DNA of 64,000 nucleotides. It comes from Thermaerobacter subterraneus DSM 13965 (lineage in GTDB: Bacteria; Bacillota; Sulfobacillia; Thermaerobacterales; Thermaerobacteraceae). Below, one piece after another: positions 1 through 64,000 of this stretch. A program made the position numbers and the translations under genes. Numbering within the stretch: position 1 is the first letter of the stretch; the number at the start of each line of letters is the position of its first letter. The notes under the pieces are model-generated. The model was not told the DNA's origin. It did not search any database and worked only from the letters and a program-made list of their open reading frames with translations. The stretch spans positions 386,840 to 450,839 of the forward strand of contig NZ_JH976535.1 of NCBI RefSeq assembly GCF_000183545.2. The letters are read 5' to 3'.

Positions 1-571
1 CCTCCTGCGTGCACTGCAGTTGCCGAAGGGCGCTGACCACGATGGCCCGATCGCCGCTTGCGAAGGCGCCCAAACGCTCCGGCGTCAGAAACGCACCGAG
101 GTCGACGCCCCGCGGTGGCTGTTCACCATACCGACGCAGCACGGCACGGATCTGATTTCGCCATCGCGTGGCGACGTTGAGGAGGCGTTCACGGTACCGT
201 AGCAACCGCCGCAACTCGTGCACGGGTTGCGGTGGCACCCAGACCGTGGGCAACGTGCCCACCGCGAGCATCTTGGCCAGCCGGGCTGCATCGACGCGGT
301 CGGTGTGGCGGCCCGACCCGAGCCGCCGTAACTCGACCGGGTTGGCCAGGAGGACCTGGGCGACATGCGGCGAAAGCCAATCGTACACTTCGAACGCATT
401 CCCGGTGACCTCAAGGGCCACCCGGTCGTCGGGGCTGAGCCTTTGGAGGAAACGCGCCCATCCGTCCGGGGTGTTGGGGAACCGGGAATGCTTCTCTTTT
501 TGGGTTTCAGGTCGCCACTCGCAGACGTGCACGTACTGGGCGTGCAAGTCAAGCCCCCAATACCGTGGCAT
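1..571 (-). CDS. IS110-family transposase/recombinase, C-terminal part beyond the window
   Basis: The frame is open from an ATG at 571-569 to the window edge, giving 190 residues with no stop, so the 3' part is missing. The N-terminal DEDD catalytic domain of IS110-type recombinases is recognisable: D8 in YWGLDLH, E54 in ALEVTGN, and D91/D94 in HTDRVDAARLAKML. A good ribosome site (GAGGAGGGAAGG) precedes the ATG. IS110 enzymes excise and insert their element through a circular intermediate, guided by a bridge RNA encoded in the noncoding end upstream of the gene; here that end is 572-896. The missing C-terminal domain would carry the catalytic serine, so whether the copy is intact cannot be judged. 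Confidence 0.9.
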   Translation of the reverse strand, partial: MPRYWGLDLHAQYVHVCEWRPETQKEKHSRFPNTPDGWARFLQRLSPDDRVALEVTGNAFEVYDWLSPHVAQVLLANPVELRRLGSGRHTDRVDAARLAKMLAVGTLPTVWVPPQPVHELRRLLRYRERLLNVATRWRNQIRAVLRRYGEQPPRGVDLGAFLTPERLGAFASGDRAIVVSALRQLQCTQE

Positions 572-870
572 CGACCTTCCCTCCTCAGGCCATCGAGCGC
601 AGGGGCGGCGAAATGGGACAGCGTGCACGCATACACTTGTCCGGGCTCACGGGCACACATGCCCAGGCCCATGTGGGCGGTGCGCAGGAGGGGGCCACTC
701 CACACACCACTGCGGGCTTGGTTGCCCATGTAAAATGGCGGCGCACCCTCCTGCCTGCGCTCCGCTGCCGCCTCCGCCCACGGAATCGGCACAAGGTTAT
801 CCCTTGAAGGTACCGATTCCTGCGCCGGGGGCTTGACCTCAATCATGCACACACCTTTTGAGGGTACCTC
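572..870 (-). ncRNA. Noncoding left end of the IS110 element; candidate bridge RNA
   Basis: About 300 bases without a credible gene separate the IS110 transposase start from the first CRISPR repeat. They fold into imperfect stems. GGAATCGG (782-789) pairs with CCGATTCC (813-820) around an inner AAGG/CCTT stem, leaving an internal loop. GCGCAGGAGGGGG (682-694) pairs with most of 746-760. A partial direct repeat ending in GGTACC occurs at 802-814 and 854-868. In studied IS110 elements the noncoding end upstream of the recombinase encodes a bridge RNA made of stems with internal loops. Assigning that function here is inference from position and fold; the exact RNA and element ends are not determined. 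Confidence 0.35.
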
Positions 871-896
871 GCTGGCGCCCCCTTCGGCCGATCCAG

Positions 897-3642
897 GTTT
901 CGATTCCTCATAGGCACCCTACAAACGCGACAGCTGGAAGACATTATCTGGGCGGCCGCCGATCGTTTCGATTCCTCATAGGCACCCTACAAACGCCATG
1001 CCGTGCATGCCACGGTCGGGTTCGCACCGAGCGTTTCGATTCCTCATAGGCACCCTACAAACGTATTGCTGGCATGGGTCACCGTGAAAGTCGTTTCGAC
1101 GTTTCGATTCCTCATAGGAACCCTACAAACTGGACCCCTTGGGCCTTCCGGGCCTCCGCTTCGGGGGTTTCGATTCCTCATAGGCACCCTACAAACCGCC
1201 CGGCATAGCCGTTTCCCTGATGACGTGGTAAGTTTCGATTCCTCATAGGCACCCTACAAACTCGCGCCTGGCGCTCCATGACCGCCACGTATTTCCGGTT
1301 TCGATTCCTCATAGGCACCCTACAAACCGGGTTCCGCAGTCGTGCTTCGGCGGTGGATGGGGGGTTTCGATTCCTCATAGGCACCCTACAAACCTCTGGG
1401 CGTCTCTTGAGAGACGACCCACTGCCCGAGTTTCGATTCCTCATAGGCACCCTACAAACTCTGTGTGCATGGTAGCATCCGCCGTGCTTTCCGGGTTTCG
1501 ATTCCTCATAGGCACCCTACAAACTTATCTGCTCCAGCACCCTTTCTTCCCCGAGTGTCGCGTTTCGATTCCTCATAGGCACCCTACAAACAGCCCTGGC
1601 GCTTTTCTTGGCGGTGGTGAAGCTGGGGTTTCGATTCCTCATAGGCACCCTACAAACGCGTCGAGGGCCCTAAACGGCGCCCCCGCGATCGTGTTTCGAT
1701 TCCTCATAGGCACCCTACAAACAGGGCCGCTGGAAGAGCTGGGCCAAGCTGCTGGAAGTTTCGATTCCTCATAGGCACCCTACAAACGCCGCTGTCGGGG
1801 CGGCCGTCGCCGCGCATCCAGCCGTTTCGATTCCTCATAGGCACCCTACAAACTTTGGCGCGCCGAGCGAGCTCTTTGATGATCGTATGTTTCGATTCCT
1901 CATAGGCACCCTACAAACGCACGACCGCGAACACAGCGACCGCAATCGGTGCCAGTTTCGATTCCTCATAGGCACCCTACAAACAAGGCTGGTGGAGACG
2001 GTTGGTCTCAAAGAGGCGGCGTTTCGATTCCTCATAGGCACGCTACAAACGCCGCTTTGCCCACGCCAGAGCCAGCGTCGCGTTCTGTTTCGATTCCTCA
2101 TAGGCACCCTACAAACAACGGGCGCGCCCGGAAGGGTCCGGCGGGATCGTGAGTTTCGATTCCTCATAGGCACCCTACAAACTGGCGGCTTCCGAGCGGC
2201 TCGCGAGGAGCGGCCTCGCGTTTCGATTCCTCATAGGCACCCTACAAACACGACTTTCCCGTCGCCCGGAAGCCCTTGACCGTCGCCGTTTCGATTCCTC
2301 ATAGGCACCCTACAAACGTCCGGATCGAGGCGAAGTACGCGGGGACGCGGGGGTTTCGATTCCTCATAGGCACCCTACAAACCGCGCCACCCGGCCCGGA
2401 TGCAGAGGTCGAGCACGGTTTCGATTCCTCATAGGCACCCTACAAACTCGGTTTGGCCGAATTGCTTACTTCGGTTTTTCATGAGTTTCGATTCCTCATA
2501 GGCACCCTACAAACGAAGCCGGTGTCTCATTGCGTGAAGCTGTCTGAGACACGTTTCGATTCCTCATAGGCACCCTACAAACCCGGCTGCAGGTGTGCAA
2601 CGGAGACGGGTGCGTGGGTTTCGATTCCTCATAGGCGCCCTACAAACGTCGTCCGGCATATTGCGCCGCGAATCGAGACGACATAGTTTCGATTCCTCAT
2701 AGGCACCCTACAAACGTGTGTGTGAGTGAAAACCCGTTTGCGCCGAGTGCCGTTTCGATTCCTCATAGGCACCCTACAAACGATCCAGTGGTCGTCTGAT
2801 GAGGAAGCTGCAGTCGCGTTTCGATTCCTCATAGGCACCCTACAAACTCGCCCGTCGGCCGGTACCGCTGCGCCTTGAGATCGTTTCGATTCCTCATAGG
2901 CACCCTACAAACAAGTCGTCCCGGTGCCGATCCTGGGGACCATCCACGGTTTCGATTCCTCATAGGCACCCTACAAACGCAGTCGACGGGCCGGGCGGCG
3001 ATGATGGGGTTGGAGTTTCGATTCCTCATAGGCACCCTACAAACTCGAACCGCCTCCGGCCGGATGGTCATGGAACTGATCGGTTTCGATTCCTCATAGG
3101 CACCCTACAAACTTTGCTACGGTCGAGGCGACGGCTCCCCAACGCTCGTGTTTCGATTCCTCATAGGCACCCTACAAACCTCCCGGTCTTGTTCCAGCCG
3201 GAGGTCAAAGACGAAGGTTTCGATTCCTCATAGGCACCCTACAAACGTTCCTTTCGAGTCAGTTGCCTTTTCGTGGATAGTTCGTTTCGATTCCTCATAG
3301 GCACCCTACAAACGCCGGACATCGGCGGCGGTGACTTTTCCCCGCCCCTGTTTCGATTCCTCATAGGCACCCTACAAACGGGTGGTGGCTGATCCAACGA
3401 GCCCCGAGGGGAGTGGTTTCGATTCCTCATAGGCACCCTACAAACAAACGGTCGAAGCTCCCCGGAAGCGACCGGGGAGACCGTTTCGATTCCTCATAGG
3501 CACCCTACAAACGGGGACTCCGGATGGCGAATGGACAGGCCACGGTTGTTTCGATTCCTCATAGGCACCCTACAAACAATTTTTACTTTCGTCGGGTTCG
3601 AACATACGTGGCAGTTTCGATTCCTCATAGGCACCCTACAAA
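897..3642 (-). CRISPR. CRISPR array, left segment (42 repeats)
   Basis: There are 42 copies of a 30-bp repeat that begins GTTTCGATTCC and ends CCCTACAAAC on the plus strand, with spacers of mostly 35-38 bp. Variant repeats start at 1101, 2021 and 2618. The last copy (3614) loses its final C at the junction with the IS21 element. Read on the minus strand the repeat ends in ATCGAAAC, resembling the 8-nt crRNA tag of many type I-B and III systems. Minus-strand transcription is therefore likely, making this the older, trailer-side segment. Spacers at 1394-1429, 2515-2552 and 3446-3482 contain perfect inverted repeats. No cas gene is adjacent. Confidence 0.98.
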
Positions 3643-3708
3643 TGTGAACGCTAATCGAAAAGTGACCCACGTAGGGCCCTTGTGCTAACCGAAAAATTGA
3701 CCACCCCG
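3643..3708 (+). repeat. IS21 left end with outer and inner terminal repeats
   Basis: The outer copy starts TGTGAACGCTAATCG at 3643. The inner copy at 3681-3708 starts TGTGCTAACCG and continues into TTGACCACCCCG. Both share the core GCTAAYCGAAAA followed by TGACC, the presumed IstA binding sites. Confidence 0.75.
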
Positions 3709-3778
3709 AGACCTGGCCCCTGTATGCTGGGAGGGTGTCCAGACCTTCCAGGGACAGGAGGCCGAAGGAGTGCTCGGG

Positions 3779-5234
3779 ATGGTCGATATTGAGTTTATCC
3801 GAAAGCGCCACTTCGTCGATGGCTGGTCCATCCGGAAGATCAGCCGGCAGCTCGGGCTGGCCCCAGACGGTTCGCAAAGCCCTGGCGAGTGCGGAACCGC
3901 CTCGTTACCGGCTCAAGGCGCCACGTCCCAGCCCCGTGCTCGACCCCTACCGGGACGTCATCCTGACGTGGCTGGAACAAGACGCCACAGCCCCGCGAAA
4001 GCAGCGTCACACCGCCCGCCGGATCTACCAACGGCTGGTCGAGGAGTACGGCTTTCAAGGCGGTGAGTCCACGGTCCGGCGGTTTGTCAGCCAGGTCCGC
4101 GGTCGGCAGCCCGAACCGTTCCTCCCTCTGACGGCCGCCTGGGGCCAGTCGGCCCAGGTCGACTGGGGCGAAGCGGTGGTGGTGCTTGGGGGCCGCCGGA
4201 CGGTTGCCCACCTGTTCGTCCTGCGCTTGCGGGCCAGCGGCGTGATCTTCACCTGGGCGTCGCCGACGGAACGGCTCGAGGCCCTGCTTGAAGGCCACTG
4301 CCGGGCCTTTGCCTGGCTCGGCGGCGTCCCCCGCGAGTGCATCTTCGACAACGCCAAGACGGCGGTCACCAAGATCCTCGCCGGTCCGGCCCGGGAAGAG
4401 CACACCCTCTTTGCCAGCCTCCGGGCCCACTACCTGTTCGACAGTGCCTTCTGCCGCCCCGGTGAGGCCCACGAGAAGGGAGCGGTGGAGAATGGCGTGG
4501 GGTACGTGCGGCGAAACGCCCTCGTTCCCGTGCCCGACTTTCCCGACTGGGAGGCGCTGAACGCCCACCTGCTCGCCTGGTGTGAGCGGGAGCGCCAGCG
4601 GCGCGGGGAGGCATGGGAACAAGAGCGGGCGGCGCTACGGCCCCTGCCGGACCGGCCCTTCCGCGCCGCCCGCCCCCACGTCGTCACGGTCAACAAGCTG
4701 AGCCTCGTGACCTTCGACCGGAACCGGTACTCCGTGCCTTGCGAGGGGGTGGGCCGCACGCTGACCCTGTGGGCCTATACGGACCGGATTGAGGTCACCG
4801 ACGGCGAGCGTGTGGTGGCGACCCATCGGCGGGCTTATGGCCGTGGCGAGACGAGCCTTGAGCTGGCCCATTACCTCCCGGCCCTGGCCCGGAAGCCGCG
4901 GGCCGCAACCCACCTGGCCGTTGTGCCCAAGTTGCCCCCGGTGTATGCCCAGGTCCAGCGCGTCCTGTGCAGCCGACGTCCCGATGGGTACCGTGAGTTC
5001 GCCCAGATCCTGCTCCTGCACCGGGAGTTCCCGGCTGAGGTGATCACCGAGGCTTTGGAGCAGGCCTCCTCCCAGGGGCTGCTGGAGCCGCAAGCCGTTC
5101 GCCAGCTGATCCTCAACCGTCTGGCCCGTCCTGCACCCGAGCCGGTGCCCGTTCCGGACCGGTTCGCCGCCCTTCGGGTCCGGGCTTCCGATCCGGCCTG
5201 TTATGACGCCCTGCTGGGAGGGAATCGCCGATGA
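3779..5234 (+). pseudogene. istA: IS21 transposase istA, frameshifted near its start
   Basis: IstA is the DDE transposase of IS21 elements. The N-terminal segment from ATG 3779 (AAGGAG upstream) reads MVDIEFIRKRHF and enters the helix-turn-helix (SIRKISRQLGLA), then continues out of frame. The catalytic bulk lies one frame over from about 3864 (QTVRKALASAEPP) to the stop at 5234, with DDE residues in QVDWGE, IFDNAK and EKGAVEN. The break falls at GGCCCCAG (3859-3866). Inserting two bases there would restore the usual ARQTVRK spacing, so a 2-nt deletion is the simplest reading. Without a programmed shift the DNA-binding domain is lost and the element is immobile unless helped in trans. A sequencing error is the alternative. 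Confidence 0.8.
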
Positions 5235-6007
5235 ATGCCGCGAAGGCGACCCAGGAAGCGCTCATCGACCTCTATGCCCGGGAGTTACGGCTGCCGGGGC
5301 TCCGCAAAGCCTACCGCGAACTGGCCCGGGACGCCGCCCAGAGCGGCCAGGACCACCTGGCCTACCTGGCCGCCTGCCTCACGGCCGAAGTCGAGTCACG
5401 GCGCCAGAGCCGCTTGAACCGCCGGTTGGGGATGGCCCGGTTTCCCGCCCTGAAAACGCTGGAGTCTTTCGACTTCACGGCCCTTCCCGACCTGCCCAAG
5501 GCCCGGGTGCTCCAGCTGGCGGACGGGAGCTTCGTCAAGGCTCGGGAGAACGTGGTCTGCCTGGGCCCGACGGGAACGGGGAAGACCCACACGGCCATCG
5601 CTCTCGGGGTGGCCGCCATCCATGCCGGCTGGCGGGTGCGATTCACCACGGCCGTCGCCCTGGGGCAGGAGCTGCTGCAGGCCCACAACGAGGCCAGGCT
5701 GCCCAAGGCCCTCAAGGGGTGGGATCGCTTCGACCTCGTGATTCTCGATGAACTGGGGTACCTCGGCCTGGGCCCCGCGGGTCCGCTGCTGTTTCAGTTC
5801 TGCGCCCACCGCTACGAGCGTGGCAGCCTGCTCATCACGACCAATCTGGAGTTCTCGCGCTGGGTCGAGGTCTTTGGCGACGCCACCCTGACCTCGGCCT
5901 TGCTCGACCGGCTCACCCACCGGTCCCACGTGCTGCTCTTCAAGGGCGAGTCCTACCGGTTCCGCGAAAGCCAGCAGCGGTTGCGGAAGGAGGGGGTCTC
6001 ACACTGA
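5231..6007 (+). CDS. istB: IS21 transposition helper ATPase IstB
   Basis: This 258-residue AAA+ protein is related to DnaA/DnaC and remodels target DNA and activates IstA. The N-terminal helical region (residues 1-100) is followed by Walker A GPTGTGKTH, Walker B DLVILDELGYL and a sensor segment LLITTNLEFSRW. Length is normal for IstB. The start ATG overlaps the istA stop by four bases (ATGA), the usual translational coupling in IS21. The gene appears intact, in contrast to istA. Confidence 0.95.
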   Translation: MNAAKATQEALIDLYARELRLPGLRKAYRELARDAAQSGQDHLAYLAACLTAEVESRRQSRLNRRLGMARFPALKTLESFDFTALPDLPKARVLQLADGSFVKARENVVCLGPTGTGKTHTAIALGVAAIHAGWRVRFTTAVALGQELLQAHNEARLPKALKGWDRFDLVILDELGYLGLGPAGPLLFQFCAHRYERGSLLITTNLEFSRWVEVFGDATLTSALLDRLTHRSHVLLFKGESYRFRESQQRLRKEGVSH

Positions 6008-6027
6008 CGAACCTCTAAATCCGACAC

Positions 6028-6083
6028 CGGGGTGGTCAACAATTAGGTTGTCACGGTGGTCAAGTTTTCGATTAGCACGCACA
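6028..6083 (-). repeat. IS21 right end with inner and outer terminal repeats
   Basis: The inner copy (6028-6047) contains GGGGTGGTCAA and the outer copy (6053-6083) GGTGGTCAAGTTTTCGATTAG, with the end at ACGCACA. Both are inverted relative to the left-end repeats. The outer repeat shares the 8-mer TTTCGATT with the start of the CRISPR repeat. Confidence 0.7.
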
Positions 6084-6099
6084 CATCAATCTGCGCCGC

Positions 6100-9000
6100 G
6101 TTTCGATTCCTCATAGGCACCCTACAAACGAAGATCCGCGTCGGGCTGGAGATTGCCAGTCTGGTGTTTCGATTCCTCATAGGCACCCTACAAACCAAGG
6201 CCAAGGCCAGCCGCGAACAGCTGCAGCGGATGTTTCGATTCCTCATAGGCACCCTACAAACCGGCGTGGTCGCCCGGGCCGTCACGGCGTACACGCCGTT
6301 TCGATTCCTCATAGGCACCCTACAAACGGATCATAAAAATGCGGACGCAGGTTATGAATCTGGGTTTCGATTCCTCATAGGCACCCTACAAACGATGAAC
6401 AGTTGCGCCAGTATGCAGACCAGTTGGCCGGTTTCGATTCCTCATAGGCACCCTACAAACTCCCGTGTTGCGGTGGGTTATTGCGGCGCGTCCTTGGTTT
6501 CGATTCCTCATAGGCACCCTACAAACCGAGAGGAGCCGGTCGGCGAGCTCGGCGCGGCTCATGTTTCGATTCCTCATAGGCACCCTACAAACGCGGACTA
6601 CACCATGGGGGGCCAGACGTACTCGGCGTTTCGATTCCTCATAGGCACCCTACAAACTCACCGAAGGAAAGCGCAGTCATCCAGGCATGGTTGTTTCGAT
6701 TCCTCATAGGCACCCTACAAACGGCCGTAGGCCTTTGGCTCCGTTGGAATTGGAATTTGTTTCGATTCCTCATAGGCACCCTACAAACGAGACGGGCGAC
6801 GTCGTAGCTCTCGATGATCGCCTTGTTTCGATTCCTCATAGGCACCCTACAAACCCTGGCGCGGGAGGAATCACCGCGCCGGATACCACCGTTTCGATTC
6901 CTCATAGGCACCCTACAAACAAAAGCGGCGGGGCTACTCGAAGCGGAACAGCTCATGTTTCGATTCCTCATAGGCACCCTACAAACGCAGTGGCGTTATC
7001 ACGGGCGAATTTCTGGTCCCAAGTTTCGATTCCTCATAGGCACCCTACAAACTCTCACCACACTAAGCACGCTGGAGGCTTATAATCCGTTTCGATTCCT
7101 CATAGGCACCCTACAAACCCCACTCGTATACCGACCCCTGCCATGCCTCGATTCCGTTTCGATTCCTCATAGGCACCCTACAAACGTGGCGGTTGTATAC
7201 GCGGACGATGCCGAGGAAGGGGTTTCGATTCCTCATAGGCACCCTACAAACGTCCATGTCGGCGTACTCGCGCAACTTTTCAACCGCGTTTCGATTCCTC
7301 ATAGGCACCCTACAAACCCCGGGAAAACGGCGAAGGGCCTACCGCACTTTGTGGTTTCGATTCCTCATAGGCACCCTACAAACGACGCTGGAGGTTACGC
7401 GGTGCTGTACCGACGGCAGTTTCGATTCCTCATAGGCACCCTACAAACGCACCGGCCCAACGGGACGGTGGCGCCCAACAAGGCGGTTTCGATTCCTCAT
7501 AGGCACCCTACAAACACAAGCGTGGGAGGAGGCACAGGAGGCACGAGAAGCGGGTTTCGATTCCTCATAGGCACCCTACAAACCGCTATCCCCCCGCGCC
7601 GTGGGGCGAACGGCTCTAGTTTCGATTCCTCATAGGCACCCTACAAACGGTCCGGCGTGAGGCGCCGACGGCCCGGGGCATGCTGTTTCGATTCCTCATA
7701 GGCACCCTACAAACCCCTACGCACCCTATCCGTTCCGCCCGTTCTGGAGCCGATGTTTCGATTCCTCATAGGCACCCTACAAACGCCCTGCTCGCCATCA
7801 CCACCCTTCCGCGCCAGGAGTGGATTCGATTCCTCATAGGCACCCTACAAACCCTGGTATTTATCGCTAAGGATAAGCGCCAGTTGCTGTTTCGATTCCT
7901 CATAGGCACCCTACAAACGTTCAGCCGGCGCTGGAGATCGGACACGACGACGGGGTTTCGATTCCTCATAGGCACCCTAGAAACAGCGCAAGCGCCAGCG
8001 CAAGCAGGAGCAGGAGCAGGAGGTTTCGATTCCTCATAGGCACCCTACAAACCCTGGTCATCATCATAATCCGTGTCGGTTACCTTGGAAGGTTTCGATT
8101 CCTCATAGGCACCCTACAAACTCAGGCGTCACACCGAGCGTCACCATCTGGCCGGGCATGTTCCGATTCCTCATAGGCACCCTACAAACGAAGATGTCAT
8201 CTGGGCGGCCGCTGATCCGAAGTCCGTTCCGATTCCTCATAGGCACCCTACAAACCCGCACATCGGCATTTTCGGGGTCTCGGGATCCGGGTTTCGATTC
8301 CTCATAGGCACCCTACAAACAGTAGAACTCAATCCCGTAGGTGTACACGTTGACAGGTTTCGATTCCTCATAGGCACCCTACAAACGTGGGCCGTCGCGG
8401 CCTTGCGGCCTTCGTTGACGGCCTGTTTCGATTCCTCATAGGCACCCTACAAACCGCATACCGAACAGCACGACTGATAGTCAAATTCATCATGTTTCGA
8501 TTCCTCATAGGCACCCTACAAACTGGGACCAGAGGAATTAATCCTCTGGTCCCGTAACCTGTTTCGATTCCTCATAGGCACCCTACAAACGAAGTCAGAA
8601 CGGATGAACTACTGCGAACCGAATGAGTTTCGATTCCTCATAGGCACCCTACAAACCGTCATCGCCGAATTCGTAATCCGACACTTCGCACTGTTTCGAT
8701 TCCTCATAGGCACCCTACAAACGCGCAAGGCCTTCGCCCAGGCCTGGAGTGTGCGGCCTGTTTCGATTCCTCATAGGCACCCTACAAACTAGCCACCCGC
8801 GAAATGGCTAAACAGAAATTATGCTGGTTTCGATTCCTCATAGGCACCCTACAAACCCAGAAGTCACGGGACCAGAAGTCACGGGAGGCGAACGTTTCGA
8901 TTCCTCATAGGCACCCTACAAACCCGGAAAGCGCCATGGCGGCGCTGGTGCAGAGCATTGTTTCGATTCCTCATAGGCACCCTACAAACAGGCCGCGCCG

Positions 9001-11181
9001 CCCAACATTCCAGGCCTTGTGCCGCGTTTCGATTCCTCATAGGCACCCTACAAACTCATCGAAGTGTAACGCAAGCCTAGCACGAAAGGCCGGTTTCGAT
9101 TCCTCATAGGCACCCTACAAACGAGCGACAGGAGCAGGAGAATGGCAAGCGCAAGCGGTTTCGATTCCTCATAGGCACCCTACAAACACGCAACGGAAGA
9201 AGCCTTCCGCGATGACATGCTGGGTTTCGATTCCTCATAGGCACCCTACAAACTTGCAGTAGTTTTTGAGCATGTCCTTTTGACCCTTGTGTTTCGATTC
9301 CTCATAGGCACCCTACAAACAGGTGGCGGATGTCGGCGCGGCCCGCGAAGAGGTCGGTTTCGATTCCTCATAGGCACCCTACAAACTCAAACGGAATCCG
9401 AATGGGCATCCTGCTCCTGGTGGTTTCGATTCCTCATAGGCACCCTACAAACCGGGAGATGCGGACGGGGCCGATGAGGGTGTTGGAGGTTTCGATTCCT
9501 CATAGGCACCCTACAAACTGGCCGCCGTGATGCTGACCCCGGCGGGCGGTGCGTCGTTTCGATTCCTCATAGGCACCCTACAAACCTCATTGCGTGAAGC
9601 TGTCTGAGTCACCGGCGCAACAGTTTCGATTCCTCATAGGCACCCTACAAACTGTGACTCACCCACGCAAGCGCCCTGGTGTAGCGCGTTTCGATTCCTC
9701 ATAGGCACCCTACAAACTCAGTCCGACGGGTCTCCAAACTTACCTGGAGTGCCGTTTCGATTCCTCATAGGCACCCTACAAACGACAACGGAACCCTTCC
9801 GCCGCGTTTATTGCTACCGGTTTCGATTCCTCATAGGCACCCTACAAACTCACGGCCTGCGCTAGCGGCCTTAGTCGTGATATCATGTTTCGATTCCTCA
9901 TAGGCACCCTACAAACTACCAGGAGCATCCGTCTGGTCGTAGACAGGATAGCCGGGTTTCGATTCCTCATAGGCACCCTACAAACGCGCAACGTTGCAGG
10001 CCTGCCACACAACCAAATGAAGTTTCGATTCCTCATAGGCACCCTACAAACATGGCTACATAGTCGGCGTCTTCGGTCGAATTCCAGTTTCGATTCCTCA
10101 TAGGCACCCTACAAACGAGCTGCTCCGTCGCGTCCTTGCGGGCGTAAAGGGTGTTTCGATTCCTCATAGGCACCCTACAAACTCTGAGTGAAGCTAGCTG
10201 AGTGAGACACCGGCGCAACAGTTTCGATTCCTCATAGGCACCCTACAAACATGGAAGCCCTCAAGGCGGCCAGTCTGAAACTCCCCATGTTTCGATTCCT
10301 CATAGGCACCCTACAAACCGACGGTGCTTGTGGGTTACACATTCACATTGGCCAGGTTTCGATTCCTCATAGGCACCCTACAAACACACGGCCTCTACGA
10401 ATGCGGCCAGGCCTCGACGGCCAGTTTCGATTCCTCATAGGCACCCTACAAACCGCACACACTAAAAATAACAGAAGGGAGCGATTTTGTTTCGATTCCT
10501 CATAGGCACCCTACAAACGCAGGTGGCCTCGGGTCAGCCACGTTTTGAGACGGTGTTTCGATTCCTCATAGGCACCCTACAAACGGCCGTGTCGGGCACC
10601 ACCAGGGCGTCCAGCTCGCGGTTTCGATTCCTCATAGGCACCCTACAAACGGTTCGGGTGGATAGTGGTCCTCATTCGGCTCGCAGGTTTCGATTCCTCA
10701 TAGGCACCCTACAAACATTTGGCGGGTCCTGGAAGATATCATCTGGGCGGCCGGTTTCGATTCCTCATAGGCACCCTACAAACTCATCTGGGCGGCCGCA
10801 GACGTGAAGTCAGAACGCGTGTTTCGATTCCTCATAGGCACCCTACAAACTTGCACTCTGGCACGACGCCGGTGCCTTGGCACTCAGTTTCGATTCCTCA
10901 TAGGCACCCTACAAACGCACTGCTGTTCCAGACGCCTCGCCATGTCCGGCGAGTTTCGATTCCTCATAGGCACCCTACAAACCCCCCCTTGCCGCGCCCT
11001 TCCCGCGGCCACGACACACGTTTCGATTCCTCATAGGCACCCTACAAACAGTGATGACGGTGCTGTAGGGTGGGCGTGTAGTTGGGTTTCGATTCCTCAT
11101 AGGCACCCTACAAACTCTTCCGCCGCACGTGCCAGCCGCCGCGCCAAATCCGTTTCGATTCCTCATAGGCACCCTACAAAC
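6100..11181 (-). CRISPR. CRISPR array, right segment (77 repeats)
   Basis: There are 77 copies of the same 30-bp repeat as at 897-3642, giving 76 complete spacers of about 34-39 bp. Variant repeats start at 7823 (second base A), 7955 (CTAGAAAC), 8160 and 8226 (GTTCCGATT). With the left segment this makes 119 repeats, an exceptionally long array. The last three repeats on the right (10953, 11020, 11086) and the terminal one at 11152 are all canonical, as expected for a leader-proximal end. Recurrent, overlapping spacers occur at 8190, 8591, 10717 and 10784, and at 9586 and 10183. A spacer at 8524-8560 is almost entirely a 12-bp-stem hairpin. Confidence 0.98.
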
Positions 11182-11400
11182 CCCATCTTCGACCGAAGAA
11201 ACCGTTCTCCTTCAACGGTTCCTGCGCCCGCTTTCTGTCGATCCAGATACAGGGATACTGGGCAAAACAGGATGCGGGCAAGCCAAAAACGCAGGCGTGG
11301 CGCCAACTGGGTGGAATTACCTCCTGCTGTCGACCTCCCGGGGTTTTGCCGTGATCGGAGGTCGACAGCAGGGCCACCTTGCCTCCTCCCCCGGCCACCT
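11182..11400 (-). promoter_or_regulatory. Presumed CRISPR leader region with a strong hairpin
   Basis: The sequence right of the last repeat is where the leader should lie if the array is transcribed on the minus strand. It has no convincing gene and is less GC-rich than its surroundings. Next to the array sits an inverted repeat AACCGTT...AACGGTT (about 11203-11224). Further out, CCTGCTGTCGACCTCC (11323-11338) and GGAGGTCGACAGCAGG (11357-11372) form a perfect 16-bp stem with an 18-nt loop. That stem could be a terminator shielding the array, a leader protein site, or a transposon end. I see no clear -10/-35 pair. Confidence 0.45.
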
Positions 11401-11670
11401 ATCCATCGGGCTATGCTCGATCGTCCGATCCGCCGTCATCCCATCCCCAAGTCCCAGCCCCCCCTCCAGGAGGACGGGCCCTTCATTGCGAACCTGCCAT
11501 TGCGCGCTTGCCAGAACCGGCCTGGATGGCCGGGCGCCTCATGCACCATGGGGCGCCGAAGCCGGCCGGCGGTACCGCTGGGTCGGCCGCCGGCGGAAGG
11601 CGCCCCATCCACCATGGGGGCGCCGAAGGCGAGCCTGCCAGTACCGACCACATCGGCGGGGGGATGCTCA
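11401..11670. other. Intergenic region upstream of the saccharopine-dehydrogenase-like gene
   Basis: No gene is evident. A near-identical 18-19 bp segment (CACCATGGGG followed by CGCCGAAG) occurs at 11544-11561 and 11610-11628. A stem GGCGCCCCAT (11599-11608) with ATGGGGGCGCC (11614-11624) lies shortly before the downstream start and might affect its expression. Confidence 0.4.
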
Positions 11671-12792
11671 ATGCGCTTCGTGGTCTTCGGCGGGGCGGGG
11701 GACATGGGAAGCCGGGCGGTCCGGGAACTGGCCAGGACCCCCGGTGTGGCCCAGGTGACGGTAGCGGACCGGGATCTGGAGGCGGCCCGGTCGGTGGCCA
11801 CCGCGGCGGCGGAAGAGGCGGCGCCAGGTTGCCGGGTGGTTGCGGAGGCGGTCGACATCCTGGCACCTGGGGCAGCCGCCCAGCTGATGGCGGCTCACGA
11901 TGTGGCGGTGGGAGCGGCGGGCCCGTTCTACCTCCTGGAAGAGCTCCTGGTCCGGGCGGCCATCGAGGCCCGGCGCCCCTACATCAGCCTCTGCGATGAT
12001 CACGACGCGGCCCGGCGGGTCCTCGATCTGGACGAGCCGGCCCGCAAGGCAGGGGTCACCATCCTCACCGGCCTCGGCTGGACGCCGGGGCTAACCAACC
12101 TTTGCGTGCGCCATGCGGCCCAGCGGATGGACCGGGTCGAGGCGGCCCACATCGCCTGGGCCGGCAGCTCGGCGGATTCCCGGGGCTGGGCCGTGGTCCT
12201 CCACACCATGCACATCTTCAGCGGCACGGTCACGTCCTTTGCCGGAGGACGGTGGGAGGAGGTCCCTGCGGGGACCGGGGCGGAACGGGTCGAGTTTCCT
12301 CCGCCACTGGGTGCCGTGACGGTCTTTCACGTCGGGCACCCCGAACCGGTGACGTTACCGCGATTCCTTCCCGGCCTGCAGGAGGTGCGGCTGAAGGGAG
12401 GCCTGTCGGAGCCCGCCCTGAACCGGCTGGCTGTCACCTTCGGGCGCTGGGGGTTGATGGCCACCCACCGCCGGCGGCAGCGGTTGGGCGCGGTGCTCAA
12501 GCCGCTGCTTCCTCTCCTGGAACGGGTGGGGGCCCCATCCCGGCCCGCTTCCGGGCTCGTCGTCCGGGTGCGGGGCCGGGTGGGCGACCAGGTGGTGGAA
12601 CGCAGCTACCGGGCGGCGGCGCCCATGGCGAGCCTGACGGCGGTGCCTCTGGCCCTGGGAGCGCTTTGGATGGCCCAGGGGCGAATTGAGGGACCGGGGG
12701 TGCTGGCGCCCGAAGCACCGGGCGGGCCGGACCCGGAGGCGTTCTTCCAGGAGCTGGCGGAGCGGGGCGTGGCTGTGGACCGGGAGCCGTGA
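11671..12792 (+). CDS. Saccharopine dehydrogenase-like NAD(P)-binding oxidoreductase
   Basis: This is a 373-residue protein. The N-terminus MRFVVFGGAGDMGSRAVREL is a Rossmann nucleotide-binding fold with GGAGDMG, followed by TVADRDLEAARSVA, where the acidic residue after the second strand could bind the cofactor ribose. This matches the saccharopine dehydrogenase NADP-binding family, which acts on amino-acid imines or carboxylated substrates. The middle (ISLCDDHDAAR, LTGLGWTPGLTN) is typical of the family. The substrate is unknown. ATG 11671 is chosen because it starts the conserved fold and follows a G-rich ribosome site; the frame stays open upstream through CRISPR repeats, which is an artefact. 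It appears to be a single-gene unit. Confidence 0.8.
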   Translation: MRFVVFGGAGDMGSRAVRELARTPGVAQVTVADRDLEAARSVATAAAEEAAPGCRVVAEAVDILAPGAAAQLMAAHDVAVGAAGPFYLLEELLVRAAIEARRPYISLCDDHDAARRVLDLDEPARKAGVTILTGLGWTPGLTNLCVRHAAQRMDRVEAAHIAWAGSSADSRGWAVVLHTMHIFSGTVTSFAGGRWEEVPAGTGAERVEFPPPLGAVTVFHVGHPEPVTLPRFLPGLQEVRLKGGLSEPALNRLAVTFGRWGLMATHRRRQRLGAVLKPLLPLLERVGAPSRPASGLVVRVRGRVGDQVVERSYRAAAPMASLTAVPLALGALWMAQGRIEGPGVLAPEAPGGPDPEAFFQELAERGVAVDREP

Positions 12793-12831
12793 CGGCCCTG
12801 CCCAGCCCTGGGCGCCGGCCGGTGGCGAGGA

Positions 12832-12866
12832 CCTGCGACCACTTCTCAGGGCTGGTGGTCGACAGG
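12832..12866. terminator. Hairpin after the saccharopine-dehydrogenase-like gene
   Basis: CCTGCGACCAC (12832-12842) pairs with GTGGTCG-A-CAGG (12855-12866) with one bulged base. There is no T-run. It sits 40 bp after the upstream stop and shares a GTCGACC core with the stem at 11323-11372. Confidence 0.45.
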
Positions 12867-13081
12867 CGGTTTGCGTCTGGTAGAACTCCGAGGACGTTAG
12901 GCCGACTAGCACCAACACCATTGGGGAGGGGCTCCTCCTGTGAGAATCGCCCCGGTTCTCAACCTCGCTGTGCTGACAAACCGTTCCTTCCTTGCTCTCG
13001 GCCTGCCTGATCGCCGCCGGGGTCCCCCGGTCGGCCGGCACCGCTCCGGCAAGTCCGGTAGTCAAACGTCAGTTCTGCTGC
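12867..13081. other. Short intergenic stretch before the MFS remnant
   Basis: No gene is supported. A small dyad TGAGAA...TTCTCA is present near 12940-12961. The stretch may contain eroded DNA of the gene remnant that follows. Confidence 0.3.
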
Positions 13082-13423
13082 AGCCTGAATAACTCGCTTA
13101 GCCTCTGGCTGCCCGTATTCTTCATCGGGTCCGTCGGTGTGGGCATCGGCAACGGCATCGTGCAGCCCTTGATCGCCACCCTCTGGCAGGAGCAGACACC
13201 AAACCATCTGCTCGGGCGGGCTCTGGGGCTCGTTAGCAGCCTGTCCGGGACGATCGCCCTCTTCACGATGGCGATCACCGGCCCCCTGGGAGAGATCTTT
13301 GGCGTCCGGGCCGTGTATGTGACAGCGGCCTCAGTGGCGGTCGCCATCGCCTTGCTTGCACGTACTTGGCCCTGGTCGGCGGCTGTCCGCGCCGCCTACG
13401 CAGGGCGGATGCTGCGAACGTAA
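13082..13423 (+). pseudogene. C-terminal remnant of a major facilitator superfamily transporter
   Basis: About 110 residues resemble the last transmembrane helices of an MFS exporter. A helix LWLPVFFIGSVGVGIGNG is followed by the loop TLWQEQTPNHLLGRALGLVSSLSG and further helices FTMAITGPLGEIFG and VYVTAASVAVAIALL. MFS proteins have about 400 residues and 12 helices, so roughly the first two thirds are missing. The frame upstream of 13082 has no membrane character, and I find no start or ribosome site that would make a functional short protein. It is best read as a decayed gene next to a mobile-element-rich region. Confidence 0.7.
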
Positions 13424-13536
13424 GGTACGACTGACCCAGGAGCCGAACGGCGGTGGGATGTCGTGGCGGTTTTGCCACACGCGGTGGCCGCGGGACGACT
13501 TCTGGGACGCCGTCCTCGAAGAGCAGCGCGACGAAG

Positions 13537-13564
13537 GGGACGCAGCCCGAAGGGGCTGCGTCCC
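13537..13564. terminator. Strong hairpin, probable bidirectional terminator
   Basis: GGGACGCAGCCC (13537-13548) and GGGCTGCGTCCC (13553-13564) form a perfect 12-bp stem with a GAAG loop. It lies between the MFS remnant (plus) and the DUF2325 gene (minus), whose transcripts converge here. No T-run is present. Confidence 0.6.
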
Positions 13565-13687
13565 GCCCGGTGGCGAAGCTGGCGCCAGCGGACCCGCCTA
13601 CGGAACTGGATCCAGGGACAGGGTGGCCGTCCAGGCCCCTGCCCCCACGCCCAGGGCTGCATACGGCTGCCCCGCCGGCGGCGGCGC

Positions 13688-14620
13688 CTACGCGGAGGCG
13701 GGTTCGTCCAGGGACCTCAGCCTTTTAAAGAGGGCGGGGATCACCTGGGTGACCAGCACCCGTTCCATTTCGCCCAGGCCGCCCCGCCGGGCGCTGAAGA
13801 GAGGCACCTCCGGAGCATGTTTCTGAATCATCATCTGGGTGGTGTGGTAGCCGTAGGCGGTGACCACGACGATGGCGTCGTAGCGGCCGTCCAGGGCCTT
13901 GCGCACCCACTGGCGGCTGGTGCCGTCGGCGAAGACCATGTCGCCCCCGTAGCGGTTCACCACCTGCTGGTAACCGCCGGCGTGGTTGGGGTCGCCTACG
14001 ACCAGGATGCGGGTGTTCTGCAAGGGGCGCAGGGCCGCCAGCTGGCGGTTGACCTCTTCCAGGGTTGCAATGCGCTCCTTCAGCCGCTTCATCTCCTCGC
14101 GGCAGGACCTGGCCATCCTGACCAGGGCTTGCCGCATCCGGTCGCGCCGGGCCTCGGCCTCGGTGACGATGGACTGGGCAACCTGCACGGTCTCCTGCTC
14201 GTTCAGCAGGGTCAAGTATTGCTCGAAGCGCCGGCGCCAGTCCGCCGAGTCCTTGAGCCACTGGTTCCAGGCGGAAGCCCAGGCCGGGTCAACCAGGGTA
14301 TCCCCCATGCCCCACAGCAGCCCGAGGGCCAGCCCTTTCCGGCGGCTCCGCTTGAGCAGGCTGACCACCTGCTGGGGTTCCGGCGGGCTGCCCGGGCGGT
14401 AGCCCGGAAGAAGGCACGGGGTCAGTTCAGCGGCCAGTCGCTGGGCCAGCTGCGGGTGGCGGCAGGCTTCGCGGAACAGCCAGTTCGCCAGTTGACCCCG
14501 CTTGCGCCCGCACCGGGGCTGGAGGTCGAGCCGCTGGCAAATCAGCCACAACATGCCTTGGTTGACCATGCCTAAGGCCATCTGCAGCCCGGTCAGGCGC
14601 TGCATTGGTTCCGCCATCAT
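13688..14620 (-). CDS. DUF2325 domain protein
   Basis: This is a 310-residue protein. The C-terminal 90 residues match DUF2325: TRILVVGDPNHAGGYQQVV followed by DAIVVVTAYGYHTTQMM, a Rossmann-like fold found in many Firmicutes, often as short stand-alone proteins of unknown function. The N-terminal 180 residues are helical and basic, with a predicted coiled coil around ARSCREEMKRLKERIATLEEVNRQLAAL. Several nearby ATG codons (MMAEPMQRL) make the exact start uncertain. It is divergent from the TetR gene across 295 bp. The domain is also found next to stress and metal genes, but nothing here points to a specific role. Confidence 0.8.
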   Translation of the reverse strand: MMAEPMQRLTGLQMALGMVNQGMLWLICQRLDLQPRCGRKRGQLANWLFREACRHPQLAQRLAAELTPCLLPGYRPGSPPEPQQVVSLLKRSRRKGLALGLLWGMGDTLVDPAWASAWNQWLKDSADWRRRFEQYLTLLNEQETVQVAQSIVTEAEARRDRMRQALVRMARSCREEMKRLKERIATLEEVNRQLAALRPLQNTRILVVGDPNHAGGYQQVVNRYGGDMVFADGTSRQWVRKALDGRYDAIVVVTAYGYHTTQMMIQKHAPEVPLFSARRGGLGEMERVLVTQVIPALFKRLRSLDEPASA

Positions 14621-14830
14621 CGCCCATCCCCTCCCGCTGCGGCCGGGCGGGCCCGGGACCCGGCGGGCTCCGGCCTCTCCCCGCCCGGGCTTTGGCCGTA
14701 TTATCCGGGATTCGCCTTGACAGGCGGCGTCATGGAGAAGGGACGGGGGAGTCCGGGGAGTGAGCCCAATGCACCGTTACGGCCCGCGACGGCACGGGCG
14801 CCGCCGCCTGCTCGGGCTGGATGGCAACGG

Positions 14831-14880
14831 TTGACGCCGGGGTTCGGCCGCTGCTATGCTGATTACCAAACGACCGTTTG
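14831..14880 (+). promoter_or_regulatory. Promoter and operator of the TetR-type regulator
   Basis: A -35 TTGACG (14831-14836) and a -10 TATGCT (14855-14860) are 18 bp apart. Just downstream, CAAACGACCGTTTG (14867-14880) is a perfect dyad (6-bp arms, 2-bp centre), flanked by ACC and TGGT. Its position over the transcription start suggests repression, most simply by the TetR protein encoded at 14916. A second short dyad GGTTAACC follows near 14898. Confidence 0.6.
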
Positions 14881-14915
14881 TTGGTTTACCTTTGTTTGGT
14901 TAACCGGGAGGAGCC

Positions 14916-15500
14916 ATGGGCCGTTCCACCGCCCGCCGGGAAGAGATCCTCACCGTGGCCGGCGAGCTCTTTCGCCAGAAGGGCTATCACGCCACCTCCA
15001 TGCAGGACATCGCCGAGCGGCTGCAGCTGCAGCGGGGCAGCCTTTACGCCCACATCGAGAGCAAGGAAGAGCTGCTGTTCGAGATCGTGGACCGCGCGGC
15101 CGACCGGTTCCTGGCCGGGATCGAGCAGGCCTGGAGGGAGGGCACAACGGCCCGGGACCGCTTGCGGCGGGCCCTGGCCGCCCACATGGCGGTGATCGCC
15201 GAGCACCGCGACACGGCCAGCGTGTTCTTCCACGAGTGGCGCTTCTTGCGTGCTGACCTGCGGTCCCGCATCCAGGCCAAGCGGGACCGGTATGAAGCCC
15301 GCTGGCGGGAGCTCATCGCCGACGGTGTCGCCCGGGGCGAGTTCCGCGCGGTCGACCCGCGGTTCGCGGCCCTGCTGGCGCTGTCGGCGGTCAACTGGGC
15401 CTACCAGTGGTATTCGCCGGACGGGCCCTTGGCACCGGACGATGTGGCGGCCACCTTTGCGGAGCTGATCCTCAAGGGCCTGGAGGCCGGCTCGTCCTGA
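14916..15500 (+). CDS. TetR/AcrR-family regulator, probable repressor of the phenylacetate cluster
   Basis: This 194-residue protein has an N-terminal TetR helix-turn-helix (residues 8-50: REEILTVAGELFRQKGYHATSMQDIAERL, then GSLYAHIESKEEL). The C-terminal ligand domain ends FAELILKGLEAG. An AGGAG site precedes the ATG. TetR proteins in this position control paa genes in several Gram-positive and Thermus-group bacteria, with phenylacetyl-CoA as inducer. That role here is inferred from adjacency to paaA (412 bp downstream, same strand). The CAAACGACCGTTTG dyad in its own promoter suggests autoregulation, but I did not find a copy of it before paaA. Confidence 0.85.
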   Translation: MGRSTARREEILTVAGELFRQKGYHATSMQDIAERLQLQRGSLYAHIESKEELLFEIVDRAADRFLAGIEQAWREGTTARDRLRRALAAHMAVIAEHRDTASVFFHEWRFLRADLRSRIQAKRDRYEARWRELIADGVARGEFRAVDPRFAALLALSAVNWAYQWYSPDGPLAPDDVAATFAELILKGLEAGSS

Positions 15501-15911
15501 GGGCGGTGCCGGTCGGGCGGCCGGCGTTATGGCCGCAACGAAGCCGTGCCGGAAGGCGGGATCGTCCGGCCCCGGGAGCGGGCTTGGGCCAGGCGGGTCG
15601 CCATCGGTGCCTTGCAAGTCATCGCAAGTCTCAGGGCCGCCTTACAAGTCACCGCAAGTCTCAAGGCATCGCAAGACGCTTGTTTTGCGAGTCCTGGTTT
15701 GGAGTCTTGGGTCTTGTTTTGGAGTCTTGGGGACGCGTCACCCTGGGGGAAACACGGAGCGGTCCCCGGCCGGGGTCCTGGGGTGCCCGGCCCGCCGGTC
15801 GAACCGGCCCGCCGGTCGAATCGGCAGCCGGGTGGCCCCGTGCCCTGGGCGGGCCCAAAGGGCAGCCCGGGGCCGGATGCCCCGGCCGGGGCCGCCACGG
15901 GAGGGGAAACC
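15501..15911 (+). promoter_or_regulatory. paaA upstream region with two short tandem repeats
   Basis: No gene is visible. Units starting GCCTT(G/A)CAAGTCA and ending CGCAAGTCTCA begin at 15609 and 15639 (period 30), with a partial third unit after 15664. A second repeat, TTTGGAGTCTTGGG, occurs at 15698-15711 and 15718-15731 (period 20). AT content is raised over this 120-bp patch. It may be a regulator binding array or an attenuator for the paa operon; this is inference. Confidence 0.4.
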
Positions 15912-16934
15912 ATGGCAGACCAGGGCATGCAGAGCCCGGCCGATGCTGCAGCAGGCCAGCCGGCGGGGTGGCCTCCGGCCGGGCCGGCCGGCCCCCGTGA
16001 CTGGCGGGAGGAGGAGCGCATCGCCGAGTTCACCGCCCGCCTGGAGCGGGGCGAGAAGGTGGAGGCGGGCGACTGGATGCCCAGCGAGTACCGCCGCCAG
16101 TGCCTCCGCCTGATCCAGACCCATGCCAACAGCGAGATCATGGGGGCCCTGCCCGAGCGGGAGTGGATCCCGCGGGCGCCCACCCTGCGCCGCAAGCTGG
16201 CCCTCATGGCCAAGGTCCAGGATGAAGTCGGCCATGCCCAGCTGATCTACCGCGTGGCGGAAGACCTGGCCGCACCCCTCGGCATCACCCGCGAGGACAT
16301 GATGGACGCCCTGGTGGCGGGCAAGGCCAAGTTCCACAACGTCTTCAGCTATCCCGCGCCCACGTGGGCCGACGCGGGCATCATCGCCTGGCTGGTCGAC
16401 GGGGCCGCCCTGGTGACCCAGGCGGCGCTGCTGCAGACCAGCTACGCCCCCTACGCCCGCATCCTGCGGCGGATCTGCGCCGAAGAGGCGATCCACCTCA
16501 AGCACGGCGAGGACATCATCCTCACCCTGATGAGCGGCACCCGCGCCCAGCAGCAGATGGTCCAGCACGCGCTGAACCGCTGGTGGCGGCCGCTGCTGCA
16601 CTTCTTCGGACCGCCCGACGAGATGTCGCCCAACCTGGAGCAGGCCATGAAGTGGCGGATCAAGGTCCGCACCAACGAGGAACTGCGGCAGGAGTTCCTG
16701 AGCAAGTACGTGCCCCAGATCCGCGCCCTGGGGCTCCAGATCCCCGACCCCGAGCTGCACTATGACGAAGCGCAGGGCCGCTGGGTCTACGGCGACCCCG
16801 ACTGGGACGAATTCTGGCGCGTGGTCAAGGGGCAGGGACCCAGGACGGAGGCGCGGCTGGCCATCCGGCGCCTCTCCCACGAGGAGAGCCGCTGGGTACG
16901 GGAAGCCCTGGCCCGCGGCGCCGCGGCCGCCTGA
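15912..16934 (+). CDS. paaA: Phenylacetyl-CoA 1,2-epoxidase catalytic subunit PaaA
   Basis: This 340-residue ferritin-like diiron oxygenase subunit uses O2 to epoxidise the ring of phenylacetyl-CoA within the PaaABC complex. Metal-binding helices are visible as KVQDEVGHAQLIYRVAEDL and CAEEAIHLKHGEDII (ExxH motifs). The C-terminal region (DPELHYDEAQGRW, DPDWDEFWRVVKG) is diagnostic of PaaA. The N-terminus has a roughly 30-residue Ala/Gly/Pro extension before DWREEERIAEF. ATG 15912 follows GGGAGGGG. It is the first structural gene of the cluster, 39 bp before paaB. Confidence 0.95.
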   Translation: MADQGMQSPADAAAGQPAGWPPAGPAGPRDWREEERIAEFTARLERGEKVEAGDWMPSEYRRQCLRLIQTHANSEIMGALPEREWIPRAPTLRRKLALMAKVQDEVGHAQLIYRVAEDLAAPLGITREDMMDALVAGKAKFHNVFSYPAPTWADAGIIAWLVDGAALVTQAALLQTSYAPYARILRRICAEEAIHLKHGEDIILTLMSGTRAQQQMVQHALNRWWRPLLHFFGPPDEMSPNLEQAMKWRIKVRTNEELRQEFLSKYVPQIRALGLQIPDPELHYDEAQGRWVYGDPDWDEFWRVVKGQGPRTEARLAIRRLSHEESRWVREALARGAAAA

Positions 16935-16973
16935 CGGGCCATCATCCCGGCCCAGGAAGGGGACGAACCGGCC

Positions 16974-17684
16974 ATGGGCGTCACCATGGAGGTCTACGAG
17001 GTCTTCGGCCAGCCGCGGCGGGGCGAGCCGTACATCCACTGCGGCAGCCTGCTGGCGGGGGACCGGCGCAACGCCCGGCTGCTGGCCCAGCAGCTCTATT
17101 GCCGGCGGCAGGAGTATGTCAGCCTGTGGATCGTGCCGCGCTCGTGCATCGAAGCCGTGGGCGAGGGTGACGCCGACTGGTGGCAGCCGGCCACGGACAA
17201 GACGTACCGCCTGGGGGAAGGCTTTGCCCGGACCCGGATCCTCTGGCAGCGCTTCGGCCGGGGGCCGGGCGGCGGCACGAGTCGCGGCGGGCCCGGGCGC
17301 GGTGGCGCTGGCACGGCCGGAGCCCACGCTTCCTCCCCGGGGCAGGACGGGCCGGCAGCCGTCGCCCCGGCCCACCGGGCTGGCGCGCCGGGCGCATCCG
17401 ATGATGTGGTACCCGGTGCCGTGCTCAACCGCAGCGGTCACGTGCGGGTCCGCCGGGGGCCCCGGCGCCAGGACCGGGAAGGGCGGCGAGATCCCGAGGG
17501 CGCCGCGCCCGGTGGCGGGGGCGGTGCGGCAAGGCCCGGTACCGGGACCGCCGGTTCGGGGAGCAGTGCGGTTGCCGGCCGCGACGCCGGCAAGGACACC
17601 GGGCCCAGGCCGGGGACCGGCACAGGGTCCCCCGCCGGGACGGGCCCTGGGGCCGGGCCCGGGCAAGGGGGTGAGGGCCGGTGA
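16974..17684 (+). CDS. paaB: Phenylacetyl-CoA epoxidase subunit PaaB with long disordered tail
   Basis: The first 95 residues match PaaB, the small structural subunit that bridges PaaAC: VYEVFGQPRRGEPYIHCGSLLAGDRRNARLLAQ, then EYVSLWIVPRSCI and DWWQPATDKTYRLG. PaaB is normally about 95-120 residues. Here a tail of about 140 residues, almost entirely Gly, Pro, Ala and Arg, follows the domain, so most of the protein is predicted to be disordered. The stop overlaps the paaC GTG start (GTGA, 17681-17684), indicating translational coupling, so the tail is likely really translated. Confidence 0.88.
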   Translation: MGVTMEVYEVFGQPRRGEPYIHCGSLLAGDRRNARLLAQQLYCRRQEYVSLWIVPRSCIEAVGEGDADWWQPATDKTYRLGEGFARTRILWQRFGRGPGGGTSRGGPGRGGAGTAGAHASSPGQDGPAAVAPAHRAGAPGASDDVVPGAVLNRSGHVRVRRGPRRQDREGRRDPEGAAPGGGGGAARPGTGTAGSGSSAVAGRDAGKDTGPRPGTGTGSPAGTGPGAGPGQGGEGR

Positions 17685-18580
17685 AGGGGTCGAACCGGGC
17701 CCACGCCATGGAACCCCTCCCCGCCCACCCGGCGGGCGCGGCGGCCGCGGGCGCTGACCCGGGCCTGGTGGCCCTGCTCTTCGCCCTGGCCGACGACGAG
17801 CTGATCGCCGGCCACCGGGCGTCGGAGTGGACGGGCGTGGCTCCCTACCAGGAAGAAGACGTGGCCTTCTCCTCCATCGCCCAGGATGAGGTGGGGCACA
17901 GCGCCCTGCTCTATCAGCTGCTCGCCGACCTGGGCCAGGGTGGCGGGGATCCCGATGCCCTGGCTTTTGGCCGGGATCCTGCGGACTTTCGCAACGCGAT
18001 CCTGCTGGAACAGCCCAACGGCGATTGGGCCGCGGAGATCGCCCGCCACTTCCTATACAGCGAGTACGAGGCCGTGCTGTGGCCGGCGCTGGCCCGCTCG
18101 CCCTACGAGCCGCTGGCCGCGGCGGCGGCCCGCGTTGCCCGGGAGGAGGCTTACCACCAGGCCCACTTCCGCCAGTGGGTGGTCGAACTCGGCCGCGCCG
18201 GTGGCGAGGCACGGGAGCGGCTGGCGCCGGCCCTCACCCGGGCCCTGGCCCTGGCGGCCGGGTTCTTCGAACCGGTGGAAGGGGAGGAGCAGGCTGCCCG
18301 CTGGCGGGGGGCCAGCCTGGAGGAGCTTCGCCGGCTGTGGTGGGCGGCCGTCCGCCAGGTGCTGGAAGAGGCCGGCCTGGCCGAACCGGTGCTGGGGCAG
18401 CCGGGACCGGGAGAGCCGGCTGGCGTGGAACCGGCGGATCCCGGGATGGGGGGAGGCCCGGCGGCCGCCGGGATCGAGCGAGGCCTGGGAGGCCGGCGAG
18501 GACACCACTCGCCCGCCCTGGAGACCTTGCTGGCTGAGATGACGTTGGTCTACCGCTCGGACCCGGCGGCGGAATGGTAA
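17681..18580 (+). CDS. paaC: Phenylacetyl-CoA epoxidase structural subunit PaaC
   Basis: This 299-residue ferritin-like protein partners PaaA and helps hold the substrate. Helices SIAQDEVGHSALLYQLLADL and AREEAYHQAHFRQWVVEL carry the family motifs. NGDWAAEIARHFLYSEYEAVLW is typical of PaaC. The GTG start overlaps the paaB stop; an in-frame ATG at 17708 (MEPLPAHP) is a possible alternative. A Gly/Pro-rich insert of about 45 residues lies before the C-terminal SPALETLLAEMTLVYRSDP. paaD follows after 12 bp. Confidence 0.93.
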   Translation: MKGSNRAHAMEPLPAHPAGAAAAGADPGLVALLFALADDELIAGHRASEWTGVAPYQEEDVAFSSIAQDEVGHSALLYQLLADLGQGGGDPDALAFGRDPADFRNAILLEQPNGDWAAEIARHFLYSEYEAVLWPALARSPYEPLAAAAARVAREEAYHQAHFRQWVVELGRAGGEARERLAPALTRALALAAGFFEPVEGEEQAARWRGASLEELRRLWWAAVRQVLEEAGLAEPVLGQPGPGEPAGVEPADPGMGGGPAAAGIERGLGGRRGHHSPALETLLAEMTLVYRSDPAAEW

Positions 18581-18592
18581 GGGGGCCGGCGG

Positions 18593-19537
18593 ATGCAGGG
18601 CCGTGAGGCCGGACCGGGCGACGGCGCCGGTTCAGGGGAGGGAGAGCCCGTGGGTTCTGCGGGACCGTTGCGGCAGGCGTCGGGATCGGTGCCGGCCGGT
18701 TCGTCCGGGGACGGCAGCGCCCCCGGGCAGGCCCCGTGCCAGGAGAATCGCCGCTCCCGTGGGAACGGCGGGGCCGGGGGAGCCTGCCGGCCGGGCGAGA
18801 CCGGAGCCCAGGGTAGAGGCGGGCCCGCCGCCCGCCGGCGTCCGGCCACTGTGCAGCCGGAGGACCAGGCGCTTCGGGACGCCCTGTGGCAGGCCCTGGC
18901 GGAGGTGCCCGATCCGGAGATCCCCGTGGTCAGCGTCGTCGACCTGGGGATGGTGGAAGCGGTGGAGGCCGACGCCCGCGCCGGCCGCGTCCAGGTCACG
19001 CTGCTTCCCACCTTCGTGGGCTGCCCGGCCTTGGGGCTGATCCGCCAGGCGGTCGCCGGGCGGCTGCAGGCGGTCCCGGGCGTGCGGGAGGTGGAGGTGC
19101 GGGTTGCTTACAGCCCGCCCTGGTCCACCGATCGGATCACGCCCGCGGGGCGCCGGAAGCTGGCCTCCTTTGGCATTGCCCCCCCTCCGCCCGTGGGAGC
19201 GGGGCGGCCCGCCGCCGGGCGATCTGCGCCGGAGCCGCATGGGCCGGGACGTTTGCCGGGCGGAGACGCCGAGGGCGCCGGCGCCGGGAAGCCGGATGCC
19301 GGGATGCCGGGTGCCGGAGCACCGGACCTCGCGGCGGCCGCCAGCCAGGTGCCTCCGGGACCTGCCGGCTGCGGGGCATTGCGGCGTCTGGAGACCCTTG
19401 CTGCCCATGCCGCCACCTGCCCCTTCTGCGGGTCGCGCCGTACCCGCCGGGAGAACGCCTTCGGGCCGACCCCGTGCCGCAGCCTGTGGTATTGCCTGGA
19501 TTGCCGCAACCCCTTCGAGCAGATGAAGGCCCTTTGA
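18593..19537 (+). CDS. paaD: PaaD-like protein, epoxidase maturation factor
   Basis: This 314-residue protein has the two-part PaaD layout. A MIP18/DUF59 domain (about residues 90-190: EVPDPEIPVVSVVDLGMV, PTFVGCPALGLIRQAV, YSPPWSTDRITPAGR) is followed by a C-terminal zinc ribbon CPFCGSRRT...CLDCRNPF. PaaD proteins are thought to help assemble metal centres of the epoxidase system. Typical length is about 160; here an 85-residue low-complexity N-terminal extension and a 70-residue Gly/Ala linker are added. Internal starts could shorten the N-terminus. It ends with FEQMKAL, typical of the family. Confidence 0.9.
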   Translation: MQGREAGPGDGAGSGEGEPVGSAGPLRQASGSVPAGSSGDGSAPGQAPCQENRRSRGNGGAGGACRPGETGAQGRGGPAARRRPATVQPEDQALRDALWQALAEVPDPEIPVVSVVDLGMVEAVEADARAGRVQVTLLPTFVGCPALGLIRQAVAGRLQAVPGVREVEVRVAYSPPWSTDRITPAGRRKLASFGIAPPPPVGAGRPAAGRSAPEPHGPGRLPGGDAEGAGAGKPDAGMPGAGAPDLAAAASQVPPGPAGCGALRRLETLAAHAATCPFCGSRRTRRENAFGPTPCRSLWYCLDCRNPFEQMKAL

Positions 19538-19589
19538 TCTTCGCCCCCCACCCCCCGGCAAGGAAGCCGCAAGGAAATCCACCCGCCTC

Positions 19590-19603
19590 ACGCCAATTGG
19601 CGT
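19590..19603. promoter_or_regulatory. Perfect 14-bp palindrome upstream of paaG
   Basis: ACGCCAATTGGCGT is a complete palindrome 65 bp before the paaG start and 53 bp after paaD. It is followed by AAAAGG. It could be an operator for internal control of the second half of the paa cluster. It does not resemble the TetR-gene dyad at 14867. Confidence 0.4.
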
Positions 19604-19668
19604 AAAAGGCCCAGGCCGGGTCAGATCCTGCGGGGCCGCCCCGGCCGGGCCAGATCCTGCTGGAGGGG

Positions 19669-20475
19669 ATGACGTTCATGGCCGAAGGCCACGGCCGCTA
19701 CACCACCATCCTGGCCGAGCGGGAGGGCGGCGTCCTCACCCTTACCCTCAACCGGCCCGAGGTGCTCAACGCCTTCAACCGGACCATGACCTCCGAGCTG
19801 CTGGACGCCTTGCGCCGGGCGGAGCGGGACCCCGGGGTGCGCTGCGTGGTGATCACCGGCGCAGGGCGCGCCTTTTCCGCCGGGGAAGACCTGAAGAGCC
19901 GGCAGGAGGGCGGCGAGAAGTCCTTCATCGCATCCCTGCGCGAGCGGTACAACCCCCTGATCTGGAAGATCCGGACCATGGAGAAGCCCGTCCTGGCGGC
20001 CGTCAACGGCGTGGCGGCGGGGGCCGGCCTGGGGCTGGCCCTGGCCTGCGATCTGCGCCTGGCCTCGGAGCAGGCCCGCTTCGGGCAGGTGTTCGTCAAG
20101 GTCGGCCTGGCGCCCGATTCGGGCACCAGCCTGTTCCTCCTGCAGCTGGTGGGGCCGGCCCGGGCGGCGGAAATGGCCTTCTTCGGCGACCTGGTCCCTG
20201 CCGGGGAGGCGTTGCGGATGGGGCTGGTCAACCGCGTGGTGCCCCATGAGGAACTGGCCGAAGCCACGCGCCAGTGGGCCCAGCGGCTGGCCGCCGGCGC
20301 CACCCGGGCCATCGGCCTGGCCAAGCGGGCCTTCAACTTTGCCGCGGGAGCCCGCCTGGCGGAGGTGCTGGAATACGAGGCGTACCTGCAGGAGATCGCC
20401 GGCCACACCGCCGACCACGCCGAAGGAGTGCAGGCGTTCCTGGAGAAGCGCGAGCCCCGCTTCCAGGGGCGCTGA
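19669..20475 (+). CDS. paaG: Enoyl-CoA hydratase/isomerase, probable PaaG ring 1,2-epoxyphenylacetyl-CoA isomerase
   Basis: This 268-residue crotonase-fold protein contains TLNRPEVLNAFNRTM and the oxyanion-hole segments GAGRAFSAGEDL and VNGVAAGAGLGLALACDLRLAS. The segment VGLAPDSGTSLFLLQLVGPARA resembles PaaG, which converts the ring epoxide to the oxepin-CoA. Its place between paaD and paaH supports this, but PaaF-type hydratase activity cannot be excluded from sequence. Start ATG 19669 follows GGAGGGG; the in-frame ATG at 19678 is an alternative. A separate paaF is not present, so one crotonase may serve both steps or another copy lies elsewhere. Confidence 0.82.
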   Translation: MTFMAEGHGRYTTILAEREGGVLTLTLNRPEVLNAFNRTMTSELLDALRRAERDPGVRCVVITGAGRAFSAGEDLKSRQEGGEKSFIASLRERYNPLIWKIRTMEKPVLAAVNGVAAGAGLGLALACDLRLASEQARFGQVFVKVGLAPDSGTSLFLLQLVGPARAAEMAFFGDLVPAGEALRMGLVNRVVPHEELAEATRQWAQRLAAGATRAIGLAKRAFNFAAGARLAEVLEYEAYLQEIAGHTADHAEGVQAFLEKREPRFQGR

Positions 20476-20490
20476 CGGGAGGCCGCCCCG

Positions 20491-22434
20491 GTGAACAGGT
20501 CAACGGTGGCGGGCGGGTCCCCGGCGGATCTCGGGGCGGTCGTGGCGGTGCTGGGTGCCGGCACCATGGGCGGCGGCATCGCCCGGGTGGCCGTGGAGGC
20601 GGGGTTTGCCGTGGTCCTCTACGATGTGGCCATCGCCGCCCTGGAACGGGCCCGCCGGCGGCTTGCGGAGGCCTGGCGGCGCCACGAGCAGGAGGGCCGC
20701 GTTCCTCCCGGCACGGCGGCGGAACGGCTCGGGCGGCTGCAGACCACCACGGACCTGGGCGCCGTGGCCCCGGCGGCCGTGGTGATCGAGGCGGCGCCCG
20801 AAGACCTGGGGCTCAAGCAGGACCTGCTGGCGAGCGTGGGCCGGCGGGTCCGCCCCGAGGCCCTGGTCGCCAGCAACACCTCGTCCCTGTCCATCACGGC
20901 CCTGGCCCGGGTGGTCCCCGGGCCGGAGCGGGTCATCGGCCTGCACTTTTTCAACCCGGTGCCGGCCATGCGGCTGGTGGAAGTGGTCGCCGGTGCCCTC
21001 AGCGCGCCCGAGGCCGTGGCCCGCGGGGTCGACCTGGCCCGCCGGCTGGGCAAGGAGCCCGTGGTGTGCGCCGACACCCCGGGCTTCGTGGTCAACCGGG
21101 TGGCCCGGCCCTTCTACGGGGAGGCCCTCCGGCTGCTGGGCGAGGGGGTGGCGGGGGTCGAGACCATCGACGCCCTGCTGCGAGCCGCCGGCTTCCCCAT
21201 GGGGCCTTTCCAGCTGATGGACCTCATCGGCATCGACGTGAACCTGGCGGTGACCCGTTCGGTGTTCGAGGGGTATGGCGGCGAAACCCGCTACCGGCCC
21301 CACCCCATCCAGCAGCAGCTGGTGGCCGCGGGGTGGCTGGGACGCAAGACGGGCCGCGGCTTCTACCGCTACAGCGAAGCGGGGGAGCCCGTGGGGGTGG
21401 CCTGGCGCGGCTGGCGGCAGGTGGCGGCGGGGAGCGGTTTGGCCAGCGTGCCCGCGGAAGGCCAGCCGGCGGCTGCCGGTGGCCCGGCGACCGGTTCTGC
21501 GGCCGGTGGGGGGCCGGAAGGCCGGCCGGACCACCTCTGGGTGGTGGGCGACGGGCCCCTGGCCCAAGCCCTTGGCGCGCGGTGGTCCCAGGCGGGCGTC
21601 GAAGTCGAGCGGATCGCGGGGCTGCGCGAGGCCCTGCACCGCCTGGCCGGGGTGACGGCCTCGGGGACCCCGGCCGCAGCGGCAGCTCCCGCCGGCGGGA
21701 TCGGAGAAGCAATTCCGGCAGACCCGGTCGCAGTGCCAGTCTCCACCGCAGGGGCCGCGGCGGTCACCCCGGCGGCCCCGGTCCGGGCGGGGCGCCCCCT
21801 TCCCGCCGCGGTGGTGCTCACCTGGGAGGACCTCGACCCCCTGGCACCCGCCTTCTGGTCCCAGGCGCTCGGGGACCTGGCCCGGCTGGAGGCGGGGCTG
21901 CCGCCCGGGGTCTTGCTGTTGGTGAGCCTGCTGCCCGGGCCTGTGGCGGAGCAGTCCTGGGGCCTCGTGCACCCCCAGCGGGTGGTGGGATGGGCGGCCG
22001 TGCCGCCCCTGGGCCAGGCGGTGGAGCTGGCGGCAGGCCCCGTGACAAGCCCCGCGGCCCTGGCCCGTGCCTGGTCCTGGTTCGAACGGGCGGGCCTGGC
22101 CGCCCACCCCGTGGCCGACGGGCCGGGCGGCGTGGCGGCCCGGGTGGTGGCCATGCTGATCCAGGAAGCGGCGGCCGCCGAGGCGGACGGGATCGCCGAG
22201 GGGGAGGCCGTCGACCGGGCCATGCGCCTGGGCACCGGCTATCCCCGCGGGCTCCTGGAATGGGGGACCCTTTGGGGCTGGCGGCGGGTGCTGGCCCTGA
22301 TGGAGGGCCTGTGGCGCCACTACCGGGAGGAACGCTACCGCCCCCTGCCCGCCCTGCGCCGTCGAGCGCTGGGCGAGCCCAGGGCGCCCGGGGGCCGGGC
22401 GAGCCGGGTGGCGGGCGGGTCCGGGCGACCCTGA
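20491..22434 (+). CDS. paaH: 3-hydroxyacyl-CoA dehydrogenase PaaH, two-domain form
   Basis: This 647-residue protein starts with GTG 20491, 15 bp after paaG. An N-terminal NAD-binding Rossmann domain (AVLGAGTMGGGIARVAVEAG, residues about 14-35) and the 3HCDH segment GLHFFNPVPAMRLVEVV, DTPGFVVNRVARPFYGEALRLL, PMGPFQLMDLIGIDVN are clear. A Gly/Ala-rich linker (about residues 315-350) leads to a second, degenerate domain ending in RVVAMLIQEAAAAEADGIAEGEAVDRAM and GLLEWGTLWGWRRV, the duplicated C-terminal half seen in PaaH. It should oxidise 3-hydroxyadipyl-CoA to 3-oxoadipyl-CoA. It is longer than usual PaaH (about 500) because of low-complexity inserts. Confidence 0.88.
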   Translation: MNRSTVAGGSPADLGAVVAVLGAGTMGGGIARVAVEAGFAVVLYDVAIAALERARRRLAEAWRRHEQEGRVPPGTAAERLGRLQTTTDLGAVAPAAVVIEAAPEDLGLKQDLLASVGRRVRPEALVASNTSSLSITALARVVPGPERVIGLHFFNPVPAMRLVEVVAGALSAPEAVARGVDLARRLGKEPVVCADTPGFVVNRVARPFYGEALRLLGEGVAGVETIDALLRAAGFPMGPFQLMDLIGIDVNLAVTRSVFEGYGGETRYRPHPIQQQLVAAGWLGRKTGRGFYRYSEAGEPVGVAWRGWRQVAAGSGLASVPAEGQPAAAGGPATGSAAGGGPEGRPDHLWVVGDGPLAQALGARWSQAGVEVERIAGLREALHRLAGVTASGTPAAAAAPAGGIGEAIPADPVAVPVSTAGAAAVTPAAPVRAGRPLPAAVVLTWEDLDPLAPAFWSQALGDLARLEAGLPPGVLLLVSLLPGPVAEQSWGLVHPQRVVGWAAVPPLGQAVELAAGPVTSPAALARAWSWFERAGLAAHPVADGPGGVAARVVAMLIQEAAAAEADGIAEGEAVDRAMRLGTGYPRGLLEWGTLWGWRRVLALMEGLWRHYREERYRPLPALRRRALGEPRAPGGRASRVAGGSGRP

Positions 22435-22620
22435 GGTGGGGCGAGCCGGGTGGTGGGCGCCGGGCGAGTCGAGGGCGGCCGGCGGCCGGGCACGCCGGGC
22501 GCCGGAAGGCTGCGGCCCGGGGGCTGGTGGTCACCATCTTGGGCGCAGACCCGGGACCCATGGAGGGGGACGCGGGCGGCCCCTGGTGACGCCCGCAGGC
22601 ACGGGAGAGGAGGGTGCGCG

Positions 22621-23829
22621 GTGGCAGAACCCGTCATCGTGGCGGCGGTGCGCACGCCCATCGGCCGCCATGGCGGCGCCCTGGCGCCGGTTCGTCCGGA
22701 CGACCTGGCGGCGGTGGCGATCCGCGCCGCCGTGGAGCGGGCGGGCGTGGACCCTGCCGAGGTGGAGGACGTCATCCTGGGCTGTGCCAACCAGGCAGGG
22801 GAAGACAACCGCAACGTGGCCCGCATGGCCGCCCTGCTGGCCGGCCTGCCCGAGCACGTGGCCGGGGTGACGGTCAACCGGCTCTGCGGCTCTGGGCTGG
22901 AAGCGGTGCTGCAGGCCGCCCGGGCCATCCGCGCCGGCGAGGGCGAGGTCTTCGTGGCCGGCGGGGTGGAGAGCATGAGCCGGGCGCCCTGGGTCATGCC
23001 CAAACCCGAGCAGGGTTACCCCCGCGGCAACGTCCAGGTGTTCGACACCACCCTGGGCTGGCGGTTCGTCAACCCGCGGCTGGCCGCCATGTTCCCGCCC
23101 GAGTCCATGGGCGAGACGGCGGAAAACGTGGCCGAGCGCTACCGCATCAGCCGGGAGGACCAGGACCGGTTTGCCCTGGCCAGCCAGCGCAAGTGGGCGG
23201 CGGCCCAGGAAGCGGGGAAGTGGCGGGACGAGATCGTCCCCGTGGAGGTTGCAGGACCCCGCGGCCGCCGGGCCGTGGTGGCGGTGGACGAGCACCCGCG
23301 CCCCGACACCACCCTGGAGAAGCTGGCCAGCCTGCCGCCGGCTTTCCGGCCCGGAGGAACCGTCACCGCCGGCAACTCGTCGGGGATCAACGACGGCGCG
23401 GCGGCCCTGGTCATCATGGCCGATCACCGGGCGCGGTCGCTGGGGCTCCGGCCCCTGGCGCGGGTGGTGGCGGGCGCCGTGGCCGGGGTCGACCCGCGGT
23501 ACATGGGGATCGGGCCCGTCCCCGCCACCCGCAAGGTGCTGGCCCGGGCGGGCTGGCAGGTGGACGACCTGGACCTGATCGAGCTGAACGAAGCCTTCGC
23601 CGCCCAGTCCCTGGCTTGCATCCGGGAGCTGGGGCTGCCGGAAGACCGGGTCAACGTCAACGGCGGGGCCATCGCCATCGGCCACCCCCTGGGCTGCAGC
23701 GGCGCCCGGATCCTGACCACGCTGGTCCACGAGATGCGGCGGCGCGGAGCGCGGCGGGGGCTGGCGACCATGTGCATCGGCGTGGGCCAGGGCATCGCGG
23801 CCCTGGTCGAGGCGACGCCTGCCTCGTAG
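22621..23829 (+). CDS. paaJ: Thiolase, probable 3-oxoadipyl-CoA thiolase PaaJ
   Basis: This 402-residue acyl-CoA acetyltransferase carries nucleophile Cys89 in [12 protein letters not shown], the catalytic His in [16 protein letters not shown], and the second Cys in TMCIGVGQG. The signature [12 protein letters not shown] is also present. In a paa cluster the product cleaves 3-oxoadipyl-CoA to succinyl-CoA and acetyl-CoA. The start is taken as GTG 22621 (GAGGAGGG upstream), which aligns with thiolase N-termini ([14 protein letters not shown]); the frame is open further upstream but that part is low complexity. A 186-bp gap separates it from paaH. It is the last gene of the cluster in this window. 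Confidence 0.9.
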
Positions 23830-24008
23830 GGGCCCGGCCGGCGCCTTGCACCGGCTCCGGCTCCGCGGACCGGCCCCGGCGCCTGGTGGCAGCTTCGGCG
23901 GCTCGTAGCAGCTACGGCGGCTGGTACCGGCTCGGCGTGCTCGCCTCCTCGGAGGCAGGCCGCCCGGTTGTCCCCTTGCGGGCCCGCCGGCCCGGGCCCG
24001 GACCGCCC

Positions 24009-24035
24009 TTGCCTATTAAGATTTATTATTAAAAT
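24009..24035 (+). promoter_or_regulatory. Putative dnaG promoter
   Basis: An AT-rich island, rare in this sequence, lies just before dnaG. TTGCCT (24009-24014) and TAAAAT (24030-24035) are 15 bp apart, a little short. The AT richness (ATTTATTATTAAAAT) supports a promoter more than the exact boxes do. Confidence 0.45.
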
Positions 24036-24103
24036 AGATTGCCGGCAGGACGTGGGTGGTGCGGCGCGAACTCAATCCCCACAGGGTCGGGGAGGGTCGA
24101 GCG

Positions 24104-26233
24104 TTGTACCGCCTGGACGAGCACGTGGTCGACGAGATCCGCCAGCGCCTCGACATCGTCGAGGTGATCGGCGACTACGTGCCCCTGCGCCGGGCGGGCC
24201 GCGAGTACGTGGCCCTGTGCCCGTTCCACGACGAGCGCACCCCCTCCTTCACCGTCTCGCCCGCCAAGCAGATGTTTTACTGCTTCGGCTGCCAGGTGGG
24301 CGGGGACGTCTTCACCTTTGTCATGAAGAAGGAGGGCTGGACCTTCCCCGAAGCCGTGGCCCAGCTGGCCCGGCGGGCTGGGGTGGCCCTGCCCGAGCGG
24401 CCCCTGTCGCCCGGCCAGCGGCGGGTGCGGGACCGGCAGGAGCAGCTGGCCCGGGTGCTGGAGCTGGCGGCGGCGTTCTTCCGGCAGGCCCTGCGCTCCC
24501 CGGCGGGGGAAACTGCACGCGCGTATCTGGAAGAACGTGGCCTGCCCCCCGCCCTCTGGGACCGGTACGGCCTGGGGTACGCTCCACCCGGGTGGGACGG
24601 GCTGGTCGGGGCGCTGGAGCGGCGAGGGGTCGCGCCCGCCTTGCTGGCCGAGGCGGGGCTGGCGCAGCCGCGTCCGGGCGGCGGCTACTACGACCGGTTC
24701 CGCCACCGGGTGATGTTCCCCATCACCGACCCCCGGGGCCGGGTGGTCGGGTTCGGCGGCCGCTCCCTGGACGGCCAGGAGCCCAAGTACCTGAACTCCC
24801 CGGAGACGGCGCTCTTCAACAAGCGGCGCCTCTGGTACGGGCTCGACTGGAGCCGCCCGCGTCTGCGGGAAACGGGCACGGCGGTGGTGGTGGAAGGGTA
24901 CATGGACGCCATCGCCGTTGACCGCGCCGGCGTGGGCTACGCGGCGGTGGCCTCCCTGGGGACCTCCCTGAGCGAGGAGCAGGTGGAACTCCTGGCCCGC
25001 TACGTGCAGCGGGTGATCATCGCCTATGATGCTGACGCGGCGGGCCAGCGGGCGACCATGCGCGGCCTGGCGATGTTCGCCGACGCCGGGGTGGAGGTGA
25101 GGGTGGCCCAGTTGCCGCCGGGCCGCGATCCCGACGACGTGGTGCGGCGGGAAGGGCCCGACGCCCTGCGGCGCATCCTCGAGGCGGCGGTGCCGGTGGT
25201 GGAGTACCGCTTCCGGCAGGTCATGGGCCAGGTCGACACGGCGACGCCCCGGGGGCGGGCGGAGGCGGTGGAAGCCCTGGCGCCCTGGCTGGCGCGGGTG
25301 TCAAGTCCCGTGGAGCGCGGGGAGTATGTGCGGCGGTACGCCGTCGCCCTGGGCGTCGAGGAAGGGATCCTCTGGCAGGAGGTGCGGCGAGCCGCCCGGG
25401 CCCTGCGCAGCAGGGCGCCGGCCACGGGGCGCCCCGCCCGGGGAACCCTGCGGGGAAGCATTGCCGGGACCGGAGGCGTCCGTGGGGAGCGTGCCGGCAG
25501 GGCCGGTGGAGCCGGTGGGACGGGCCTTCCCGATGCGGGTGGGAATAACGTCCAGACCGTCCGGCATACTAACCGTCGGGTTCCGGTGGAGGAAGTTCCT
25601 GCTGGTGTAGTCCGGGCGGAACGAGGTCTGGTGGCCGCCAGCCTGTTTCACCCCCAGTGGCAGGCCCTCATTGCCAGCCGGCTGGAGCCTGGTGACTGGG
25701 TGACACCGGCCCACCGCCTGCTGTTCGAACTGGCCTGCCGCGAGGCGCAGGCGACGGGCGGCGGGGTGGACACCGGCCGTGTGCTTTCGCGGCTTCACAG
25801 CCTGGCCGCCGGGGGTGGGGACATCGGGCGATCGGAAACGGGCCGGCAGGAAGGAAACATGGCCGGTTCTGCCGAAAATGAAAGAGATCGGGATGCCGAT
25901 CAGCCCCAGAACGGGGTTCACGACGGGGTGGAAGAGCGGCTGCCCGCTGGGGCGGCCGGTTCTTCCTCGCCGGCCGTTGCCGGGGCTGCCGTGTACCAGG
26001 AGGCGGTGTCGGTCCTGGCGGCCCTGGTGCAGGCGCCGGAGCCCGGGCCGGACGAGCCCGGCGAGATGGAAAGGATTTTAGATGATTATATCAAAACCCT
26101 GAAGCGACATAGCCTATGGAAAATCCAGCGCCGGATTGCCCAGCTGGAGGCAAGCGGCCAGGATGTACCTGTCGACCTGGTGACCAGGTTTCAGCTGCTG
26201 TCGGCGCAGCTGAAAGGCCGGGTGGGAAGATGA
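24104..26233 (+). CDS. dnaG: DNA primase DnaG
   Basis: DnaG synthesises RNA primers at the replication fork. The N-terminal CHC2 zinc finger (CPFHDERTPSF...FYCFGC), the RNA-polymerase core, and the Toprim motif (AVVVEGYMDAIAV, IIAYDADAAGQRA) are all present. The C-terminal part (ILDDYIKTLKRHSLWKIQRRI) corresponds to the helicase-binding domain. At about 709 residues it is longer than the usual 600 because of Gly-rich inserts at about residues 460-500 and 600-650. Start TTG 24104 is preferred because GGGGAGGG lies 7 nt upstream; GTG 24056 would add 16 residues. rpoD follows after 156 bp, the classic macromolecular-synthesis pair. Confidence 0.95.
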   Translation: MYRLDEHVVDEIRQRLDIVEVIGDYVPLRRAGREYVALCPFHDERTPSFTVSPAKQMFYCFGCQVGGDVFTFVMKKEGWTFPEAVAQLARRAGVALPERPLSPGQRRVRDRQEQLARVLELAAAFFRQALRSPAGETARAYLEERGLPPALWDRYGLGYAPPGWDGLVGALERRGVAPALLAEAGLAQPRPGGGYYDRFRHRVMFPITDPRGRVVGFGGRSLDGQEPKYLNSPETALFNKRRLWYGLDWSRPRLRETGTAVVVEGYMDAIAVDRAGVGYAAVASLGTSLSEEQVELLARYVQRVIIAYDADAAGQRATMRGLAMFADAGVEVRVAQLPPGRDPDDVVRREGPDALRRILEAAVPVVEYRFRQVMGQVDTATPRGRAEAVEALAPWLARVSSPVERGEYVRRYAVALGVEEGILWQEVRRAARALRSRAPATGRPARGTLRGSIAGTGGVRGERAGRAGGAGGTGLPDAGGNNVQTVRHTNRRVPVEEVPAGVVRAERGLVAASLFHPQWQALIASRLEPGDWVTPAHRLLFELACREAQATGGGVDTGRVLSRLHSLAAGGGDIGRSETGRQEGNMAGSAENERDRDADQPQNGVHDGVEERLPAGAAGSSSPAVAGAAVYQEAVSVLAALVQAPEPGPDEPGEMERILDDYIKTLKRHSLWKIQRRIAQLEASGQDVPVDLVTRFQLLSAQLKGRVGR

Positions 26234-26389
26234 TCCCGCTGCGGCTGCCCTCGCCGGTCCAGTACCGGAAGGGACGGGGACCGGCGAATGCTTTTCTGCC
26301 AATGATCACGGGTCCCGATCCCCGCCAGGGAAGGTGGCCGGGGGCCACGCTGCGGGGGCCCGGGACCGCGGCGGAAAGGGGGGAGTCCG

Positions 26390-27688
26390 ATGGACGTGAG
26401 CGAGGTCAAGAGCCCGTTGCTGGAGATCGATGAAGTCAAGCGCCTGGTCGACCGGGGACGCCAGCGGGGTGGCGTGCTGACGGAGGATGAGGTCACCGAC
26501 GCCTTGCAGGCTGTCGACCTGGATGCGGATCAGGTGGACGAGGTCTACCAGCTCCTGGAGGACCTGGGCATCGAGGTGGAGACGGGTCCCCGCCGGTCGC
26601 GGAACGGCGCCCGCAACGGGCGGGCGGCGCGCGGTCACCGTACCCGCTCCGGCGATGCCGGCCTGGACGGCATGATGGATGAGGCTGCCCTGGACGGGGT
26701 CGCGGGACTGGATCGACCTGAAGACCTGGACGCAGACACGGCCGGCGGTGGCGAGGCCGGAGACGAGGGCGACCAGGACGCGGCCGCCGAAGGGACCGGC
26801 GTCGACCAGCTGGGCGAGCCCGTCGATGACGAGGACGACCTGTCCATGCCGGATGGCGTCGCCCTCGACGACCCGGTGCGCATGTATCTCAAGGAGATCG
26901 GGCGCATCCCCCTCTTGACGCCGGAACAGGAGATCGAGCTGGCCAAGCGGATCGAGCAGGGCGACGAAGAGGCCAAGCGCAAGCTGATCCAGGCCAACCT
27001 GCGGCTGGTGGTCAGCATTGCCAAGCGCTACGTGGGGCGCGGCATGCTGTTCCTGGACCTGATTCAGGAGGGCAACCTGGGCCTGATCAAGGCGGCGGAG
27101 AAGTTTGATTATCGGAAGGGCTTCAAGTTCAGCACTTATGCCACCTGGTGGATCCGCCAGGCCATCACCCGGGCCATCGCCGATCAGGCCAGGACGATCC
27201 GCATCCCCGTGCACATGGTGGAAACCATCAACAAGCTCATCCGCGTCCAGCGCCAGCTGGTGCAGGAGCTCGGGCGGGAGCCCACGCCGGAGGAGATCGC
27301 CAAGGAGATGGGCATCGAGCCGGAGAAGGTGCGGGAGATCATGAAGATCGCCCAGGAACCCGTATCCCTCGAAACGCCCATCGGCGAGGAAGAGGACAGC
27401 CACCTGGGTGACTTCATCGAGGACGAGGATGCTCTGGCGCCCGCCGAGGCGGCGTCCCAGCTTTTGCTCCGGGAGCAGCTGGAGGATGTGCTCCACACCC
27501 TGACGGACCGCGAGCAGAAGGTCCTGCGGCTGCGTTTCGGCCTGGACGACGGCCGCCAGCGGACGCTGGAGGAAGTGGGCCAGATCTTCGGTGTCACCCG
27601 CGAGCGCATTCGCCAGATCGAGGCCAAGGCGCTGCGGAAGCTGCGGCATCCGTCCCGCAGCAAGAAGCTGAAGGACTACCTGGAATGA
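26390..27688 (+). CDS. rpoD: Primary RNA polymerase sigma factor (sigma A)
   Basis: This 432-residue protein carries region 1.1 at the N-terminus (ideally placed acidic and helical segments, residues 1-65), then an acidic Gly/Asp-rich spacer (residues 65-160). Region 1.2 begins [21 protein letters not shown]. Region 2 contains [22 protein letters not shown] and [22 protein letters not shown], the -10 binding helix. Regions 3 ([16 protein letters not shown]) and 4 ([30 protein letters not shown]), the -35 reader, are intact. ATG 26390 has a GGGGGGAG site. It recognises the TTGACA/TATAAT-type promoters expected here. Confidence 0.97.
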
Positions 27689-27753
27689 GGCGGCGGCTCG
27701 CGCCGGCGATGCCAGTCCATCCCATTCCGGGGCCAGTTAAGTACGTTCACGAA

Positions 27754-27790
27754 ACGAGGAGGGGTAGGTCAAGAGCCTACCCCTCCTCGT
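27754..27790. terminator. Terminator after rpoD
   Basis: ACGAGGAGGGGTAGG (27754-27768) and CCTACCCCTCCTCGT (27776-27790) form a perfect 15-bp stem with a 7-nt loop, 65 bp after the rpoD stop. It lacks a T-run and faces the minus-strand GNAT gene, so it may work both ways. Confidence 0.75.
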
Positions 27791-27905
27791 CTGGCCGAGT
27801 CATGATTTGTGCAACCTGACTTGGAAGGAACCTTCCGCCGGGTGACCGAGAGAGGAACCACCGATCCGGAGCGCGGGCTGCCCGCAGGCAAGCGCCATGC
27901 TTTGG

Positions 27906-28370
27906 CTACGGGCGCAGCCGCTTTTCCAAGATCAGCTTCGGCTCGCCCTGCTCGTCCACGTAGACGCCGATGATGTCGAATCCGTGGCGCAGGTTCAGGA
28001 TCAACATGTCGCGCCACTTGTTCTTCGTGGTGGTGCGGATGGTACCGTAGCCCTGTTCTCGACACCAGGCGTGTTGTCGACGCATCAGCTCGCTGGCGAT
28101 GCCCCGCCGGCGGAAGCCGGGCGACACCGCCCCCACCCAGCTGTAGAAGTGGCCGGGTTTCCGCTCGTAGCCAATCTTGTAACCCACCACCTGTTGCCCC
28201 GCCATTGCCACCAAGGTCAGAAGGCGGTGCCTTTTGATTGCTTCCTGCAGCAGGCGATCCGCTTGGCCATCACCGAAGACCAGCTGGTGCAGCCGCAAAA
28301 GACCGGTCAGGACGTCGCCATTGGGGAGGCCATCAAACTGCCGGTATTCGACGGAGGGATCGGGTTCCAT
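27906..28370 (-). CDS. GNAT-family N-acetyltransferase
   Basis: This is a 154-residue protein. The acetyl-CoA binding motif A is visible as SWVGAVSPGFRRRGIASELMRRQHAWC (R/Q-x-x-G-x-G/A type), followed by YGTIRTTTKNKWRDMLILNLRHGFDIIG, typical of GNAT proteins with a beta-bulge and the NLRHGF segment. The substrate is unknown; homologous small GNATs modify amines or protein N-termini. The start ATG at 28370 is chosen for its AGGAGATT site; longer upstream extensions of the frame are low complexity. It stands alone, convergent with rpoD. Confidence 0.85.
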   Translation of the reverse strand: MEPDPSVEYRQFDGLPNGDVLTGLLRLHQLVFGDGQADRLLQEAIKRHRLLTLVAMAGQQVVGYKIGYERKPGHFYSWVGAVSPGFRRRGIASELMRRQHAWCREQGYGTIRTTTKNKWRDMLILNLRHGFDIIGVYVDEQGEPKLILEKRLRP

Positions 28371-28668
28371 GACTGAATCTCCTCTACACCGGCCACCTTG
28401 GCGTGCGACCTGATGCGACGCCAGTATGCCACGGCCGCGGGCATAGGGCAACGCTGCCGGCCCGGGCCGATCAGCCCGTGGACCGGCGAGGAGTACCCGC
28501 CCGGCCCCGAAGCCTGCCGGCCCCGGTGGCCCCCGACGGCTCCCGGTCATGGGGCCGGGTGGGCTCGCTGGGGTGGACTTCGGGGACGAGGTTGCCTTGG
28601 CAGGGCCTGCCCAGCGGAAGGGGAAAACAGAAACCGGCAAGGGACGGGAAAGGGGAGGCGGCATCCCA

Positions 28669-29706
28669 GTGAAGGCCTGGCAGCTGCTGCGGCCTGCCGA
28701 TGCCCGGGCGGCCCCCCTGTGCCTGGTGGAGGTTCCGGAGCCCGAGCCGGGACCGGGGGAGATCCGCCTGCGGGTGCGGGCCTGCGGCGTGTGTCTTACG
28801 GACGTGCATGTGGCGGAGGGTGACCTGGTGGCGCCCGCCTACCCCGTGACCCCCGGCCACCAGGTGGTGGGGATCGTCGAGGCCGTGGGCCCCGGCGTGG
28901 AAGGCGTTCGCCCCGGGGAGCGGCGGGGGGCCTACTGGCTGCACCGGGCGTGCGGGCATTGCGAGGCGTGCCGCCGCGGCGACGAGAACCTCTGCTCCTA
29001 CGCCCGGTTCACCGGCCTCCATGCGCCGGGCGGCTTCGCCCAGGCCATGGCGGTTCCGGCGGCCTACACCGTCCCGATCCCGCCGGGCTACGACGACGCC
29101 ACGGCGGCGCCCCTGCTCTGCGCGGGCGTCATCGGTTACCGGGCCTTGCGGCTCAGCGGCCTGCAGCCGGGGGAGCGGCTGGCCCTGTTCGGCTTCGGTG
29201 CGTCGGCCCACCTGGTGCTGCAGGTGGCGCGCCACCAGGGCTCCCAGGTGGTGGTCTTCACCCGCAGCCCGGCCCACCGGGAACTGGCCCGGCAGCTGGG
29301 CGCCATGTGGGCGGGGGGTGCCGAGGTCCTGGCGCAGGAAGAGGCGGCAGGGCCCGTTCCTCCTGCCTGTGACCGGGCCATTGTCTTCGCCCCGGCCGGC
29401 GAGCTGGTGCCCCTGGCGTTGCGGGCGGTGCGGCCGGGGGGCACCGTGGTCATCAACGCGGTCCACATGACGGACATTCCTTCGTTCCCCTACCGGCTCT
29501 TGCACGGGGAGCGGGTCCTGCGGACCGTGGCCCACGTGACCCGCCGGGACGCCGAGGAGTTCATGGCGGTGGCGGCTTCGGTGCCCCTCCAGGTGGCCGT
29601 CCAGCGCTACCCCTTCGAGCAGGCCAACCAGGCTCTGGCGGCCGTCAAGGAGAGCCGGGTCCGCGGTGCGGCCGTCCTGGTATTGGACGAACCCGCCGGC
29701 CGGTGA
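28669..29706 (+). CDS. Zinc-dependent alcohol dehydrogenase-family protein
   Basis: This 345-residue medium-chain dehydrogenase/reductase has the GroES-like catalytic domain with zinc ligands in CGVCLTDVHVAEGD and TPGHQVVGIVEAVG, and the structural zinc site CGHCEACRRGDENLC. The cofactor domain carries LALFGFGASAHLVLQVA, a less common form of the GxGxxG loop seen in a subfamily of bacterial zinc ADHs. The end PFEQANQALAAVKESRVRGAAVL is family-typical. The substrate alcohol or aldehyde is unknown. GTG 28669 follows GGGGAGG; the frame is open further upstream but without family similarity. Confidence 0.88.
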   Translation: MKAWQLLRPADARAAPLCLVEVPEPEPGPGEIRLRVRACGVCLTDVHVAEGDLVAPAYPVTPGHQVVGIVEAVGPGVEGVRPGERRGAYWLHRACGHCEACRRGDENLCSYARFTGLHAPGGFAQAMAVPAAYTVPIPPGYDDATAAPLLCAGVIGYRALRLSGLQPGERLALFGFGASAHLVLQVARHQGSQVVVFTRSPAHRELARQLGAMWAGGAEVLAQEEAAGPVPPACDRAIVFAPAGELVPLALRAVRPGGTVVINAVHMTDIPSFPYRLLHGERVLRTVAHVTRRDAEEFMAVAASVPLQVAVQRYPFEQANQALAAVKESRVRGAAVLVLDEPAGR

Positions 29707-29890
29707 GGGGGCCCGCCGGTCCACAGCCGGGCCACGGGGAGACGGCCAGCGCGCACCGGTCGATCGGGGGCCGGCAAGCCACCGGCGGTCATCAGGTAGC
29801 CCCGGAACCCGGACAGCCGGCTGGGGTGGCACCAGGCCGGTCCCTGCGAACCAGGACGGATCCGGGGCCCCCGGGAGAGGAGCTGGCACC

Positions 29891-30997
29891 ATGGTGGCGG
29901 TAGCGGACGCCCAGGACGCCCAGGGGGACGGGCGGGAGCGTGCCGGGAGGCTGTCCCTTCAGGAGGTCTGGCCCGGCGTGTACCGCGTTCCCATCCCCAT
30001 CCCGGCGCCTCTGCGCGAGGTCAATGCCTATGCCCTCCGCGGTCCCCACGGCTGGACCCTGGTGGATACCGGGTTCCACACCCCGGAGGCCGAAGCCCGC
30101 TGGAATCAGGCCTTTCACCGGCTGGGCATCGGCCCCGGTGATGTGGAGGCCGTCTTCGTCACCCATTTCCATCCCGACCACTTCGGCGCCGCGGGGTGGC
30201 TGCAGCAGCGCACGGGAGCGCCGGTCCTGATGCACGACCGGGAACTCGAGCTGGCCCGGCGCATCTGGCGGCCGGCCGCTGTCGACGGCTACAACGCCTT
30301 TGCCGCCCGGCACGGGGTTCCGGATGAACTGGCCGCCCCTCTGGCCCAGCGCCGGGCCCGGATCGTCTCCTGGGTGGATCCCCAACCTCAGGTGACGCCG
30401 GTGCGGGAAGGGGAGGAGCTGCGCCTGGGCGGGCGGCGGTGGCAGGTCCTCTGGACGCCGGGCCACACCGACGGCCTGGTGGTCCTCTGGCAGCCGGACG
30501 AGGGCCTCTTGCTGGCGGACGACATGGTCCTTCCCGATATCTCTCCCAACATCTCCGCCGGCCCCCAGGCGACCCCCAATCCCCTGGGCCGGTATCTGGA
30601 CTCGCTCGGGCAGGTGGGGCGGCTCCCGGCGCGGCGGGTTCTGCCGGGGCACCGGGCTCCCTTCGACGATCTGGCCGGACGGTGCCGGGAACTGGCCGAA
30701 CACCACCGCCGCCGGCTGGAGGAGGTCGAAGCCATCGTCGCTGCGGGCGGGCCCGTGACGGCCTGGCAGGTGGCCGGGCAGTTGTTCGGGCGGGTCATGG
30801 ATACCCTGGCCAACGTGGAGTTCGCCCTGGGAGAGACGGTGGCGCACCTGGACTACCTGGTGGAACAGGGCCGGCTGGCGGTGGTGGAGGCCGGGGACGA
30901 AGCCGCGGCCCTTGGCGGCAAAGAGGACGCGGAGCCCGGCCCCCGGGACGGGAGCCGGGCTTCCGTGCCGCGCCTGATGTACGAGAAGGGGCGATGA
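29891..30997 (+). CDS. Metallo-beta-lactamase-fold hydrolase
   Basis: This 368-residue protein has the di-metal motif THFHPDHFGAAGW (HxHxDH), a second ligand in LWTPGHTDGLVVLW, the Asp in LLLADDMVLPDI, and RVLPGHRAPFDD. The C-terminal helical region (HHRRRLEEVEAIVAAGGPVTAWQVAGQLFG) resembles the winged-helix-like tail of LACTB2-type or acyl-CoA-acting MBL proteins common in fatty-acid and aromatic degradation clusters. The substrate is not predictable. ATG 29891 follows GGAGAGGAG. It probably shares a transcript with the ADH gene upstream (184-bp gap). Confidence 0.85.
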   Translation: MVAVADAQDAQGDGRERAGRLSLQEVWPGVYRVPIPIPAPLREVNAYALRGPHGWTLVDTGFHTPEAEARWNQAFHRLGIGPGDVEAVFVTHFHPDHFGAAGWLQQRTGAPVLMHDRELELARRIWRPAAVDGYNAFAARHGVPDELAAPLAQRRARIVSWVDPQPQVTPVREGEELRLGGRRWQVLWTPGHTDGLVVLWQPDEGLLLADDMVLPDISPNISAGPQATPNPLGRYLDSLGQVGRLPARRVLPGHRAPFDDLAGRCRELAEHHRRRLEEVEAIVAAGGPVTAWQVAGQLFGRVMDTLANVEFALGETVAHLDYLVEQGRLAVVEAGDEAAALGGKEDAEPGPRDGSRASVPRLMYEKGR

Positions 30998-31015
30998 AAG
31001 AGCGAGAAGGAAGAA

Positions 31016-31045
31016 CCGGCCGCGACCGGTGCACCGCGCGGCCGG
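31016..31045. terminator. Hairpin between convergent genes
   Basis: CCGGCCGCG (31016-31024) pairs with CGCGGCCGG (31037-31045). It lies between the MBL gene (plus) and the transaminase fusion (minus), placed to terminate both. Confidence 0.6.
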
Positions 31046-31066
31046 CTCTGCGGCCGGGGCCGGGTT

Positions 31067-33727
31067 CTACCGCGCCGCCGTGCCCAGGGCGGAGCGGGCG
31101 GCCAGCACCCGCTCCCAGGCTTCGGCCGGCAGGGGGCGGTCGAAGCTGCGCAGCTCGGCCAGGCGGAACCCGTGCTGGCGGGCCAGGTCCTTCAGCCAGA
31201 GGATGGTCTCCAGGTTGAGGTCGGCCCCCAGGCTGGTGTGCCGGTAGTGGTGCTCCAGGGCCAGCATCATGGTCTCCGCCATGCAGGCATAGACCAGGCC
31301 GCGTTCGAAGCCGAAGTTCCACCCCATGGACGGCCGGCCGGGCACCTCGATGACGCCGCCGTCGATCACCAGCACGTCGGGCCGGGCATCGCCCACCTCC
31401 CGGCTGACGTTGGGCGGCCGGCTCAGGTCGCACACCACCGCTCCGAACTTCACGTTGCGCGGCGTGACCAGGTGGGCGGTGCTGCTGGTGGCGGTCACCA
31501 CCACGTCGGCCTGGGGCAGCATGGCGTCCAGGTCCGTGGTGACGACCAGGGGGCACCGCCCTGCCGCCAGCCAGGCTTCCAGCCGGGGGAGGAAGGCCTC
31601 GGCGGGTTCTGCGGGATCGGGCCAGCCGCCGAATTCCACCAGGACCTGCGCCAGCGGGCCCAGGGGCCGGCCCGAGGCCGCCAGGCTCAGCACGTGGCGG
31701 GCCAGATCGGCCGCCACCCGCAGCAGCCGCCGCCGGCTCTGCTCGGGCCGGGCCGGGTTGCCGATCAGCACCAGCCGGCGCACCTCACCGGCCAGCAGCA
31801 GGGCCGTCGCCCGCCCGATGGCGCCCGTGGCGCCCACCACGGCCACGGTTCCCTGGCCAAGGGGGAAGCCCAGCCGGCGGCTGGCTTCGGCAATGGCCTC
31901 CACGGCCGCCACCACGGTGAAGCTGTTGCCGGTGGTCAGGGCGACGCCGGCGTCCCGCAGGTGCAGCCCGCCCCGGGTGACCACCGAGGTGTAGGCGCCC
32001 AGCCCGACGATCCGGGCGCCGTTCTCGCGGGCCAGTTCGATGGCTTCCTCGATCTCCGCCACCGCCTCCGCCTGGGGCATGGCCAGGAACTCGTCGGCGG
32101 TGCGGGGGACGGCGTAGAACTCGCCGTAGGCGGTGGCCCCGGCCGCCGAGACCACCCGGGTCCGGCCGATGCGGAAGGGCTTGAGGAGGTGATTCCAACG
32201 ACCGGCCAGCTCTTCCAGCTCCGCCCGGCTGAAGGCGGCCAGGCTGGGATCAAACTCCGGGTAGTTCTCCAGGTCGACGGGATGAACCAGGAAGGCAAAG
32301 CGCCCTTCCCGGGGATCGCCGCTGGGGGCCACCGCCTCTTCCGGCTCGCGGGAGCGAACCGCCAGGAGGGCAGGCTGGTGGCGGGCGGGCCGGTCCACGG
32401 CCTGCCCGGTCGTCGCCTGCGGGCTGACCAGGTGCCGGAGCAGGGCAGCGGTGTCATCCCGGTCGATGAGTTCCACCACCCGCTCGATGGCGGCCAGGGC
32501 GTAGTCGCACTCCGCCCGGGTGGCGATGAGGGGCGGCTCGATGCGGATCACGTCGGCACCGTTCAGGGTCGGGGCGACCCGCAACCCCTCCACGTTGAGC
32601 AGGTACGAGGCGATGACCGGGGTGAGCAGCTCCTGCTCGCCCATCACTCCCAGCAGGTTGCCGGGGAAGGCCTCCCGGTCGACCCCGAACTGGATGCCCA
32701 GCATGAACCCCCGCCCCCGCACCTCCCGGATCACCCGGGGATGGCGCCGCTGGATGGCCAGCAGGCCCTGCCGCAGGTACTCGCCGGTCTCGGCCACGTG
32801 GCGGACCAGGGCCTGTTCGTCCCGGGTCAGGAGGTCCAGGGCGGCCAGGCCGGCCCGGCAGGCCAGGGTGTTGCCCGCGAAGGTCGAGGAGTGCTTGGTG
32901 GCGAACTCTTCTGTATACACCTCTTCGGTGCACAGCACGGCGCCGATGGGCATGAGGCCGCCGCCCAGGGCCTTTGCCAGGGTGATGGCGTCGGGTGTGA
33001 CGCCTTCCGCCTGGCAGGCGAAGAGCACGCCCGTACGGCCCAGCCCCGTCTGCACCTCATCGGCGATGAACAGCACCCCGTGGCGCCGGCACACCTCCCG
33101 GGCCTCGCGCAGGTAGCCGGGAGGCGGCACCACGATGCCGCCCTCGCCCTGGATCGGCTCGACCAGGAAAGCGGCGTACTCGCCCGGCCGGGCCGCCAGC
33201 GCCCGCTCCAGGGCCTCCAGGTCGCCGTAGGGCACCTTGTCGAAGCCCTCGGCCGGGGCGAAGAAGGCGTCCTGATAGGCTGCCCGGTGGGTGGCGGAGA
33301 GGGCACCGAAGGTCTTGCCGTGAAAGCCGTTGTCCGTGGAGAGGATCCGCGGCCGGCCGGTGGCCGCCCGGGCCAGCTTGATGGCCGCTTCCACCGCTTC
33401 GGCACCGCTGTTGGCAAAGGTCACGTAGCGCAGTCCCGGCGGCGCCACCTCGATCAGCCGCCGGGCCAGCTCGCCGGCGGCATTCAAGAAGGACGGCTGG
33501 ACGAAGGACGGCTCGCCGCGGTGGCGCGCCTCTTCCAGCGCCGCCCAGATCTCCGGCGGGTTGAAGCCGAAGGGCAGCGCGCCGTAGGCGGCGACGAAGT
33601 CCAGATAACGGCGGCCCTGGTCGTCCCAGAGCCAGCAGCCCTCGCCCCGGACAAACCGCTTGTCCATCTGGATCTGCTCGAGGAGCTCGGCCAGGTGGGG
33701 GTTGACATACTGCCGGAAAGGATGCAT
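31067..33727 (-). CDS. Fusion of class III PLP transaminase and acyl-ACP-reductase-like domain
   Basis: This is an 886-residue protein. Residues 1-430 are a class III aminotransferase: cofactor residues in TFANSGAEAVEAAIK, FIADEVQTGLGR (D223) and TLAKALGGG (Schiff-base K252), and FAGNTLACRAGLAALD. After a 50-residue linker, residues 480-886 resemble the cyanobacterial long-chain acyl-ACP reductase: VGLGAYTSVVTRGG, TTGNSFTVVAAVEAI, Rossmann VAVVGATGAIGRA, LPQADVVVTATSS, VIDGGVIEVPG, and VYACMAETMML, where Cys815 matches the acyl-enzyme cysteine. Such reductases make aldehydes from acyl thioesters and transaminases interconvert aldehydes and amines, so a coupled acyl-thioester/aldehyde/amine enzyme is plausible but inferred. 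Saccharopine-type reductase is the alternative. ATG 33727 has a GGAGGG site. The HTH gene lies 98 bp upstream. Confidence 0.85.
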   Translation of the reverse strand: MHPFRQYVNPHLAELLEQIQMDKRFVRGEGCWLWDDQGRRYLDFVAAYGALPFGFNPPEIWAALEEARHRGEPSFVQPSFLNAAGELARRLIEVAPPGLRYVTFANSGAEAVEAAIKLARAATGRPRILSTDNGFHGKTFGALSATHRAAYQDAFFAPAEGFDKVPYGDLEALERALAARPGEYAAFLVEPIQGEGGIVVPPPGYLREAREVCRRHGVLFIADEVQTGLGRTGVLFACQAEGVTPDAITLAKALGGGLMPIGAVLCTEEVYTEEFATKHSSTFAGNTLACRAGLAALDLLTRDEQALVRHVAETGEYLRQGLLAIQRRHPRVIREVRGRGFMLGIQFGVDREAFPGNLLGVMGEQELLTPVIASYLLNVEGLRVAPTLNGADVIRIEPPLIATRAECDYALAAIERVVELIDRDDTAALLRHLVSPQATTGQAVDRPARHQPALLAVRSREPEEAVAPSGDPREGRFAFLVHPVDLENYPEFDPSLAAFSRAELEELAGRWNHLLKPFRIGRTRVVSAAGATAYGEFYAVPRTADEFLAMPQAEAVAEIEEAIELARENGARIVGLGAYTSVVTRGGLHLRDAGVALTTGNSFTVVAAVEAIAEASRRLGFPLGQGTVAVVGATGAIGRATALLLAGEVRRLVLIGNPARPEQSRRRLLRVAADLARHVLSLAASGRPLGPLAQVLVEFGGWPDPAEPAEAFLPRLEAWLAAGRCPLVVTTDLDAMLPQADVVVTATSSTAHLVTPRNVKFGAVVCDLSRPPNVSREVGDARPDVLVIDGGVIEVPGRPSMGWNFGFERGLVYACMAETMMLALEHHYRHTSLGADLNLETILWLKDLARQHGFRLAELRSFDRPLPAEAWERVLAARSALGTAAR

Positions 33728-33825
33728 CCGGTGCCCTCCAATCCCGAAGAACCGTCTCCAGCTTGGAACGCTCTCCAGCCGGGTGCGCTCAGCCGGTGCG
33801 CCAGCCGCTCCAGCCGGTGCGCCAG

Positions 33826-34389
33826 CTAGGGAGCGGGCTCGCGCCCGCCGCGGTCGTCCCGCGGTAGCCGCAGCTGCCGGATCAGCTGGCGAATGGCTTC
33901 AGGGTCGACGAACCGGTCCTCGGTGATGGGCGACGTGCCGATCTGGATGCCCGTCACCCGGTCCGGCCCCAGGAGCGCTTCGACCAGCCGGATCCGCATG
34001 TCCGAGCCCAGGAAGATCAAGTGGTCCAGTTCCCGGGCGCGGGCGATGAGGGCCATGAGATCGTTGAGCAGGGCGGCGCCGCTGCGTTCCCCGATGAAGC
34101 GCCGGCGCTCCTCCTCGGTGAGCAGCCAGACGAAGTCGACACCCTCGCTGCGCGCCACGTCTTCCAGCGCCTCGCGGTTCCCTACGGGGAAGCCCACCAG
34201 GCCCAGCTTATGGCCCCGCCGCACCTCCCCCAGGCTTTCCAGGCGGGAGACCAGGGTCCGGTCGATGCCCAGCTCATGGGCCACGTCCTGCTGGGAGAGG
34301 CCGGAGGCGCGCAGCTCCAGGATGCGGTCGACCATCCGGTAGATCCGCTGCCGGTCGATCACCTTTTCGCCGACGCGCACCAGTTCCAC
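33826..34389 (-). CDS. HTH transcriptional regulator upstream of the transaminase fusion
   Basis: This is a 187-residue protein. Residues 12-55 (RIYRMVDRILELRASGLSQQDVAHELGIDRTLVSRLESLGEV) form a Cro/C1-type helix-turn-helix. The remaining 125 residues (KLGLVGFPVGNREALEDVARSEGVDFVWLLTEEE, then LDHLIFLGSDMRIRLVEALLG) are an alpha/beta domain I do not recognise, presumably for a ligand. GTG 34389 is chosen because the family-like part starts there and a near-perfect palindrome sits 28 bp upstream. The same strand and a 98-bp gap suggest it forms an operon with the transaminase fusion and controls it. Confidence 0.75.
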   Translation of the reverse strand: MELVRVGEKVIDRQRIYRMVDRILELRASGLSQQDVAHELGIDRTLVSRLESLGEVRRGHKLGLVGFPVGNREALEDVARSEGVDFVWLLTEEERRRFIGERSGAALLNDLMALIARARELDHLIFLGSDMRIRLVEALLGPDRVTGIQIGTSPITEDRFVDPEAIRQLIRQLRLPRDDRGGREPAP

Positions 34390-34417
34390 GCCTGCGCCCC
34401 CCGCCGCCGCCCGCCCT

Positions 34418-34452
34418 TGTGCACAAATATGCGCACAGTCACCCTGAGTATA
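34418..34452 (-). promoter_or_regulatory. Operator palindrome and -10 box of the regulator gene
   Basis: TGTGCACAAATATGCGCACA (34418-34437) matches its reverse complement at most positions, with perfect TGTGC/GCACA arms. A -10 TATACT is read on the minus strand at 34452-34447, placing the palindrome just downstream of the expected transcription start. A repressor bound there, most simply the adjacent HTH protein, would block its own operon. The -35 (TACCCA, minus strand near 34475) is weak. Confidence 0.6.
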
Positions 34453-34631
34453 GCGCAGGACGGTGGTCCTGGGTATGCCTTTAGGGCGTGTCCGCACCGG
34501 CCCCGTGCTCCGGCCGGCCCGGTACTGGTCAGGCCCTGCGCTCAAGTCATGACCGCGGTCACTACCAGCGTGCTGCCATCCCCTCTACCATCGGAACCGG
34601 CGTGAACCCACAGCCGGGGAGTGAAGCGACC

Positions 34632-35684
34632 ATGGCCCAGCCTTTCAAGCTCCTGGAGGAGCACCAGGATCCGGGCGGCACCGACCGGCACCGTGCCGGA
34701 GCCCTTGGATCCGCCGGTGGTGCGGAGGGGAAACCCCATCCAGGACCAGGGCCCGTGCTGGTGGTCCGGAACCTGGTCAAGCGGTTCGGGCGGAAGGCAG
34801 CGGTCGGCGGCATCTCCTTTGCGGTGGAACCCGGCGAGACCTTCGGGCTGTTGGGGCCCAACGGTGCCGGCAAGAGCACCACCCTGGCCATCATCGCGGG
34901 CCTGCTGAGGCCCGACGGTGGAGAAGTGGAGGTCGGCGGCTTCTCCCTGGCCGCCCGGCGCCGCGAAGCGCAGCGCCTGCTGGGGGTGGTGCCCCAGGAC
35001 CTTGCCCTCTACCCCGAGTTGACGGCAGCCCAGAACATGGGTCACTTCGCGGCCCTGCGCGGCCTGCGGGGCGCGGAAAAGCGCCGGCAGATCGAAGAAG
35101 CCCTGCATCTGGTGGGACTGGCGGAGCACGCGGGCCAGCGGGTGGAGCGGTTCTCCGGCGGCATGAAGCGGCGGCTCAACATCGCCATCGGCCTTCTAGG
35201 GCGCCCACGCCTGCTGCTCCTGGACGAACCCACCGTGGGCATCGACCCCCAGTCCCGCCGCCACATCCTGGAGGCCATCCGGAAGCTGGCTGCGTCCGGC
35301 ATCGCCGTCCTGTACACCAGCCACTACATGGAGGAGGTCGAGTTCCTCTGCCGGCGGGTCGCCATCATGGACCACGGCCGGATCATTGCCCAGGGGCCGC
35401 TGGACGAGGTCCGGGCCCTGGCGGGTGATGCCGCCATCCTGCGCCTGCCGTGGGACCCTGTGTACGTTGACGCGGATCCCCAGGCGGTCGCCCGCCAGCT
35501 GGGCGTCCCCGTCGAGGTGACGGGCGGCGAGGCCCGGTTCGTCCTGCCTGGGGGGCCGGAACAGGCAGCCCAGGTGGTCGCGGAACTGGTTCGCCGCGGC
35601 ATCCCGCTGCGCGGGATGCGTGTGGAAACGCCCGACCTGGAGACGGTGTTTCTGGCCCTGACGGGCCGGGCCCTGCGGGATTAG
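34632..35684 (+). CDS. ABC-2 exporter ATP-binding protein (DrrA/CcmA type)
   Basis: This 350-residue ATPase has Walker A GPNGAGKSTT, Q-loop GVVPQDLALYPELT, signature FSGGMKRRLNIAIG, Walker B LLLLDEPTVGID and switch His TSHYMEEVE. The C-terminal 80 residues (ETPDLETVFLALTGRAL) are typical of drug or lipid exporters of the DrrA class. An extra 45-residue polar N-terminus precedes the ATPase domain. ATG 34632 follows GGGAGTGAAG. It is followed directly by two permease genes, so it powers a heterodimeric exporter whose substrate is unknown. Confidence 0.92.
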   Translation: MAQPFKLLEEHQDPGGTDRHRAGALGSAGGAEGKPHPGPGPVLVVRNLVKRFGRKAAVGGISFAVEPGETFGLLGPNGAGKSTTLAIIAGLLRPDGGEVEVGGFSLAARRREAQRLLGVVPQDLALYPELTAAQNMGHFAALRGLRGAEKRRQIEEALHLVGLAEHAGQRVERFSGGMKRRLNIAIGLLGRPRLLLLDEPTVGIDPQSRRHILEAIRKLAASGIAVLYTSHYMEEVEFLCRRVAIMDHGRIIAQGPLDEVRALAGDAAILRLPWDPVYVDADPQAVARQLGVPVEVTGGEARFVLPGGPEQAAQVVAELVRRGIPLRGMRVETPDLETVFLALTGRALRD

Positions 35685-35696
35685 GGGGTTTCGGCC

Positions 35697-36878
35697 ATGG
35701 ACGGGTTGCGACAGGCAGGTCTCATCGCGGCCAACCAGCTGCTGCGCTTCGTGCTGGACTGGCGGGGCGTGCTGATCCTCTTCCTCCTGCCCCTGGCCTT
35801 CAACCTGGTGCTCGGGATAAGCCTGCGCCAGGCCTTCACCCCCGAATTCCGGCCCGAGCGGCCCTACCGGGTGGCGATCGCCGCGCCGGCCGGCCACCAA
35901 GCGGCGCCGGCAGTCCTGCAGGTCCTGGCAGCGGGGGAGGCGGACGGCTGGATCGAGATCCAGAGGGTGAAATCAGGCGAGGCCGCCGTGGGAGCGGTCC
36001 GGCAGCGCCGGGCCGATGCGGCCCTGATCGTGCCGGCGGGGTTCCCCCAGGAGCCCCTCAGGGTCATCGCCGAACCCGGGACGGTACCGGCCTCTGTGGT
36101 CGAGACCCTGGCCCGCGAGGCCGCGGCAGCGGCTGGGTCCGGCCCTGCCGGAGAGGCCGGTGGCGCCGGCGGGGGGGACAGCGGCCGCCCAGTGCCCGTC
36201 GACCTCACCATGCAGCCCGCACCCCCGCCGGCCGGTGGAGAGTCGCCTGGCAGCGGCGCGCCACCCGAGGTGGGTGCCATGGCTTATTACGCCGCAGGTA
36301 TGGCCGTCATGATGCTCTACCTGGCGACCCGCGAGGGGACCAGGGCCTACCTGGCCGACCGCAGCACCGGCGTGTACCTGCGCGTCCGTGCGGGAGGAAC
36401 CGGCCGCGCCGCCTACCTGGCGGGCACCTTCGCCGGCAGCGTGGCCACGGGCCTGGCCTTCATGGTGGTCATGGCGCTGGTCACCCGGTGGCTCTTCGGG
36501 GTCCACTGGGGCCACCCGGGGGGATGGATCCCCCTGACCCTGGCCGCCACTCTGGCGGCCGCAGGGGTCAATGCCGTCCTGGTGGGGCTTGCCAGGTCCC
36601 CGGAGGTGCTGGAGGGTGTCAGCATCGCCCTGGCCCAGGTGCTGGGGTTCTTCGGCGGGTCGATGATGCCCCTGTTCATCTTTCCCGAGATCCTGGCCCG
36701 GCTCTCCCGCTTCGTTCCCAACCGGTGGATGCTGGACGGCTTCCTTGAACTCATGGCCGGCGCAGGACCGGCAGCGGTTCAAGATGAAATCCTGCGCCTC
36801 ACGGCGGCGGGGGCGGCCTTGCTGATGGTGGGGTGGGCCCTGGACCAGCTCCTGGCACGATTGGTGGGGGAGGGGTGA
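35697..36878 (+). CDS. ABC-2 type exporter permease, first subunit
   Basis: This 393-residue membrane protein has the ABC-2 layout: one N-terminal helix (GVLILFLLPLAFNLVLGI), a large extracytoplasmic domain with a Gly/Pro-rich segment (about residues 140-185), then about five helices (MAYYAAGMAVMMLYLA, FAGSVATGLAFMVVMALV, LTLAATLAAAGVNAVLVGLA, LAQVLGFFGGSMMPLFIF). It starts 12 bp after the ATPase gene and ends 3 bp before the next permease gene, so the three form a tight operon. Its substrate cannot be inferred. Confidence 0.88.
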   Translation: MDGLRQAGLIAANQLLRFVLDWRGVLILFLLPLAFNLVLGISLRQAFTPEFRPERPYRVAIAAPAGHQAAPAVLQVLAAGEADGWIEIQRVKSGEAAVGAVRQRRADAALIVPAGFPQEPLRVIAEPGTVPASVVETLAREAAAAAGSGPAGEAGGAGGGDSGRPVPVDLTMQPAPPPAGGESPGSGAPPEVGAMAYYAAGMAVMMLYLATREGTRAYLADRSTGVYLRVRAGGTGRAAYLAGTFAGSVATGLAFMVVMALVTRWLFGVHWGHPGGWIPLTLAATLAAAGVNAVLVGLARSPEVLEGVSIALAQVLGFFGGSMMPLFIFPEILARLSRFVPNRWMLDGFLELMAGAGPAAVQDEILRLTAAGAALLMVGWALDQLLARLVGEG

Positions 36879-36881
36879 ACC

Positions 36882-37997
36882 GTGACGCCGGATGCGGGCA
36901 ATCGCCACCGGGGTGCCACCTTGCGGCGGGTAGCGGCCATTGCCGCCACCACCACGCGCCGGACCCTGCTGCGGCCGCTCAACCTGCTGTGGCTCCTGAT
37001 CGTCCCTCTGTTCTTCGGCGGTGTGATAGCAAGCCTGTTCGCCCCATCAGACAAGCCGCCGAGGCTGGCGGTGGTGGTCGAAGATCAAGGGACTTGGGTG
37101 GGTCCGTTGCTGGACGGCCTGTCCGCCACGCCCATGAACCTGCAGCGCCTGGCACGGGACGAAGCCACCGCGCGCCTGCACCAGGGCAGGGAGCGGGTGG
37201 TGCTCCTGATTCCCGACGGCTTTTCCCGGTCGGTCGAAGCAGGCGTGCCGCGGCTGGAACTCTGGTACGCTCCGCGGGCCGAGCCCGGCGCAGAAATCGC
37301 TAGGATCCGGACGGTAGCGGCCGGCCTCGTTACCGGAACGCCCGCGGGTCCTCTGTCGTTGGTGGTCAAAGCACCGCGGCAGGCAGCCGCGGCGGGCGAC
37401 TTTGCGCTGTTGCGCACGGTCTACGGGTTCTACGTCATGTTCGCCCTGGTCTCCCTCATCACCCAGGCGGCCGCCCTGCACCGGGAACGGGAGCTGGGCA
37501 CCCTGTCCCGCTCGCTGGTGGCGGGGGCCACCTACGGCGAGATGGTGGCCGGCCACGCCCTGGCGCTGTTCCCCCTTGGGCTGTTGCAGGCGGCGGCCAT
37601 GGTGGGCGTCACGGCGCTGGGCGGTGCTCCGTGGTTCGCCGCCGGCCTGCCGGCCCTGGTCCTGGTCTTGATCGCACCTCTGGTGGCCGCATGCGGCATC
37701 GCCCTGGCGGTGGCAGGGTTCACCCGCACGTCGCGGCAGATCAACGCGGCCGGCTCGCTGGTGGGCACCATTGCCGCCATGCTGGGCGGCGCGTTCTGGC
37801 CTCTGGACGTGGTTCCGGTGTCCCTGCAGGAGGTGGCGCGGCTCAGCCCGGTGTATTGGGCGTTGGACGGATTGCGTGAGGCTTTCGTCTTCGGTGGCCC
37901 GGGTGCGGCCCAGTGGCCGGCGGCGGCGACCCTGGTGCTGATGGGGGTGCTGGCGGGGACGGCCGGTGTCCTGGGACTCCGCCGCTGGGCGGCTTAG
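36882..37997 (+). CDS. ABC-2 type exporter permease, second subunit
   Basis: This 371-residue protein has the same architecture as the preceding gene: N-terminal helix LLWLLIVPLFFGGVIASLF, an external domain (residues 50-170), and C-terminal helices FYVMFALVSLITQAAAL, LALFPLGLLQAAAMVGVTAL, LVLVLIAPLVAACGIALAVAGF and TLVLMGVLAGTAGVLGL. The family motif GGAFWPLDVVPVSLQEVARLSPVYWALDGLRE is clear. The start is GTG 36882. It presumably forms a heterodimer with the upstream permease. Confidence 0.88.
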   Translation: MTPDAGNRHRGATLRRVAAIAATTTRRTLLRPLNLLWLLIVPLFFGGVIASLFAPSDKPPRLAVVVEDQGTWVGPLLDGLSATPMNLQRLARDEATARLHQGRERVVLLIPDGFSRSVEAGVPRLELWYAPRAEPGAEIARIRTVAAGLVTGTPAGPLSLVVKAPRQAAAAGDFALLRTVYGFYVMFALVSLITQAAALHRERELGTLSRSLVAGATYGEMVAGHALALFPLGLLQAAAMVGVTALGGAPWFAAGLPALVLVLIAPLVAACGIALAVAGFTRTSRQINAAGSLVGTIAAMLGGAFWPLDVVPVSLQEVARLSPVYWALDGLREAFVFGGPGAAQWPAAATLVLMGVLAGTAGVLGLRRWAA

Positions 37998-38135
37998 CCG
38001 GTACCGAAGGTCACTGCGCAGGGCCGCCGGCGGCGGGGGGCGCAACGGGGGCCCGGAGCTTCCCACCACCGAACCGTTGCGCGCCGTGCCGGGCGCGCTA
38101 CGCCGGACCAGGTGGGGACGGCGGGGGGAGCGGGC

Positions 38136-39380
38136 GTGGATCCGTGGAAAACCGGCGAACAGGATGGGTGGAACGACGCGGGGTTCCACCTGATCCGCCT
38201 GGCCCTTTTCGCCGCCGGCACGGCGGTGTGGCTGCTCAACCGCCCGCAGCCGGCACCGGGCGTGGCGGTGGCCCTGGCAAGCGGGCTGGTGCTGCAGGTG
38301 CTGGCCGAGGCGGCAGGGGGTGCGCGGGCCGGCAACGCCGGCTGGGACCCGCGCCGCTGGACGGCGGTGGCCGCCTGGGCGGGTGCGCTGGTCCTGACCC
38401 TGTGGGCTTCCACCAGCGGGGGCGACGCGGCCCTGATCGGGACGGTGGCGGCGGTGCTCATGGGGTCACCTACGGTGATGGGTCGGGGTGCGGCCCGGTG
38501 GGTCAACGGGGCGGCCGCCGTCGCCACCACGTTCGTGGCGGCGCAGGCATCCGGGCTGCAGGCCGCGTTGTTAGGCGGGGCCGTTCTGCTGGTGGCGGGT
38601 TGGAGCGGCGACATGCACGCGTCCTACCGGGCTGAGCGGGAACGGCTGCAGCAGGTGGTGGCCGGGCTGGCGGCCGCCCAGGACCGGCTCGCGGAACTGG
38701 CGGCCCGCAGCGGCGAACTGGGCGCGCAGCGGGAGCGGGAAGAACTCCTGGGTACCCTGCACGATGCCCTGGGGCACGCCCTGACGGCCCAGTTGCTGCA
38801 GGTGTCCCTGGCCCGCCGGTTGCTGTCCACGGAGCCGGAGGCTGCGGCGGCCTGCCTTGAGGCCGTCGAGGCGGGGCTGCGCGATGGGCTCGCCCAGGTA
38901 CGGCAGTTGCTGCGCCGCTCCCTCCACCCCGGCCGCCTTCCCCTGGCTGCCGCCGTCCAGCGCCTGGCTGGCGACTTCGGCGCGGCCAGCGGTGTCCAGG
39001 TGGAGGTGGTGTTCGATCCCGATGCCGCCAGCGTATCCGACACCGACCCCGCAGTGACCGGTGCCGTCTACCGGGCCGTCCAGGAGGCCCTGACCAACGC
39101 CGCCCGCCACGGCCAGGCCCGGCACGTGCTGGTCTCCCTCACCGCCACAGGGCGGCGCCTGCGCCTGCGGGTTCAGGACGACGGCCTGGGAGCGGCCGAA
39201 CTGGTTCCGGGGGTGGGGCTCACCCGCATGACCCGCACCGTCCAGCGGCTGGGTGGAACCCTTCGCTTCGAGACGCTGGCAGACCGGGGTTTCGCCGTCG
39301 AGATCACGGTCCCCCGCCGCGCGCCCATGGTGGTTGCGGGGATGACCGGCTCGGCCGGGGAAGCAGGGGATGAACAATGA
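38136..39380 (+). CDS. NarL-type sensor histidine kinase (HisKA_3)
   Basis: This is a 414-residue kinase. The N-terminal part has several hydrophobic helices (LIRLALFAAGTAVWLL, VAVALASGLVLQVLAEAA, WAGALVLTLWAS, ALLGGAVLLVAGW) with almost no external loop, like membrane-stress sensors of the DesK/LiaS kind. The phosphoacceptor His is near residue 209 in LLGTLHDALGHALTAQLLQ. The ATP-binding domain has EALTNAARHGQA and LRVQDDGLGA with LTRMTRTVQRLGGTL. GTG 38136 (GGGGGGAG upstream) is preferred over GTG 38112. The stop overlaps the response regulator start (ATGA). Confidence 0.9.
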   Translation: MDPWKTGEQDGWNDAGFHLIRLALFAAGTAVWLLNRPQPAPGVAVALASGLVLQVLAEAAGGARAGNAGWDPRRWTAVAAWAGALVLTLWASTSGGDAALIGTVAAVLMGSPTVMGRGAARWVNGAAAVATTFVAAQASGLQAALLGGAVLLVAGWSGDMHASYRAERERLQQVVAGLAAAQDRLAELAARSGELGAQREREELLGTLHDALGHALTAQLLQVSLARRLLSTEPEAAAACLEAVEAGLRDGLAQVRQLLRRSLHPGRLPLAAAVQRLAGDFGAASGVQVEVVFDPDAASVSDTDPAVTGAVYRAVQEALTNAARHGQARHVLVSLTATGRRLRLRVQDDGLGAAELVPGVGLTRMTRTVQRLGGTLRFETLADRGFAVEITVPRRAPMVVAGMTGSAGEAGDEQ

Positions 39381-40147
39381 TTCGGGTGCTCCTGGCGGAA
39401 GATCAGGCTCTTGTGCGGGACGGTTTGCGCCTGCTGCTCGAACTCCAGGGTGACCTGCAGGTGACGGCCGTGGCCGACGGGGCGGAGGCGGTGGCCCGGG
39501 CTGCAGCTGCATCCTTCGACGTGGCCTTGCTGGACGTGCGGATGCCGCACATGGACGGCATCGCCTGCCTGCGGCGGCTCCAGGCCTTGCGGCCCCAGAT
39601 GCCCGTGCTGATGTTGACCACCTACGACGACGACCGCCTGGTGCGCCAGTGCCTGGCGGCCGGTGCCGCGGCTTACCTGCTCAAGGACATGGCGCCGGAG
39701 GATCTGGCCAATGCCATCCGCCTGGTCGTATACGGTGGAGGGTTGATCCCGGGGGATCTGGCCGGAGTCCTGGCCCGCGCCGCGTCCACCGGTTCCGCGG
39801 CGGGAGGAACGGGCTCCGACATGCCACCGGGCCGTGGTGCTGGCCGCGTTCGGCGGGATGCCGGCACGCCCACCGGGGCCCCGCCGCCGTCCAGCCGCAA
39901 GGACGCCCTGTCGCGTCCCGCCCCGGCCGAGCAGGGCGAGCCCTTGACCCCGCGGCAGGTGGAGGTCCTCCAGCTCCTGGCCCGGGGGGTGTCCAACCGG
40001 GAGATTGCCGCCCGGTTGCACCTGTCCGAAGGCACCGTGAAGAACCTGGTCAGCGAGATCTATGCCCGGCTGCAGGTGCGGGATCGAGTCCAGGCGGTGT
40101 TGCGCGCCCGGGGCTGGTTGGGGCCGGGCGGTACCTCAGGGCGCTGA
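39377..40147 (+). CDS. NarL/LuxR-type response regulator
   Basis: This 256-residue protein has receiver domain residues E8/D9, phosphorylated D53 in VALLDVRMPHMDG, and the conserved Lys in AYLLKDMAPEDL. The C-terminal LuxR helix-turn-helix is LTPRQVEVLQLLARGVSNREIAARLHLSEGTVKNLVSEIYARL. A low-complexity linker of about 55 residues (Gly/Pro/Ser) separates the domains and is longer than usual. It is co-translated with the kinase gene. Adjacency to the ABC exporter suggests it controls that operon, as in LiaRS- or DesKR-like modules; this is inference. Confidence 0.92.
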   Translation: MIRVLLAEDQALVRDGLRLLLELQGDLQVTAVADGAEAVARAAAASFDVALLDVRMPHMDGIACLRRLQALRPQMPVLMLTTYDDDRLVRQCLAAGAAAYLLKDMAPEDLANAIRLVVYGGGLIPGDLAGVLARAASTGSAAGGTGSDMPPGRGAGRVRRDAGTPTGAPPPSSRKDALSRPAPAEQGEPLTPRQVEVLQLLARGVSNREIAARLHLSEGTVKNLVSEIYARLQVRDRVQAVLRARGWLGPGGTSGR

Positions 40148-40176
40148 CGCGATGAAAAGGGACAAGACAAGCCGAA

Positions 40177-40221
40177 GGCCGGCAGGCTCCCGGGCAAGCG
40201 GTGCCCGGGAGCCTGCCGGCC
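40177..40221. terminator. Strong terminator hairpin
   Basis: GGCCGGCAGGCTCCCGGG (40177-40194) and its exact complement (40204-40221) form an 18-bp stem with a 9-nt loop. It lies 30 bp after the response regulator stop and just before the end of the minus-strand gene at 40252, so it probably serves both. Confidence 0.75.
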
Positions 40222-40251
40222 GCCATGGCCTTGCACCACTTGTGCACCCAC

Positions 40252-40464
40252 TTACTCCATCGGGTGGCTGAAGTGCATCTCCACGTGCTCGATCTCGTCG
40301 CCGTCCAGCACGAAGTGGGCGGCGGGCCCGGTGATGCGGATCACCCGGTTCTGCAGGTCGAACTCCGTGTCGCCGATGTGCAGCTCGAACTTGCGTCCGG
40401 AGGCCAGGGTCACGATGACCTCGCCCCAGCGCTCCAGCTCGGCCTTCACCTGCTCCATCCGCAT
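40252..40464 (-). CDS. Small conserved hypothetical protein (70 residues)
   Basis: The protein begins MRMEQVKAELERWGEVIVTL and reads as a compact beta-rich domain (ASGRKFELHIGDTEFDLQ, RVIRITGPAAHFVLDGDEIEHVEMHF). The alternating hydrophobic pattern, a good GGAGG site 7 nt before the ATG, and a stop next to a strong terminator support a real gene. I do not recognise the family. The frame remains open far upstream, but that sequence is low complexity. Confidence 0.65.
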   Translation of the reverse strand: MRMEQVKAELERWGEVIVTLASGRKFELHIGDTEFDLQNRVIRITGPAAHFVLDGDEIEHVEMHFSHPME

Positions 40465-41172
40465 CCTTTCCACCTCCTGGGTCCCAGAGGGTGCGTCGGC
40501 GGCGGTTGCGCCCCCCTGGACCGGTTGTTGCTCGGGCCCCGACCGATGGGGACGAACCCGGCCAGGCCCTCTCCCCGCCCTTTCCTGACGGTCGCCGCCG
40601 GTGCCGGTGCCGGTAGTCGTCACCGCCGGCCGGGCAGGATACCGGGCGGCGCGGTGCCGGGCGCTTACACCGGACCCTTCGCCGGCGCCGGGTCCAATTC
40701 CGGCACCGGTCTCGCCAGCGCCAGGTCCGCTGCCCGCATCAGGGTCGCCGCCCCGCCCCGTTATGGTAAAGGATAACATGCGCACCCGCGGCGGGTGAAG
40801 AGGCCGCCCCGGTGCGGGCGGGCGCTCGCGAACCAGCGCAACGGGGCGTGGCGGGACATTCCCTGCCGGCCCCGGCCGCGCCGGGCGCATGGTCGTACGG
40901 GGCGGCGCCGCTGGCGGGGAGGCCGGCGGGAGCGGCGGTCCTTCTCGCGCCATCGTCCTTTCCCTCCGGCACCAGGGGTACGTCCATAGCAATCCCGGCC
41001 GCCGGGGGCGCCATACATCGCGGAGCTGTTGCACGCCTTGGCCGGGGCATTCAGCGGGCGCGAGAAGCATCAGGACATGGAGACACAACGGAGACACAAC
41101 GCCCCGCCGCGCACCGGAACCGGCGCCGCGGCGGGGCGTTATCCGGTTGATTCCTGCGGTGGCTTAACCTTG
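40465..41172. other. Gene-free region before the tRNA-Glu gene
   Basis: I see no credible gene in these 700 bases; open frames here are Pro/Arg-rich with no family character. An AT-rich patch at 40763-40782 (TTATGGTAAAGGATAACATG) could be the promoter region of the minus-strand 70-residue gene, though no clean -10/-35 pair is present. Confidence 0.4.
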
Positions 41173-41244
41173 TGGCCCCAAGGGGAATCGAACCCCTACC
41201 TCGGGCTTGAAAGGCCCGCGTCTTAACCACTCGACCATGGGGCC
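41173..41244 (-). tRNA. tRNA-Glu (anticodon TTC)
   Basis: The 72-nt cloverleaf has acceptor GGCCCCA/TGGGGCC with discriminator A, D-arm GTCGAGTGGTTAAGAC, anticodon stem CGGGC/GCCCG with loop CTTTCAA, and T-arm AGGGGTTCGATTCCCCT. The 3' CCA is not encoded. Confidence 0.93.
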
Positions 41245-41668
41245 TAGAACCTGCGGTCCCCCGCAACCGGCGACGGCTGCCGGCCGGCGGCTGCTGGCGA
41301 CCCTACGGCATTATAGTCCCCTTTGCGTCCCCCGGCAAGGCAACCACCGGTGGCGCAGGCAGCCTGGCCCACCACCAGGTGCCGGCCTGGCCAACGCAAC
41401 CCGGCACCGTGGTGCGCAGCGCAGCGGGCTCCACGGTTCGCTGCGCAGCGGGCTCCCGGCAGGGCCCTCCCGCGCGGTGGCGGTGTACGAGCAGGCTTTT
41501 GCCAGCGGGCGCCGGCCCGACCCGGGCGCGCCGACCCGCTCCGGGCGCGCGGACCTGCTGCCGAGGAACCGCGGGCCGGGCCCCTACGGCAGACCGGCCT
41601 CGCTTGGGCAACGCACCGCGAACCCGATACCGCGACCGGCTTCCGGCAGGCCGGGGCGGCTGCGCAGG
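41245..41668. other. Spacer between two tRNA genes
   Basis: No gene is supported. A short direct repeat (GCGCAGCGGGCTCC) occurs at about 41414-41427 and 41441-41454. The sequence is otherwise plain GC-rich DNA. Confidence 0.4.
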
Positions 41669-41740
41669 GCGCCTGGTGGGATTCGAACCCACAACCCACG
41701 CCTTATGAGGGCGCTGCTCTGACCGTTGAGCTACAGGCGC
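41669..41740 (-). tRNA. tRNA with anticodon CAT, probably tRNA-Met
   Basis: The 72-nt cloverleaf has acceptor GCGCCTG/CAGGCGC, TAGCTC D-arm start, anticodon stem GCGCC/GGCGT with loop CTCATAA, and T-arm GTGGGTTCGAATCCCAC. CAT can be elongator Met or lysidine-modified Ile. It is not an initiator: the anticodon stem lacks the three G-C pairs. The base after the acceptor stem reads C rather than the usual A discriminator, and CCA is not encoded. Confidence 0.85.
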
Positions 41741-42121
41741 ACGGCGTCAAACAACCAGGGGTTGCTGCTGGTGGATGCAGGGCGATTATACCACACGGGC
41801 CCTGGCAGCCGGGACTGGCTGGCCTCGCCCCGGACCGGGGCGAACCGCTGGCGTGCGGGGCGATTCCGGCCGTCATCGGACCGGGCGGCGCCAGGCCGGC
41901 AGCGCCGGGAGCCTCAGGTGCGCCGCGTGCGGCCCACCGCGGCCGTGACCGGCGGGGCCCGCTCCGTTCCGGGACAGGGGCCGGGCGCACCGGCGGCCGT
42001 CCGGGCATAGCCTCCCCATACAGGCACCGCGGGCGCCACCGGCGTCCGGCGGCGCCCGTTCCCGTGCCCCGAGACCGGCTGGCCTTCGAGTTCATCCAGC
42101 GTGGGGAGGAGAGCGGCTTCC
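41741..42121. other. Intergenic region upstream of the amidase gene
   Basis: No gene is supported. AT-rich GGCGATTATACCACACGG at 41779-41796 contains TTATAC and is a candidate promoter region, read on either strand, for the tRNA genes or the amidase. The rest is GC-rich low complexity. Confidence 0.35.
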
Positions 42122-42880
42122 ATGCCCAAGGTCTATCTTGACCCCGGCCACGGCGGCAGTGATCCCGGCGCCGTGGGCAACGGCCTGGTGGAAAAGGATA
42201 TCAATCTGGCCATTGCACGCCGGGTGCGCGTGCACCTGGTGCGCCACGGGCTGGCCGTGCGGATGTCCCGTACCGGCGACCAGACCCGGCCGCTGCGCGC
42301 GCGCACCGACGAGGCCAACGCCTGGGGCGCCGACGTCTACGTGTCCATCCACTGCAACGCCTACGTTGACGAGTCCGCCAACGGATTCGAGGTCTGGCAT
42401 TCGGTCCAGCCGGGTTCCCGCAGCCGCATCCTGGCGCGCTACCTGGTCCAGTGGCTCGACCGGCTCACGCCCCTCGCCAACCGCGGGGCCCGTTCCCGGG
42501 CGGGCCGCGGGGGCAGGGACTACTATCACGTGATCCGGGAATCCCGCATGCCCGCGGTCATCGTGGAGTGCGGGTTCATCACCAACCGGCGGGACGCGCG
42601 CTACCTGGGCTCCGCATCCGGCCAGGCGCAGGTGGCGGAGGCCATCGCCCGTGGGCTCCTCGAGTACTTCGGCCGGAACTGGATTCCGCCCGGTCCTCCC
42701 GCGGAAGAACCTGCGGCCCCGCCGGCACCGCCCGGTCAGGAGGCGGAGCAGCCGGAGCCTCGGGGCGTCTGGTACCGGGTGATCATCGGTTCCTTCCGGA
42801 ACCAAGCCAACGCCGAGCGGCTGGCCCGCCGGGCCCGGGAGGCCGGATTCGACGTCTGGATCGACCAGGTTCGCCTTTGA
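42122..42880 (+). CDS. N-acetylmuramoyl-L-alanine amidase with SPOR domain (CwlC-like)
   Basis: This 252-residue zinc amidase (Amidase_3) cleaves the bond between MurNAc and the peptide of peptidoglycan. Zinc ligands are in LDPGHGGSDPGA (His), GLVEKDINLAIA (Glu) and VYVSIHCNAYVDE (His), and the catalytic Glu is in AVIVECGFITNRRDA. Residues about 218-250 form a SPOR domain (YRVIIGSFRNQANAERLARRAREAGFDVWI), which binds denuded glycan strands. No signal peptide is present, as in B. subtilis CwlC, a mother-cell lysis amidase, suggesting a role late in sporulation. A Pro-rich linker joins the domains. ATG 42122 has GGGGAGGAG upstream. Confidence 0.92.
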   Translation: MPKVYLDPGHGGSDPGAVGNGLVEKDINLAIARRVRVHLVRHGLAVRMSRTGDQTRPLRARTDEANAWGADVYVSIHCNAYVDESANGFEVWHSVQPGSRSRILARYLVQWLDRLTPLANRGARSRAGRGGRDYYHVIRESRMPAVIVECGFITNRRDARYLGSASGQAQVAEAIARGLLEYFGRNWIPPGPPAEEPAAPPAPPGQEAEQPEPRGVWYRVIIGSFRNQANAERLARRAREAGFDVWIDQVRL

Positions 42881-43108
42881 TCGCCGTCCCGGCAGGGATT
42901 CGAGGCCGTTCGACAGAACGAGCACCGAGACCCCTTGCCGGTCCACCGCCGGCCGTCGCGCTGGTGGGCGCGGGACGGTTCGACCCGGAGGAACCGCGGC
43001 TCCGCGCCGGCCGGGGGGCGGCCGGCGCCGGAGCCCGGTGCCCGCCGGAGGCGCGGGCGCGACCGGCGAGGGCGCTGCGCAGGCGCGGCGAAGGAGACCA
43101 CCCGCATC

Positions 43109-44023
43109 ATGGACCCCATCCAGACCGTGGATTCCCCGCGGTCCACCGTTCCGGTACGACCCGGGGACTTGCGAGCCGGGGATTCAGCGCGAGGGAAGGG
43201 CCAGGGGGACCGCCCGGCGGTGGTCCGGGCAGGCCCGGGCGCTGCAGCGCCGGCTCGGCCGCCGTCCCGGCAGGATACCGTGCCGGCGTTCGCCTTGCAG
43301 ACCGGGGCTGTAGCGGGGGCCGGCCGCCTGGACGCCCCGGCCTGGTTCGCCCGCCTCCAGCGGCTGGTGCGCAAGCGGCAGGTGCGCATCCGCATCGACC
43401 GGCGGGGCGTGGTGAACCTGTACCGGCAGCGGGCCCAGGTGGAACCCGCCCTCTACCTCACCTTTCTGGCGCAGGGATATGCCCACGTGCTGGCGGCGCT
43501 GCTGGCGGCACTGGCCGGGTTCTTCCTGTTGCGGGAACGGGCGTGGCAGGCGGGGCTGGCCGCGGCCACGGGGGCGGCTGTGATCGAGCTGGGTGCGCAG
43601 CTGGCCCGCTGGCGCCGGGAGCGGCGGTGGGTGGCCGGGCTGCGCCGCCGGCTGCTGGAGGACCCCGTCTTCTTCGCCCAGGCGTATGAGGACGGCCTCT
43701 TCGCCCTCCAGCGGGGCCGCCGCCTTTGCAGGTATCCCCGGCCGTGGCAGGGCATCTTCGGCGTGGAGGATGCGGTCGCCGAAGAGGAAGTCACGGTGGT
43801 GGTGCGGCGGCCGGCACCGGCAAGCGGCCCGCCGGCACGGGGCTCGATCTCCGTGGCACCTCGCACCACCATGCCGGCGGCCGGCGCCGCCCCTCACGGC
43901 CACGGGGCCGCTGCCCCTCAGGGCAACCGGCCTGGCCCCCCTCAAGGCGACCGCCCTGCCGCCCTGCCCGGGGGCCGGGATCCCCGCGGGCCGAGCCTGG
44001 GGTCAACGGGCGCGGCTCCCTGA
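43109..44023 (+). CDS. Predicted membrane protein of unknown function
   Basis: This is a 304-residue protein. A polar, Pro/Arg-rich N-terminus (1-85) leads into a conserved-looking core: WFARLQRLVRKRQVRIRIDRRGVVNLY, two adjacent hydrophobic helices (VLAALLAALAGFFLL and GLAAATGAAVIELGAQL), and RRLLEDPVFFAQAYEDGLFALQRGRRLCRYP. The C-terminal 90 residues are disordered Pro/Gly/Ala. I do not recognise the core. ATG 43109 (AAGGAGA upstream) is chosen because earlier in-frame sequence is Arg-rich low complexity. It is likely co-transcribed with the amidase upstream. Confidence 0.6.
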   Translation: MDPIQTVDSPRSTVPVRPGDLRAGDSARGKGQGDRPAVVRAGPGAAAPARPPSRQDTVPAFALQTGAVAGAGRLDAPAWFARLQRLVRKRQVRIRIDRRGVVNLYRQRAQVEPALYLTFLAQGYAHVLAALLAALAGFFLLRERAWQAGLAAATGAAVIELGAQLARWRRERRWVAGLRRRLLEDPVFFAQAYEDGLFALQRGRRLCRYPRPWQGIFGVEDAVAEEEVTVVVRRPAPASGPPARGSISVAPRTTMPAAGAAPHGHGAAAPQGNRPGPPQGDRPAALPGGRDPRGPSLGSTGAAP

Positions 44024-44061
44024 AGTCGCCGCTCCATGGATCTCAGCCCCATGACGGGGGA

Positions 44062-45189
44062 TCATTCCGCCGGCCCCTCGGGGGCCGATAGCGCCACTGC
44101 GCCCGGCTGCGGAGCGTCTCCCCACCGGCTGGCCAGCTGGTACAGGCCACCGGGGTACACCCGCGGCAGCTCCTGCTGCACAATGCGGCGCAGGAGGGTG
44201 CGGGCGGTACCGTACCGGGATGCCAGCACCGCCAGGGTCCGGCCCAGATAGGTCGTCCCGGCACCGCGGTGCTGGGCGGCGTACTCGTAGAAGCGGCGGC
44301 CCTCCCGCTCCAGCTCGCCCTCCGAGTAAGGCAGCACCGGCACGGCATCCGGAGTCTCCCTCCCGGTACCCGTCCTTCCGGTGCAACCTTCCGTGGCCCG
44401 GTCCCGATGCCGGCCGTCGCCCGGGCGGTCACCGCCCCGGGCCGGGGTCGGGTCAGCCGCCGCCCGCCCCGCCGGCCGCGGCGGAGAGGGTGGCGCCGGC
44501 TGGGGCTGGGCGGTGCCCCCTTCACCGGCCGGAAGGGCAACCGATGACAGGAACAGCGTGAGGTCGCCCAGGCGCCGGTATATGGACAGCCGGTCGGGTT
44601 CGGCCGCCAAAAGCGCCACCTTGTTCAGGGCGGCGAGATCGACCTCGGCCAGGGGCAGGCGGTACTGCCGGCTGCCCAGGGTGAAGGCGGCCATCCCCGG
44701 CGGAGTGTAAGCGAAGGAAGCCAGGAGTTCCGCCAGGTAGTGAACGGTCCAGGGCGATTCCAGCAGCGCCAGGACCGGCCCGCTGCGCCCGGGTTCGGTG
44801 CAGGGTCCGCTGGTCGCAGGCGCAGCACCCGGCCCGTCAAGGAGCATCAGGTCGTCGCCGGCGCCGCTTCCGGCCCCCGCCGGCGGCTCCTGGAGGACCG
44901 GCTCGTCGCCGGAGGGTGCCGGATCTCCGGCGCGGGCCCGTTCCTGGATCCGGCACTGGTGCAGCAGGAGGGAGAAGAGCAGGTAGGGGCTGATCTTCCG
45001 GGCGGCGTCGCCTTCCTGCAGGGCTTGATGGGTGCGGCCGTCCTCCAGCGCCCGCTCGATGGCCTCACCGCCGTCCCGCAAAAGCCGGGCGATGCGGTCG
45101 CGGGCGTCAGGGCGCGGGGAAACGGCCGCCGCGAGGAACCCGAAGTCGGCGTCGGTGAGGTGTTCGAGCGGGAGCAGGCTGGCGGTCAC
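44062..45189 (-). CDS. Conserved hypothetical protein, helical, with disordered centre
   Basis: This is a 375-residue protein. The N-terminal helical region (LPLEHLTDADFGFLAAAVSP, ARKISPYLLFSLLLHQCRI), a middle segment (PWTVHYLAELLASFAYTPPGMAAF, YRLPLAEVDLAALNKVALLA, RLSIYRRLGDLTLFLSSVAL) and a C-terminal segment (GELEREGRRFYEYAAQHRG, LAVLASRYGTARTLLRRIVQQELP) look like ordered protein, separated by Gly/Pro linkers. It reads as a real gene, but I recognise no family or catalytic motif. It is divergent from the FliK-like gene across 83 bp. Confidence 0.65.
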   Translation of the reverse strand: MTASLLPLEHLTDADFGFLAAAVSPRPDARDRIARLLRDGGEAIERALEDGRTHQALQEGDAARKISPYLLFSLLLHQCRIQERARAGDPAPSGDEPVLQEPPAGAGSGAGDDLMLLDGPGAAPATSGPCTEPGRSGPVLALLESPWTVHYLAELLASFAYTPPGMAAFTLGSRQYRLPLAEVDLAALNKVALLAAEPDRLSIYRRLGDLTLFLSSVALPAGEGGTAQPQPAPPSPPRPAGRAAADPTPARGGDRPGDGRHRDRATEGCTGRTGTGRETPDAVPVLPYSEGELEREGRRFYEYAAQHRGAGTTYLGRTLAVLASRYGTARTLLRRIVQQELPRVYPGGLYQLASRWGDAPQPGAVALSAPEGPAE

Positions 45190-45272
45190 CGCCGATCCCT
45201 CCTACCCTATTTTAATCCAGGCGTAGCGGCCCTTGCCACCGCGGTCGACGGGATACGAAGGGTGAGACGCGC

Positions 45273-46112
45273 TTGATTTGGGTTTTCGTAACGTCGTGGC
45301 CGAATAGCGAGGTCATTCACGGAATCTGCGGCATATATCCGCTCCCAGGCCGTGGCCGTCCGGCGGGGCCGGCCCGAGGGGAGGGGAGCCCGGGCCTGCC
45401 CGCCCGTTCCCGGAACGAGCCGGCCGCCGGAACCACCAGGGCGCCCGAACCGGCTCTACCGCCGGCGACGGCGGTCTCCCAGGCGATCCCCGGGACATCC
45501 CGCGGCCCGGCACTTGGCCCAGCGGCACGGCGGGGTGGGGAGGCCGCCGCGGCACCGGCTGGATCCCCGCCCCCTGCGCTGCCGGCGGCGATGCCCCGCC
45601 AGGACCCGGGCTTGCCGGCCGGCAAGCCCCACGGCCCGGGGCAGCCGGCCGGTGGGGTTTACCGCGATTCGCCGCCCGGACCCGTCGTTCCTGCTGCCCC
45701 GGGCGCGTCCCCGGTGGAAACAGCGGGCAATTCGGCCCTGGGTGCGCCCGGCGGCTGGGCGGGCCTGACCGCGGCTGCCGCCGCTGCCGCCCGTCCGGAT
45801 CCGCCCTCCCGCCCCGGGGCGACTTCGCGGTCATCCCGCTCGCCCCGAAGGGAGGTGGCCGGGGGTGCGGGCCCGCCACCCAAACCATGGACCCTGGAGG
45901 TCGAGTGGGCTTTACCCCGGGCCGGGCGCTGGCGTGTGCGGGCCGCCGGTATGGGAGGGCGGGTTTATTTGGACCTGGCGGTGGAGCCCCAGGTGGCCGG
46001 CATCCTGGCTGGGGTAGGCCTGGACGCGCAAACCCTCTGCCGCCTTCTGGCCGGCGCCGGGTTCGACCCCGCGGGTGCTGGAGTGCGCGCCGTCCACCGG
46101 GACCGGCGGTAG
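45273..46112 (+). CDS. FliK-like flagellar hook-length-control domain protein (ylqG-like)
   Basis: Only the last 75 residues are informative: LEVEWALPRAGRWRVRAAGMGGRVYLDLAVEPQVAGILAG...LCRLLAGAGFDPAGAGVRAV. This resembles the C-terminal domain of FliK, which interacts with FlhB. The preceding 200 residues are Pro/Ala/Gly-rich and disordered, as the N-terminus of FliK proteins usually is. The TTG start at 45273 is uncertain; in-frame ATG 45591 is an alternative. The next gene is an FlhB-C-terminal-like protein, reproducing the ylqG-ylqH pair of B. subtilis. Function outside the flagellum is not established. Confidence 0.6.
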   Translation: MIWVFVTSWPNSEVIHGICGIYPLPGRGRPAGPARGEGSPGLPARSRNEPAAGTTRAPEPALPPATAVSQAIPGTSRGPALGPAARRGGEAAAAPAGSPPPALPAAMPRQDPGLPAGKPHGPGQPAGGVYRDSPPGPVVPAAPGASPVETAGNSALGAPGGWAGLTAAAAAAARPDPPSRPGATSRSSRSPRREVAGGAGPPPKPWTLEVEWALPRAGRWRVRAAGMGGRVYLDLAVEPQVAGILAGVGLDAQTLCRLLAGAGFDPAGAGVRAVHRDRR

Positions 46113-46210
46113 GGGCCGTGGGGGTAGGCTTCCGTGGATAGACTTCGCAGGGTGCCGGTTCGCTGCGCCCACCCCGGGCATCCTTGCGCCGGGCTAAGGA
46201 GTGGGATACC

Positions 46211-46735
46211 TTGAGCGAGACAACGGAGCCATCCCGGCTTGACGGGGCTGAACCCCCGCCCCAGCGGGCGGCGGCCGCCCTGCGGTTCGATCCCGGCACC
46301 GATCCGGCCCCCCGGGTGGTAGCGGCCGGTTTCGGCACCATGGCGGAAGCCATCCTGCGCCGTGCGCGGGAGGCGGGGGTGCCGGAGGTGACCTCGCCCC
46401 TGGCGCCGGTGCTGGCCCGGGTGCCACCGGGCCAGGCGATCCCGGCCGCACTGTTTGAAGTGGTGGCCCGGATCATGGCCCTGGCCCTGGAACTGGACCG
46501 GCAGATGGCCGGGGGCCTGGCGGGCCGGGCCCGCGGGCCGGATCTGGCGGCGCGCTGGGGCCTGGCCTCCGGGGCGGATTCGCCGGCTGGGGCGGGTTCG
46601 TCCGGCGGGGCGGGGGCTCCGGCGGGAAGCCGGTCCGGACCGGTACGGGGAGGGGGCGGGTCCTGGGACACGCCTCCCGGCGGGTCTGCTCCGCCGGGAC
46701 GCCCCGATCCGGACGACGGGAGGAGCCAGGCGTGA
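46211..46735 (+). CDS. FlhB C-terminal-domain homologue (EscU/YscU/FlhB family, ylqH-like)
   Basis: This is a 174-residue protein. Residues 15-100 match the cytoplasmic domain of FlhB: AAALRFDPGTDPAPRVVAAGFGTMAEAILRRAREAGVPEVTSPLAPVLARVPPGQAIPAALFEVVARIMAL. The autocleavage NPTH motif and the membrane part of true FlhB are absent, as in stand-alone FlhB-like proteins. The C-terminal 70 residues are Gly/Pro/Ser-rich. TTG 46211 (AAGGAG upstream) is the likely start. The stop overlaps the mtnA GTG (GTGA). Confidence 0.82.
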   Translation: MSETTEPSRLDGAEPPPQRAAAALRFDPGTDPAPRVVAAGFGTMAEAILRRAREAGVPEVTSPLAPVLARVPPGQAIPAALFEVVARIMALALELDRQMAGGLAGRARGPDLAARWGLASGADSPAGAGSSGGAGAPAGSRSGPVRGGGGSWDTPPGGSAPPGRPDPDDGRSQA

Positions 46736-47865
46736 TCCGACCTGTGCGGTATGAAGGCGGTGTGGTCCATCTCCTCGACCAGCGCCGGCTGCCGGCGGAG
46801 GAAAGGTGGCAGGCATGCCGGTCGGTGGAGGAGGTGGCCCGCGCCATCGAGACCATGGTGGTGCGGGGAGCGCCGGCCATCGGCATCGCGGCGGCCTTCG
46901 GCGTGGCCTTGGCGGCGGCTGGGGCGGCGCGGGGACGGGGCGGAGGGGCCCTGGAACCGGGGGGCACCCCTGGCGAGGGGGCGGGCCTCGAGGAGGTCGT
47001 CGAGACTGCCCTGCGGCGCCTGGCGGCCACCCGGCCCACGGCGGTCAACCTGCACTGGGCCCTGGCCCGGATGGAAGGCCGGTACCGCCAGATGCGGTCG
47101 GCCGGCGCAGGCCCGGACCAGGTCGCGGCCGCGCTGGAAGCCGAAGCCCGGGCCATTCAGGAGGAAGACCTGGCCATGTGCCTCCGCATGGCCGAGCACG
47201 GCGCCGCCCTCCTGCCGGAAGGGGCCCAGGTGCTCACCCACTGCAACACCGGGGCCCTGGCCACGGGCGGCCACGGCACGGCCCTGGGCGTGATCCGCAC
47301 CGCCTGGCGGCAGGGGCGGCTGCGCCACGTGTGGGTCGACGAGACGCGGCCCGTGTTGCAGGGCGCCCGCCTGACCGCCTGGGAGCTGCAGAAGGAAGGC
47401 ATTCCCCACACCCTGATCGTCGACGGCGCGGCCGCGGCGGTGATGGCGGCCGGGCGGGTCGACGCCGTGCTGGTGGGCGCCGACCGCATCGCCGCCAACG
47501 GGGATACGGCCAACAAGATCGGGACCCGCATGCTGGCCGTGCTGGCCCGTCACCACGGGATTCCCTTCTATGTGGTGGCACCCTGGTCCACCGTCGATCC
47601 CAGCCTGCCGTCGGGCGACGGCATCCCCATCGAGGAGCGAAACCCGGAGGAAGTGACGGGCTTCGGCGGCGTCCGGTGGGCACCAGCGGGCACACCCGTC
47701 TTCAACCCGGCCTTCGACGTCACGCCCGCCTCCCTGATCACCGCCATCGTGACCGACCGCGGGATCTTGCGCCCGCCCTACATCGAAGCCATCGCCGCCC
47801 GGGCCCGGCGGGACGAACCCGGCCGCGGCGAGGCCGCACGGTGGGGCCGGAGCCCAGGCTGCTGA
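46732..47865 (+). CDS. mtnA: Methylthioribose-1-phosphate isomerase MtnA
   Basis: This 377-residue enzyme of the methionine salvage pathway converts 5-methylthioribose-1-phosphate to the ribulose form. Family motifs are MVVRGAPAIGIAAA, RPTAVNLHWAL, VLTHCNTGALATGGHGTALG (catalytic Cys) and VLVGADRIAANGDTANKIGT (catalytic Asp), ending PAFDVTPASLITAIVTDRGIL. A short Gly-rich insert is present near residue 70. GTG 46732 overlaps the previous stop, so it is translationally coupled to the FlhB-like gene. No other mtn gene is in the window. Confidence 0.96.
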   Translation: MIRPVRYEGGVVHLLDQRRLPAEERWQACRSVEEVARAIETMVVRGAPAIGIAAAFGVALAAAGAARGRGGGALEPGGTPGEGAGLEEVVETALRRLAATRPTAVNLHWALARMEGRYRQMRSAGAGPDQVAAALEAEARAIQEEDLAMCLRMAEHGAALLPEGAQVLTHCNTGALATGGHGTALGVIRTAWRQGRLRHVWVDETRPVLQGARLTAWELQKEGIPHTLIVDGAAAAVMAAGRVDAVLVGADRIAANGDTANKIGTRMLAVLARHHGIPFYVVAPWSTVDPSLPSGDGIPIEERNPEEVTGFGGVRWAPAGTPVFNPAFDVTPASLITAIVTDRGILRPPYIEAIAARARRDEPGRGEAARWGRSPGC

Positions 47866-47933
47866 CCGACCCGGGATGCCAGCAGGCCCCTGGTGGCAGC
47901 CTCCTGGTCACGTCCTGGTCCCGTCGCGCCGGC

Positions 47934-47963
47934 CCGGAGCCGGCCGCCGGCGGGCGGCTCCGG
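47934..47963. terminator. Hairpin between convergent mtnA and the DUF4149-like gene
   Basis: CCGGAGCCG (47934-47942) pairs with CGGCTCCGG (47955-47963). It lies 70 bp after mtnA and 37 bp from the end of the minus-strand membrane gene. Confidence 0.55.
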
Positions 47964-47999
47964 GGGTATGGGCGGCGTTAAGGGCGCACCGGGCCGCCG

Positions 48000-48485
48000 T
48001 CAGCGCCGGTTCGTCCCGGCGATCCGCCCGGGGCGCGAGGCGGCGGGCGCGAGAAGCCCGCCGGCCCCGCCGAACAGGGCCAGGGCGGCCGTCGCCAGGT
48101 TGACGGCCATGGAGATGCCGTGCAGCGGCCCAAAAGCGGCCGTCCCACGGGCGGCATGGGCGGCCGGCAGCACCGCTTCCCGGTTGACGATCACCAGCGC
48201 CAGGGCCATGAGCCCCGCCGCCAGCCGCCAGCCTGCCCCGGGAGCGTCCGGGCCGCCGGGCTGGCGGCGCTGGCTGCGGAACTCCATCCAAGCGGCCAGG
48301 GCGGCGACCAGGCCCAGGACCTCTCCCAGCCGGAAGTAGCCCGGGAAGAGGGTGGCGACGATGGTGCCGAAGTCGCCGGGGAAGGCGCGGGTCAGGGTGG
48401 GCGTCAGGATGAACGTGTAGTAGACCATCACCCCGAACCAGGCGACCATCAGAAAAACGTACAGGTTGCGCCAGGCCCTTGCCAT
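48000..48485 (-). CDS. Small membrane protein, DUF4149-like
   Basis: This 161-residue protein has four predicted helices (NLYVFLMVAWFGVMVYYTFIL, LGEVLGLVAALAAWMEF, LAAGLMALALVIVN, MAVNLATAALALFGG). The N-terminal pattern GVMVYYTFILTPTLTRAFPGDFGTIVATLFPGYF resembles DUF4149/TMEM205-like proteins. The start ATG at 48485 follows AAGGAGGA. It lies 86 bp after a second small membrane gene on the same strand, suggesting a two-gene operon. Its role is unknown. Confidence 0.75.
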   Translation of the reverse strand: MARAWRNLYVFLMVAWFGVMVYYTFILTPTLTRAFPGDFGTIVATLFPGYFRLGEVLGLVAALAAWMEFRSQRRQPGGPDAPGAGWRLAAGLMALALVIVNREAVLPAAHAARGTAAFGPLHGISMAVNLATAALALFGGAGGLLAPAASRPGRIAGTNRR

Positions 48486-48571
48486 GAAAGTCCTCCTTGC
48501 CACCCGCCCAATCCGGTGCGGGGCGTTCCACCCGGGATCCGCCTGCCGTCCCGCGGCTCGCGGCGCGTGGC

Positions 48572-48931
48572 TCACGGCGCAGGATAGGCCACGGTCACCA
48601 GCACCACGCTGATCAGGGCGAGCACGAAAGGTCCAGGCGCCCGCCCCTCCACTCGCCGGCCGGCGGCCACGCTCATGTGGGCCAGGACGGCCGCGGCCAG
48701 CATCAGGGCAGGGTGCTGCCAGCCCACGGTCCCGAAGCCCAGCGTCACCAGCAAGATGATGCCCAGCAAGGCCTGCAGGTCGAACAGGCCCACGGACAGG
48801 CCTCCCACCAGGCGATGGGCCGGCAGGTCGCGCCCGGCCAGCAGCCGGTATCCCGTCCAGATCACCCGCATGACGGCGAAGGCGAACACGATGGGTCCCA
48901 GAAAGCCGTGGACGAACGCCAGGTTGGCCAA
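48572..48931 (-). CDS. Small four-helix membrane protein
   Basis: This 119-residue, highly hydrophobic protein has helices FLGPIVFAFAVMRVIWTGY, LVGGLSVGLFDLQALLGIILLVTLGFG, ALMLAAAVLAHMSVAAG and PFVLALISVVLVTVAY. The layout, with His residues in helices 1 and 3, is reminiscent of small cytochrome-b-like or DUF420-type proteins, but I cannot assign a family. The start is TTG 48931 with a GGGAGGG site. Confidence 0.7.
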   Translation of the reverse strand: MANLAFVHGFLGPIVFAFAVMRVIWTGYRLLAGRDLPAHRLVGGLSVGLFDLQALLGIILLVTLGFGTVGWQHPALMLAAAVLAHMSVAAGRRVEGRAPGPFVLALISVVLVTVAYPAP

Positions 48932-49145
48932 GGTCGTCCCTCCCGTGAGCTTGGTTTCTCACCCTCCCGCCCCGGCGGCCCCGGCCGGGCGGTGCCCCCT
49001 GCGGTGCGGTACGGGGCAGGGTCCGGTTGCCGACCCGCCCGGGACGGGCGGGGCAGACCGGCGGACAAGCGCCGTGGTACCATGGTACCCGGGTTTCGGC
49101 ACGGGAGGAACCGGTTGCCGGCCCGAAGGGAGAGGGGGTGCCCCG

Positions 49146-49973
49146 ATGGAACGGGGCTTTGAGGTGGCAGGCGGGCGGCAGGGTGATGGCGATCCAGGGG
49201 GAGAGCGGCGTGGGGAACTGGCAGCGGTTCAGGCCTTCTTCGGCCGGCATGCGGAGGCGTACCGGCAGAGCCCGGGGCACCGGGCCGGGGCCGACCTGTT
49301 CGCCCTGGTCGCGGCCCTCGACCCCCAGCCCCACCAGCGCTTGCTGGACGTGGCCACGGCTGCAGGTCACACCGGCCTGACCTTCGCACCCCAGGTGGCG
49401 GAGGTCGTGGGCCTCGATGCCACCCCGGCCATGGCGGAGGCCTTTGCCCGGGAGGCGGAAGCCCGGGGAGTGCAGAACGCCCGGTTCGTCACCGGCGATG
49501 TCCACGCCCTGCCCTTTCCGGAGGGGTCCTTCGACCTGGTCACCTGCCGGCGGGCAGCCCACCACTTCGGCGACGTGGTGACCGCTGTGGCCGAGATGGC
49601 CCGGGTCCTCCGCCCCGGCGGCCGCCTGGGGGTGGTGGACATGACGCCGCCCGCCGATCCGGAAGCAGCTGCCCTCTTCAACGATCTGGAGCGGATCCGG
49701 GATGCCTCCCACGTCGAAGCCCTGACGCCGGGCCGCTGGGCGGGCGTCTTGGAAGGGGCCAGGCTTGAGCTGGAACGCCTGGAGGTCCTGGTGGAGCCTA
49801 TGCCGCTGGATCGGTGGCTCTATCCCGTCGCCCCGGAGCCGGGGGTGCTGGCCCAGCTGGAAGACCGCTGGCAGCGGGATGAAGCGGCCGTGCGGGAGCG
49901 GGTGGTGACGCAAGGCCCCGAAGGATGGGTCTACATCAAGCGGCGGGTGCTGCTGGTGGCCCAGAAGCCCTGA
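49146..49973 (+). CDS. Class I SAM-dependent methyltransferase (UbiE/Methyltransf_11 type)
   Basis: This is a 275-residue protein. SAM-binding motif I is RLLDVATAAGHTGLTFAP, acidic motif II is VVGLDATPAM, with FVTGDVHALPFPEGSFDLVTCRRAAHHF and EMARVLRPGGRLGVVDMTPP following. The substrate is unknown; the hydrophobic C-terminus fits a small-molecule methyltransferase. ATG 49146 is chosen for AGGGAGAGGGGG upstream; earlier in-frame sequence is antisense to other genes. An insert of about 25 Gly/Arg-rich residues precedes the domain. Confidence 0.88.
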   Translation: MERGFEVAGGRQGDGDPGGERRGELAAVQAFFGRHAEAYRQSPGHRAGADLFALVAALDPQPHQRLLDVATAAGHTGLTFAPQVAEVVGLDATPAMAEAFAREAEARGVQNARFVTGDVHALPFPEGSFDLVTCRRAAHHFGDVVTAVAEMARVLRPGGRLGVVDMTPPADPEAAALFNDLERIRDASHVEALTPGRWAGVLEGARLELERLEVLVEPMPLDRWLYPVAPEPGVLAQLEDRWQRDEAAVRERVVTQGPEGWVYIKRRVLLVAQKP

Positions 49974-50207
49974 CGGCGCGAGACGACGCAGCGGCGGGAC
50001 GCGGCCGGCGGGCGCCTGGCACCGCCGGACCGCCGCGGGGACGCCGGGCCTGCCGCCGGCGACCGTCCCGCCCGCCGACGGTTTCCGGTCCTCCTGCCGG
50101 CCCGGGGCGGGCCGGCAGGAGGCGCTCCACCTTCTGCAGTCGCCTCGCCATGGGCCCCCAGCGGTGGTGGAAGCCGCGGCGGGCCGGCGCAGGGCCCGTC
50201 CACCGGC

Positions 50208-50423
50208 TCAGTACATGGACTGGACCTCGATGCGGCCCTCGTCGTCGTAGATGTAGAGGGCGCCCTCTTTCTCGTCCCGGGTACGCTTGTGGGAACCGTC
50301 GCAGAAGGGCTTGTTCTTCGACAGGCCGCAGGCGCAGATCCAGATGCTCTTCTCCGCTCCCTCGGGCCGCACCTCATAGGGGCGGTTGCGATCGTGGCGG
50401 ACCAGCCGGCTCACCGGTCGCAC
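50208..50423 (-). CDS. CDGSH iron-sulfur domain protein
   Basis: This is a 71-residue protein. [19 protein letters not shown] is the 2Fe-2S binding motif of mitoNEET-like proteins (CxC-x2-S-x3-P-x-CDGSH), with three Cys and one His ligands. Bacterial members are small redox or cluster-transfer proteins. GTG 50423 gives the length above; GTG 50414 (SRLVRHDRN) is an alternative closer to GGGGGTG. Confidence 0.93.
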
Positions 50424-50645
50424 CCCCTTTCCCGCAACTCCCGGCGCCTTCCCGGGCGTTGCCGGAGATGGCGCCGGTCCTTGCCGTTCCTTGGCTTGCC
50501 ACCAGTTTCACCCGCAGGCCATGCGGCGTCAACCGGCCCACCGGCCCCGGGTCCGGCCACAAGCGGCCGGGCCGGGTTCGTCCGGCCCGGCCCGGCCGCC
50601 CGCCATGGAGGGCCCGCCGGCTGAGGCCCGCAGGCCCCGGAGGGA

Positions 50646-50975
50646 TCAGCCGGCCGGGGAGGCCACCGGCGCCCGGCCGTCCTGGCCCCGTCGAGCCAGG
50701 ATGTCCCGCACGACCGCCTCTTCCACGGCCTTGTTGACCGCCCGCAGGCGCCGCGGGATGAAAAAGGCATCGATCAGGGCCCAGAAGCCCAAGCCGCCCA
50801 GTGTCACGGTCATCAGGATGCCCTGCCAGACCGGCCCCAGGTAATAGCGGTGGCCGCCCAGGCCGCCCAGGAAGAGCCACAACAGCCAGGCCACCACCGC
50901 CGACTTCTGGCGCCGCTCGATCTCCAGCCGGGCCACCTGCAGCTCCCGGTCGGTCAGGTCGTAGAGATCCGCCAC
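50646..50975 (-). CDS. TM2 domain membrane protein
   Basis: This is a 109-residue protein. After a polar N-terminus (LYDLTDRELQVARLEIERRQ), two helices with the TM2 signature follow: SAVVAWLLWLFLGGLGGHRYYLG and GILMTVTLGGLGFWALIDAFFIPRR. Function is unknown in bacteria. GTG 50975 has GGAGGG upstream. Confidence 0.88.
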   Translation of the reverse strand: MADLYDLTDRELQVARLEIERRQKSAVVAWLLWLFLGGLGGHRYYLGPVWQGILMTVTLGGLGFWALIDAFFIPRRLRAVNKAVEEAVVRDILARRGQDGRAPVASPAG

Positions 50976-51256
50976 ATCTTTCCCTCCTTCCCGGCCCCCG
51001 TGGGGCGGGACGCCCCGGCAGCGACCGGATCCCCCCGCATTCCCGCCGGCTGCCGCTCCCGGGCGGGGACGGGCCGGCCGGAGGCAGGTGTTCCTTCCCG
51101 GGTCATCCGGGGGCACGAAAACACCCTATTCGAGCAGGGGGGCCTCCCCTGCTATGCCGGGGCGCGGCCGCGACACGGGTGTGGGCATCGGCGGCCGTGG
51201 GTACCGGAGGATAACCGTGCCACCGCGGGCGCACGTTACGCCCGGGAGGTGTCGCC

Positions 51257-52573
51257 ATGACCGCAGGCTGGACGTTGCTGCGGGAGCTGGCGGAGGCGCC
51301 GGGCGTCTCCGGCTACGAGGCTCCGGTGCGGGAGGTGCTGGCCCGGCATCTGGGGCAACTGGCCCCCCGCCTGGAGACGGATAACCTGGGCTCGCTGATC
51401 GCCGAGCGGCCCGGAGGGGCCGCGAGGCCGCGGGTCATGCTGGCGGCCCACATGGACGAGATCGGGTTCATGGTGAGCCACATCGACGAGGGCGGGTTCA
51501 TACGGTTCCAGCCCATCGGCGGGTGGTGGAGCCAGGTGATGCTGGCCCAGCGGGTGCGCATCTACACGGCCCGCGGGCCGGTCACCGGCATCATCGGCGC
51601 CAAGCCGCCCCACATCCTGCCGCAGGAGGAACGCAGCCGCCCGGTGGACATGCGGGACATGTTCATCGACGTGGGTGCGACCAGCCGCCAGGAGGCCGAA
51701 GGGCTGGGCATTCGCCCGGGGGACCCCGTGGTGCCGGCCAGCGCCTTCGAGCCCCTGGGGCCGCCCGGGGCCTTCCTGGCCAAGGCCTGGGATAACCGGG
51801 CCGGCTGCGTCATCCTGGTGGAGGTGCTGCGCCGGCTCGCTACGGTGCCGCACCCCAACACCGTCTACGCGGTGGCCACCGTCCAGGAAGAGGTGGGCCT
51901 GCGCGGGGCCACCACCAGCGTCCGGGCCGTGGCGCCCGACGTGGCCCTGGTGATCGACACCACGGTGGCCACCGATACGCCGGGGATCGACCGGAGCCGC
52001 CTGCCGGCTTCCTGCCGGATGGGTGGAGGGCCGGCCATCTCCCTTTACGACGCCAGCATGATCCCCCACCTGCGGCTGCGGGACCTGGTGGTCGACACGG
52101 CCCGCGACCACGGCATTCCCATCCAGTTCGACGTGATGCCGGGCGGCGGCACCGACGCCGGCAAGATCCACACGGCCTCGACGGGCGTACCGACCCTGTC
52201 CATCGGCATCCCGGTGCGCTACATCCACAGCCATGGCTCCATCCTGCATCTCTCCGACCTGGAACAAGCGGCCCGGCTGATCGTGGCGGTGATCCAGCGC
52301 CTCGATGCCGGCACCGTGGAGGCGCTCCGGGCGATGGGCCCGGCCCGGACGGTGGAGCCGCCCGTCCCGGGCACTCCGGCCATGCCCGCCGTGCCCGCCG
52401 CGCCGCCCGCGGTGCCTGTCGGGTGGGCCATTCCGCCCGCGGCACCTGCCGGATGGGTCGCGCCTGTTCCGCCGGCACCGGTACCGCGCTACGGGCACCC
52501 CCCGGCACCCTGGCCGGGACGATCCAATGGATGGCCTGGCCGGCCGGCACCGGCCGCGGCATCATGGCAATAA
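51257..52573 (+). CDS. M42-family metal-dependent aminopeptidase
   Basis: This 438-residue zinc/cobalt peptidase of the glutamyl aminopeptidase/TET family trims short peptides in the cytoplasm. Metal ligands and catalytic residues are seen in MLAAHMDEIGFM (His, Asp), AKAWDNRAGCV (bridging Asp), VQEEVGLRGATTS (Glu pair), LVIDTTVATDTPG (Asp) and YIHSHGSILHLSDLE (His). The domain ends near residue 360; a further 75-residue Pro/Ala-rich tail is unusual. ATG 51257 follows GGGAGGTGTC. It is followed by the TRAP genes after 111 bp, so it might supply or use their substrate, but this is speculative. Confidence 0.93.
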   Translation: MTAGWTLLRELAEAPGVSGYEAPVREVLARHLGQLAPRLETDNLGSLIAERPGGAARPRVMLAAHMDEIGFMVSHIDEGGFIRFQPIGGWWSQVMLAQRVRIYTARGPVTGIIGAKPPHILPQEERSRPVDMRDMFIDVGATSRQEAEGLGIRPGDPVVPASAFEPLGPPGAFLAKAWDNRAGCVILVEVLRRLATVPHPNTVYAVATVQEEVGLRGATTSVRAVAPDVALVIDTTVATDTPGIDRSRLPASCRMGGGPAISLYDASMIPHLRLRDLVVDTARDHGIPIQFDVMPGGGTDAGKIHTASTGVPTLSIGIPVRYIHSHGSILHLSDLEQAARLIVAVIQRLDAGTVEALRAMGPARTVEPPVPGTPAMPAVPAAPPAVPVGWAIPPAAPAGWVAPVPPAPVPRYGHPPAPWPGRSNGWPGRPAPAAASWQ

Positions 52574-52684
52574 ATGTAAGGCAAGCTGCCACGTGGCAGG
52601 AACGGTTCCCCACCGTGCCGAATCCCGTCGCGAGAACGCGTCTGGACAGGCCTCCGGCGGCCGGTCCGGAGGAAGCTGGGAGGG

Positions 52685-53704
52685 ATGGGCATGCGGTGGC
52701 GGTTCACCGTGCGGAGGGCGGTACCGTTCCTGGTCCTCGCGCTGGTGGCGGCGGTGCTGGCCGGCTGCGGCGGCACCGGCACACCGGCCGGCAGCGGCGG
52801 CGGCAGCGCCCAGGGGGGCCAGATCCGCATCGCCACGGGCGGGACCGGAGGGGTGTATTACATCTACGGCGGGGCCATGGCCGACGTGTTGTCCAAGCAC
52901 CTTCCGGGTGTCAACGCCGTCGCGGAGGTCACCTCGGCATCGGTCGACAACATCCTGCTCCTGGCCCAGGGCGACGCCGAACTGGCCTTCAGCCTGGCGG
53001 ATACCGCCTACCTGGCCGTCCAGGGACAGGACCCCTTTGACGGTCCGCAGCCCGTGAAAGCGCTGGCCGTCCTCTACAACAACTACAATCACCTGGTCAC
53101 CCGGGCCGATTCGGGCATCCGCACCCTGGCGGACTTGAAGGGGAAGCGGGTCTCCACGGGCGCCCCCGGCAGCGGCACCGAGGTGACGGCCCTGCGCATC
53201 CTGGAGGCGGCGGGCCTGGACCCGGACACCGACGTCCAGCGGGAGTTCCTGGGCGTCCAGGAGTCCGCCGATGCCCTGCGCGACGGCCGCATCGACGCCT
53301 TCTTCTGGTCGGGCGGTTATCCCACGGGCGCCGTGAGCGACCTGGCGAACACGCCGGGGCTTGACATCTACATCGTGCCCATGGGCGAAGTGGTGGACGA
53401 CCTGGTCCAGAAGTACGGCGCCGTCTACGTTGAAGACATCTTCCCCGCCGGTGCCTACAGCGGTGACGTGAAGGAAGACACGCCCACCGTCGCCGTGCCC
53501 AATTATCTCCTGGTCCCTGCCGGCATGGACGAGCAGCGGGCCTACGACATCCTCAAGACCCTTTTCGAGCACAAGGACGAGCTGGTTGCCGTCCACCCCG
53601 AGGCCGAGAAGCTCACCCTGGAGAACGCCGTGACGGGCCAGGTGGTGGAGTATCACCCCGGTGCCATCCGCTACTACCAGGAACAGGGTGCCTGGAACCG
53701 CTGA
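52685..53704 (+). CDS. TAXI-family TRAP transporter solute-binding lipoprotein
   Basis: This is a 339-residue protein. The signal peptide with lipobox (FLVLALVAAVLAGCGG, Cys about 28) anchors it to the outer face of the membrane. The TAXI fold is visible in IRIATGGTGGVYYIYGGAMADVL, AELAFSLADTAYLAVQG, LADLKGKRVSTGAPGSGTEVTALRILEAAGL and DGRIDAFFWSGGYPTGAVSDLA. TAXI proteins deliver small carboxylates to ion-driven TRAP permeases; glutamate has been shown for some members. Its specificity is unknown here. It forms an operon with the DUF1850 and permease genes. Confidence 0.93.
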   Translation: MGMRWRFTVRRAVPFLVLALVAAVLAGCGGTGTPAGSGGGSAQGGQIRIATGGTGGVYYIYGGAMADVLSKHLPGVNAVAEVTSASVDNILLLAQGDAELAFSLADTAYLAVQGQDPFDGPQPVKALAVLYNNYNHLVTRADSGIRTLADLKGKRVSTGAPGSGTEVTALRILEAAGLDPDTDVQREFLGVQESADALRDGRIDAFFWSGGYPTGAVSDLANTPGLDIYIVPMGEVVDDLVQKYGAVYVEDIFPAGAYSGDVKEDTPTVAVPNYLLVPAGMDEQRAYDILKTLFEHKDELVAVHPEAEKLTLENAVTGQVVEYHPGAIRYYQEQGAWNR

Positions 53705-54590
53705 GGCCGCACGCCATGCGGACGAACCGGCCCCGGCGGCGGGACCGGTGCGCCACCGGGCCGCCTTGCCCTGGGCAGCGGCTCGGGCGGGCCTCCTGGC
53801 GGTGACCCTGGCCGGGCTCCTTTTCTGGCAGGCAATCAGCGCCGGCGAGCCCCGCTGGTGGCTGGAGGTGCGGGCGGTGGGGCCGGAGGGCGGCATGACC
53901 GCTGCCCCCGGCCGGTTACCAGGCCTGGCCGGGGGGTCCCCGCAGCGGTGGCCGCCCGCACCGTTGGCCCGCTGGCCGGTGGCGCCAGGCCAGGAGGTGG
54001 TTCTGGAGTACCGCCACTCCATGTTCCGGGTTCCCGTGCGCGAGCGGTTCCGGGTGACGGGGCGGGGGCTGGAACTGGTCGCCGTGGAAGCCCCCACGCC
54101 GGACATCGCGTGGTACTACGGGGACGGGCTGGGGGCAAGGGCGAGGCTCGAGCCCATGGCCGCGGCCCCGGCCCTGGCCTGTCCCGGGACGGGCGGCGCC
54201 CAGGCCAACCGGCAGCAGGCCCAGGCCGGCGGGGCTGTCCCCGTCCCGTCCGGCGCGGCGGGGAGGACTCGCCTGGCGGGTGGGACCTGGAACTCGGTTC
54301 CGTGGTACCGGCTCTCGCTGAAGATGCCCCTGATTCCCCAAGCGGCGAACCGGCTGCTGGGGCAGCCGGGGGCGGGCGGGACGGTCCCGCAACCCGCTGG
54401 GACCCTCCAGGTGCGGGCCACGGTCACCGGCCGGCGGTCCCTGGTGGTGGGCGACCGGTGCCTGCCCCTCTACAGCCTGGTGGGAGACGGGGGCACGGCC
54501 GTCATCGGCATCCGGGCAGAAGGTGCGCACAGCAAGGTTTGGACGGCAGGGCCGAGGATGGACGGTGAGCGGCGGGCCGGCACAGAGTGA
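53688..54590 (+). CDS. DUF1850 membrane-anchored protein of the TAXI-TRAP operon
   Basis: The protein is about 300 residues. It has one N-terminal helix (AARAGLLAVTLAGLLFWQAI) and an external domain with the DUF1850 pattern: VVLEYRHSMFRVPVRERFRVTGRGLELVAVEAPTPDIAWYYG. DUF1850 proteins occur almost always between a TAXI binding protein and a fused TRAP permease, as here. GTG 53688 overlaps the upstream stop and is the likely coupled start. Gly/Ala-rich inserts enlarge it relative to typical DUF1850 proteins. Confidence 0.8.
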   Translation: MPGTAEAARHADEPAPAAGPVRHRAALPWAAARAGLLAVTLAGLLFWQAISAGEPRWWLEVRAVGPEGGMTAAPGRLPGLAGGSPQRWPPAPLARWPVAPGQEVVLEYRHSMFRVPVRERFRVTGRGLELVAVEAPTPDIAWYYGDGLGARARLEPMAAAPALACPGTGGAQANRQQAQAGGAVPVPSGAAGRTRLAGGTWNSVPWYRLSLKMPLIPQAANRLLGQPGAGGTVPQPAGTLQVRATVTGRRSLVVGDRCLPLYSLVGDGGTAVIGIRAEGAHSKVWTAGPRMDGERRAGTE

Positions 54591-54621
54591 CGGCCCCAGA
54601 GGCAGGCAAGGGGGACGCGGC

Positions 54622-56619
54622 ATGGCGAGGGACGGAGCGGAAGGCATCGGGCCGGTGAGGGCCCGGGAGGCAGCGCCGGCGGTGGCGCCGGGACCGGTGC
54701 CGGGTTCCGATGACGTGGACGAACTGGTCGAGCGCTATGAAGGGGTGACCCGCCGGCCCCGGGGACCGCTGGCGGTGGTGATCCGGGTCCTGGCGGTGGT
54801 CATGGCCCTCTACCACGTCTGGGCCACCTTCGCATACATCCCGGCCCATCCCATGCGGGCCATCCACCTGGGCTTCGGCCTGGCCCTGATCCTGCTGCTG
54901 TACCCTGCCTCGGGGCGGCAGGACCGCCACCGCATCCCGTGGGTCGACGGCGTCCTGGCCCTGCTGGCGGTGGTCACCATGGCGTACCTGGTGGTCTTCT
55001 ACCGGGAGGTGGCCTACCGCATCATTCGCCCGGAGACACCGGACCTGGTGCTGGGCACGCTGGCCCTGCTCCTGGTGCTGGAGGCGGCCCGGCGGACCAC
55101 GGGCTGGGTGCTGCCTCTCCTGGCCGTGGCGTTTCTTGCCTACGGGTTCCTGGGGCCCTACTTCCCCGGCATGTGGGGGCACGGCGGCTACAGCTTTTCC
55201 AGGCTGATCGGCCAGATGTACCTCTCCCTGGAGGGGATCTTCGGCGTCCCGCTGGGCGTGTCGGCCACCTTCATCATTCTCTTCACCCTGTACGGGGCGC
55301 TGCTGGACGCTTCCGGCGCGGGCCGGTTCTTCGTGGACCTGTCCCTGGCCCTGGTGGGCCGTCACCGGGCGGGTCCTGGCCGGGCGGTCACAGCCGCCTC
55401 CTTCCTGCTGGGCGGCCCGTCGGGCAGCGGGGTCGCCACGGCGGTCACCCTGGGAGCCATCACCTGGCCCCTGCTCCGGCGGGCCGGATACAGTGCCGAG
55501 CGGGCCGGCGCCCTGCTCTCCGCGGGCGGCATCGGTGCCGTGATCTCACCGCCCATCCTGGGGGCGGCCTCCTTCATCATCGCCGAGATCCTGCGGGTGT
55601 CCTACCTGGATGTCATCCGCTGGGCCGTGGTGCCGACCGTCCTCTACTACCTGTGCATTCTGCTGATGATCGAGCTGGATGCGGCGCGGGGAGCGGTCAG
55701 GCCGGTGGTGGCCGAGGCGCCGCCGCTGGGGCGCCTCCTGCGCGGGTACGGGTTTCACCTGACCTCGCTGGTCGCCATCGTCGCGTTCCTGCTGGCAGGA
55801 TATACGGCGGCCTACGCCGTCATGTGGTCGATGGCCCTGGCCGTGGCCGTCTCCTACCTGCGGCGGGATACCGCCCTGACACCCCGCAAGCTGGTCGAGG
55901 CGCTGGACCGGGGAGCCCGGTCCGCCCTGTCGGTGGTGGCCACCACCGCCGTGGCCGGCATCATCGTCGGGGTATTGAACCTGACGGGGCTGGGCCTCAA
56001 GTTCTCCTCCCTGGTGCTGGCGCTGTCGGGCGGGCAGCTGGTCCCCACCCTGCTGTTGTCGGCGGTGGTGCTCCTCCTGCTGGGCCTGGCCCTGCCCATC
56101 ACCGCCTCCTACATCGTGGCCGCGGTGACGGTGGCACCGGCCCTGGTCCAGGTGGGGGTTCCCGAACCGGCGGCCCACATGTTCACCTTCTACTATGCCG
56201 TCCTCTCGGAGGTTTCGCCGCCGACGGCGCTGTCCTGCTTCGCCGTATCTGCCATCACGGGCGGCAATCCCTTCCGCACCATGTGGCTGACGTGGCGGTA
56301 CGCCCTGCCGGCCTTCCTGGTTCCATTCCTCTTCACCTTGAGTCCCGCCGGGATGAACCTGCTGCTGGACGGGCCCGGGTTGGCCGTGCTGCGGGCGACC
56401 CTGACGGCGGTCGCCGGTCTGGCGGCCCTGGTGGCCGGTGTGGCGGGCTGGCTGCGGGGACCGGCCCGCTGGTACGAGCGGGTGCTGCTGGTGGCCGGGG
56501 GGATGGCGCTGATGTATCCCGGCTCGCACGTCGACCTGGCGGGACTGGTGCTGGGGGCGGCGGCGGTGGCCTTGCATCTGGCCGGGGGCCGGTCCCGGGC
56601 ACCGGCGGCCGCGGCCTGA
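54622..56619 (+). CDS. TRAP transporter permease, 4TM/12TM fusion protein
   Basis: This 665-residue membrane protein combines the small (DctQ-like) and large (DctM-like) TRAP subunits. The first helices (VIRVLAVVMALYHVWATFAY, AIHLGFGLALILLLYP, GVLALLAVVTMAYLVVFY) are followed by the DctM core with FGVPLGVSATFIILFTLYGALLDASGAGRFF, GGPSGSGVATAVTLGAITWPLL, SAGGIGAVISPPILGAASFI and SEVSPPTALSCFAVSAITGGNP. It would import the TAXI-bound solute using a sodium or proton gradient. ATG 54622 is 31 bp after the DUF1850 gene. Length is normal for the fused class. Confidence 0.94.
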   Translation: MARDGAEGIGPVRAREAAPAVAPGPVPGSDDVDELVERYEGVTRRPRGPLAVVIRVLAVVMALYHVWATFAYIPAHPMRAIHLGFGLALILLLYPASGRQDRHRIPWVDGVLALLAVVTMAYLVVFYREVAYRIIRPETPDLVLGTLALLLVLEAARRTTGWVLPLLAVAFLAYGFLGPYFPGMWGHGGYSFSRLIGQMYLSLEGIFGVPLGVSATFIILFTLYGALLDASGAGRFFVDLSLALVGRHRAGPGRAVTAASFLLGGPSGSGVATAVTLGAITWPLLRRAGYSAERAGALLSAGGIGAVISPPILGAASFIIAEILRVSYLDVIRWAVVPTVLYYLCILLMIELDAARGAVRPVVAEAPPLGRLLRGYGFHLTSLVAIVAFLLAGYTAAYAVMWSMALAVAVSYLRRDTALTPRKLVEALDRGARSALSVVATTAVAGIIVGVLNLTGLGLKFSSLVLALSGGQLVPTLLLSAVVLLLLGLALPITASYIVAAVTVAPALVQVGVPEPAAHMFTFYYAVLSEVSPPTALSCFAVSAITGGNPFRTMWLTWRYALPAFLVPFLFTLSPAGMNLLLDGPGLAVLRATLTAVAGLAALVAGVAGWLRGPARWYERVLLVAGGMALMYPGSHVDLAGLVLGAAAVALHLAGGRSRAPAAAA

Positions 56620-56693
56620 CGGTCCTGGCTCCGAAAGCGGCGAAACACGCGGGGCGGCGGCCCGGCCCTGGCGGATCACCCGCAGACGGGCCG

Positions 56694-57635
56694 TCACCGG
56701 CGGGGCGGAAGGGACGGGGACCCTGCCGGGCCGGGCCGGGTGGCGGGTACGGCCTCGCTGGAGACCGGTTCGTCCCGGGTGTAGAAGCAAGGGGTGAGGT
56801 AGCGCAGGCCCGTTCCCGCCACGCCGTACAGGCTCTCGCTGCCGCCGATGAACAGGATGCCGCCCGGGCGGAGGCTGCCTGCCAGGGATGTCCAGACGCG
56901 CCGCTTCACCTCTTCCGTGAAGTAGATCACCACATTGCGGCAGAGAATCAAATCCCAGCCGCCCGGGTAGGGGTCCGTGATCAGGTCGTGCCGGGCGAAC
57001 CGCACCCGGTGGCGGATCTCCGGCCGCAGGACCCACCCCTGGCCCTCGGGGCGGAAATAACGCTGCAGCAAGGCGGGCGGAACCGCCCGCACTTCCAGGG
57101 GTTCAAACACGCCCTGGCGGGCCCGTTCCAGGGCGGCCCCGTCGATGTCGGTGCCCAGGAGCTCGTGGTGGCCCGTGGGGTCCAGTTCCTGCAGGAGGAT
57201 GGCCACGGAGTAGATCTCGGCTCCGATGGAACAGCCGGCGCTCCAGATGCGCAGCGGCGAGCGGCGGCGCAAGAGGGCCGGCAGGAAGCGGTCCCTGAGC
57301 ACCTCGAACCGGTCCGGGTTGCGAAAGAATTCCGAGACGTTGATCGTCAGGAAATCGGCGAACTGGCGGGCCAGGCCAGGGTCGTCGCGCAGGCGGGCGG
57401 CCAGGTGCGCATTGTCCTGCAGGCCGTGACGCTCGCGGAAGAACTGCAGGCGCCGTTCCAGTTGCCGGGACCGGTAGGCATCCAGGTCGATGCCCAGGAC
57501 CTGGCGCGCGGCGGCGGCCAGCACCGCGAAGTGGGGGTCGCCGGGGCCGCCGTTGCGGCCGGGGTCGCCGGGTTCCGCGTTCCCGGGCACATGCCTTCGG
57601 GCCGTGCTGCCCTCACGCCATGGCCGTTCCACCAT
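56694..57635 (-). CDS. cheR: Chemotaxis protein methyltransferase CheR
   Basis: This 313-residue enzyme methylates glutamates of chemoreceptors using SAM. The N-terminal helical domain has TINVSEFFRNPDRFEVLRDRFLPAL. The SAM-binding part has LRIWSAGCSIGAEIYSVAILL (the usual GEEPYS reads GAEIYS), DLITDPYPGGWDLILCRNVVIYF and RPGGILFIGGSESL. About 35 Gly/Pro-rich residues precede the domain. It is last in the minus-strand chemotaxis cluster, 241 bp after cheB, so it may have its own promoter. Confidence 0.95.
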   Translation of the reverse strand: MVERPWREGSTARRHVPGNAEPGDPGRNGGPGDPHFAVLAAAARQVLGIDLDAYRSRQLERRLQFFRERHGLQDNAHLAARLRDDPGLARQFADFLTINVSEFFRNPDRFEVLRDRFLPALLRRRSPLRIWSAGCSIGAEIYSVAILLQELDPTGHHELLGTDIDGAALERARQGVFEPLEVRAVPPALLQRYFRPEGQGWVLRPEIRHRVRFARHDLITDPYPGGWDLILCRNVVIYFTEEVKRRVWTSLAGSLRPGGILFIGGSESLYGVAGTGLRYLTPCFYTRDEPVSSEAVPATRPGPAGSPSLPPRR

Positions 57636-57876
57636 GTCTCACCGGTTCCCCCTCCAGGCCTGTCGCCTGTGGCCCGGTCCCTCCAGCCCGCTGCCGTCCC
57701 GATCCCTGCGGGCCTCCCGGCGGGACGGCCTGGCCATACTGCGTGCCGGGACCGCACCCGCAGCGATTCGGGCCCGATTCGTTACCCAGGCTGGTTTCGT
57801 TGCCCGGGTCATCCCTTTTGCCATGCCCCGCCGGCGGTGCTGGCCGGCCCGATCCTCGCCCCACGACGTCACGGCC

Positions 57877-59217
57877 TCATGGAGCCGGCTCGCCGCCGCC
57901 GGCCAGGGCTTCCACGAGCCAGGCGGCCAGTTCTTCCGGGGTCCCTGACCGCTCGGCCACGCCCAGGGCCGCAGTGGCGCCGGGCATCCCGGGCACCACG
58001 CAGCTGGCGGCGTCCTGGACCCAGACCCGGGCGCCCCGCTGGTGCAGCTGCTGGGCGCCCCGGGCGCCGTCGGCCCCCATGCCCGTGAGGACCAGCACCA
58101 CCGCCCGCCGGGCCAGTTCCTCAGGAACCGAGGCGAAGGTGATATCCGCCGCCGGGCGCACCCCGTGGACCGGCGGCCCCTGGTCGAGTCGCAGGGTGCC
58201 CGCCGTGGTGACCAGCAGGTGGTAATCGCCCGGGGCAACCCAGGCCCAGCCATCACAGAGCGGCGCGCCCTCCCACGCCTCGGCCACGGCGAGGCCGCTG
58301 GTGGCGTCCAGGTGCTCGGCCAGGGCTCGAGTAAACCCGGGCGGCATGTGCTGCACGATCACCACCGCCGCCGGCAGGCCGGCAGGAAGGGCGCCCAGCA
58401 GCCGGTAGAGCGCTCCGGGACCGCCCGTAGACGAAGCGATCAGGACGAGATGGGACAGCCGCCGGCCGGCGGGGGGCCTGCCCACAGGCTGGCCCGCAGA
58501 CGCGCTGGGGCGCCCGGCAGAGGGGGTGCCCAGATGCCCGCCGGCGGTCCTGCCTCCCGCGAGCGGAGCCGGTCCTGGCTGCTTCCCGGGGGCAGGTCCC
58601 GGTGCCGGGGGTCGGCGGTCCAGCGCCATGCCGTCACGGGACGGCCCGGGAGCTGTGGTGCGGCCACCGTCCTTTTTGAGCGGGAAGGACAGCGGTATCC
58701 CGGCTGCCCGGCCGCCGGCCGACCCGGCCGGGCCAGCCCCCAGGGTGGGGGACCTTTTGGCCGCATTCCCCTTGCCCCCACCAGCTGCCACCACCAGCCG
58801 TTCCGGCGGAACGGACGCCGCAGCCTTCACCTTGGCAACCAGCTCGGCCGCTACCCGGTCCAGGTCCAGGGAGATGGCGCCCGAGGGCTTTGCTACGAAG
58901 TCGACGGCTCCCAGGGCCAGGGCACGCACTGTGGCCTGGGCACCTTGCTGGGTCAGGCTGGAGACCATCACCACAGGGCAGGGGTGGGCGGCCAGGATCT
59001 GGGGGAGGGCCGATAGGCCGTCCAGCCGGGGCATCTCCACATCCAGGGTGATGACGTCCGGCTTGAGCAAGGCCGCCCGGACCACCGCCTCCAGGCCGTC
59101 CCGGGCCGTTCCCACCACCTGCAGGGCGGGGTCGCTCTCCAGGATACGGGTCAGGACACGGCGCATGAAGGCCGAATCGTCGACCACCAGCACCCGGATG
59201 GGGGAAGGTGCCCTCAT
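57877..59217 (-). CDS. cheB: Chemotaxis response regulator/methylesterase CheB
   Basis: This 446-residue protein has an N-terminal receiver with D13/D14 and phosphorylated D59 (VITLDVEMPRLDG). The C-terminal methylesterase has Ser in LIASSTGGPGALY, His in VVIVQHMPPGFT and Asp in LTGMGADGARG. It demethylates or deamidates receptors, opposing CheR. The inter-domain linker (about residues 150-250) is much longer than usual and Gly/Pro-rich. The ATG at 59217 overlaps the cheA stop (ATGA). Confidence 0.96.
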   Translation of the reverse strand: MRAPSPIRVLVVDDSAFMRRVLTRILESDPALQVVGTARDGLEAVVRAALLKPDVITLDVEMPRLDGLSALPQILAAHPCPVVMVSSLTQQGAQATVRALALGAVDFVAKPSGAISLDLDRVAAELVAKVKAAASVPPERLVVAAGGGKGNAAKRSPTLGAGPAGSAGGRAAGIPLSFPLKKDGGRTTAPGPSRDGMALDRRPPAPGPAPGKQPGPAPLAGGRTAGGHLGTPSAGRPSASAGQPVGRPPAGRRLSHLVLIASSTGGPGALYRLLGALPAGLPAAVVIVQHMPPGFTRALAEHLDATSGLAVAEAWEGAPLCDGWAWVAPGDYHLLVTTAGTLRLDQGPPVHGVRPAADITFASVPEELARRAVVLVLTGMGADGARGAQQLHQRGARVWVQDAASCVVPGMPGATAALGVAERSGTPEELAAWLVEALAGGGEPAP

Positions 59218-61385
59218 CGCGGCGGACCCCCCTCCCCGGCGCGGGCGGCCGCCGGACCGGCCGCGGCGGCGGCCAGCTCCGCCACCAGGGTCGGGGTGTC
59301 GAGGATGAGGGCCAGCCGCCCGTCGCCCAGGATGGTGGCGCCACTGAGCCCCCGGGTTCCGGCCAGGAGTTCTCCTAGCCCCTTTACCACCACTTCCTGC
59401 TCGCCCAGCAGGCGGTCGACCACCAGGCCGATGGGTTGGCCCCGGCGCTCCACCAGCACGGCGACCAGCGGCTCGTCCCCGGGCTGCGGCCCGAAGCGAG
59501 GGTCGCCGAACTGGCGCAGCCAGAGAAGGGGCACCACCTGGCCGCGGACGGTGGTCACCCACCGGCCCTGCAGGGAACGGAGCTCGCCGGGCGTCACCCG
59601 TACCGCCTCGCCCACATCGGACAGGGGCAGGGCATAAACGTAGTCGCCGACCTCCACCAGCAGGGCTCGCAGGGTGGCCAGGGTCAGCGGCAACACCAGG
59701 GTAAAGGCCGTGCCCTGGCCCAGGCGGCTGTGCACCTCCACCCGGCCACCCGCCTGCTCCAGGCGCTGGCGGACCACGTCCAGGCCCACCCCCCGGCCGG
59801 AAACACCCGTCACCCGGGCGGCGGTGCTGAAACCGGGCAGGAACATCAGGTCGAAGGCCTCCCGGTCGCTGAGGGCTGCCGCCCGGTCCGGGGAAATCAG
59901 CCCCTTTTCCACTGCCGCCCGGCGCAGCCGCTGGGGGTCCAGGCCCCGGCCGTCGTCTTCCACCCGGATGAGCACGTGATGCCCTTCCCGGGCGGCCACC
60001 AGCCGCACCCGGCCGGTGGCGGGCTTGCCGGCCCGCCTTCGCTCCTCCGGGGCCTCGATGCCGTGGTCCAGGGCATTGCGCACCAGGTGGAGCAGGGGGT
60101 CCGCCACCACCTCGTGGAGGGTACGGTCCAGCTCGGTGTCCTCGCCCACCAGCTCCAGTTCCACCTCCTTGCCAAGCATCAGGGCCAGGTCGCGGACCAG
60201 CCGGGGGAAGCGCCGGAAGATCCGGGCCACGGGCAGCATGCGGGCCTGCAAGACCGCATCCTGCAGGGCACCGGTGATGCGGGCGATCTGGCCGGTGACC
60301 CGGAAGAGCTCGTCGGCCAGGTCGTGCACGGCGGGCCGCCGGCCCAGCTCCTGCCCCAGCTGGCCCAGGCGACCGCGTTCGACCACCAGTTCGCCCACCA
60401 GATTCAGCAGCCGGTCCAGCAGGGCGACATCGACCCGAATGGTGCGGTCCTCACCGGCGGGTGCGGGTGCCGGGCGGCCGGCAGCGAGCGGGCCGGCGGC
60501 CGCACCCGCGGGCGCCGGGTCCGGGAGCCCGGCCAACACAGGACCTTCCGGCTCGGCCCCTTCGCCGGTGGGAACGGCGTTCGCCGCAGCGGGCGCATGA
60601 ACCGCTCCCGCCGGGCGGGGCGCCGCACCCGGGTCCTGGAGCGGGGCTCCGGCGGGAGCCGGAGCAGGTTGCCGGCCGCCTTCGGCCGGAACGACCCGGA
60701 CGGCCGCCACGTCGGGCACGGCGGCCACCATCTGCTGGAGCCTCTCCGCCGGGCCGGTGTCCTCGACCCAGGCCCGGACCCGGTTCCCTGCCCAGGTCGC
60801 CTCCAGGCCGTCCCGGGGCGGCTCCGAGGCCACCAGGGTGGCCTGTTCCTCCAGGGCCAGCAGGACCTGCAGCGCCCGCACGGCGGGCATCAGGCAGGCC
60901 GGGTCCAGCTCGGCCTCCACCAGCCAGCGGGCAGGACCGGCTGCGGCGGTTCCGGCCGCGGGTTCCTCCAGGGGCGCGGCCGCGTCTGGCGGCGGCGGGG
61001 AGGCCAGGGCGCTCACCAACTCGGCCGGCGGTGGCGGGGGGGTGTTCCCGGCCGCCACCGCGGCCAGCATGGCCCGCAGGCTGTCGACCGCAGCCAGCAA
61101 CCGGGAGATCTCACCCGGGGCCGGCGCCGCCTGACCCTGGCGCCAGGCGTCCAGGCGGTTCTCCATGGCGTGGGTCAGCTGGGCCATGCCGTCCAGGCCC
61201 ACGGTGGCGGCGGAGCCCTTCAAGGTATGGGCCGCCCGGAAGACGGCGTGCACCGTGCCGGGTCCCGCCTGCCCCGTCTCCAGATCCAGCAGCCCGGCCT
61301 CCAGCTGATCCAAAAGCTCGCCGCCCTCGGCCAGGAACAGCTGCCGCTCCTCGTCGCTCAGGTCCAGCCAGGGATCGCCGGTCAC
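59214..61385 (-). CDS. cheA: Chemotaxis histidine kinase CheA
   Basis: This is a 723-residue protein. The P1 HPt domain has phospho-His53 in AAHTLKGSAATVG. A P2-like region (residues 140-230, SEPPRDGLEATWAGNRVRAWV) and a long Ala/Pro linker follow. P3 dimerisation (LLDRLLNLVGELVVERGRL), the P4 kinase (HLVRNALDHGIEAPEERR, VEDDGRGLDPQRL, GFSTAARVTGVSGRGVGLDVV) and P5 CheW-like domains are complete. It phosphorylates CheB and a CheY not present in this window. The GTG start at 61385 overlaps the cheW stop. Confidence 0.96.
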   Translation of the reverse strand: MTGDPWLDLSDEERQLFLAEGGELLDQLEAGLLDLETGQAGPGTVHAVFRAAHTLKGSAATVGLDGMAQLTHAMENRLDAWRQGQAAPAPGEISRLLAAVDSLRAMLAAVAAGNTPPPPPAELVSALASPPPPDAAAPLEEPAAGTAAAGPARWLVEAELDPACLMPAVRALQVLLALEEQATLVASEPPRDGLEATWAGNRVRAWVEDTGPAERLQQMVAAVPDVAAVRVVPAEGGRQPAPAPAGAPLQDPGAAPRPAGAVHAPAAANAVPTGEGAEPEGPVLAGLPDPAPAGAAAGPLAAGRPAPAPAGEDRTIRVDVALLDRLLNLVGELVVERGRLGQLGQELGRRPAVHDLADELFRVTGQIARITGALQDAVLQARMLPVARIFRRFPRLVRDLALMLGKEVELELVGEDTELDRTLHEVVADPLLHLVRNALDHGIEAPEERRRAGKPATGRVRLVAAREGHHVLIRVEDDGRGLDPQRLRRAAVEKGLISPDRAAALSDREAFDLMFLPGFSTAARVTGVSGRGVGLDVVRQRLEQAGGRVEVHSRLGQGTAFTLVLPLTLATLRALLVEVGDYVYALPLSDVGEAVRVTPGELRSLQGRWVTTVRGQVVPLLWLRQFGDPRFGPQPGDEPLVAVLVERRGQPIGLVVDRLLGEQEVVVKGLGELLAGTRGLSGATILGDGRLALILDTPTLVAELAAAAAGPAAARAGEGGPPR

Positions 61386-62209
61386 CGGACCATCCCCCCG
61401 GCCGTCCCCGGCGGTTCCGCCGCGTCCCCGGGTTGCTCTGCATGGACCGGGCGCGGTCCGGGTGCGGGGGCGCCAGCGCCGGCCACGGGAAGCCGGCCGG
61501 GCCGGGGAGCCGGCGCAGGGACGGCGCCGGCCGGAGTTTCCAGCCCAGACCCTGCGGCAACCTCCTCGCCGGCCGGGGCAGGCCCGTCCCGGCGAGGTTC
61601 AGCGGGTCCCGCTGCGGCCTCGGGGACGGGCCGGACCGGCCCTTCCGCGGTGTCGCCGGCTCCCGCTTCGTCGAGGGAATCCGCGCCCCCGGCCGCGGCT
61701 GCGGCAGGCGCCGCCTCCGCTACCTGTACCGCCTGGACGGCCTGCCATTCCGCCGGCGCCAGCACCTGGCCGGGCTGCAGGACCAGGATCAGCCGGTCCC
61801 CGTGGCGGGCAATCCCTTCGATGAAGCTGGCGTCCACCGCCAGGACCTCGGCCGGCGGCTCGATGGTGCCGGCGGGCAGGCGCACCACCTCGGACACGGC
61901 GTCGACCACCAGGCCCACCACCGTGGTGTCCAGTTCCACCACCACGACGCGGGTGCTGCGCTCCCGCGACCCTTCGGGCAGGCCCAGGCGGCGGCGCAGG
62001 TCCAGGACCGGGATGATGTGTCCCCGCAGGTTGATGATCCCTTCCACGAAGGGCGGGGTGCGGGGCACCCGAGTGGGCTGCTGCCAGGTGATGATCTCCC
62101 GGACGCAGCCCACATCGATGCCATAGTCCTCACCGGCCAGGCGGAAGAGGACCAGCACCCGCGGCTCCTGGGCGGTCGCCTCCGGCCTGCGGGGCCCGTC
62201 AGCGGCCAT
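61382..62209 (-). CDS. cheW: Chemotaxis coupling protein CheW with long C-terminal tail
   Basis: This is a 275-residue protein. Residues 15-160 are the CheW fold ([92 protein letters not shown]), which links receptors to CheA. CheW is usually about 150-170 residues; here an additional 110-residue Pro/Ala/Gly tail runs to the cheA overlap. The ATG at 62209 lies inside the end of the MCP gene (11-bp overlap), so all three are coupled. Confidence 0.94.
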
Positions 62210-64000
62210 GGCCCTCGCCTCCCGGACCGGCGGTCCCGGACGCCACCGCCGCCATGGCCCCGGCCAGGGCCGGGGCGGCCTCGACGCCCGCAGCGGGGAC
62301 GCCGGCAGATCCTGACGCGCCGGCCGCCAGCTTGAAGCGGCTCACGTGCTGTTCCATGCGGGTTACCACCTGGTTGAGGTCGCCGGCCGACCGGGCGACC
62401 CGCTCGGCGGCGGCCTTGAGCTGGTCCACGGCAGCCGAGACCTGCTCCGCCGCGGCGGCGTTTTCCTGGGCCACGGCGGCTACCCGTTCCACCGACTTGC
62501 CCGCCTGGGTTGCGCCCGCCGCCATCTCTTCCGTGGCGGCGGTGTTCTCTTCCGTCACTGCGGCCACGGCGTCGAAGGCCCGGACCACCTGCTCGGTGCT
62601 GGCCCGCAGGTCGGCGGCAGTGGAGGCGATGCCCCGGACATCGTCGACCACGGCTTGAACGGCCTCCAGCACCGCCTGCAGCGCCTCGCCCGTCTGGCCG
62701 GCCATGACGCCGCCCCGTTCCACCTGGTCCGTGGCGGCCACCATGGCTTGGACCACGGCGGCGGTACCCGCCTGGATCCGGTCGATCAGGCCGGTGATCT
62801 CCCGGGCCGAGACGGCGGACCGCTCCGCCAGCTTGCGCACCTCGTCGGCCACCACGGCGAAGCCGCGGCCGTGCTCGCCGGCCCGGGCGGCCTCGATGGC
62901 GGCGTTGAGGGCCAGCAGGTTCGTCTGCTCGGCGATGCTGGAGATCACCTGGGTGATCTCGCCGATCTGGGAAGAAAGCTGCTCCAGGTTGCGCAGCCGG
63001 TCTGCCGACTCCCCCACCGCCCGGCGGATGGCGCCCATGACGTCCAGCGTCTGGCGCACGACCTCGGCCCGCTGGTCGGCGGTGCTGCCCGCCTGCTCGG
63101 CCCGCTCCCGGGCCCGGCCGGCGCTGGTGGCCACCGACTCCACGGCCCGGTTCATCTGGTCCAGCAGGTGGGACGTGGCCTGGATCTCGCCGGCGGTCTG
63201 CTGGGCGCCGGTCGCGATCTGCTCGGTGGTCTGGCGCAGTTGTTCGATCGCCTGGCGCATCTCGTCGGAGGCCTGGGCCTGCTCGGTGACCCCGGCCGCC
63301 ACCTGGCTGACGGCCTGGGCCGCCTCCGCGGCGCCCTGGGCCGACTGCTCGGCGGCCTCGCTCAGCTCGCGGGCCGAAACCAGCACGGCCCGGCTGGAAG
63401 CCTGGACGGCCTGCAGCAGCTCCTGCAACGCCCGCAGCATGTCGTTGAAGGCCTGGGCCATTTCCCCGATCTCGTCCTGGCTGCGGACCTTGAGGAGGGG
63501 CACGGTCAGGTCGCCGTCGGCCACCCGCCGGGCCGTCTGCACCACCTGACGCAGGGTGCGGGTCAGGGACCGGGTCAGGGTGGAGGCGATGAACAGGCCG
63601 ATGACCAGGGCCGCTGCCGCGGGCCCGAAGATCAGCAGGCGGGCCCGCGCCTCGGTGGCCTGCTGCTCCGCCACGATCTGCTGGTGGCGCTCTTCCCGGT
63701 TGGCCACCAGCTGCTCGACGGCGGCGTCCAGCTGCGCCTGGGGGTCGCGCACCCGGGTCAGGGCCTGCTGGACGTCGCTGGGGGTGGTGGGGCGCAGGGC
63801 CAGGACCGGTGAGACCGCCTGCTGGAAAGCGTTGGCGGCGGTGCCCACGGCGTCCACGGCCTGCTGGGTGCCGGCCTGGGTGGCCAGGTTGCGCAGCTCG
63901 GCCAGGGCCTGGGACATGGCCGTGGCCGCTTCCTGGGAGGCGTTGCGGTAGGCGGGGTCACCCGTCAGGAGGAACCCGCGGACGGCTGAGGCCTGTTCCG
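62199..64000 (-). CDS. Methyl-accepting chemotaxis protein, N-terminus beyond the window
   Basis: At least 600 residues of the frame are open to the right edge. The partial N-terminal sensor domain reads [18 protein letters not shown] and continues as helices, like four-helix-bundle sensors. One helix ([21 protein letters not shown]) leads to a HAMP domain ([20 protein letters not shown]), then a long coiled-coil signalling domain. The receptor hairpin is intact: [38 protein letters not shown]. Methylation helices flank it. The protein ends in an Ala/Gly tail of about 45 residues. The first transmembrane helix and start lie outside the window. Confidence 0.95.

Follow-up and report, generated by a model that had tools for sequence, protein, structure and literature searches.

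Upstream of a gene for a transaminase-reductase fusion in Thermaerobacter subterraneus DSM 13965 lies a gene for an HTH regulator, itself preceded by a palindrome. The locus raises the question of whether the regulator controls its own gene and the fusion through this palindrome, and which pathway is switched in this way. The palindrome, the proteins and their relatives were analysed starting from the window, the whole stretch of 64,000 nucleotides containing the locus. Judged by comparison of sequences, the regulator is very probably an autorepressor of acyl-to-amine genes, which are here collapsed into one operon with one operator.

The predicted regulator operon and operator

The original prediction placed a near-perfect dyad just past a TATACT box and 28 bp before the regulator start, and the regulator 98 bp upstream of the fusion. 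Both placements were confirmed, the dyad at 34418-34437 and the 98 bp between the fusion start at 33727 and the regulator stop at 33826 (Table 1). The palindrome lies 9 bp past TATACT and 28 bp before the regulator GTG, is self-complementary at 16 of its 20 positions and has one mismatch to the cross-species consensus. It is the sole match with three or fewer mismatches both in the window, where 100 shuffles gave none, and in the 2.89 Mb genome.

Table 1. Positions of the features discussed; window positions unless a genome or locus is named.
Feature	Position	Strand	Remarks
Regulator gene	33826..34389	(-)	187 aa; GTG start 34389, TAG stop 33826
HTH part, residues 13-58	34216..34353	(-)	AlphaFold model; weak HTH_31/HTH_3 matches
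C-terminal Rossmann-like domain, residues 60-174	33868..34212	(-)	presumed ligand-sensing; GFP, LGSDMR and SP motifs conserved
Operator (predicted), minus strand TGTGCGCATATTTGTGCACA	34418..34437	(-)	conserved as TGTRYACA-N4-TGTRYACA
-10-like box TATACT	34447..34452	(-)	from sequence; similar boxes before the site in relatives
Regulator-fusion gap	33728..33825	(-)	GGAGGG ribosome-binding site
Transaminase-reductase fusion	31067..33727	(-)	886 aa
Fusion residues			PLP lysine candidate K252; GATGAIG 632-638; catalytic cysteine candidate C815
Class-III transaminase domain, residues 1-430	32438..33727	(-)	Pfam Aminotran_3 E 4e-95; best PDB match 4ppm
Acyl-ACP-reductase-like domain, residues 471-886	31070..32317	(-)	PDB matches 4ppm and 6jzq
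q5d of the window genome	G000:C1:5989-6894		
q5d of L003	L003:6574-7494		

Proteins bound downstream of a -10 box usually block initiation, and because the operator lies between the -10-like box and the ribosome-binding site, repression is the expected effect. A sigma-70 scan of the window promoter found no promoter and no good -35. Poor -35 elements occur at activated promoters, and the regulator might therefore be an activator or a dual regulator at the same operator; this is improbable, since at most of the targets read the site is downstream of the -10 box, where a bound protein would be an obstacle. Repression is thus the preferred reading. No terminator was found between the regulator and the fusion (33728-33825), which fits co-transcription of the two genes but is no proof of it. 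The length of this GC-rich gap varies within the genus, being 98 bp here and ca. 256-355 bp in L060, L061 and L062 when counted from the last aligned regulator codon.

The regulator protein

The start codon of the regulator is consistent with the starts of its relatives in sequence comparison. The protein had been predicted to be of Cro/C1 type, of which a weak resemblance to HTH_31 and HTH_3 remains: both families matched at E ~1e-4, under the Pfam cut-offs, and the score for HTH_3 (PF01381) was 21.9 bits against a gathering score of 23. As 28 of 30 relatives also matched HTH_3 at E values up to 0.1, the regulator HTH is likely a distant relative of that family.

The AlphaFold model of the regulator (30 sequences, mean pLDDT 81) consists of an HTH and a Rossmann-like alpha/beta domain. 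The 125-residue sensor domain proposed earlier corresponds to a conserved C-terminal domain, predicted as one Rossmann-like alpha/beta unit, but its extent is approximately residues 60-174. It was rightly called unrecognised, being outside the Pfam and NCBIfam libraries: profile searches of both gave no family match. With the sensor domain as query, Foldseek gave no match at E 0.001 or better and VIA-align only generic alpha/beta folds (Z ~6), so the structure searches could name no ligand. The archaeal transcription regulator 8hnp was rejected as a match of the regulator, its profile similarity being convincing over the HTH only. The regulator is a member of an undescribed protein family, and a literature search, with most subscription papers outside its coverage, found no publication on it or its regulon.

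Conservation of the regulator and its site

A scan of species genomes for the regulator identified 29 loci with 39-76% identity over nearly all of residues 1-174. They belong to Bacillota (including Halanaerobiales) and Atribacterota, and one record has the label Armatimonadetes. Of the 29 loci, 27 had the site TGTRYACA-N4-TGTRYACA, with at most one mismatch, ahead of the regulator; of the two others, L005 begins inside the region and L007 is without the site. In the shuffle control, 152 of 29,000 shuffled upstream regions had the site with up to three mismatches. The operator lies over the regulator's own promoter and is conserved there in relatives, as in an autorepressor. The original prediction had proposed conservation upstream of orthologues of both genes as its test, and the palindrome was found not only at the 27 regulator loci but also ahead of fusion orthologues or of the separate reductase and transaminase genes, including those that lie apart from the regulator.

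Among the 41 genomes representing the species itself, its genus, family, order and class, the regulator was found in 28, and 19 of these had the site with up to three mismatches near the regulator start. Upstream of the regulator the site is missing in L007 and in several class genomes, most of which have it at the target gene. Since six genomes (G012, G026, G030, G032, G033 and G037) have the site at the enzyme gene and none upstream of the regulator, enzyme control may be a more constant feature than autoregulation. Linkage of regulator and fusion in other genomes, the second proposed test, was also found: the two genes are adjacent in five of the 41 genomes (genus and family) and clustered, with one gene in between, in G028. 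The prediction was refuted by neither test.

In a phylum sample of 249 genomes, the site was present in 131 of the 156 genomes with the regulator and in 28 of the 93 without it (Fisher p ~1e-17, odds ratio ~12), with altogether 193 and 37 sites, respectively. Reversed-pattern control sites numbered 25 and 15 in the same groups, a similar rate per genome. Two of the 156 regulator calls are weak HTH-level matches, the reassignment of which leaves the result intact. At least 41 of the sites listed are placed 10-135 bp ahead of the start of a regulator gene.

Binding of the palindrome by some other, global regulator, with the linked HTH protein as a bystander, would account for its presence in the 28 regulator-less genomes, including G100 where it precedes a transaminase-reductase gene. 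Such a role is very unlikely, as the sites track the presence of the regulator and occur at the regulator itself in most loci, and the similar frequency of the reversed-pattern controls in both groups indicates that part of the 28 is due to chance. The comparisons support a widely conserved pair of regulator and operator, and with it the interpretation of the locus as a switch. Its description as self-contained holds for the present genome with its one site, but the switch belongs to a wider regulon. A chance palindrome was ruled out by uniqueness in the window and the genome, conservation in the regulator loci and the regulator-linked distribution.

Operator sites outside the regulator locus

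With at most one mismatch allowed, 31 sites were found in the 41 genomes, of which 14 are at the regulator and one is at a contig end beside a dus-like gene, which may be a regulator locus split between contigs. The remaining 16 sites are unlinked. Thirteen of them precede a transaminase (five, counted as class-III members, the specific orthologues not being set apart by a tree), an oxoamine synthase (five), a stand-alone reductase (two) or q5d (one), and three are without an assigned target.

A weight matrix was built from regulator sites only and then used on the target promoters of the class. In G024 it found a site before the fusion, which is unlinked there, and in G029 and G030 before the oxoamine synthase, with weaker sites at the transaminases of G015 and G036; at the targets of G008, G009, G017, G025 and G034 the site was weak or absent. 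In class genomes without the regulator, 23 promoters of transaminase, reductase or q5d genes were scanned, and in none did a site score above 1.

For 26 of the 29 loci the genome was scanned as well, giving 37 sites, 25 of them at the regulator. Half of the 12 unlinked sites are at targets (two transaminases, three fusions and one reductase) and the other six are without an assigned target. The three fusion sites (G066, G057 and G056) precede transaminase-reductase fusions on contigs other than that of the regulator, and the reductase site is in G045, the genome of L007. Also in G056, TGTATACA-type palindromes that fit the consensus lie beside regulator genes (L175 and L176), which we take to be GntR-like from the look of the protein; these palindromes probably belong to another system.

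Before unlinked sites of the phylum sample were read, the prediction was noted that they would be followed by a gene for a transaminase, a fusion, an oxoamine synthase or a reductase. Among the unlinked sites listed, 11 of 15 agreed (four transaminases and seven oxoamine synthases) and four did not. Five of the sites listed came from genomes without a detected regulator, one at the transaminase-reductase gene of G100 and four elsewhere. The G100 locus (L195; G100:C3:67500-72500), in a genome where the regulator was not detected, has a perfect operator followed by a half-site-like TGTACACA before that gene.

Many targets have a -10-like box just before the operator and a ribosome-binding site after it. 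The autorepression geometry proposed for the regulator, with the predicted operator right after a -10-like box, was found in the window and recurs at many unlinked targets. The operator looks to mark a wider regulon of predicted acyl-to-amine genes, apparently unstudied.

Gene neighbourhood

In the 29 loci the next gene after the regulator is 27 times q5d, coding for a protein of ~305 aa, the tested member of which had no Pfam or NCBIfam family match. A stand-alone acyl-ACP-reductase-like gene comes next in 21 of the 29. The other eight comprise one fusion (L002), four alpha-oxoamine synthases (all Atribacterota), a divergent transaminase (L007), a contig end (L020) and one locus with no reductase (L021). 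The genes greA and lysS are frequently found downstream. In the genus and family of the window the fusion directly follows the regulator; in G028 q5d is in between.

As well as being the commonest neighbour of the regulator, q5d is present in all 41 class genomes, including the regulator-less ones. Its predicted model (pLDDT 87.5) is closest to acyl-ACP reductase (6jzq; Z 15.1, rmsd 4.1, 247 residues), followed by related TAD chains and then glutamate dehydrogenase at Z 10.8. Despite this ranking of the predicted fold, sequence kinship between q5d and the reductase was unsupported (hhalign E 0.12).

ABC transporter genes (34632-37997) are divergent from the regulator, and their ATPase and first permease adjoin the regulator in the three other genomes of the genus. 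That the palindrome mainly controls this divergent operon (34632 onwards) and not the fusion, as the predicted ATG ~195 bp from the palindrome and the adjoining ATPase gene of the three genomes could suggest, is very unlikely: of the 12 loci tested only those three genus ones have a close copy near the regulator, other lineages have a dus-like gene or others upstream of it, and no transporter was recognised as a target among the unlinked sites read.

The fusion enzyme and alternative routes

The fusion has the architecture of TamH, with an N-terminal class-III transaminase (Aminotran_3 match over residues 25-417) and a C-terminal reductase resembling acyl-ACP reductase (AAR). GATGAIG at 632-638 provides the nucleotide motif GxxGxxG, and C815, the candidate for the cysteine of PigE and AAR, is aligned with PigE Cys296 (PMC8341465). 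The fusion scored 584.6 bits with the PigE equivalog NF053554, against a cut-off of 850. With the acyl-ACP reductase equivalog TIGR04058 (cut-off 449.7), the window genome gave two pieces of 40 and 36 bits and the L003 protein 117 bits. PtTamH and PtTamA are reported to act jointly in vitro in turning fatty acids into amines (PMC9594044). By analogy, the fusion would convert acyl-ACP to a primary long-chain amine.

A plasmid search with the reductase gave 16 records, 13 annotated as class-III aminotransferase, at 24-41% identity. TIGR04058 matches in four of 14 control genomes, including Thermus composti and Deinobacterium chartae, are a hint only, with one above the cut-off; Synechococcus elongatus is the only known carrier among them.

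A reductase, fused or separate, is present in 33 of the 41 class genomes, and the other eight coincide exactly with the genomes that have an oxoamine synthase close to that of L093 (at least 57%, L093's own genome included, with the next matches at 49% or less). The chance figure for this exclusion, 1e-8, is for 41 genomes of one class and ignores kinship. The nearest types of the oxoamine synthase are Kbl, serine-palmitoyltransferase and BioF. On the regulator tree, together with four Atribacterota rows, the label of reductase or synthase switches four times or more, so that a single event does not explain the exclusion. The reductase-transaminase set and the oxoamine synthase appear to be alternative ways of making a long-chain amine or amino ketone.

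Proposed mechanism and significance

The regulator, presumably as a dimer, would occupy the 20-bp palindrome immediately after the -10 box, blocking the transcript that codes for itself and the fusion. The fusion, like TamH, would turn an acyl-ACP thioester into an aldehyde and this, by transamination, into a long-chain amine. Across Bacillota (including Halanaerobiales) and Atribacterota the regulator family would govern the acyl-to-amine step in cis or in trans, whether carried out by the fusion, by a separate reductase and transaminase, or with an alpha-oxoamine synthase replacing the reductase. Repression would be set by a small molecule at the C-terminal domain, for which an acyl or amine intermediate of this pathway is the simplest candidate. 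What the comparison shows is the operator, how it is linked to the regulator, where it lies and which genes it targets; binding, the sign of control, the ligand and the product are what we infer.

It is conceivable, if somewhat doubtful, that the regulator switches the supply of alkylamine for N-glyceroyl alkylamine (phospho)glycolipids and that its C-terminal domain is a new sensor of an acyl or alkylamine intermediate. Reductase and transaminase, fused or separate, would then make the alkylamine, and in lineages with the serine-palmitoyltransferase-like synthase the product would be a sphingoid-type base. Naming the alkylamine of these lipids as the pathway product is a guess, made because such lipids are reported in Bacillota and an alkylamine in Thermus lipids. 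Moorella thermoacetica is listed with them in a table of PMC13274423, and a 2025 paper cited there deals, by its title, with the dominance of such lipids in several Bacillota. Thermus lipids contain an alkylamine (PMC9636437). The literature search, most subscription papers being outside its coverage, found no enzymes for this alkylamine membrane-lipid step. If the lipid reading is true, the present genes are candidates for it. The enzyme set makes alkylamine-lipid biosynthesis in Bacillota directly testable.

With the autorepressor reading, the binding site and target genes of an undescribed regulator family can be predicted in many bacterial families, most of them known only from genomes. 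A TamH-like amine-forming enzyme would be linked to a pathway that is widely conserved and lies outside pigment clusters, and reductase, transaminase and oxoamine synthase would form a small set of seemingly interchangeable routes to long-chain amines.

Comparison with known systems

The regulator shares with Cro/C1 (HTH_3) regulators that have an effector domain the general type of HTH and an operator over the transcription start. It differs from them in its HTH, which scores under the HTH_3 and HTH_31 cut-offs, and in its C-terminal domain, which is in no family library searched. The redox repressor Rex likewise combines a DNA-binding domain with a Rossmann-like domain, and Rex chains were among the weak Foldseek rows for the sensor domain (E 0.02 or worse, TM ~0.25), but no sign of NAD(H) binding was found for the regulator.

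PtTamH of tambjamine synthesis (PMC9594044) and PigE of prodigiosin synthesis (PMC8341465) each join a class-III transaminase to an AAR-like thioester reductase, as the fusion does. The domain order of PtTamH is that of the fusion. PigE has the reductase cysteine motif CMAET in common with the fusion, but its domain order is reversed. Unlike the fusion, both sit in pigment gene clusters, and the available parts of the two papers mention no regulator of the present family. The cyanobacterial AAR (6jzq/6jzy) is homologous to the reductase domain of the fusion; it feeds an aldehyde oxygenase for alkanes, whereas the partner of the reductase here is a transaminase.
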